Part shown: piece by piece, positions 1-39,968 of the stretch | Position numbering within the stretch: position 1 is the stretch's first letter | How the letters are laid out: every line of letters starts with the position of its first letter | From: Paraglomus occultum | Lineage: Eukaryota; Glomeromycota; Glomeromycetes; Paraglomerales; Paraglomeraceae | DNA: 39,968 nucleotides | Reading direction: 5' to 3' | NCBI GenBank assembly: GCA_910592205.1 | Contig: CAJVPJ010000148.1 | Location: 1 to 39,968 of the forward strand | Made by a program: the position numbers and the translations under genes | The notes under the pieces: generated by a model | Seen by the model: only the letters and a program-made list of their open reading frames with translations | Told to the model about the DNA's origin: nothing | The model's database searches: none

Positions 1-794
1 GTTGGTGCAGTTGTTTGTTGATCCACAAACTTGGGGGTTTTGTTTGTGCTGCTGTCGATCGATTTCTTCAGGGTCTCAGCCATCGTCTTTTTTGGTGGGA
101 AAGTGGGGCAGATATTGGAAAAGTGACCAGCGGATTTGCAAGAGAGACAGGATGGAGGTGCGCCCCTCCAGTTTGCAAGAACTGTAGTGCCTTCATATTC
201 CCATGTGACAGGGGCTTTCAAGGCATTGTCTTCTGGTGGAATTTGGACGATTAGGTCCCATCGGCGAGTTAGGATTTCAGTTCCTTTGTAGGTGTAGGGG
301 GCAAGGGTTTTAACACTGGTGAACTGGGCCCAATGGTTGGTGATATCCGCTTCCAGCTTTTTCCTTGGGACATGGAGAGGAACATTGGCCAGTTTGATTC
401 GTAGGGTTCTGGGGGCAACCTCCTTTGGGGGGAGAGGAATGATAAGTTTGTCCTCGATGGTGATGCCCTCAGTGAGGAGGGTTTTGGTCCTGGTTGGTTC
501 TTTGAGGGTGACTTCAAGGAAGTTAGTTTCTTGGCGAAAGGCAATGCCATTGATGTAGCCTTTGAGCGTTTCAAAGAGCTGCTCTTCAGTGACAGGCAAG
601 CTGCGAAGGTCGAAGAAGAGAGAGTTTTGTAGGTCAGTCTTTGGGACTTCCCTGTTAGAGACATAGGCGTCAAACTTAAGTTTACATTCAGTGTTTGCAA
701 ATGCAAAGGGAGAGGGTTTTTTTGTTGTTGGGCCCTTGTTTGGGTTTTGGGAAGAAGAGGCTAGTGCCTTTTGTTTATTTTTATTAGTGGACAT
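1..794 (-). CDS. Gag-like zinc-knuckle protein, LINE ORF1 type (3' end cut by window edge)
   Basis: An uninterrupted minus-strand frame starts at an ATG (792-794) and stays open to base 1, at least 264 codons; the stop lies outside the window. The N-terminal 30 residues are basic and low in complexity. A globular part follows, and then near residue 225 a CCHC zinc knuckle reads CLSCKSAGHFSNIC (C-X2-C-X4-H-X4-C). That motif binds nucleic acid in retroelement Gag/ORF1 proteins. In fungi, a knuckle protein of this shape is typically ORF1 of a non-LTR retrotransposon, with endonuclease and reverse transcriptase downstream, here off the left edge. Base composition is clearly more GC-rich than the flanking 800-2100 spacer, as expected for a recent insertion. 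The family is inferred from the knuckle and layout; no reverse transcriptase is visible. Confidence 0.75.
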   Translation of the reverse strand, partial: MSTNKNKQKALASSSQNPNKGPTTKKPSPFAFANTECKLKFDAYVSNREVPKTDLQNSLFFDLRSLPVTEEQLFETLKGYINGIAFRQETNFLEVTLKEPTRTKTLLTEGITIEDKLIIPLPPKEVAPRTLRIKLANVPLHVPRKKLEADITNHWAQFTSVKTLAPYTYKGTEILTRRWDLIVQIPPEDNALKAPVTWEYEGTTVLANWRGAPPSCLSCKSAGHFSNICPTFPPKKTMAETLKKSIDSSTNKTPKFVDQQTTAP

Positions 795-1847
795 AGATAA
801 CTATTGATAACCTTTTAAGACTCTCTTGATGGAAGGTTTCTATCTTTTACTGCAGAATTTTTTGGCTACAGAGCAAAAGGGGAAAGAGAGTCGGGATATC
901 TATTTTCAATAAATGATAGTAATAGCCAAATTAATCAAAACTATGATTGAACCAATATACAATAATTACTCCCACCACTCAGGGTATAAAAATTTTAAAC
1001 TCCAGAACTTATTATCCTTTTGACTTATTAGATCCTTTTTTCTGTTCTGAAAAAAACATTCAGTTAAAGTGTTATGTCCCTTCAAAGTCGTATGCTTTTT
1101 CATAAAAAAATTAATGATATATTAATAAGTAATTATGAAAAAAAATGGTTTAATTGTAAAAATAACAAAGAAGGTTTAATTGTTAATTGATGAGATAAAG
1201 AGGAAAGAGAACACGTTGAATTCTGCTGTTGAGATTGTTAGGAAAATAAAAAAGCATTTTTACTTTTGTTAACATTCGTCCCAATGCAAAAGGCCATTGT
1301 GTAATGTCAAACCAAAAGCATATTGCCGATTTTGAGGTGTATTCCAATATTCATTATCCACAACCGCTATTACTATTGACATGCAAACATACGGCTGTTA
1401 AAAAATTTTTTATTAAAGATGTATGCTTTATGACCATACTAATATAAAGTTTACTGTAAACTATGTTATATGAAGTACATAATACCCAATATTCAAGGTC
1501 ATCAAATTGTTACCTGTTTTATTTTGCTTCGCTTTTAGAAAAACTTCTGATTCACGGATTTGATTCACAATATCGATTCGTTATAATATGATGTAAGTTA
1601 CGTAAATATATTTAATATTAATACTTTCCTTGTCTCGCATGTACCTGCTATAAGAAAAACACGAAAAAAATCCGCGGAGCAAAGCCGTTACGCGGCTTCA
1701 AAAAACCATAGGAGTAATGGATTTATTATTTTTTATTAATAATTTGTTGGTCCTTATACAGAATAAAATACCAAATTTTATATACTAATACCTGCGTTTA
1801 TATATATAATAATAAAAAAATAAAATAACGCAAGTTTATACAGTATA
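795..1847. other. AT-rich spacer, no gene seen
   Basis: This stretch is very AT-rich, with no open frame of convincing length or codon pattern. A short hairpin with arms AAGCCG/CGGCTT lies near 1683-1700. It may contain the 5' region of the element reading leftwards from 794. Confidence 0.5.
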
Positions 1848-1928
1848 TAAATTTTACACAAAACACCAAATTTGTCTTTTTTTATATAATTTGTTTTTAT
1901 AGATACGTGGCGTTTTGTGTAAAATTTT
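1848..1928. repeat. 20-bp inverted repeat (hairpin)
   Basis: The arms are 1848-1867 and 1909-1928, with TTTTACACAAAACACC on the left and its complement on the right. There is a single mismatch, and the spacer is about 41 bp. The right arm ends immediately before the ATG of the small reading frame at 1929, so it could be a promoter-proximal structure or a terminal repeat of a very small element. Confidence 0.6.
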
Positions 1929-2116
1929 ATGTCAGATAACAAAATTTTCGCTAAAACTTCCGGCTCTATTTTGGTAGTTAGTGGAGTGACTGCTTTAGCT
2001 AGTGAAATAGTTAAAGAACGTTTGTTAGAGCCTCAAGAAAACGATTGGAAACTTTGTCTCTCCCTATTTCTGCTGTTCAAAGACCAGTAACAATGCGATT
2101 AAAATTTCCTGCATAG
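1929..2116 (+). pseudogene. Small decayed reading frame of unknown family
   Basis: An ATG at 1929 opens a 53-codon frame (stop 2088-2090) with a hydrophobic stretch ILVVSGVTALASEIV. A one-base shift near codon 40 would continue the coding-like pattern in the next frame (ISAVQRPVTMRLKFPA) to a TAG at 2114-2116, so this is probably a frameshifted remnant. It lies just outside the left arm of the 35-bp inverted repeat. No family is recognised. Confidence 0.3.
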
Positions 2117-2152
2117 ACTGTGATACGATAGGACAATGTCACGTAATCAAAA

Positions 2153-2187
2153 TGGGGCGTGCTGCAACAAAACCAGACAAAGTGAAC
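2153..2187 (+). repeat. 35-bp inverted repeat, left arm
   Basis: The arm begins TGGGGCGTGCTGCAACAAAA and is identical to the reverse complement of 7833-7867. The next outer bases read AAAT on both flanks (2150-2153 and 7867-7870, overlapping the outermost arm base), which could be a short target-site duplication or chance in AT-rich DNA. The two arms enclose the Crinkler gene and the UGA-Trp cluster. Confidence 0.85.
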
Positions 2188-2776
2188 TTTAAATGTATGT
2201 GGCTTAGCAATCGTGATGACGTACCTAAAAATTTTTTTGCTTTACTGCAAAACAACAGTACTCGTGTCTACCGATCTCGAGCATCAACGCACAACACCTC
2301 CCACTCCATGATTTCTTATGTTCGACAGATTGGACTTTATGCCAGATCAAACGTGTGTATTAAGTACTGTGCACCCTAATAACCTGATGTCTTTGGGTAA
2401 AATTTTTTCTGTACGTTCACTCTGCTTAGTTATCTATCCGGCTACAAATAAGACCGAGATCTATACATCAGACGTAACGGCTATTTTTCAATGAATGAAT
2501 GGATATTCACGCTCGAATACTTGTCACTAATTTGCTGTTGATATTTCTACGTTTAACTTATCGAGTTGTCATTATAATAAAGCCAGAAACACGGGAACCG
2601 TCAAAGAAGGAGAAATTCGTTATAAAGTTAAAAGTGCCGTCCATCAGTTTCTCAACCAGCGACGGACTGCGACTGAAAACGTTAGCACGACTGACGGCCA
2701 TCAGTTTCTCAACTGGCAATCGACCGCAATTGAAAACACCAGCACGAATACCAGCACGGATATAAACGCACCTGAC
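2188..2776. other. Region upstream of the Crinkler gene, with a diverged ~60-bp tandem duplication
   Basis: No separate gene is credible here. Bases 2641-2757 contain two diverged copies of a ~60-bp unit, each starting CCATCAGTTTCTCAAC. In the frame of the downstream gene the region from 2531 is open but has no ATG. It reads as two copies of an HQFLN-containing peptide, so it may be an N-terminal extension reached from an unseen upstream exon, or simply 5' leader. Confidence 0.4.
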
Positions 2777-5531
2777 ATGAGACCCCCAAAGGCCTGGTAC
2801 AAACTTGTAAAGCCCGAAAGCGCCTGGGACAAAATTCCTCTGCTTGAGGTCGAAGACGTAAGCGACCTCAAGAATGCGATCAAGAAAGCAATGTCACCGA
2901 AGTTAGATCTCTATCCCGCCGCCGATCTCATTCTCAAAGCGTCAAAGTTCGATAACAAGGACGCTGGCAATGCCATTGAGTTCGATTCGGAGAGCCAACT
3001 TGAATCAATCCTAAAGTATTTTGGAGTAGAACAAACTCCAATTCATCAATCTTTCGCTGCAAATATTAGGCTGTTCCTAAGTGCTCAGGATGGTAAGTAA
3101 AACTGTGCCATTCTCATCACGCATTGTCTCATCTTGGGCGTCTCGGCATGCTCGCGCTGGGGTTCAGTATGTTTTACGTTCGTATAGCTACCACTTTCAC
3201 ACGCTCTTGCCTCGTAGCCTCTTCTACATGCTCCTGCTATTTTGTTTTTGTCGCTCGCTCTAAATTTCTTCGCCATTTATTGACCCGTTCGTTCCTTCAT
3301 TTTCTGCTGTCGCTCTAATTCCCTTAGTCATCTATTGTATCATTCATTTTTGTTTTTTGTCATTCCTTCGACGTTTTTTCTTACACTTTTGCGTTCGTGT
3401 CATTGATCGCCCCGACACTGCATTCCGATGTCCACATATTGACAATGTGTTCCGTGCAGTCATCATTTATAACCATTTTATTCTTGTTTATTCTATCATA
3501 CCAATGATAATCTTATCCCTACGTTCCTCATAGTTACCCACTTGCCGTCTGCATTGAAGAGGAAGCTGGATTTGCAGGCCATTGCACACAGCAAGTCCAA
3601 CTTTTATTTTTATTTAATAAGTATAATCTCCGGCAGATATGGCATTTTCTGACCCACTGATTTCTCACAGAACGTCGCAAGTTTGCCGCCGCCACTGAGG
3701 CTGATCCGGTCAACAACTTCTATATTGAACCCAAGATTCTCGAAAATTTTGCATCATACCTCCTTAACCGTCAGTTCTGCCTCCTTTTTGGACATCGCCA
3801 GAGTGGCAAGACTACCATTTGTCATGCATTGTTGCGATGGTTCTACGAACACCCAGAAAAGTTCACAGAATTTTCCGGTTGTAACCCCGATGACTTCGAC
3901 ATGCATGTCGTAACCTTTGATGCCACAGTTCGGGCCGATCAAGGGTCAAAAGTATTCTGGAAAGCTGTGTGCGAAAGACTTTATTCTTTAGACAAGAGCC
4001 GAATCGACGTCAACCTTCCCGCAACGAGTTCCGGAGCTTTCTTGAATTTCTTCTCGAAACGCAATCATCCTTCGTCAAAGCCGGTTATTCTCCTCATCGA
4101 TGAAGCTTCGCGCCTAACTAGCGTGGGTGGTGAAACTGATGTCACAAATGAGGTTACCGATGAATTTATCAGCGTGCTACGGTCTCTAAAGAACGCTCAC
4201 GATTATTCTCTACATGGTCTTGCGCTTGTCGGCACCGAAAGTATTAGAGAGCTCTTGGTCGCTCACAATAAGCCTGGTGCTTCGTCCCAAATTTCGCCGT
4301 TTTCACAAGAGGCAACCTGGATGGCCGGCCGGTTTACCAAAGCCGAAGTCGAAGAACTTTTTGGCCAGTTCGCTAAGGATAGAAGTTCTATGTTCGATTC
4401 GGTCAATATTGCAACAGATGTTTTCGAACTCACTCTTGGCCATAAAGGTCTTGTCGGCGCTTGTGGTGCTTATGTTCAGCAAGGATACGATTTTGGAAGC
4501 TCCCCCATTATAACCCTTGATGACTGGAAGAAGTATACACCTGTTGAACTACGGCGATTCATAGTACAAAAGCAACATTATGACTCCATCGTGCGATCTC
4601 TCGGCAATCTCTCTCCGGCGAGCAAATCTATTCTTATGGACGTTCTCGGTCATGGCATTTGTGAAGTTGATCCCGTAAGTTAACTTCTTTTGTTTCATTT
4701 TTGATCTTCAATCTGTCATTTATTTATTATAATTTTTTTTGAAAAGACAAAGGAGGCTACGAAATATCTTTTGGCGGAAGGAATGGTGTATGTTAAGGAG
4801 GAACGAAGTGACGGAAGCGCGATAATTGAATGCGCCGCGCCTATCCTTCGGGGTCTAATGCTCTCCCACATAAGTATGCGTGGATTCAACCTATCTCGGG
4901 CTCCACCGGATGAGAAAGAGATTGACCTTCAGTGGTTGTTAGGTGGTATTATGCAAAAATTGATGGTCGATCTTCTGATTAGTTCTTTTTTCCTATACAG
5001 TGCTTGTCCATTCGGAGACTCTACGCACCGCAATTCTTGAACGCCGATGGAAACCCGTCGGAGTATTCGTTTCAATCAGAATTTGCAACTGTTTTCAGGC
5101 ACTTGCTCCCGTTGGCGTATCCAGTCCTGCGATATAAAACTATAGTGGAGGTTAAAGAGCGCAATGAAGACGGCCGCCGTTCTCAACGATTAGATATCCT
5201 CATCCGCAACGGTTCCGACCTACCGTCATACGGTTTTGAGCTCGTCGTTGCAGCGAGTCGACCAAATTTCGACGAACACCACAAAAGGGCTCATGACTAC
5301 GGCAAGCTCCATGGCTGTCGTCACGTGTTAATGGTTAATTTGTGCCCTAAGGTTACGCTAAGTGAATATTTCGGGAAAATGAATTACGACAATGTGACTC
5401 CAGCGAATGTGGTCATCAAGCCAAATGAATTTAAGGGTGTAATTAGATTTGAAGAAAACGACGAACATGTATCGATTACTGGTACCGACTGGGATATGAT
5501 GTTCAATAGTGATCTTGAATATGCAGCCTAA
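2777..5531 (+). CDS. Crinkler (CRN) effector: ubiquitin-like header, P-loop NTPase, REase-fold C-terminus
   Basis: Exons are 2777-3092, 3671-4674, 4747 to about 4942/4965, and 5001-5531. Residues 1-105 resemble the CRN ubiquitin-like header (EVEDVSDLKNAIKKAM then an AADLIL motif). Exon 2 has Walker A GHRQSGKTT near residue 146 and Walker B VILLIDEA about 100 residues later. The last exon has a REase-like core, RLDILIRNG followed by YGFELVVAAS, then EHHKRAHDYGKL; the classic ExK lysine is absent, and I have not checked whether this is usual for the family. CRN proteins act inside host or competitor cells, and many carry this NTPase-nuclease layout. The first intron is long (578 nt). The exon 3/4 junction does not resolve to an ordinary intron: the good-looking intron 4943-5000 breaks frame, and the frame-preserving one (4966-5000) is only 35 nt. 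The gene may be damaged. The start at 2777 is the first in-frame ATG after a stop at 2528. Confidence 0.8.
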
Positions 5532-5814
5532 TGGTTTGTATTTGAAGTGGAAATGAATAAAATTTTCTGAGAAAAATACGGTTAGTAGCAAATGTCGTGG
5601 AGTTAAGAGCATACGTGTAAATAAATTGCTTCTGAGTTTTAGTGGAGCGGTAGCACCAAAACCAAGGAGCACTCGTTGATACAGAATGAGATAGTGTTGA
5701 GTGTGTCAGTTGCTCAGCGCAAATGGTTGAAATATCTTGTGTTTGCTACAGGCAGTATAGAACAATCAAGGCTACATCTTTTATTTTACAGGCATAAAGG
5801 GATTACCCTCCCTC
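5532..5814. other. 3' flank of the Crinkler gene
   Basis: An AATAAA at about 5555 follows the Crinkler stop and is a plausible polyadenylation signal. No gene is seen between it and the minus-strand ORF that ends at 5815. Confidence 0.4.
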
Positions 5815-6045
5815 TTATTCTTCTATTTTTCTTTTTTTTCTTGGTTCTTGAAATGGTTCTGCCAACGTCCGCTTAAGAGCTTTTTCTGACCTTTCCTCTT
5901 GGTAAATTTCATAAGTTATCTTTTCTTGGTCTAGATAGTCCTTGATAGTCTGCATGCTTTTTAGTTTGAAAATATAAGGAGCGATTTTTTCACCTTGTTC
6001 TTGCTTTAAAAGAGAGTGTAAAGTGCTGTAGTTTTTGGGCTCCAT
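5815..6045 (-). CDS. Small basic/acidic protein of unknown family, 76 aa
   Basis: The ATG at 6045 gives 76 residues; the same frame has an earlier ATG at 6138, but the 31 extra residues are a membrane-like, AT-driven stretch. The protein is rich in K and E and ends in a basic cluster RKKRKIEE that could act as a nuclear signal. It has no tryptophan, so the genetic code cannot be judged. It lies between the Crinkler gene and the UGA-Trp cluster, inside the 35-bp inverted repeats, pointing away from the cluster. No family is recognised. Confidence 0.45.
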   Translation of the reverse strand: MEPKNYSTLHSLLKQEQGEKIAPYIFKLKSMQTIKDYLDQEKITYEIYQEERSEKALKRTLAEPFQEPRKKRKIEE

Positions 6046-6311
6046 AGTGGATCTAATATAGATAAGTTTCATATATTTCAATTTTATATATATGGATACC
6101 CCTATGTGGAGTACATAATAAATACACAATATTATCAAAATTTTACAAAATCAGACAAACTGAGCGTAATACTAATACATATATAAAATATATATATATA
6201 TTAATTATTAATGAATATGAAAAAGCTCTCCAATTTTTAGAAGTAGTAGTAATTAAGTTTAATAAGTTTAATCTTTTGATGTTGCTAGTACTAGTAAAGT
6301 AAAATACTAAA

Positions 6312-7030
6312 ATGATTTATATACTTATATTAAAAGCAAGCCTATGGTATCAATGGAAAATAACAATTTTTAAACAGGAACTAATTAGAGAATTAGGTGA
6401 AGTAAATTTCATTCCAAAACCTCCTAATGAAGAAATTTTTAGATCAGTGTTTGATAAAATTTTAGTTCACTCTTGTAGTTGACCTGAGTTTTGTGAAAAA
6501 TTCCCCATTAAGGAAGTTTGGCAACACTATCTTGCTGTACAATATCTTTTTTCTCAATATTATATTGGTTATAATAAATTTGAGAAATAGAAAGAAGTTG
6601 GGTGATTACGATCATTAGTAATTAGTTTAGAGAAAGAGAGAAATTCTTTAAAAGGAAATGTTGTTAATTTAGAAAAAGTTAATCAAGAATTAGAGCAAAA
6701 GGTAAAAGAACTGGAAATTCAAGTAGAAGAGTTAGATGATGAGGTACAAATGGAGTGAGAAGAAGCTGAAAAAGCCCTAGACAAATCCAGGGAATGGAGA
6801 ATAAGACAATTAGATGAGGTAAACAATAGTCATGATAAAGAAATGACTAGACTTCTGAAACAAATAGAGAAACTTCAAAACACTCTAGCAATTAGGTGGA
6901 CAAACTTAAAGAAAGTAAAAGTTGAGGGAATAGGAAATGTAAGTTTAAACAAGTAGCAAACAAGATAGATAGGATGAAAGAAAAAGTTCAACAGAAATTT
7001 CAAGTTTTTATCATTCAAAAGGGTAAGTAG
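6312..7030 (+). pseudogene. Decayed coiled-coil protein gene, readable only with UGA = Trp
   Basis: From the ATG at 6312 one frame stays coding-like to a TAG at 6954-6956 but crosses three TGA codons (6480, 6603, 6756) and one TAG (6588). Reading TGA as Trp gives contexts HSCSWPEFCEK, KEVGWLRSL and VQMEWEEAEKAL. A shift of frame near 6930 then continues the coil to a TAG at 7028-7030. A likely +1 slip near 6365 suggests an original start at the downstream ATG (about 6353), giving a MVSMENNNF-like N-terminus. The second half is a long K/E/L coiled coil (LEKVNQELEQKVKELEIQ). There are no introns. It is followed after 4 bp by the next frame, as in a bacterial operon. Under the standard code it would be fragments under 60 codons. 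Confidence 0.65.
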
Positions 7031-7034
7031 TCAT

Positions 7035-7532
7035 ATGAGATTAGCATTAGAATATAGAGTATTAGAGGTAGCAAAAGGAGATGAATGGCAATGTAACTAT
7101 TGTTTTTTAGATTTCGAAGACCAGACTAACCTTAACTTCAATACTGCCCTCACTACTCATCAAATGGTCGCGATTGACAAGAAAACTGATGACTATGCTG
7201 ATATAGCTTTTATTTGTGGTGATTGTAAAAGAGATTTTGAAAATAATGCTCTTCCTTGATGTGAAAAGTGTGGAAAGTTAAAGAGAAACCGAAGAAGATG
7301 TTTTTGCCATTTGGAAAAAGACAAAAGCACCAAACAACTCTCTACGGAAGAAATAATTTCTCAGACTTTTAGTTCTCGTTTGGAAAAGAAAACTAGGGAG
7401 CTAGAAAATGAGCTATCAACTACTAAAGAGGCATTAGAAATCGAAAGAGAAGAAGTAGCCAAGTTTCAAGAGAAGTCAGAGGAGTGGAGCAAGAAACAGA
7501 AGCAAGAACTCTTGGATAGGATAAAGAATTAG
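7035..7532 (+). CDS. Zinc-ribbon plus coiled-coil protein, intact only with UGA = Trp
   Basis: The frame runs from the ATG at 7035 to a TAG at 7530-7532 and is 165 codons with a single internal TGA (7257-7259). On both sides of that codon the sequence is plainly one protein: CNYC and CGDC pairs upstream, then ALP-(UGA)-CEKCGKLKRNRRRCFC downstream. Together they give four cysteine pairs typical of zinc-ribbon folds, with the UGA exactly where a Trp next to a Cys pair is natural. The C-terminal ~70 residues are a coiled coil. Standard Trp codons (TGG) also occur, as in Mollicutes. Under the nuclear code the protein would be truncated at residue 74 inside the zinc cluster. No named family is recognised. 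Confidence 0.65.
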
Positions 7533-7593
7533 AAATTAATGGTAAACATAACAAAAAATCCCACTTGCCAAACTCTCTTCCTTCTTTATCCTA

Positions 7594-7806
7594 ATGTGAC
7601 TAGGTGGTAACCCACAAAGCCCTGCGAGCTGGATACATTTTCCAGTAGAAAGATTAAAAAAACGGACTCCTCAAGAACTGGTTAATGAAATAGAATGTTA
7701 TAAGGAAGAAGTTGCTCGATTAAAATCTCAATTAGAAAAATTAAATTCTCAACAGAAGGCTCGAATTGAAGTTAAAAAGTGACCTTGATTGAAAATAAGC
7801 AATTAA
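7594..7806 (+). CDS. Short coiled-coil protein with three UGA = Trp codons
   Basis: The frame is ATG at 7594 to TAA at 7804-7806, 70 codons, with TGA at 7597, 7780 and 7786. Read as Trp it begins MWLGGNPQSPASW and ends KKWPWLKISN, with a coiled coil (VARLKSQLEKLNSQ) between. Having TGA as codon 2 and twice within three codons of a WPW motif makes the alternative code hard to avoid if this is a gene. It ends 27 bp before the right arm of the 35-bp inverted repeat. The family is unknown. Confidence 0.5.
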
Positions 7807-7832
7807 AAAAAAATTACTAAGTGACGTCAAAT

Positions 7833-7867
7833 GTTCACTTTGTCTGGTTTTGTTGCAGCACGCCCCA
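7833..7867 (-). repeat. 35-bp inverted repeat, right arm
   Basis: This is the perfect inverted copy of 2153-2187. It closes a 5.7-kb interval that holds the Crinkler gene, the small minus-strand ORF and the UGA-Trp cluster. Confidence 0.85.
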
Positions 7868-8304
7868 AATATGCTGTAGGTTTACGAAAGTAAAAGTTTG
7901 ATTAAAACATAATTAATATTATCTTGGCTGTAAAACTTTGAATTCGATTGATATTATAGATCCCAATCTCGCAAAAATAAATCATAAATCTTTTTTTGTT
8001 TTTCTTTGGTTAACTGATGGAAGTTGAATTCTAATTTTATTATTAGCTAACCCTTGATTCGTACATTTAGTATCGTTTTTTTGTATTGATTGAATCGTTC
8101 CTTGAGTGCTTCCCAAAATAGAAATGTTGACGAATAACTTCTTGTATTATTTTTTTTACTGATTTTTCGTCATTAATTATATTTTGATACAAAACTAGAA
8201 AATCAATAGATTTTTCATTCGATTCGGATATTAGTTTTGTTGACAAAGTTTATTCGAATATCGGTTCTCAATTTTTTAATTAATTTTTATAATTTAGGAT
8301 AATT
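7868..8304. other. AT-rich spacer, no gene seen
   Basis: There are no convincing codon patterns on either strand. Confidence 0.4.
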
Positions 8305-8487
8305 TTATTTTGAAACCTGCTTCTTTGCTTTCTTACTGGATAGTTTACTGGTAGATTCACCAGCACGCTTTTTCTGGAACGCATCATTAAATAATGCAAG
8401 AGATATATTCATTGGGTCAGTGGTATTTAGACTTCCAGGTGTGTCCTCAACCGTAGGTTTTACCTCCATCTTACAAGTCTTGGGCAT
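8305..8487 (-). CDS. Possible 60-aa lysine-tailed protein
   Basis: The frame starts at an ATG (8485-8487) and has a balanced composition with a basic C-terminus (SKLSSKKAKKQVSK) that could be a nuclear signal. Its residue mix is less AT-driven than the surroundings, which argues for real coding. It may be a single-exon gene or the last exon of something larger. The family is unknown. Confidence 0.35.
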   Translation of the reverse strand: MPKTCKMEVKPTVEDTPGSLNTTDPMNISLALFNDAFQKKRAGESTSKLSSKKAKKQVSK

Positions 8488-8857
8488 ATTAAATGTTTTT
8501 TGATAGAATTCTCGCTACAATTACGATGATATATATGACTACAGACAAGTATGGTAATCGGAATTTTTATTTCATACAGAAAAAGTTCTTGGTTGCAGAA
8601 CAAGCATGGGTTTAGTTCAGAAACATTGACACCTTTTGCAATCTTTCCTGGGAAGGATATTTAATGCAAGAGATTTAAGAGATGATATATTAATAGACAT
8701 AATAAAAAATTTTTTGCACATAGTGCGTTTTTCATATAATTCGTTAATTTTTGAAATCATAATAATTAATTAACACACGTACATCTTATATCTAAACTAA
8801 AAAATAATTAGGTTATATGAGGAACAATAATATATTTCAATTAAATGTTTTGAATTT
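8488..8857. other. Spacer, nothing supported
   Basis: AT-rich DNA without a supported feature. Confidence 0.3.
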
Positions 8858-9570
8858 TTATTCGTTCTCTTCCCACGACTTAAAATCGGAATAACTCTCA
8901 TCATCATCGTCGTCGTCGTCGTCGTGAAAAATGCTCCGCTGAAATCATATTTATTTCGCAAAGCCGATTCTGCGGCCCCCCTTCATCATCAGAGAACTTT
9001 TTATTCATCTAAATCAACATCTAAGGTTTCATCTAATGAATTTGCCCTCTTTCGAATTAGAGGTATGATATGATTCAGTAGGTATACTTACTGATGAGCT
9101 AAAAGGTCCAGTCACGTGTGCGGTACAATTTGTAATGATCATATTTAATGAAAAAATCGTCTACATTAGCATTAGGGAAAGAGTTTATAATATCTTGAAT
9201 CTGGTTAACAGTTAGACCTCGAAATTGCACTTGCACCGCACGTTATTACTCTACTCTTATTCCTGTAGCGCAATGTAAAACTTTTTTTGCTCAGAATGTT
9301 TTCTGTCTAAGTTTACATTAGTGACTGGGAGAAGCTAATCTCATTGTATATCAATGTTCTTGCTGTTTGATCATCGATTTTATTTATACGCTTTATTTCA
9401 TCAATATGCTTTATAGTATCAATAGCAACATAGAATCTAACTTTTATTGCCAGAATAAATAAATTGACTATATTTTGTGTTGTAACTTTGGTAGTTCCAG
9501 TTATTATATCTTCTAATGAGAATTCGGGAATTTGTATACTAAATACGTTATTGATATTTCTTTAATGAAT
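8858..9570 (-). pseudogene. Multi-exon gene or gene relic of unknown family
   Basis: Four coding-like blocks line up on the minus strand. Block 1 (about 9570-9320) has no ATG and reads an amphipathic, charged sequence including IQIPEFSLEDIITG and KHIDEIKRINKIDD. Block 2 (about 9240-9105) includes VQFRGLTVNQIQDI and VDDFFIKYDHYKLYR and ends in TAG. Block 3 (about 9060-9001) ends RKRANSLDETLDVDLDE-stop. Block 4 (about 8937-8860) is an aspartate run ending SYSDFKSWEENE-stop. A good donor, GTAAGTATAC, sits between blocks 2 and 3, and a TTTCAG acceptor precedes block 4. I could not join all blocks in frame, so this is either a gene with unusual exon borders or a decayed copy. Confidence 0.4.
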
Positions 9571-12254
9571 ACAGATAAGTAAGTCTTGTTCTACCCTTTA
9601 TCATACGAAATTTTTATTTGCTTCACAAAGCAACTCCGGTATTTTGTGCATAACGATACCGAAAACATATCAAATAAAGAAGACTTGATTGTTGCTGAAT
9701 AAGCACGAATTCAAACATAAAGCTCTTAGAAGACAAGAATAACAAATCGCCGCTAAACAAGATATTGAATGTTGTAAGAGAAAAGACTTCGGCGGTTATG
9801 CTTTAAATTTTAGATCCTTGCATTAGCTTAATTCAGGTAATGCTTCATAAAATAAACCATTCAAAAAAATATTGTGAGAAATAATTGTTTGTTATATGAA
9901 TTGCTATACGTTTCGGACCTGAAAAAAAGTTAGCATGCACCCGTTTAGACCTTAAATTTATGATTTTATCACTTACGTTTCTTTTGACAACCACATTTAT
10001 TTGTCTCCTCTACTTGGATTGCTCGTAACCGAGCTCAACAAAACGAAGATTGCAATACACTATTGTAATTATAATTAAACAATTATGTTACGTCAAGCAT
10101 TATGATGCGGCTACTAAAATCAGAAATACACACAAAGAATGCATTGTAATCGGTTTACAGCAGGCAAAATCATTGTTATTATGTGCAGGTAGTATTGTTT
10201 TCTGTGCAGAAGCATCATTAGGTCTGTTAGATCTAACATACAATATTTAATCCAGTTAATGATCATTCTAGTGTAAAGATTTTTTAATATCCAAGATACC
10301 ATGAACCTATTCGGAAGTAAATCCGATAAAAAACGAAAAAAAATATTTGTGCAATGGATGTATGCCCAGAACCCGAGTACCCATACAGCATTCTATGTAG
10401 TAACGTGAAATATTATGACATAACAAATATGCTTGTGATACCATGCTTTTGAACATTATTAGCAATATCGAATCTTCCTTTTTTCGTGGAAGATCCGACA
10501 GAACTTACGCTATTAAAAAGGATCGCTTTCTTTGCCACTCACTACCGTTGGAAGAGACAGTTTTGATGGCGTGGAAAAGTTGATTTCGGCTGATACTTGC
10601 TTTTAAAACCCAACACAACCCTGCATAGCTGTAAGGTAAAAAGTTGTCCCGGAGCGAAGGTCGATTTTTCAAAGTATCCTTGTAACCCTTAAATTCATGC
10701 ATGATATGCAAATAACAAACATTTTAAGATGAGGCAATCTACCTGATGGAGCAAAGCCTTGGGGAGCTTAATGCAATGACCAATGGTGAAATAAGAAGTC
10801 ACTAATAATAGATCCATACGGTTAACGTTAAAAGGTTAGTATTAGGCGGAACGAATTGTTATCGTATATTATGTAAGCTCCTTGTGCCGAGCTTTCGAAT
10901 AGAAATGTGTAACAATAGTGTTATGTTATCGAAAGCAATACCATCGACGCACAAAAAAAGGGGTCTTTTATTTAATTTGTTTGTGTAGTGTTCCACGTAC
11001 TTTTTTCACGTTAAACGATACGTCCTAAATATAATATCTTACATAATTGTTGCGCCTTCAAATTATTTGTATTTGTTTGTTGAAACAATATCTTGCATTA
11101 ACATAATGGCATTCACATAATGGCATTTACTTACGCTTTGCCTGTCTAGAGAACAATTCTCTCACATAAGATATGTCGGTTTATTACGCTTTGTCTGTGT
11201 CGAACCGTAATGAAACAAAATTCAGAACAAGAACATAACAATACAATTCGATCAAACTCTATTCATTGATGTGATGTCTGTGAAAATCGAAAATTTTGTC
11301 ACAAAGTTAACAAACGGCAGCAAGTGTAACATGTGTTGGACAATTTCTGTTAGGGCACACATCGAGTAAGCATACACAACAGTGAGTGTTTATTTAATCC
11401 AAGAAATAAGTATCTTTAGCAATGACATACTTGTAGAGCGTATATTGCGTTGGCCAATACTGGTTAGCGCATATACGTATTACATTGTTATACGTTGAAG
11501 ACTAGCGTATATGACATATTTGTTAAAGAATAATGTATGTAATTATATATTAATTTTATACATTACTATGTTTGTCCACAACTTGCCCGTTTGAAATACT
11601 CTTAAATTGCTGTTTTTTGCCGTAAACAAAGACACAAGCCCAAGTCCCTTGGCTTATAATATATTTAACACATGCATTATTGCTGAGACCCTTATTCGGG
11701 TATATGAACACTACAAACGGTTTTCGGTGTTGCACTTACTGATTTTTAATTAATATCGTTGACACTTTAAAGTTTCGGGTCTGTTTTTGGAGAAGATTGG
11801 ACCGAAAATATTCCATTATTGCCTTTTTGCAATTATCAGCCCAATATTTGCTATAAATAAAAGCACAAATTGTAACTAAGACCAGTTATATCTGAATTGT
11901 GTGGTTTATACTCTCTGCGGTACCAACTCAACTCTAAATATTTATATCTATCCATCAAAAAAACAAACCCTCCATATGACAATATTTGTTTAAAAGTACA
12001 ACAGATTCGAACAGAGAGTGTCATCACTGAGTGCACACAACATACACATACGCATACATATATATATCGCTGCCCTTCGGTTGTTTTCGAGGAAACTCTA
12101 TAACCCATATCCATAATTGCTATTCGCCTTATCCATATACTGATTAGTTCATATATTTAATAATACTTCATTCTTTTTGTCGTACTCGATATTAGTGCGG
12201 ATACATATACTGGAGAATCAAAGTTTAAATTAATAAAGTATATGAAATATAAAC
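9571..12254. other. Long AT-rich spacer
   Basis: No gene is convincing across 2.7 kb. A minus-strand stretch at 10505-10711 (68 codons) has a somewhat coding-like mix in two overlapping frames and could be a relic. A short direct repeat (ACATAATGGCATT twice) lies near 11100-11128. The last few hundred bases should hold the promoter of the MHYT gene. Confidence 0.4.
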
Positions 12255-15252
12255 ATGGACGGGGGACTACAAGAAGTAAAGCAACGAACTAAACCAGAGA
12301 TAGTTATTCTCTCCTATTTCATATCCGTGCTCGGAGCACAAACTACGCTGGAATTGCTCGGACGAAGAACATCACATCTGGGAGTTATTAATTGGCTTAG
12401 GCTCATTGGTGCTGCTTTTAGTATGGGTTTTGTTGGAATATGGACGATGCATTTTGTTGGACAAAAGGCCTTGGTACTGGGCGACGGAAGACCCGAAGAA
12501 CAACTAAGATATGATATATGGTATAAAGAAATTTATTATTATATTTTTCTAAAGTTTTTCTTTTCTTTTTCTTTTTTTTTTAATACTATTTTGTCTATTT
12601 AATAGGTTTACACTACTATCGTTAGTAGTGCCGATTTTAGTGCTTACTCTGGCGTTTTATTTTATCGGGGCACAACCACAAGTAGATATATTGCGTCTTT
12701 TGGGTGGGGGAACGACAGCGGGATTAACAGTCGGTAAGTACATTGGAAATTTTTACATCACGTTCAATTTTCTTGCCAGTTGCAAAATACTAATGCATTA
12801 TTTCCACGCATACCCCAGCGTTCATGCATTATTGTGGCCAATTTGCAATACAATTTTACAAAGCTCGTTATGACGTTGGTTTAACCATATCGGCCGTGCT
12901 CATAGCTTTAGTGGCAGCCAATGCTGCTCTTTACATCTTTTTTGCTTTACGCGCTGTGTGGAGGAACCAATGGTACAAGGTATGAACTCCGTCACAACCC
13001 GTTGGATGCTAGTCCCAAAAGAGTTCGCATACAAAAAAACTTATGATGGTTCTCTCTCTCTCTCTCTCTCTCATCTTAGAGACTTGGAGCATCAATGGTC
13101 ATGGCGACTGCTGTTACCGGCATGCATTTCACTGCCTATGCTGGCACGCATTATTATGCTGTCCCTGGAGAAATCCAGACAGTGCCCGCGACTTCAGAAA
13201 AACTAATTATCGGATGTGAGTTTGTATTGTGATATACGAACATTGCTCGGATTTCCAATGGCTAATGTGTTTCTGTCATTCGTTATGTAGTGAACGTCGC
13301 CGGATCATTACTGGCTTGTGGAACATTGGTTGTGTTTATGTTATTCACTAGAAAAGCAGAATTAAGGACAAAAAGACACGCGCAAAATGTTGTTCTCGGA
13401 TCGGCAATCTACAATAGTCAAGGGCAGATTCTTGTTACGAATAGTGGTACTATTCCAATGAAAAAGATCACCACCGAGTATCGTCAGAAGGTAATTACAT
13501 TGTACCTCAGTTGGAGCCCCGTCTCAGTTCTGGACTGAGTGTCTGGTTCTGAACCGAGACGTCAATTGCCAATGTTTGTGTGACTATAATCATAATACGA
13601 TTCTTGATTAACAGAACTTGCAAGACGAATTCACTGTAAATCATCCTGTATTCCAATGGCTATATCGGCTAACCCACGATTGGTCAAGCATCGAAGAATG
13701 GTAACTTTACATGTTTCCTGTGTTTCAGTTTTCTTCTTTCTTTTTTTCTGTCCAATACAATCGTCATCCCTCCTCATTTGCAAATTAACCTATCTTCCCA
13801 CTTCATAGGCTTCCCTACATCGATAGCCACTTGCAAGTAGCAGACAAGATTGCCTCCCGCAAAGTTCCCTATTCACTCCAGTTTCGCGAGATGTTTGTCT
13901 CCAATGCTCGTAGTCTGGCAGAATCTCTCAACCTCAATTTCGACGATATCGGGTGTCTTTTCGACAACATTCTCAACACAGGTCAAACCACCACACTCAA
14001 AGCCTTGTCCAGGAAAAAACACATAACTACTCCCGGGTGGCATGAAGTTCTCGGAAAAGGTCAGATGCTGTTCTTGGTAAAGAAATTAAATGATCGAACG
14101 GAAGAGGAGAGATTCCTGAGATTAGGACATCAATTTGTTGACTCGAGCTTGATTTCACCAAGCATGGCCTCAAGCCTGAATGTTTCTCCTGACATCATGC
14201 GGACTTATTTTGACGAAATGAGCACATATAACAATCACAATTCAGTACCTAGTTTGGAACCAGACGCAGTATATGCCGGACTATTCATATGTCAACCACA
14301 AATGTCTGGAATGAAAGTTCTTGTATCCGCAAATAATCGTCATCAAATACCGGTTGCTCGTCTTTCAGGGTATGTGTCATTGACCTTGGTCGAACGTGAG
14401 CATGTTCGACGCAAAGGCGGTACGTCAATGGTGAATGTCTACGCCCAGATAGGTAAAACGTTCTTTGGAGAGCCGAACGGTAACGACATCAGAAGTATGC
14501 TGAGCATTAACGCCATCAGAAGTATGTCGAGCAATACCGATCTCGCAAGTGTGCCAAGCAATACCGATCTTCCAAGTACACAGAATAATACCGATGTCAC
14601 AAGTGTGAGGCGAAATTCTGTCTCCACTACTTCGTCAACTTTCAGCGAATTCGATAATTTTCGATACAATTTTGCTCAAGCTATGCTTCAGTTAATGCAT
14701 TTAATCGAAGATAAACAGATATACAATGATGCCGTCCTCTATCCCGAGGTATTCAAAGTTCCCATCCCAGGTGTTGTCGGCAGATATGCTGAATTAATTG
14801 TGTTCAAGGTTCTCCTAAACTCCAACCAGAAATTCGACGTCCCCGACGGAAGCTTTAAATTTATTCCGTATAACATGTTTCACAGCTATCAAGATATCCT
14901 TTACTACCGTACTCCGATGGAATTGCAGCAATGGCGGAATAAAGTGCGTAAGGACTTTGGTTTTATTGCTGAAATGATGGATAGTGAAGATGATACAAAT
15001 GATGAATCAGAAGGAACGAGCAAAAGAAACGCAATTGAGATGGTCATGGTGGAACAGACTGTTGAAACGGTTGTAGTCACGGATTCTTTAGACGAAAAGA
15101 TAGATCCAATAGTGGGAGTAGAAAAGGAGAATATTGGGGAGCTTACGTACGATTGTAATATTACCGTGTCAAAAAATAATTTTGAGCGATGGTTTGAAGT
15201 CGTTGCACGTTCATTCGGGAATGACTTCACAAATGCTGACAATTTACAATAA
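12255..15252 (+). CDS. MHYT-domain seven-transmembrane protein with long cytoplasmic tail, 806 aa
   Basis: Seven exons keep frame: 12255-12520, 12606-12733, 12819-12979, 13080-13215, 13291-13490, 13615-13700, 13809-15252. Three MHYT signatures sit in successive membrane helices: WTMHFVG (exon 1), FMHYCGQFA (exon 3) and GMHFTAYAG (exon 4). About seven hydrophobic helices end at FMLFTRKAELR. MHYT modules are integral-membrane domains proposed to sense diatomic gases through metal bound by the Met/His residues; that role is known from bacterial signalling proteins and inferred here. The ~540-residue C-terminal region is soluble, has no catalytic motif I recognise, and carries short tandem repeats (SNTDL-type, near 14530-14600). 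A (TC)n tract at about 13052-13072 serves as polypyrimidine tract of intron 3. Confidence 0.85.
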
Positions 15253-15940
15253 TTCGGGTGTTTTGTAATATAGCACAGACACCCTTAAATATTATATGGG
15301 TATTAAGAAATCCATTGTAAAATATGTAAGAGACATTTAATTTCAATAGACAATAGTTACATTTTATAGTTTCTGCTAGTATCAATCTATGTATGCGTAT
15401 TGACCTATAATAATGGGAGCGGTGGTCACAGTACGTACAATTCTACGTTTATACAATGTATAACAAAGAGATCCTTGATCCTTGTTAAAATGAATTTGGT
15501 AAAGAAGAACGATTTTCTTGTCATTACTTCATGTCATTGCTAAGCGGTGACTTTATTGCGATATTTTTTAATAGTAATAATTAATAATTCATATCGAGTT
15601 TTCTAGCTATTTCGACCAAAGCTCGAGAAACCGAAAATAATATTTTCGGCTTTTTATTGGTTTTCCGCGTAAATTTGAAAAACCGATATAGATCGGTTTT
15701 GAGGGATTATTACATTTTTATTAGGTGATTAGAGAATGCACAATATGAATCTTATAACGTACCAACTTTAATTAAACTATCGATTTTAAACAATCGAAAT
15801 TTCTGATTTTAACGAACGCAGAACCCTATCTAAAAATACTTTTACTTATTGCTATCGCAACGATCTTGTGTCACAGGTAAAGTTTTGCCATTGGCATATC
15901 TTATATTTCTTTTTTTGTCGACATCTACAAAAATTTTTAC
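15253..15940. other. Spacer with two short palindromes
   Basis: No gene is seen. A near-perfect palindrome (arms CCGAAAATA/TATTTTCGG, 15631-15649) and a hairpin (arms AAAACCGAT/ATCGGTTTT, 15679-15700) lie 30 bp apart. They may be MHYT 3' structures, cruciform-forming sites or remains of a tiny element. Confidence 0.45.
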
Positions 15941-17809
15941 ATGTTACGTTTAACACGGATACCAGCATGCTATGAACTATTCGCGCACAAACATGTTTGT
16001 AAGATATCAGGAATTCATGTCAGCATACAAACGAGAGGACTGAGCCTGCGCTCAAAACTGTCGCCACCACGCGCAGGCGTATTAAGAACCAAGGCGAAGC
16101 TACGATCGTCGCGTAAGAAACCGAGTCCAGTATCAGACAAGACCCGTGGTCATATTCCAGCACGATTTAAATTATTGCCGATAAAGAGTGATGTGAGTTT
16201 GACGAAGAGCGGTGTGAGTTCGGCAAAAAGACCAAAACCCGAAAAGTTGGTCAAGAAAATGCGTGATCAGTTGAAGAAGAATGCTACTAGCGCGAAAGAG
16301 ACTGATAAGGATACTGTTGTGGAAGAGAAGAAATTATTAGCTAAAGTCAAACCATTTAGTGTACAGAAGTTAATGGAAAAAGCAGAAGGTGTCACTTTTG
16401 AAAGTATGGGTTTGCGAGAGGAAATATACGAGGCCATACGGTCTGGTCCGCTAGCTCACGTGACTAAACTTAGACCAACTGAAATTCAGGCTCTCGCAAT
16501 ACCCGAGATATTAAAGCATCACAAAAAGCATATTATGTGTGCTGCTGAAACTGGCTCTGGCAAGACACTAACGTATTTAATACCAATAATAAACAAATTA
16601 AAGCAAGAGGAAGCCGATGCTAGGGCAATTACAGATAATAAGCCTACGGTCGATGAAACTGTAGTCGGTCAATCAACGATGAATACATCATTCCCGGACG
16701 CTGAATTACCTAATTTGTCCATCCAATCATCTTCACCCATTCTTCAGACCCGATCCCTTACTTCATCTCCAACAACTAACGCCATTATGGATTTTCCTTA
16801 CCCAGATGAATCATTCTTTGCAGGCGTTAATTTACCTCAACAAATAAAATCCAAACATGAACCTCAATCTTCAATTCGTCGCCTAAGATCTCCACGTGCA
16901 ATAGTGCTTCTTCCATCTCGGGAATTAGTCAATCAAATACATTCAGTAGCCAAACAACTCTCTCATATTGCTAAATACCGCGCCGTAGCTATTACATCTC
17001 ATATGCCTCGATGGACAGTAGTTCGTAATCTAGAAACGCCCGTTGACTTGGTTGTTGCTACGCCCGCAGGCATCCTTCAATACTCCAAGGAGAACGTTCT
17101 ATCATTTGTTGACGCAAAGTATTTGGTCATCGATGAAGCTGACACCATGTTTGGACATGGATTTGAGGATGAGGTTAGGGAAATAGTAAAAAATCTAAAG
17201 GAATCAGCGGCGAGTCAGAATAGGTCGTATCAGGTTATAATCGTATCGGCAACACTTCCTAAGACCGTTAATGAAATGCTCAACACCGAGTTCCCTTGGT
17301 TGACTAAGATAACGACGCCTTCCTTGCATAAAGTTCTTCCTACACTGACGCAAACATTCATAGACATGAAGTCTTATAATTTCAATAAACATAATGCCAT
17401 TCTTGAAGTTCTAAAACAAAATCACACAGATCGTACTATGATCTTCTGCAATACTCGTCCGAGTGCAAGAGGGGTGGAAGCATTTTTAACATCGAAGAGA
17501 ATACCCGTGATTGGACTGTATGGGGACGTAGCGAATAGAGAAGCAAAGCTAAATATATTCAAAGACAATCCCGAGGAGGCAAAAGTGTTGGTGTGTACGG
17601 ATATTGCTTCTAGAGGTGTTGATACTACTTTTGTGGATCATGTTATATTGATGGATTTCCCAACGACGGTGGTTGATTATTTACACCGTGTTGGGAGAAC
17701 AGCAAGGGCAGGAAGAGTAGGAAAGGTTACTTGTTTTATAACTAAGAAGAACAGAGAATTAGCTGATAGAATAAGAAGGAACATTAGAGATGGAAGAGTT
17801 CTTAGCTGA
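15941..17809 (+). CDS. MRH4: Mitochondrial DEAD-box RNA helicase, MRH4/DDX28-like, 622 aa
   Basis: This is a single exon. The first ~35 residues are basic and hydrophobic with an IQTRG|LS context, typical of a mitochondrial presequence. Helicase motifs appear in order: Q-motif region FESMGLREE with RPTEIQALAI (152-187), I AAETGSGKT (201-209), Ia PSRELV (~325), Ib TPAGIL, II DEAD (398-401), III SAT (~436), IV MIFCNT, V DIASRGVD, VI HRVGRTARAG. Between motifs I and Ia is a low-complexity insert of ~90 residues. A presequence with a long I-Ia spacer and KYRAVAITS after Ia matches the MRH4 family (DDX28 in animals), which works in large-subunit assembly of the mitoribosome. MRH4 is therefore preferred over cytosolic DEAD-box paralogues. 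All catalytic motifs are intact. Confidence 0.85.
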   Translation: MLRLTRIPACYELFAHKHVCKISGIHVSIQTRGLSLRSKLSPPRAGVLRTKAKLRSSRKKPSPVSDKTRGHIPARFKLLPIKSDVSLTKSGVSSAKRPKPEKLVKKMRDQLKKNATSAKETDKDTVVEEKKLLAKVKPFSVQKLMEKAEGVTFESMGLREEIYEAIRSGPLAHVTKLRPTEIQALAIPEILKHHKKHIMCAAETGSGKTLTYLIPIINKLKQEEADARAITDNKPTVDETVVGQSTMNTSFPDAELPNLSIQSSSPILQTRSLTSSPTTNAIMDFPYPDESFFAGVNLPQQIKSKHEPQSSIRRLRSPRAIVLLPSRELVNQIHSVAKQLSHIAKYRAVAITSHMPRWTVVRNLETPVDLVVATPAGILQYSKENVLSFVDAKYLVIDEADTMFGHGFEDEVREIVKNLKESAASQNRSYQVIIVSATLPKTVNEMLNTEFPWLTKITTPSLHKVLPTLTQTFIDMKSYNFNKHNAILEVLKQNHTDRTMIFCNTRPSARGVEAFLTSKRIPVIGLYGDVANREAKLNIFKDNPEEAKVLVCTDIASRGVDTTFVDHVILMDFPTTVVDYLHRVGRTARAGRVGKVTCFITKKNRELADRIRRNIRDGRVLS

Positions 17810-18027
17810 TGACGAGGGGGATAAAGCTAATGACGTAATATTATAACTACAACTACAGTGATATTATATGTAATTGGAGTGGAGGGGGGATTGGAATGTG
17901 TATATATACAAAATGCAGGCGTGAATAAGAGTAAAAATATATTTGTCACTTTATTTACAAAGCGAGATTTTGATTGTAATACCTTCCCTTTAATGCACAA
18001 TACTAACGCATTGCAGAACCTCATGTA

Positions 18028-20080
18028 TCAATCTTCTTCAAATTTGACGGTAAATGCAATTACAGTACAATCATCATAGCGCCCTTGATCTCTTTCGAAT
18101 ATGCCTAATGCATCTCCTTCCCTATCACATAGCACCTTGGCGAGTTCCTTGAGACTGGTTGTCGACAGAATTCTTGATGAAGTTACAGGAGTAACTGAAT
18201 TAGTACCGTTGGCAATTGTCTTTGTTTTATTCATCCGACAAACCGGAATGCTGTCTTTACTTCTCTCATCCATGTCCTGATGATCATCATCAACTACTAT
18301 CTTGTTATTATTTTTGTCCTTTTTATTATGACCATTGCATTTATTTCTTTTATTGAACTTACTACTATTATCCAATTCTATTGCTTTTCTTGCGTATTCA
18401 AATTCATCCCACATCCTCCTCTCTTCCAAGTACTTTGCCGTTTTCCTTACAAATTCTGGCATTCTCACAGTCATATGATCCCATAATCCGTCGGGGGCAA
18501 GAATACCCACATACTCAACGCCTGTCTCTAACTCTACAAAATCGACATCCGGGTCACATTGAAACAATGGCGGGTCAAGCTTAAAGTATAAATCTCCCAT
18601 AGCATCGCCAATATTAACTGAAGCGTTATTTACTAGTCCGTAGCAATTTTGGAATCCTTCTGGTCTACATACACGCGCCTTTAATAGACTAGAATAGAAT
18701 TTACTATAAGATGTCTGCATACATCCGGAAGAAAAAGATGATGGCGTTGGTGGTGGTTGAATTTTTGGTTTAATTATCTTCTCATCTTCAACACGACGAA
18801 ATACTCCTCCATTATTATGTATATGATAAGCCTTATCAGGATGACCAGGGGAATGATCAACGGTTTGAAAAGTCAAATTTAGTCGTAACTTTATTTTACT
18901 ATTACGTCGCTGTTGAGCGGTTCTGCATATAATAGTCTTCGAATCACCGAGATTAGAGATGACAGCCACACCGTTATACAATATTACGAGATTCAACGTT
19001 GAGCCTTGATCTTCTGGAATGGGTTCAGGACACCCCCTGCGCTGCCAGTCAACAAACTTCCGTTTCTGTAGAGTAAGAAATCTCTGATCCAAAGCTTTGT
19101 GAATGGCTTTTATCTTCTCTCTGAATATCCTTTGGTCATTAACATCTCTAAAATCCCACTTGTCTTTGGAATTCACTATTTCGCGTATTTTACGAGGCAC
19201 GTGCCGACAGAAATACTTGGCTGCTTGGGCACCACCATGACCGTCAGCAAGAGCGAAGATCGTGTAACGCGTATTGGTTGGTATATGTACATCAGAATTA
19301 GGATGCCGAGGAATAAAAAATGCATCTTCGATCACCGGATGAGTGGTCTTGTTTGTATGTTTACTTCTCAATCCTTCTGTCTGCCACCCTTGCTGCTGTT
19401 TAACGGCGTAATGGATCGTTGAAATAGTTCTCCTGTGTACTGTACCCAGACTGTCAGTATCACTGTCGGAAGACATAATCGTAGCACACGTATCCTCTCC
19501 ATTTCTCGCATCACTCGTAATCACGCTGGGACTGCTATCAATGTCCATATCACATGGTTCTCGCGGCGATTCATATTCAGGCGTTATTGGAGGCGGAAAA
19601 TAAATCTCCTCCGCAGTCGACTTGGATGATCCATCAACCGAATAGTGGAGGTTTTTCGATTTAATTACTATCGTGTTTGACTGTTCGGGAGCCAATACGG
19701 GTAGTTCCCTACGTCGAATGTTCACACGGCGAATATTAAAACGTTCTAGATATTTGTGTTTATTGTCCAATAATACAATAGGGTATGCCCGAATTTCTGC
19801 AATTTCTTTCTGCAAATCCAGTCCTGGGCTTGGAAATCGAAGACATTTGTTAGCCAACACTTCCAAGTACTCATACGCCAACTCCACACAAGCACACGGC
19901 AATTCCGCCAAACACACACCTGCAACGGCTTGCTGGAAATTTCTTTTCCGCGTTCGCAGTAAGGCCGACTATACCCTTTTGCAAGCATGGACAGGTATTG
20001 ATGTGTTTCTCGTGTCGTCTTCGCTCAAGACGAGCGGACTTTCTTGTCGGGCCAGCAGCATTATTTGTTCGTTTGGGCAT
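18028..20080 (-). CDS. PP2C-type (PPM) Ser/Thr protein phosphatase, ~665 aa
   Basis: The model has two exons: 20080-19975 and 19919-18028, with a 55-nt intron (GTATAG...TTGCAG) that keeps frame. Exon 1 gives a basic start, MPKRTNNAAGPTRKSARLER, a likely nuclear signal. An alternative in-frame ATG lies at 20125. The catalytic core shows the metal-binding ED (IEDAFF), ADGHGG, the GSTLNLV / GVAVISNLGDSK strands, DHSPGHPDK, GDAMGD, APDGLWD and a C-terminal DDCTVIAFT, which are the standard PPM motifs. The ~200-residue N-terminal region and an acidic, N/K-rich insert before the last motif are extra. PP2C enzymes remove phosphate from Ser/Thr using Mn2+/Mg2+; the substrate is not predictable here. 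It converges on the helicase gene, with 218 bp between the stops. Confidence 0.85.
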
Positions 20081-20433
20081 GTCGGCTATAAAATGGGGGC
20101 CCCAAACATTCAAAGTGTTTGTCAATCTGTATTAGGAACGTGAGACTTCTTTGACTACATGTCGATGGTATGGAAAATAATCATCGGCCAATCAAATGAT
20201 AGTGAATTGTAATCCAACGAGAAGACGAGAGTTTTTTCGACCAGTAACACGAGTCTAATTTCAGGAAGAATCGGTTAAAGATGACAATAATAACGATATT
20301 TTGCAGAGGTACGGGGGATAATGACAGAATTGTCTTATTTTCTGGGGGGTCAAATTTGAGTAATCGGTATATAAAATGGGGGGAACGAACATAACGCCAT
20401 ATAAGTATGGAGATTCGAGCTAAATTTTCGTCA
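20081..20433. promoter_or_regulatory. Upstream region of the PP2C gene
   Basis: No gene is seen. The motif TATAAAATGGGGG occurs at about 20088-20100 and again near 20372-20384, both in plus orientation; the first copy overlaps the PP2C start region. The meaning is unknown. Confidence 0.3.
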
Positions 20434-20733
20434 TACACAGTGAAACTTTATAAATCGGACACTCGATAAGTCGGAAACTCGATAAGTCCCTCTGCACTTT
20501 TCTTTTTTTTTTTTTCATATTAAAATCATTCGATAAGTCGGAAACTCGATAAGTCCCTCTGCACTTTTCTTTTTTTTTTTCATATTAAAATCATTCGATA
20601 AGTCGGAAACTCGATAAGTCCCTCTGCACTTTTCTTTTTTTTTTTTTTCATATTAAAATCATTCGATAAGTCGGATTCCTTGATAAATCGGACAGCCCTT
20701 GCCCGTGTCCGACTTATCGAGTTTCACTGTGTA
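20434..20733. mobile_element. Pogo/Tc1-mariner-type MITE with internal tandem repeats
   Basis: The element 20436-20731 (296 bp) is bounded by TA on both sides (20434-20435, 20732-20733). Its ends are inverted repeats starting CACAGTGAAACT, about 27 bp with three mismatches. TA duplication and a CAGTG-type terminus fit the pogo branch of Tc1/mariner. Inside are three units of 65-68 bp, starting at 20463, 20530 and 20595, with a partial fourth at 20663. Each has TCGATAAGTCGGAAACTCGA, CCCTCTGCACTTTTC and a poly-T run of different length. There is no coding capacity. Confidence 0.85.
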
Positions 20734-21783
20734 ATCATCAAAAACTATGCGGAAAGACAATAATGTCAAAGAATGAACATGTATCCCAAACAAGAAATAG
20801 ATTTCGTAATAGGTAAGGACGTAACGGTAATAATTCAGAGACTTAAATAATTCAGCGTTTTGTCTTGTGGAAGGATTTTCAATGCGAATAGAGTTAGTCA
20901 GTATCATTATCATGACTGGCAAAAGCCGATAACTCCATTTAGAAGTACTATTGTTTTTCTAACAGCATTAATTATTGATTTTACAATCTTTACCTACCTC
21001 TCGAATGATTAATCCTTTTCGTTTAGCCATAACCGCGAGCTTTGCCTAAATATAGAGAAACGAACCCTTTTCAAAGCATTGATGGTATGACTCCAAATGG
21101 GTACGTCATCGGAGCTATAAGCCCAATATTAGTATAGAATGGTTTCGGATTGATATACTTATAAAGATGTGTTTATAAAGCATCTCTACACGGGGTAATA
21201 TCTCTGATAGAAAGGTGCAATTACAAAAATACTCTTTAGGCCTTAGTATTCATCGGAAATTGGTGTTTTTCATCAGAAATACAAAGTTTATCTAGTAAAG
21301 CAAGATTTTTTTAGTAATCGCCTTGTAATAGTCATAGTAAAATTTACTATGCCAGGTTGGCTATCTCATACCATGTTGCCCGATGTTTGATGTTGATTTG
21401 ACATTTTTAATTTTCATCTTTAGGTAGTAAATAATAGGCTTCTTTATTATCGAATAATTGTAGCGTATTCAGATTAGATTGCTATAAAATTCAGCAAAGG
21501 AACGATCGTAAATAGACTTTAGTACTAATACTATGTTATCATCAACTGTTCGTCCATGTCCGCATGACGAGTTGAACGCTATATTTAACCGACTTGGGAA
21601 GGAAAGATTCTTTCAGAATTTTCGCCGACACTGCTCTAATTGTAATTAATTGTAATGTATTAAACCAGGTAATTATAAAATCATGTGACCGAGAGGAACT
21701 CTAACACTTGCTGAAATGGTAAATGTCGCGTTGATCGCCGGTAACTCGAGAATTTTCCTTCTCCGTTGCCGACATCTTATGCA
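20734..21783. other. Spacer upstream of MED20
   Basis: There is no supported gene in about 1 kb. The promoter of MED20 is expected near its right end. Confidence 0.4.
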
Positions 21784-22833
21784 ATGGGAGTTACCAGGTA
21801 TAAAATGCTAATACTATTATTGACAAGTTCAATTAATATATAGCAATTGTATACATGAAAATCCCTGATCCAGCTTAAATTCATTGTTATAACTATTTTC
21901 TTTTACTTCACCCTTCCGTTCGATTTGCTCATTTTCCCGTTCTATCCCTCTTGTTCTTCTCACATATGCTTCACGACATGTCCTCTGCTGTATGTTCTTT
22001 TTCTCAGTGTTCTTCGCTGGAGGGACGGTAGTGGCACACCAGCAATGAGAGAACTTCATCACCTTCTAACCCAAAAGCTTCCAGGAGTATATGTTGGCCA
22101 ATGGCAAATGCGTTGTAAACTCTATCTTGAAGAGCTACCCAACGTAGCCCAAAAAAAGAATATGTATAGTATTACAATGTCACCAAACTTCAATGAGACT
22201 CAATATTGTCTAGTGGATAATGTGATCGTCGAGGCTCAAGGCGATATGGAAGCCATACTTGCAAAACTGAGGAATATATGGTCTTTGAGAAAGACTGTTG
22301 ATGCAGAGGTTTGTAAGAAGATGTACGCGCCATTCAAATCAAAGAAATGAAATGCTTTGTTAATTATGCTGAATGAAAGCTGGTTTGCTTTTTTTTTTTT
22401 TTTTTGAAAGTCGGGATACGTTTATAAAATCGGCGACTTCATAGTACGAATAGCAAACTTAAAACACAATGAAAACTACAACGGAATCTTTATCGAGGTA
22501 GAGTTCCGGTATTATCAATTTTTAAGACGTTCTGTTAGGTCGTATATGGCGACTGTATATTTACAATTTTTCATCAAAAACCACGATCTATTCCAATCCC
22601 ATTTATTGCTTTGCCGATTGTAGACTGAGTACCTTGCAACAGTTCACCCATATGCATCTGAATCTCTCCTTAACGAGTTTATCTCTTTGATAACGCCTTC
22701 CAAGGCAGTCATAGAGAAATGGAAACCTCAAGGAGACTCGTATGCCAGTGTTGGGTTAAGCGAGACAGAGTTTACTGATACACATAGAGCATATCAAATA
22801 CTAATGTTGTTAAAAAAGGAAAACCTGCTGTGA
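21784..22833 (+). CDS. MED20: Mediator head subunit MED20, 203 aa
   Basis: Exons: 21784-21797, 22008-22308, 22411-22497, 22624-22833, all with GT-AG borders and kept frame (204 codons with stop). The first coding exon is only 14 nt (ATG GGA GTT ACC AG) and gives MGVTSVLRW, close to the MGVT start of animal MED20. Other MED20 hallmarks are the PGVYVGQWQMRCKLY region, YCLVDNVIVEAQGDM, LAKLRNIWSLRKT, then YKIGDFIVRIANL and NGIFIE/TEYLATVHPY leading into LLNEFI. The length fits the family (human 212). MED20 pairs with MED18 in the head module and helps RNA polymerase II initiation. The gene converges with NDK, 268 bp between stops. Confidence 0.85.
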
Positions 22834-23101
22834 TTCGGGTCAATGCTGCAATGGAGTGTGCGCAAGTTTAAACTTTATTATAAGCTTGTTAACGTAAGCA
22901 ACTTATTTAGTACGCTGCTGACTTGGAAACAATTTAAGCATATAAACAGGTGAGTAGTACCTTTTTATTATTTAGGAGTCTTGCGTTTCTTCAGCGAATA
23001 GAGGGTGAAGAAATCACGTCAACATTTCACATTGTCTTAAAACGAGGTCTTGATTACATTTATCTTTCAAATAGTATCGAATTCTGTGTCTATGCTGTAC
23101 C

Positions 23102-24096
23102 CTATTCATAGATGGCATCTTCGACTTTGCCTCTGTTCCATTCGACAATTTGATTGTTAAACCATAGTTCTATCTCCTTGTTCGCATTCTCTACGGTATC
23201 GGATCTGTTAGGGAAACAAGGACATTAATATTCTCTTAAAAGTTATCTGTGAATCATGTTAAAAGTTAAATTGCTTCTACTCACCCGTGACAAATATTAC
23301 GACCGACTATAAAGTAAAAACAACAAGAAAATACATTAGTTGGCATTTATTGAGGATGGCGCGTGTACGGTAACGTATATTTTCTTGCGAATCTTACCAT
23401 CAGTAGCGAAATCAGCACGGATAGTTCCGGGAGCTGCCTGCCATGGACGAGTGGCACCGAGAATTTGGCGACCACCTTCAACAACGCCTCTCCCTTCCCA
23501 GACCATTGCAACGACTGGGCCAGAGGTCATATCTACAAATGCACGACTATATTGAAATACACAGCGATAATGTTGAGGTTAATGTGAATTGTGGGAATAC
23601 ACTTACGATTAACGACTTCTGGGAAAATGTTCTTATTAGGAAGATCTGCCAAGTGAGCGTAGTGTTTCTCTAAAACACTTCTTTGTGCCTATAACATAAA
23701 GCAATTAGTAAGATGTACGTACATTTCGGCTTACTTATCATATTGAGGTATCTGAATAGTTACATTCAACATTTTGATGGCAACAAGCTTATAACCCTTA
23801 TTCTCGAAACGCTTGATGACTTCACCGGTCAGGCTACGAGCAACCCCGTCGGGCTATCAATGAATAAATAATGATATCAAAGATGTAGAGATGCTAATGG
23901 ATTCTGCACGTTATATAAAGCGTAAGATGCTTCACGCAAAGGTATTTCGCGGGAAAATTTCTTTTCCTCAAAAATTTTTAAAGACGATATCTTTGCCGCC
24001 TGCACCTCTCTCAATACATCATCCATGTTACTATCTAGTGTAAAAGATATTCATCCATACCTTGACCATAATAAAGGTTCTTTCCTGTCTGGCCAT
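23102..24096 (-). CDS. YNK1: Nucleoside diphosphate kinase, 155 aa
   Basis: Exons on the minus strand: 24096-24061, 23853-23764, 23688-23607, 23532-23398, 23306-23285, 23204-23102 (one is only 22 nt); all keep phase. The protein starts [12 protein letters not shown], then [17 protein letters not shown], and has [29 protein letters not shown] and GRNICHGSD. The last motif holds the catalytic histidine that carries the phosphate. It exchanges gamma-phosphates between NTPs and NDPs and is normally cytosolic. The length matches the ~152-residue family. Divergent from the PPCDC gene with 249 bp between starts. Confidence 0.95.
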
Positions 24097-24345
24097 GTTG
24101 ATTTCCTTTTTTTTTTTGAGTGTATTGATCAAAGAGAAGAAGCACTCCTGGTCAATGCAGGAGTTAGTTCGATCAAATATTTCGGTTAGGCAGCCAATAG
24201 TATCTCAACTGCGGAGCGTGTGTTGGTTCAACCATTGTGCGCTATCTCAGTTAGTGTAGTGTATACGTAATCTCTTGTGATGTCATTATTACAACATGTA
24301 AACTTAAAATCAGACATCTGGATAGGACCGTGGTAATCACAAACA
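24097..24345. promoter_or_regulatory. Shared divergent promoter, NDK and PPCDC
   Basis: This 249-bp stretch lies between two start codons that point apart. It holds T-rich and AT-rich tracts but no clear TATA box. Inferred from layout only. Confidence 0.5.
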
Positions 24346-25137
24346 ATGGTTAAGGTTCTCGTTGGAGCCACTGGAAGTGTAGCAAGCGTCAAGATTCCAC
24401 TGATTGTGAGCGAATTAAGTAAAGTAAAGATTATGAATATTTATTAAATATTTATCAACATTGCAAAGCTAATAATGCTAGTATTAAGTCTTGATAGTTG
24501 TATTGAATTTTGACAGTGTAAGAATGCGATCGTGAAAGTTGTCAGCACGAAGCACGCTTTGCATTTTTTTGACAAAGAACAATTGAAAAAAGACACCGGG
24601 GTTACAGTGCTTACTGACGAAGACGAATGGAATTCATGGACTGTTATGTCTGATCCTGTGTTGCACATTGAGGTAGACATAAGTTAAAGCGCTACAATAA
24701 TGAATAAGAGCAATTTGATAATTTTTCCCTAAATTTAGTTAAGGAATTGGGCAGATGTCTTCATTATCTGTCCTTTGGATGCAAACACACTGGCCAAAAT
24801 GGCGAACGGATTATGTGACAACTTGATAGTAGGTCGACAAATTCCTTGTTTGGGATTACTCATCTTTATTTAATTAACTTTGAATATTTGCCAGACCTGC
24901 ATTCTTCGCGCATGGCCACAATCAAAACAAGTTATTGTATCCCCGGCAATGAATACCAATATGTGGGAGCATCCGTTCACGGAAAAACATTTGAAAGTCC
25001 TTGTTGATGAATTGCACATGGAAGTGATTCCCCCAGTGAGCAAAAAATTAGCTTGTGGGGACATTGGAGTTGGAGCTATGGCTGAAGTGCCAACAATTGT
25101 AAACTATGTAAAAATGAAATTTGGCTTGACTGAGTAA
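24346..25137 (+). CDS. PPCDC: Phosphopantothenoylcysteine decarboxylase (coenzyme A synthesis), 188 aa
   Basis: Exons: 24346-24423, 24517-24672, 24739-24828, 24895-25137, each with whole codons. The start MVKVLVGATGSVASVKIP is the flavin-binding N-terminus of the HFCD family. It is followed by LRNWADVFIICPLDANTLAK, GLCDNLI/TCILRAW, the PAMNTNMW substrate-recognition clamp (PXMNXXMW) and KKLACGDIGVGAMAE with the catalytic cysteine loop. It decarboxylates 4'-phosphopantothenoylcysteine to 4'-phosphopantetheine with FMN. It is a short stand-alone form, like plant and animal PPCDC, rather than the long yeast HAL3/VHS3/CAB3 type with acidic tails. An AATAAA lies 5 bp past the stop. Confidence 0.93.
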
Positions 25138-25584
25138 TCATAATAAAATGCACCCGGAATATTGAAATAATTATTGTCTAAACATTGAAAATGAGTATTG
25201 AAAGTGATCTGTTTGCTTGCCTCTAGAGTTTTTAATACTAATACTAATTGGTTCATAAAGTATTAGTGTTAATATTAATAATTGGAGAACATTAGGTAAT
25301 ATATAGACAAGATAGACCAATGACAATCAACTTGATCAGATATTACTTTATACTGTCCACAACCCCAATTTATACTGGCAATGAATAAAATATTAGACTA
25401 AAATTTTCTCCATCATTTCAGTGCTCATTAATATTAATTGCCATTAAGTTTATTGAATTTATCTCTAACGAATGGGCGAATATTATGATAAAGATATTCT
25501 TGCCTTTTGTAATCCAAAGGAGGAGGGGTTAGTACTAAGATGGAAAAGAATTTAATTTCTTTGGTAATTTCAGCTACATTTGCT
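25138..25584. other. Spacer, nothing supported
   Basis: AT-rich DNA, with no gene seen. Confidence 0.35.
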
Positions 25585-26985
25585 TTCTAGTTTTAACAGA
25601 TTAAATTCAGTAAAAGCACCATTAGTCATCAGCTTAGTTTTGACAATACCAGGTTTGGCTGCTTTGAATACAAAATGCTGATATTTTGTAAACCACTCAA
25701 TTGTTCTTAAAAAAATTTTCCAACACGGAATTAAGATCTAAGTACTGAAAACCTTTTCCATTATCATAGCGTTGAGATCTTGTTTAATCCTGCTATACTC
25801 AATTTTTTCACGATCTTAACGATATGGTCTACATAATCAACTGTCATCTTTAGGTAAAGTTTCTTAATCAGTTCAAAACTACCATCACACTTGAATTTAG
25901 TATGGCCAGGCACCATGCATTTAATTCGATACTTTCATAATAACTACTAAATACAGGTAAAATCAAATGGTAACATTATTTTTATTCTGTCCTCCTGTAT
26001 TGTCGCAAGTGATCTTTAAATCGTTTAATTCCATCGAATACCATGCTCAGCGTACCATTAGGACCTTTGCCAATAATTTCATCTTCATCGAGAACGTAAT
26101 TAAATTGTTCGCGTACCGCTTCATCTTGAATACCAAATAAATGTACTTTACGCGGACTGAGATAATAAATCTTACTTACTTGTGAACGTTTTGTGCCCAA
26201 TCGTAACTGTAATGCGCAGTCGCGTCAACACTACAATAATCAGCTTTATCTCTTATTATAAAACGTTCGTTTACCAATTTTCTCTGTTGTTGTAATAATT
26301 TCTCTCTTACTAGATGTTCTTTGTATTTTTCAACAAATCTCTGGCTTTCTCCTCCTTGCGAGCATTATACTGTAAGCCGTTCCGAAAATGTTGGCATAAA
26401 TCCGTTTGTGGGACTCATAATTTGAATATAAGGCATTAATTGGTGCCATAACTTGCAAACGCATCATACTTTAACAATTTCAACGTGCTATCGCTTTCGA
26501 GGCCTGCAATAAAATTACGATAGACAGATTTATGACTCGTTTCCGCTGGCAAAAGTGTAAGCGATTGAGTAATGCGATTGACATTTCTGCCAGGACTTGG
26601 TAATCCATGTATTTCAGCATAATTCTCGAGAAAATTCTTGACGGCGGTAGCAATGGTTATATCAATGGTTATTTTGGTTTTCCATCGCGGCACTCTTTTT
26701 ACATTACCATGAACGCGCGGCATTATACCATTCGTCGCCAAGTTATTTCTAACGCTTTCGAAGTGCGTGCGACCAATTCCTCAACATATTAAGATACGTT
26801 TTCTGACAAAGAGGCGTATTTCGATCTCAATAATAAAAAGTTTTTTTATTAGTACGCGTTTTCTTTTTAAGACGTCGACTGAAGTTATTTCTCCACCATT
26901 CATTGCTTTCAGTTGAGCCATTAAAAATATATCTTGTTCGGATCTAGAGAGAGCTTGAAACGTCCCGATAACAAACATGAGTACA
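25585..26985 (-). pseudogene. Decayed transposon protein, DUF7869-like (DDE-type) family
   Basis: Pieces of one protein follow each other on the minus strand in several frames. The order is FVIGTFQALSRSEQDIFL (near 26975), a block with HGLPSPGRNVNRITQSLTL (26741-26436), a broken block with ATAHYSYDWAQNVH (near 26200), YYLSPRKVHLFGIQDEA and DEDEIIGKGPNGTLSMVF (26200-25982), MVPGHTKFKCDGSFELIKK (near 25920), and QHFVFKAAKPGIVKTK (near 25660). The GHTKF-CD-FGL-like motif followed by QHF-F-PGI matches the transposase-like domain common in fungal TE genes. Many stops and shifts show it is dead. The family name is from memory and moderately certain; the TE nature is more certain. Confidence 0.65.
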
Positions 26986-27166
26986 ACTCAAATTAAAATG
27001 CTTCATAAACGAAGAAGCATATTATTAAGTCTACTATGTACACATTACCCTATGTCAAAACTTTTCAGACACCATAATTCACGATTATAGACGCTATGAA
27101 TAAAAAGTCAACTCTAATTCTACTATAATAACGTCTTCCCAACAATCACTATGTAGTATAGGTTGG

Positions 27167-27454
27167 TTACAAGTGAACGCGGTCGTGGTTTTTACCTTCT
27201 GGTTCGCCTTTAATTTCTCTGATTATATCTACAATCGTTTCCGCTGGTCGACCAGCGACTTTGTTTGTTCTGATAATAGATGAGATGTCTTCATCGTCAA
27301 GAAATAGTTCTTCCTTTTTCGCCTCCAGAAAAGTAATGACATGTTTCGGACTCCATTTGCGAACTTCTTCGACCGAAGGAAAAGATATATTGAAAGACAT
27401 GAGATTTTTTTGCGCATCCGCCAATTTTAATATTAGAATAATCTCTTGCATCAA
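27167..27454 (-). pseudogene. SAM-like domain protein, internally shortened
   Basis: The 95-codon frame has SVEEVRKWSPKHVITFLEAK, LDDEDISSIIRTNKVAG, then at once RPAETIVDIIREIKGE. These are the first and last helices of the SAM-like domain frequent in mycorrhizal fungal proteins. The usual middle helix between the NKVAG loop and the PAE helix is missing, suggesting an in-frame deletion. It sits among transposon relics and is probably a dead copy. The start may be internal. Confidence 0.45.
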
Positions 27455-27544
27455 TTACAATAAAGTACACAATTTATGTGATAACGTCGCAAAAATTTGA
27501 CAATCTTGAAACATAGATAAAAAATTCATATACTTGCAAGTCAC

Positions 27545-27670
27545 TAACATCTATGCCTACATTGTTTGGTTTGCTAACAGTCGAACGATTAATCGTAAGA
27601 TTAAACTTCTCATTAAAAGAATTTGTCATATCGCTATGCTTTACGTTCGGATGTCGCCTAGAATATTCAC
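27545..27670 (-). pseudogene. CENP-B/pogo-type transposase HTH fragment
   Basis: A coding-like stretch reads EYSRRHPNVKHSDMTNSF followed by NEKFNLTINRSTVSK. This is the pattern of the first helix-turn-helix of CENP-B/pogo transposases (a T-V-S-K recognition helix after a KF-L-I-R turn). No catalytic part follows. Pogo-type MITEs occur at 20436 and 28393, so such a transposase is, or was, active in this genome. Confidence 0.45.
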
Positions 27671-27787
27671 TATACTCAGTCGAGATCGTGTATAAAAAAA
27701 GACTTGTTCATACTTTAACCTGAACATGGGATCAGTTTGGTTCAAGTAGCAGCCCTCGACGGAAAGATTTTCCTCAGCACCAACATA

Positions 27788-28201
27788 TTAATATGGCCAC
27801 ATTAATTCAGAAGCCATTGCATGCCTATATATATTGCATATTGAATCCCATGATTTATGATGGTCAACATTTTTAAAAAACTGTAGCTGACTCTTAGTTC
27901 GATAACCCTGACATTGAGCGAAATATCTTATATCGATATCCCAATTCAATTCAACGAATGCCTTAAGCATATTCATTTCTTCATGAAGAGCACCCGGAAT
28001 TAATATAAGCCAGGGAAAGTCTTTCTTGATTGTTTGTGCACGATGATAGGGTACTCCATCACAGGTTACTACAACCCATTTGCGGCTACCATCTTTAATG
28101 CCAGATAATTCTTCAATATGTTCGAAAACTTTTCGAATATTGGCGGTCGAGTTTGGGTTTATCTCTATTATGTATACTTGTGGCATATAAACTTCGCTCT
28201 C
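27788..28201 (-). pseudogene. Transposon-associated protein fragment
   Basis: A 132-codon open frame starts at an ATG (28186) and the open reading extends slightly upstream. Features are KWVVVTCDGVPYHRAQTIKK, FPWLILIPGALHEEMNMLKA, FVELNWDIDIRYFAQCQGY and DHHKSWDSICNIYRHA. These resemble a protein found in many copies in Glomeromycotina TE-rich regions (possibly DUF6589-like; not certain). It has the ordered D-H-W-type residues of a transposase-derived domain. Only part of the protein is here. Confidence 0.45.
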
Positions 28202-28390
28202 CGGATATAATTGTGCGTTTTCAAATGTGCGAGAACGGATAACAGATTTTCGGCGGCGTTTGTGTTGTAAATAAACGTTTGGCGTTTAAAACGAGGGGAG
28301 GTTGACACGTCGTCATCATCAGTCACAATCATTGGTCGAGATCATGTGCCGGACAGAGAAATTCATGTGATCGAAATTCAGTAATTATAA

Positions 28391-28611
28391 TACAGTCAAA
28401 GCTGGCTATAACGAACTCTGGTTACAGTCAAAGCTGGCTATAACGAACTCTGGTTATAATGAAGATCTGTTTATAGCGAAGATTTTCTCCAAGCCAATTA
28501 TAAAAGTTGTAATCTTAGCTGTAAAAGGTGACCTTCGTTATAAGGAATTTTTGGTTAGTAAAGAATATTTTTCTGGTCCCGTAGAATTCGTTATAACCAG
28601 CTTTGACTGTA
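28391..28611. mobile_element. Second pogo-type MITE with a duplicated left end
   Basis: The element 28393-28609 (217 bp) lies between TA dinucleotides (28391-28392 and 28610-28611). Its inverted ends begin CAGTCAAAGCTGG, and the match continues through TATAACGAA. The first 32 bp are directly duplicated (28393-28424 and from 28425). It is non-coding. It belongs to a different family from the element at 20436 but has the same TA target type. Confidence 0.85.
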
Positions 28612-29136
28612 ACCATGGAAGGGCAACCGCCTGTCCGGCAACTGTAATCACGGCCTTGCGGCACCTTATTCATATTATATAAATGATACAATTTCATTAT
28701 GTATTCGATTATAGGTATGTGATCGAATGAACAATGCCGTTCGTTCTATTACTTAGCCCGACTTGCGCATCCAAAACATGAGTTAATAAAACGACACTCT
28801 ACGTAAACGAACTGAAAGGCATTTGCTCTTCTTAAGTGCCATTAACAAAATATGATTATTAGATTTGGATGTTAGAGAGAATATTATACGTGAACTATGC
28901 TCACCAATTGGTTTGGTTTATTTTGGCAAATGGTTTTATATGAATAAAATTTAAGTGATTCTGACTATTATTAATTGCCTGACTTAATTCGAAATGATGA
29001 ATATCGTACACTAATATCATTTACATATGATGACATTTATTTAAAACCCTAACCCTACCACCATCCCCGCACATATCAAAAGAGGGTTCACTGTATCTCC
29101 ACGACAAGAATTTTAAAGCTGCTGCTGCTATTGTTG
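28612..29136. other. Spacer with a short telomere-like motif
   Basis: No gene is seen. AACCCTAACCCTA (29045-29057) is two telomere-type units and nothing more. The 3' end of EAF1 mRNA should lie here. Confidence 0.4.
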
Positions 29137-32100
29137 CTATTGTTGCTGTTGTTGCTGTTGTTGTTGTTGCTGCTGTTGCTGCTGCTGCTGCTGTTGCTGC
29201 GTGACCGACACTTGAGCGCCTTGTAGCATTTGAGTGGCACGAGCTTGAACGCGATTGTAAAATGGGTAAAATTGGGGGTTTTGTACTGTCATTAATTGCG
29301 TCGGATGAGCTTGAGTAACCTGAGTTATTGTCGGAGTCATTTGTGAATATTGCTGTTGAGGAGTTCGCTGGTTCAGTACTGCATGTCGTTGTTGCATCAT
29401 GAGAGCGTGAAGTTGATGTTGATTAGCTGATGTGACTGCGTTAGTAGTTACAGACGGGCGGGTGACCGATTGGTTAAGTTGACCCTGTATATGAGAAACT
29501 CCTTGCAGTGAAGGGCGAGGTATGGCGGACGCTTGCTAAATTCATATGTATTAGAACGAGTTTATATAAGTTTGAGTTTCCCAAGTATTCTGTACTTACC
29601 CGTCCTTGCATAGCTAAAGCAGCAGCCTGCCTCTGCTCTTGTATGACCTGCTGTTGTACGCGATCTTGGTCCAATTTAAGTCGACTTAATTCCAAAGGTG
29701 TCGGTGTTCTCGTTGAGGAAGCAGCGGTTTCTGCAGTTTTCTTAGATTGCGCTGTGTCTTACGTTGAAAACAACAATAATTTGTGTAAGTCCACAAAACC
29801 TTAATAACAAAACGTTGGTATAAAGCATGACCTCTGGTGTTACTTACGTGGTCTTCTGACGGCCTCCTCTCTCTTCTTTGCTGACTTTTTAATAGCTTCT
29901 GCCAGGTTAGCCTGACGTCGGCTCTTCGCAGGATCAAATTTCGGTATTTTATTTTTCGAATCTTTCCTTTGCAGTTCTTTTCTTATTTTGTTGCCGGATG
30001 TGAGACTTGATGAGGCTGTGCCCGCTGATGTGCCCGCACCAGATGTACCAAGAACTGAGGATATCTCTTCGCTTTCAGAACTTGATGCATCGTTATCTTG
30101 AATTATGTATTTGCTTATGTCATCAATCGATTTCCAGCGATCGTAGCACTCATATGGTGTGCGCCTGAAGCCAGACACTGTTGCTCTCATGGTGTTTATC
30201 GTTTCTGCTATGTAAGACCAATTACCAGACGAAATGAGAGATAGTAATATCTCATCGTCTTCTGCTGACCACTTGTTATTTGTCTTTATTGCCGTCATTG
30301 GAGGTTTACGAATTTTCCTTCGCGTCTCGGCAGGCGCAGATGATGCAAACACTAGAAACGAAGTGGTATGACATATAAACAATATAATCTTCAATAATAG
30401 CCTTATTTAACGTCATAAAATACATACAAGATGTAGTCAAGTTCTCCTCTCCTTCGGATTTGGCCTTTTTGACCCGTTTTGAACTTTCTAAATCGTGGCG
30501 TTCGAATTTCGTATCTGAATTTTTAGCAAGCAGGATATCGTTAGCAGAAATCGCCTGAATGTCTTATCCCAGATTCTTTATTAAAAGGCTTCTTGGTTTC
30601 TATTACCAACGCACAGACGATATACCTTTTTTCAGTTTCTTACGTCGGCGGTAAATAACGGGAGACAAAGGAACAAGCGGTCCATAATCACAAGGGTCCA
30701 TATAATATCCGTTCGGTAATCCGGACGCACCAAATACTGGCAACTCTGGAAACAATTCCTCGGCACTTTCAACACCTTCAGGCAGCGGAAATATACTTTG
30801 GTTGAAGCTCATTGCACTTATCTTTTCACGTAATCGTTCACAGTCATTTGGAGATAATGGACGGGGTGTTGCGCTATCTGTCGCATTTATAAACTTTTTG
30901 CTGAGGATTGAAGATTCTTGGTCTTCTTCTACTGAACAGACGTCGACCATGACTTCATCGCGCATAACACCCGTTGTTCCAATGTTCTGTTTAATCCCAT
31001 ATGTTTGATTGCCTTCAATTAGACATGAGTCCTCTTCTTGTTTGATAGTTATGTCTGGTTGTATGCTAGCGGCTTTCTGAGAATTTAAACGCCGAACCTG
31101 CAATTGACAGATATTCAGTAAATAGCTTATCATGAGAATAAACGTGTAACAATTTATCCTATTGGTTTTCACTGGATGAATTAGATGTTGTACTTACACA
31201 GAGAGTGCGCTTCTTTTCCTCACTGCAAGTATGCCATTCAGCACAAGCATGAGCCAATTGGTACGCCCATAATTTCTTTAGCTTCCTCTCCTCATAAAAA
31301 TCGATAGCCATCAAATTCTACGAAAAAACAAATGCTGTTGAGGAAATGAAGCATAGCACTAAGAAATATCATAACCAAGCCATGGTGCATACCATCTGGT
31401 AGAGTAAAACATCCCATAAAATAGGTAGACGAGTTGGATCTTTGAACCTCTCTCTCTGTCTTGTGCTCAGGGCCTGATTTACTTTTCGATCTTCAATTTC
31501 TTTCAAAACTTTCACCGTTCTAACCTCTTCCTGAGCAAGCTGTTATTAAGATATATTATAATTCAGTAATAATTTCTGTTTACTTACATTGCAACATTAA
31601 CCCTTATAATATTAAGTAATCTTTTAAGCAACTAATCAACCAAGTCTCACATGAAACGGATAAGTCAATGTACTATTATTAATGTCTGTAACCGTATATA
31701 TCTATTCTTCTATAGTTACCACGTCCACTCATAAGAATTGAAATTTCATAAACATACCTGCCAATCAGAAGTGAATATGACTTTGTTAAACTCTTGTAAA
31801 ACAGAATGAAGTGGCGCCTCTTGATAATGTGCAAGAATCGCCTCGCGATCGAATGGTCTTGAAAACGGTTGTTCAGCTTGACGAGGTAATGAATGTGCTG
31901 TGGGTGTTCTAGCAGAGTCTGGGGATCGTCCAGACGTTATGCGTTTACTGTCTTTTCTCGGATGCGTATTTACTGATATCTTTATAGGAAACTTTGCGCT
32001 TTGTGGTGAAGTTGCAGAAGCAGATATTGGGGAATATGGGTGAGCATTTCGCTAAAGAAGCAAAGTTTAGTTATTACCGAGAACTTCATTATCAAATGTT

Positions 32101-33180
32101 GGCTGGTTTTGGTTTTTCCCTTCCCCGCAAGTAATATTTTGAGAAACTTCTGAAAATTGGGAAGACACATACCTCAGCTTCCTTCAATATCTCGTCAACG
32201 CTTTTAGGCGCAATAGCACCACTCGCAGCTCGCGTCACCATTCGCTCGATGGGAGGTGGTGGTATGCGTTTTGGTCTTTTCGTGGTAGGTGATGGTTCTG
32301 TTGGAGTTGAAGGTTCAGTCGATGCGGAACTCGGGCCGGCTTCTGGACGAGTTGAGCTCGTATTTGTCCCACTCGATGTGAGAGAAGTGCTAATTCTTAG
32401 TTCGTATGGTTTATAAACTTCTTTTTGGGTCGCGCTCTCTGCGCTGAAAAGGACTGTAAGTATCTCATCGCAAGTGGCAAAATCTCTAAACTGACTAGGA
32501 GTACGATTCCAAAAGATCGATGCCAGTTACCCGAATTTTAAATAGTTCATAGCAGGTACCTTTCATATTGGAGCCTTCGTGCCTGTAGATACGAGTGTAA
32601 TTTTTTATCTATTTGATTCCAATCAGGATCATCATTTTTCTCACTTTCTATTGTATAGAATAATTCTTTAGACAACTCCTCATGGCGTGCAATGATCCCT
32701 CTGTCACATAGACATACCACATAAGCAAACACAGTTTAAGAAATTTTATTGATTGCGAATAGATATGCGAAGACAAAGAGAGACAGTATACTGACTTTAT
32801 CTCTTTCTTTTTGGTTTCAGACACTGTTTCCCGCAACTTCTGTATATTGAACTTATTAGATTCATATTCATCGTAAGTATTCGGTTACATCCCCACTGAC
32901 TGCACTATTGCCTTGGTCACGTGATGTTTTAGGTCCCAAAAATATACCAACATGTTTAGAGACCCCCCACTCCGCAGCAACTACTCGATGGCACTATGTA
33001 TTATAAAAGCACGGGAACCTCCTCTTCCGCAATCAAAGAGTCAGCTCACGTTAAGCGCGACTTGAAGACTCTAAATCATCCAAGGGGCGACTGTTCTCTT
33101 GCAACGACTTTTACCTTTGAGCTTCCATCAAAGTTCTTAAACTCTTTCCCCTTCGATTCGCTTGACGCCTCTTTGTCCAT
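29137..33180 (-). CDS. EAF1: NuA4 histone acetyltransferase scaffold EAF1/VID21 (HSA and SANT domains), ~900 aa
   Basis: Twelve exons in phase: 33180-33115, 32839-32796, 32700-32560, 32443-32173, 32051-31758, 31539-31393, 31317-31198, 31097-30626, 30514-30428, 30351-29848, 29757-29600, 29535-29137 (901 codons with stop). Key parts: RMVTRAASGAIAPKSVDEIL (~150-172), a VID21 signature; an HSA domain about 260-360 (TSDWQLAQEEVRTV, LPILWDVLLYQMNLMAIDF, KLKKLWAYQLAHACAEWH); a SANT/Myb domain about 565-635 (KWSAEDDEILLSLI, TPYECYDRWKSID); TPTPLELSRLKLDQDR (~730); a Q-rich end. EAF1 is the platform subunit of NuA4, which acetylates H4/H2A; HSA binds actin-related proteins. The C-terminus ends at a TAG inside a polyQ tract (see findings). 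It diverges from TOF1. Confidence 0.88.
29140..29203 (-). repeat. CAG/CAA (polyQ) microsatellite in the last EAF1 exon
   Basis: An imperfect CAR-codon tract codes for about 18 to 20 glutamines. The repeat continues beyond the stop to about 29117, with two TAG codons standing where CAG/CAA would be expected. Confidence 0.8.
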
Positions 33181-33489
33181 AGTGTCATAGTATTTAAGAA
33201 TAAGACGAATGTGAGGGCTTTCGCCCTTTTATATTAATATGGGTGAATGTTTATTATCGAAGTGGTGTATGTATTATTCTTTTAACAGCTTGCAACTTGC
33301 AAGTTCTGTAATCCTGAGTGTGTGTGGACCCTGGGCTAGGATCGCCCAAGATGACGTAACTGAGATTCTGTGGCGTATTTCATGTGACTTATTACGCCCA
33401 ATAAGGGAAAAGATGTATCATGGCTACATTCTACACGCGTACCAGTAACGAAATTTTGAATCATTTTCTAAAACTTTGCAAAACCAAAG
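33181..33489. promoter_or_regulatory. Shared divergent promoter, EAF1 and TOF1
   Basis: The start codons of two divergent nuclear genes are 309 bp apart. Plus-strand open stretches across it have no protein-like pattern. Inferred from layout. Confidence 0.5.
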
Positions 33490-36400
33490 ATGGCTGACGA
33501 GGAGTTTACATTTGAAACGTCTCCATTGATGATACGGCTTGAGCAAGGTGTAAATAAAGTTTATAGACCTTTGATACAGACTTGTTGAATTTACAGAGGA
33601 ATAGGTCTTAATAATACAAATTCGTAATGCGGAATTATATTAGAGCGTCTTAATCTAGGGAATGTACGTCCCGTTGAATTAGCTGGAGAACAGATCAAAA
33701 CTGGCTATGAAATGAGTGAAAGATGTTGGTGTAAGTAGGCTCTGGCTTGTAAATTGGGTGCATCAAATTACATTCTGATAATTGACGTTTTTGATAGACG
33801 CGTTAAAGTTTATCTGTCAAATGGCATACGATGAAGATGCTGACACTTCACGCGAAGTTCTCTGTTATTTATCATTATCTGGAATACTGGAGACAGACCT
33901 GATACCAATATTTTTAAAAGTCAGAAATATTGTGAGCGAAAACGAGATACGGATGGTTCTGGCATGTGGTAAGACCATAGTTACGATATGGATACAGACT
34001 TAAAGGAACTTATACTGATGGATTGAATTTTGTGGCAGTTGGTTTGTTTGATCGAATGACCGATACAGTATGGTTGACGGATCGTCGGAAAGATTGCGAG
34101 AATTTGACGGATGAGTCTAAACGTCGAAAGATTTTTAGCGTACTGTTAAGGTTGCAGAAAGCTATGATAAGATACAAAAATATCTTTGCCAATAATAAAG
34201 ACTTTATTAATGCTCTGGAGGAAGTGATTGACATATTACTCAGAGGGTTTGTGTTAAGTTAAATATTTGTGGCAATAATTGATACGTCACATGTTTGTTC
34301 ACTGTGCCTATTATCGTGCAGAGATACGAGATCTGTCGAAGAGGAACGTATTGTAAGGCATGGCATGCTTTTATTTCGTAATTTACTTGCTATTAAGGAT
34401 AATGAAGATATTATAACGGCTAGCAGAGTACAGGTATTTTTTACCACTGCGTTTACGTGTACAGCATGTTACTCGATTGACTGACTATTGTAAGTTTTAA
34501 ATAGAGTGAGCTCATTCATTCATACTACGAACACAACGTGTTATTATTAATATCTGCCATGGCAGCATCCTCGGATATCAATGGATTGTTAAAAACAACT
34601 ATACTTGAAATACTTTACTACATTTATTCGGTCGTTGAACCTGAGGAGCTTATCGAAGAGGTCAAATATTTTAGTGACAGTTCTTAAGCCATAATACGTA
34701 TCAGATGAACTAATTATACGAGTGACTACAGTCTACAGGTCGTACTATTATCGGGAACTCTTTGAATGAAGAAATGTCTATTCCTAACAAATTGAAATCT
34801 ACGAAACAATGGCCCGTGCAATTTCTCCTGAAAACAAACGTGGGTGAATTAATTCATCAGCTATAATGTATAATGTCCCGGTCAAGTTAAATATAATTTT
34901 CTCATTGGACTTTTTCTTATCAGGACGGAAGAACGTATCCTGCGTTTACGAGAAAAGCTTTGAATAACCCATCCATAAAGATTTTGGATTATCGTAAGAA
35001 AAAGAGATGGGAGCGACGTGGATTCCTGGACGATTTGGATCAGAGGAAAATGCTTGATCTCAGTCCGGCAGCAAAACGGGCCTTACGTAAATTTGGCGAA
35101 GCAATCTTGAATATGGCTTTTCATCGTAAGCTATCTAATACCTTTCAAAATGACTGAGGATCGTTGGACTGTCGACATTTACAAAGTTTTCGAATTTTCA
35201 ACTTTAGAATTTATTGTGGACATTAAGCGTGACATTGAATATGAAAGACCTTATATGAAAAACGTACACGTTTTTTATGCAATGTACGTCTCAGGTTTTT
35301 TTCTTGGATTTCAACGTTTTATGTTGGAAAATGACAGTTCAATGTTTGAGGATGGTCCGCACGCTGGGAAACCAAAGTGGGATATTGGTCACGTTGCTTT
35401 TATTCTTAACCAAGACGGACTCCAGCTCATGTTAAGAAAGCTTAGGGAAGTTCATCTTGACAAGGTTAGCTATTGGTTTACTGAAGTGAATTTATTAGCA
35501 TAGTTCTATATTAACTGAATGTCTTGTAGAAATGGGTTGAAGTGCATATAGGCCTGCATTATTTGAAACAAATGGTATGCTTTAAGATGAATCAAGACAT
35601 TTGACATATCTAAGCGAAATAATTGAAGTACATTGACGAAATCTTCCCTAAAGTTGCTATCCTTGAGGTCAATGTCAAAATCCAGCTTCGAGGTTTATCC
35701 CGTGATTGCGAGGCAAAGAATAGCTTTTCTAAGCGACGAACAAGCAAATTTAGATTTGATTGTTGATCTCATAAAAAATTATAAAGAGCAATCGTTCGGG
35801 TAATTATTTTCTTTGTATACCGTGCTTGCACAGGCAATTCCGGCAGGTATATATTAACTGAAGTATTATGTTGTTAGATTTTTGAAGCTTCTTGTTGAAG
35901 TCATTCACTTACTCGTCAACGTACTTGAAGAATTTACCGAAACAGGAAGACGCCTGTATACAAAACAAAAGATGCGTAGGAAAAAGAGAAAGAACAAAGG
36001 TAAAGAAATAATACGTTATCATTTTATTCAGAGCTATTAACTGATTACGCCGATACAGGAAAGCAGAGGGCTACCGAAAACGATGATGAGAATGAACATG
36101 TTGATGAAGAACAAGAGGAAGAGCGAGACGATTCTTCGTTATGTGAACCGTCATATGCACATATGCCCTTCGAATTGCTTCAATTCCAAGTGGTATGAAT
36201 TATCAGATATGTGTTATATTATCAGGTTACTCTAGGTCACTAACATAACAAATCTTTTGGAGATGTTTGCCAATGAGGCGGTTGTAAAGAGCTATCTCAA
36301 ATACCTTGAACACTATCACGAGTTAGATGCACAGGAGATTTCGCATGCTGCATCAATGATAGATTGCATAATCAATAAATGCCACCAAGGCGGACTGTTT

Positions 36401-36740
36401 TTTAGAGTAAGGATTTTTCATTCCCAACTTAATGTTTTTAAATAGAAACATTCCTCTTACAGATTGTCTCTATTAAAGCCCTCGACGTTTGAGCTCTTTG
36501 AACGAATAATGTCTGAACCACTTAAACAAGTTCAGGCACTCAAGCCACTTATAACACAGATAATGCGACTGTTTGTACAAAAGGCTGAAGATAGTCCATT
36601 GATTCTGGTAGAGGTATGCTCGTTGGTAAGGTTATCGTTTCTTTTGTTTTTAATACTCATGCGGATGTATTCCATATTTTTAGGCACTCTTTCCCAAACG
36701 CAAAGCAGATGCACATGTCTATGTGCAACTGGATGAATAA
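33490..36740 (+). CDS. TOF1: Replication fork protection protein Timeless/TOF1/SWI1, ~733 aa
   Basis: Sixteen exons in phase: 33490-33547, 33644-33730, 33798-33968, 34039-34246, 34322-34433, 34505-34673, 34739-34839, 34924-35125, 35187-35464, 35530-35574, 35654-35799, 35878-35999, 36059-36192, 36263-36406, 36446-36613, 36684-36740. Timeless signatures: SLSGILETDLIPIF (~85), IVRHGMLLFRNLLAIKD, TTILEILYYIYSVVEPEEL, the basic KKKRWERRGFLDDL, EFIVDIKRDIEYERP, FLKLLVEVIHLLVNVLEEF with KMRRKKRKNKG, and FANEAVVKSYLKYLEHY. With its CSM3/Tipin partner it keeps helicase and polymerase coupled at stalled forks. It is shorter than yeast TOF1 (over 1200) or SWI1, lacking their long C-terminal region. The first two exons are the least certain, because the usual N-terminal CSALG-like motif is not evident. 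Confidence 0.82.
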
Positions 36741-36785
36741 AAAAGTTTATCGATAACGACATAAATTAGACATTCCCGTCGATGA

Positions 36786-38585
36786 TCATTGTTCCACCTT
36801 GATTCGCTTTGAATTTCTGCCGTCTTCTTTCTTATTCGCACTAACTTTTAACCCAGCTGCGCCCGCTTGAGAAGCTCCTGAAGATATAGCAGGTATTCCG
36901 CCCTTTATGTCATTGTCCTCCGGCTTTACTGTTCGCCGAGGATACTTGAATTCTTGTCCTTCAAAAGACCTAGGGTAGAAGTGTTTAAAATCGATATGAA
37001 TATACGCAATCGATACAAACTCAAAATGGCAGTTGCGGGAGACGTACCCAAAAGAGGGCTCGGGCTCTTCTTCGAAAAATGGATGGCTTAAAGCATCAAG
37101 AGCCGAAATCCGTTTTATGGGATCATATTCTAGCATAGCCGTCAGCAAATTGTAGCCTGTTTCTGATTTTACTGATGGTAAGCGGTCATAATATTCACGA
37201 AGAGTATTGCTATATCTAAGATGTCGAAAGCGTACATTATCAATTATTTGATATTTGAATTGCTCATGCGTTTACAGACATCGTGAAGAACTTACGGTCG
37301 GAACGAGCTAAGATTATTATATTCTGGTTGGTGATCTATTGTAGGCCATCGCTCTTCTGCAATTGACGTTAATACTATTCAGATACAAGTACACATAACC
37401 ACAGCAAGCCAATATTAAATGAAGTAACATACTTGTGGGAGTTCCGAGAACTTCAAATATCTTTGTCAGCTGACTTCTTTGAAATGGGACATTCTTTTTG
37501 CTGTCCATCTTGGCTTCTTCTCCTTTAAATATGGGCTTCAATGCTAGAAGTTCGGCAAATATACATCCGACTGCCCAGATATCTATGATTCGTGATATGA
37601 TAAGACAAAAGCGGGTAACAGATATCTTAAATGAAACAGCTTAACATCAAAATTACCGATAGTAGTCGTATAATGCTTTGACCCGAGCAAGAGCTCAGGT
37701 GCTCTGTACCAAATTGTAACCACAACCTTATCACCATTAAACAAAGGTACTAGAGGATGATGAAACAATCTCGCTAGTCCCAGATCTCCTATTTTGACCA
37801 CACCGTCGGCTGTAACCAATATGTTGGCGGGCTTAAGATCTCTATGCATGACCCAGTTAGCATGCAAATATGCTACTCCATTAAGCAACTGCCACAAGAA
37901 AGATTTTATGGTGAATTCCGGTATAGGTTTACGTTCACTTTGACTATGATGGTGGATTATTTGCTAAAAAAATGAATGAGGATGGAAGGTGAACAACAAG
38001 GAATGGCAATAGGCGAAAGAATAAAAGAGACAAGTGAAAACCTACAAGAAAGTCGTGTTCAGCATAATCAAATACCATATATATTGACTTATCTTCGAGC
38101 AAGACTTCTTCTAATCTAATTATATTTTCATGGCAGAGTTCTTTACATAACTATATTCGAATAAGAGATTATTTTCCAATGTCCGCTTTCAAAGAATGAA
38201 TATGTAAGCGCTTAAGAATTGCACCCAGCTATTACCGAAATTTCTCTCACAGCGCTCTGTGAAATCCCAGTATATGAATGCGTATCGCCTTCTTTGTCAG
38301 GTTTGAACTTCTTTATTGCATACACACATTCAATTTCCATTCCATGGTCGTTAATCTTCCTAGCATCGAAATTACGTTAGCTTTTGTTTAGCGGTACGTT
38401 TTCGTGATCTTTCACGCAACTCACGGTTCTTTAGCCTTTGCTTTGTAGACTCGCCCATAAGTTCCTGAACTGATAAATCCTTGTATTTCATATTTTTCTT
38501 GTACTCTAATCTGCTTTGCTTCCTTCTTTATTTTAAGATCATGAAGCATGCCAAAATTGTTCGGAGTCGGTTTGCTACGTTTCAT
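36786..38585 (-). CDS. CDK8: Mediator cyclin-dependent kinase CDK8 (SSN3/SRB10), 419 aa
   Basis: Eight exons in phase: 38585-38425, 38359-38236, 38150-38046, 37963-37657, 37582-37433, 37356-37296, 37215-37048, 36969-36786 (420 codons with stop). Kinase motifs: glycine loop [11 protein letters not shown], Lys in VYAIKKFK, alpha-C SAVREIS (CDK8-type, not PSTAIRE), catalytic [13 protein letters not shown], magnesium loop DLG in [34 protein letters not shown], and [14 protein letters not shown]. With cyclin C, MED12 and MED13 it forms the Mediator kinase module that phosphorylates polymerase II and transcription factors. The metal loop is DLG where animal CDK8 has DMG. The basic tail KRIKVEQ may be a nuclear signal. 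The stop is 45 bp from the TOF1 stop (convergent). Confidence 0.92.
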
Positions 38586-38966
38586 TCTTGATTAATGTAA
38601 TGATGCTATGCTGAGCGAACTGTGATAATAAAATGAATTTCATCACAGTACAGCGTAAATATATATAAACCCGTTTGTGTGTTTGTCGCACGATCTGATC
38701 TGCATTAGCCTTAAGTAATAGTATTTTAAATGAAGCGTTCGCAATACTTACTATCACTATTACAGTAATACTAATCACTCTAAACTCGACCAATAATTAC
38801 TATAATAATTACTATGTAAGGATACCAACAGATGTATGTCTTATCACATGACCGCATAAATACTATGCCTGTTATTATTGCACTTGTTGACCTGTCATGT
38901 TGGTACACATTTTTTGCAACTCACATATTAATAATTCCGACCCTTCTGCACGTGATACGACATTTA
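38586..38966. other. Upstream region of CDK8
   Basis: AT-rich, with no supported gene. A plus-strand open frame from 38832 reads hydrophobic and AT-driven until the coding-like part begins at 38967. Confidence 0.35.
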
Positions 38967-39415
38967 ATGAAATTCTTGCCGAGTGATGCCAGGTGCGATT
39001 TTGATCGAGTCGCAACCGAATTCGAATCAATCAATGCTTCTATCGTAACTCTCAAAGTGAAATAAATCAGCGTTGTACGACGGTTCTAAGAACTGAAGAG
39101 ATTGAATTTGATCAACAAGGCGTGATGAGTCAAGCTTTAAATCATTCCTCTGCAAGCTCGGGACAATTAACGTTCACGGGTATCGGCTTGACTGTCTGGG
39201 TCAATTTAAGCAAATTTTTGATCGGATCATATAATTATACTTTGGAGGAGATGTGTCTTTCTGTAGCTATGGACATTCGATCATTGGGAGGGAATATTAA
39301 GAAGACGACAATACAAGGGTTTTTATGAAAGAAAGAAGGATATGGTTATATTAGTACTTTAGATCAAATTGGTTTATGGATCGATAGTAAAACAAATAAC
39401 CCAGGTAGTGAGTAG
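38967..39415 (+). pseudogene. Decayed gene copy of unknown family
   Basis: From an ATG at 38967 the sequence reads MKFLPSDARCDFDRVATEFE. It slips frame near 39055 (SINASIVTLK into EINQRCTTVLRTEE), then stays open through GQLTFTGIGLTVWVNLSKFL and DIRSLGGNIKKTTIQGFL to a TGA at 39326. Directly after that TGA the same frame continues with KKEGYGYISTLDQIGLWID to a TAG at 39413-39415. One shift plus one stop suggest a recent pseudogene; reading TGA as Trp would remove the stop but not the shift. The family is not recognised. Confidence 0.45.
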
Positions 39416-39514
39416 CGGGAAAGGAACTGCCATTCTCGCTTTGCGAGGGGTCTAGGCATTTATGCTTTATTCCTCCCTTGAAACATCCTGCTTCCTATCA
39501 TTTTACTTAGCTTT

Positions 39515-39968
39515 CTAATATATTTCTGCACTTACAAAAAAATCATAAAGATATGATCCACGAATTATGTGTATGTGTAAAAAGTAAAAATTCGAAGTCA
39601 GTGTAAAATTTGGTTTATTTTTCTGATGTGCACTCAAACTCAATATTCTTATGTAAATATTGAAACGTCCAAACCAAAATAAACAGCCTCTATTAACATT
39701 GTGTGTCTTACTTACAAGCTGTCGAAACTTTGGAGTACAAAGGGTTTCTCGTTTGAATGTTGTTTTTTTCGTCAATGATCCCGGATTACAAAGCTTGGGA
39801 TAAAAACTTTCGCGAAAAATATCTTGTATTCTTAAAGATAATTCTATATCATCTATAAAAGATGACATATCCTTTAAAGATGCTGGAACCAACATCTGAC
39901 CAATATGAATCATAATATAAATTCCTTGGACAAGGTCCATGGTATAATAGTCAACTTTATAATCTATA
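39515..39968 (-). CDS. Unknown protein, partial (5' part beyond window edge)
   Basis: A minus-strand frame is open from the right edge (base 39968) and includes an ATG at 39940, but the coding-like pattern DYKVDYYTMDLVQGIYIMI already exists upstream of that ATG. It is therefore probably the inner part of a longer gene. Coding quality is good through SFIDDIELSLRIQDIFRESF and RETLCTPKFRQL, where a strong donor (GTAAGTAAG, from 39715) suggests exon end at 39716. The remaining codons to the stop at 39515 look non-coding. The next exon is not identified. No family is recognised. Confidence 0.5.
   Translation of the reverse strand, partial: IDYKVDYYTMDLVQGIYIMIHIGQMLVPASLKDMSSFIDDIELSLRIQDIFRESFYPKLCNPGSLTKKTTFKRETLCTPKFRQLVSKTHNVNRGCLFWFGRFNIYIRILSLSAHQKNKPNFTLTSNFYFLHIHIIRGSYLYDFFVSAEIY

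What the first reader, a model, noticed from the sequence alone, without database searches (positions are those of the whole stretch)
6312..7806. Intron-less gene cluster inside fungal DNA that needs UGA = Trp: candidate endobacterial (Mollicutes) or organellar transfer
Three consecutive frames on one strand contain seven in-frame TGA codons (6480, 6603, 6756, 7257, 7597, 7780, 7786). Each stands inside otherwise continuous coding sequence and in Trp-like context. The clearest is 7257, between cysteine pairs of one zinc-ribbon protein. The frames are tightly packed (4 bp between the first two), K/E/N-rich, and lack introns. Nuclear genes nearby are intron-rich (except the helicase) and use TGA as stop. 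UGA = Trp is the Mollicutes code (and the fungal mitochondrial code). Mollicutes-related endobacteria live in arbuscular mycorrhizal fungi, and gene exchange between them has been discussed. The first frame also has a true TAG and shifts, so it is decaying, which fits transferred DNA that the nucleus cannot translate. Sitting next to an effector gene between inverted repeats is unexpected.
Basis: partly seen in the sequence, partly recalled or inferred. Interest (0 to 1): 0.9.

Follow-up and report, generated by a model that had tools for sequence, protein, structure and literature searches.

The report
Bacterial-code transposons in fungal nucleus
The odd gene cluster is a worn copy of a jumping-gene family scattered through this root-symbiotic fungus's genome, yet its genes are written in the genetic code of bacteria that live inside such fungi, so the family most likely came, more than once, from those bacteria.

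Summary
All seven TGAs exist; five are supported as Trp codons, 6756 is CGA in a sister copy, and 7597 lies in an insertion. The frames are remnants of a dispersed repeat family: small basic ORF, ~590-aa DUF7869 protein (predicted integrase-type fold, conserved D-D-D), K/E-rich gene, zinc-ribbon gene, and a 38-nt end found 238 times (control 0). The window copy lost its transposase. In nine other contigs copies lie near genes of fungal type. At 63 Trp-aligned transposase positions in 16 loci the codons are TGA 37, TGG 21, TAG 1, TAA 0, other 4; TGA fills 22 of 7,021 other positions. Seven well-preserved copies differ pairwise at dS 0.43-0.66 with dN/dS 0.05-0.12: they evolved as working genes under UGA=Trp, while neighbouring fungal genes use TGA as stop. 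A relative is named from Candidatus Moeniiplasma (52%), and zinc-ribbon genes sit on code-4 contigs of this assembly. Best reading: recurrent entry of an endobacterial transposon into the nucleus, then decay. No complete copy was seen in an endobacterial genome.

The parts
2153..2190 (+). 38-nt end repeat, left copy; possible left end of the element
   Evidence: Inverted partner of 7830-7867, 97% complementary; both window ends carry the minority form GGGGCGTGC, shared by 6 of the places listed. No left end was found for the C1 copy in the 8.4 kb left of its right end that were held.
2531..5531 (+). Crinkler-like gene in several open stretches (2531-3100, 3661-4683, 4983-5531); uses standard code; lies between the two ends, cargo or bystander
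   Evidence: Crinkler N-terminal domain 17.2 bits, below its cut-off 24.6; AAA_22 42.3 bits above its cut-off 27; 0 TGA and 5 TGG in the two later stretches. A relative lies beside a transposase remnant and an end repeat in C455.
5815..6045 (-). ORF1, 76 aa, small basic protein with KKRK tail
   Evidence: Recurs in the other copies; KKRK kept in 6 of 8 copies whose tail could be read.
6066..6254 (+). Remnant of the 5' end of the DUF7869 gene and the deletion junction (about 6232/6254)
   Evidence: 6066-6299 groups with the transposase frames; in C1 the matching blocks are 1.8 kb apart.
6303..6956 (+). K/E-rich, probably coiled-coil frame with TGA 6480, 6603, 6756 and a true TAG 6588
   Evidence: sister frame in C1. 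Coiled coil not tested beyond weak Pfam matches below cut-off.
7035..7532 (+). Zinc-ribbon frame with TGA 7257
   Evidence: 182 homologues at E<=0.001, best 120 listed; 62 matches in the own genome.
7533..7647 (.). Insertion interrupting the zinc-ribbon gene; holds TGA 7597
   Evidence: Gap in the C1 copy.
7648..7806 (+). C-terminal end of the zinc-ribbon gene with TGA 7780 and 7786
   Evidence: 84% identical to the C1 copy over 7648-7870; homologues end in KKWPWLK or alike.
7830..7867 (-). 38-nt end repeat, right end of the element
   Evidence: Recurs at the zinc-ribbon side of many fetched copies; 238 places in the assembly at up to one mismatch, control 0.
25446..26963 (-). Second, older and heavily decayed DUF7869 copy in the window
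   Evidence: most of the window's 10 non-Trp TGA and 10 TAA fall here; dN/dS 0.27-0.57.

Best explanation
The frames are a decayed copy of a DNA transposon family. Fuller copies carry a DUF7869 protein with a DDE-type fold, a small basic protein (ORF1), a K/E-rich protein and a zinc-ribbon protein, and end in a 38-nt repeat. Shown: many dispersed copies; UGA in place of Trp; divergence among copies under protein-level selection; position in contigs with fungal genes; UGA as stop in neighbouring fungal genes. Inferred: the family lives and evolves in Mollicutes-related endobacteria of arbuscular mycorrhizal fungi, where UGA is Trp, and copies entered and integrated into host nuclei repeatedly; there UGA truncates the proteins and the copies decay. 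That the DUF7869 protein cuts and joins at the end repeats is inferred from fold and anatomy.
Against: No complete element was seen on an endobacterial contig; both GTDB scans found nothing. The Moeniiplasma protein is only 329 aa, 52% identical, and lies beside rather than within the TGA group. Transposase codon usage is not clearly bacterial (r 0.767 to code-4 contigs, 0.701 to fungal). No target-site duplication was found: the flanks of the C43 pair do not match. Fungal flanks were not verified for L044 and L061-L065. dN/dS leaves out TAA/TAG codons, which lowers it for broken copies.
Confidence: 0.72

Rival explanations
1. The family is native to the fungal nucleus and its proteins are made there by UGA readthrough or a suppressor tRNA, so UGA=Trp is tolerated in this element.
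For: The copies lie in fungal contigs and diverged under protein-level selection.
Against: Helicase and PP2C-like genes end in TGA and 10 of 11 fungal ORFs have no TGA. Of five UCA-pattern places only one is a tRNA by ARAGORN, and it is on code-4 contig C16; that pattern misses intron-bearing tRNAs, so this is weak.
Confidence: 0.1
2. Assembly chimeras or contamination: endobacterial contigs wrongly joined to fungal ones.
For: Endobacterial contigs are in this assembly. PMC10507103 section 10 (read) reports Glomeromycotina assemblies contaminated by endobacteria.
Against: Many different flanks meet the same end sequence, A three bases before it in 24 of 24 distinct flanks. Copies show graded decay with TAA, TAG and frameshifts. 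Models from Ambispora, Geosiphon, Diversispora and Gigaspora rosea records skip the same Trp stretch.
Confidence: 0.08
3. The source is another UGA=Trp genome, above all the fungal mitochondrion or a mitochondrial plasmid.
For: Mould mitochondria share code 4 (table used).
Against: Zinc-ribbon genes sit on contigs with thioredoxin, HTH, LRR and DDE_3 genes, and the only relative named from a UGA=Trp organism is Moeniiplasma. I did not locate the mitochondrial contig.
Confidence: 0.05
4. Ordinary decay: standard-code fungal genes in which TGG mutated to TGA.
For: Some TGAs are decay: 6756, and 22 at non-Trp positions.
Against: TGG decays to TAG as readily as to TGA, but Trp positions show 37 TGA to 1 TAG in the transposase and 46 to 0 in the zinc-ribbon ORF.
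Confidence: 0.02

Closest known systems
DUF7869 (PF25273) proteins in fungal and animal records (Gigaspora, Rhizophagus, Elysia)
   Same: Same domain above cut-off in all three frames scanned; 30-42% identity in alignments
   Different: In the tree the Gigaspora and Rhizophagus proteins form a separate clade; I take them to use the standard code (from their annotation, not checked at DNA level)
DUF7869 protein of Candidatus Moeniiplasma glomeromycotorum (P0145)
   Same: Same domain; falls in the 27-row clade with the TGA copies
   Different: 329 aa, 52% identical over 56% of the query; its DNA, ends and neighbours could not be read
DDE transposases and retroviral integrases (Mos1, IstA, retroviral cores)
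   Same: RNase H-like catalytic core in the predicted model
   Different: No sequence match in the PDB; Foldseek alone is weak, best E 0.0013; Mos1 and IstA rows have rmsd above 10
DDE_3 (IS630/Tc1-like) transposase on contig C262
   Same: Also next to a K/E-rich plus zinc-ribbon gene pair and rich in TGA
   Different: Different transposase family; no end repeat found in L048

Membership tests
DUF7869 (PF25273) | Pfam score above the curated cut-off | tested here: met
   62.7, 56.1 and 44.6 bits against 26 for C1, C458 and C1306 frames. The window copy 5.8-7.9 kb itself lacks the domain.
DDE-type DNA transposon | RNase H-like core with three acidic residues | tested here: met
DDE-type DNA transposon | Terminal inverted repeats at both ends | tested here: inconclusive
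   Met in the window and facing ends listed in C43 and C174; not found on the left of the C1 copy within the DNA held.
DDE-type DNA transposon | Target-site duplication | tested here: inconclusive
   A at -3 in 24 of 24 flanks, but the C43 and C174 flanks do not match each other.
DDE-type DNA transposon | Mobility shown by experiment | not testable with these tools
   Dispersed copies only.
Mollicutes-endobacterial mobile element | UGA read as Trp | tested here: met
   Codon counts.
Mollicutes-endobacterial mobile element | Complete copy in an endobacterial genome | tested here: inconclusive
   Moeniiplasma-named relative; zinc-ribbon genes on C16 and C262; no full element seen, GTDB scans empty.
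Crinkler effector | Crinkler N-terminal domain (PF20147) above cut-off | tested here: not met
   17.2 bits against 24.6; called Crinkler-like only.

The most novel reading that the evidence does not exclude
One transposon population circulates between intracellular Mollicutes and the nuclei of arbuscular mycorrhizal fungi. It was taken from a fungal nucleus long ago, adapted to UGA=Trp, and now inserts again and again into nuclei of different fungal lineages as the endobacteria change hosts. Its ORF1 protein, whose KKRK tail resembles a nuclear import signal, helps it reach the nucleus, and some copies carry host effector-like genes.
Probability: 0.25. Interest if true: 0.95.

Novelty: new variant of a known kind. 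Interest (0 to 1): 0.86.

Why it matters
It would be a multi-copy DNA transposon family in a eukaryotic nucleus written in another organism's genetic code. The code makes direction readable: UGA at Trp sites marks evolution in a UGA=Trp genome, and later TAA, TAG and frameshifts measure time since arrival. That makes directly testable how often, and by what route, endosymbiont DNA enters host nuclei. Gene models from Ambispora, Geosiphon, Diversispora and Gigaspora rosea records seem to splice around these UGAs (6 of the 6 models of this clade in the alignment), so such assemblies may hold false host genes.

Tried and rejected
Relatives were sought without success in GTDB genome contigs with the transposase and zinc-ribbon alignments, viral contigs, and with the transposase in plasmids and phages. 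Pfam and PHROGs gave only weak matches, none above a Pfam cut-off, for the window frames at 5815-7803. The zinc-ribbon model has no Foldseek match at E<=0.001; the transposase profile has no PDB sequence match. The bacterial 16S search never ran. DUF7869 is in no paper of the held library. Moeniiplasma plus transposon gave 4 papers, of which I saw passages of PMC10386755 and listings of the rest. Other searches were seen as listings, apart from the papers opened: PMC11423566 (outline and section 3 part 1), PMC10507103 (outline, passages, section 10), PMC5982333 (passages). A reading of an HU-like gene on C16 was dropped after Pfam and NCBIfam found none. One search had one fungal frame out of register and is replaced. 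Before the counts I left out L048 and L053-L058 (endobacterial or tRNA-search loci) and L001-L033. The C-terminal Trp counts were first written 12 of 17 and are 12 of 16.

Full report
WHAT IS THERE. Under code 4 four open stretches lie over 6303-7806; the first two are one frame split by TAG 6588. The zinc-ribbon frame (7035-7532) has 182 homologues at E<=0.001, the best 120 listed. In an alignment with 22 of them TGA 7257 is Trp in 6 of 21 with a residue there; the others are R, K, H, Y or C. Matching the window's C-terminal piece by eye, TGA 7780 is Trp in 12 of 16 and 7786 in 14 of 17. In the sister copy on contig C1, 6480, 6603, 7257, 7780 and 7786 are also TGA, but 6756 is CGA and 7597 falls in an insertion absent there. 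So two of the seven are not evidence for Trp.

IT IS A REPEAT FAMILY. The window is C148:1-39968 of a 32.3-Mb, 1,408-contig assembly. The window DNA has 41 blastn matches in it, the zinc-ribbon protein 62 and the transposase 97, with 74 of 709 candidates scored, so a lower bound; each count includes the query's own place. Comparing the window with 20 fetched regions showed three recurring modules: a reverse ORF at 5815-6045 (ORF1), the zinc-ribbon gene, and a 38-nt end. Fuller copies (C1, C458, C1306, C125) add a ~590-aa frame with the DUF7869 domain (Pfam was run on the first three). The window copy joins the two sides of that gene at about 6232/6254, so its transposase is deleted. The end occurs 238 times at up to one mismatch in a 34-letter pattern, control 0. 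In 24 distinct flanks the base three before it is always A. The window has two such ends facing each other, both with the minority form GGGGCGTGC (6 of the places listed). Between them lies a Crinkler-like gene in standard code. A relative of that gene lies beside a transposase remnant and an end in C455. Whether it is cargo is open: for the C1 copy no left end was found in the DNA held, and the flanks of the facing ends in C43 and C174 do not match each other.

THE CODE. Over 16 loci the transposase query covered 63 Trp-aligned codons: TGA 37, TGG 21, TAG 1, other 4, TAA 0. TGA occurs at 22 of 7,021 other positions, 10 of them in the window's older copy. For the zinc-ribbon ORF in 19 loci: TGA 46, TGG 9, TAA 2, TAG 0, other 28 of 85, against TGA at 7 of 3,811 elsewhere. 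Decay of TGG would give TAG about as often as TGA. Because the query was itself read with code 4, I repeated the count with proteins of other records: with Gigaspora rosea, Rhizophagus clarus and Elysia queries the RKLW site is TGA 5, TGG 5, other 1; with the two fungal queries the YDWAQ site is TGA 7, TGG 4, other 1. Fungal genes nearby behave normally: helicase and PP2C-like gene end in TGA, and 10 of 11 fungal ORFs have no TGA, with 41 TGG in all 11; the eleventh, PGAP1, has 3 TGA, perhaps intron sequence.

THE COPIES EVOLVED AS WORKING GENES. Seven copies (L059, L044, L039, L061-L064) give dN/dS 0.05-0.12 at dS 0.43-0.66 in all 21 pairs. L065 gives 0.17-0.24 to these, L037 0.09-0.13 in the five pairs printed. 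The older window copy and L051 give 0.23-0.57. L036 (C1) is saturated at silent sites against all but L051. Codons read as TAA or TAG are left out, which lowers these values for broken copies. Neutral drift of 0.2 changes per site from L059 would create on average 9.1 TAA/TAG, never 0 in 500 runs; L036, L059, L061, L063 and L064 have none in their aligned codons, L044, L039, L062 and L065 one or two. So the better copies are not sisters from one nuclear burst that drifted apart. They look like separate arrivals from a diverse, selected source in which UGA is Trp. Fungal neighbours were seen for L059, L036, L037, L060, L051 and the window, not for L044 and L061-L065.

THE HOST SIDE. Copies lie near genes of fungal type: Rax2 in C1 and a kinase with 12 TGG in C125; Utp13, Cdc73, PGAP1, WLM, LDH, DUF5427 and Sel1 in C60, C131, C197, C859, C491, C74 and C455. 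LDH and Sel1 are not confined to eukaryotes. The window helicase is nearest to Acaulospora (52% over 91%) and Ambispora (64% over 53%), so the host is a Glomeromycotina fungus.

THE SOURCE SIDE. A DUF7869 protein is named from Candidatus Moeniiplasma glomeromycotorum (P0145, 329 aa, 52%). In a 40-row tree it lies with Racocetra and two metagenome rows next to the 23-row group of TGA copies and their relatives, together a 27-row clade (100/99); outside is a clade of Gigaspora, Rhizophagus and two unnamed rows (rooted at the midpoint, with long-branch warnings). Contigs C16 and C262 of the same assembly are endobacterial by code: 67 TGA to 16 TGG in 10 ORFs. C16 has a five-tRNA cluster with a UCA anticodon, which ARAGORN labels SeC and I read as Trp, plus thioredoxin and HTH genes; C262 has LRR and DDE_3 genes. 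Both carry a K/E-rich frame followed by a zinc-ribbon gene. Codon usage of the element's K/E-rich and zinc-ribbon genes correlates 0.964 with those contigs and 0.759 with fungal genes; the transposase is less clear, 0.767 against 0.701. In models from Ambispora, Geosiphon, Diversispora and Gigaspora rosea records (P0127-P0129, P0134-P0136) the stretch with the Trp of YDWAQ is missing, as if spliced out around a TGA. The C125 transposase shares 422 of 461 residues with an Ambispora model, 326 of 350 with Geosiphon and 360 of 409 with Diversispora, whereas the helicase is 64%, 48% and 51% identical. That points to horizontal movement between fungi, plausibly by endobacteria that change hosts; host switching is described in PMC11423566 (outline and section 3 part 1 read). 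Transfer of fungal genes into such endobacteria is described in PMC10507103 (section 10). PMC5982333 (passages) found bacterial genes in Rhizophagus irregularis but no donor among known endobacteria of this kind.

ORF1 ends in PRKKRK[IL]E or nearly so; KKRK is kept in 6 of 8 copies whose tail could be read. The likeness to a nuclear import signal is from recall and untested.

LIMITS.

Noticed in passing
window 25446-26963 (-): A second, older DUF7869 copy with many TAA, TAG and TGA lies in the same window.
   Followed up: partly
window 6358-6698 and L036 3623-3963: A 341-bp run identical in both copies, including a shared TAG, inside copies that are mostly 40-78% identical on either side: recent exchange between distant loci.
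   Followed up: partly
L048 94-2727 (contig C262): A DDE_3 transposase frame with 11 TGA follows a K/E-rich and zinc-ribbon gene pair: the pair may be an accessory module of more than one endobacterial transposon.
   Followed up: partly
L054 376-1709 (contig C16): Five tRNA genes, one with anticodon UCA, on a 79-kb code-4 contig of an otherwise fungal assembly.
   Followed up: partly
P0127-P0129, P0134-P0136: Public gene models from four fungal genera lack the stretch around the same conserved Trp, as if gene finders had spliced around UGA codons.
   Followed up: partly
L060 1389-4501 (contig C455): A relative of the window's Crinkler-like gene lies beside a transposase remnant and an end repeat, a second case of this neighbourhood.
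   Followed up: partly
P0149-P0170 and P0163: DUF7869 proteins of about 630-675 aa recur on metagenome contigs, many near 2 kb, and in a record named uncultured Candidatus Thioglobus; perhaps another wide transposon group.
   Followed up: no
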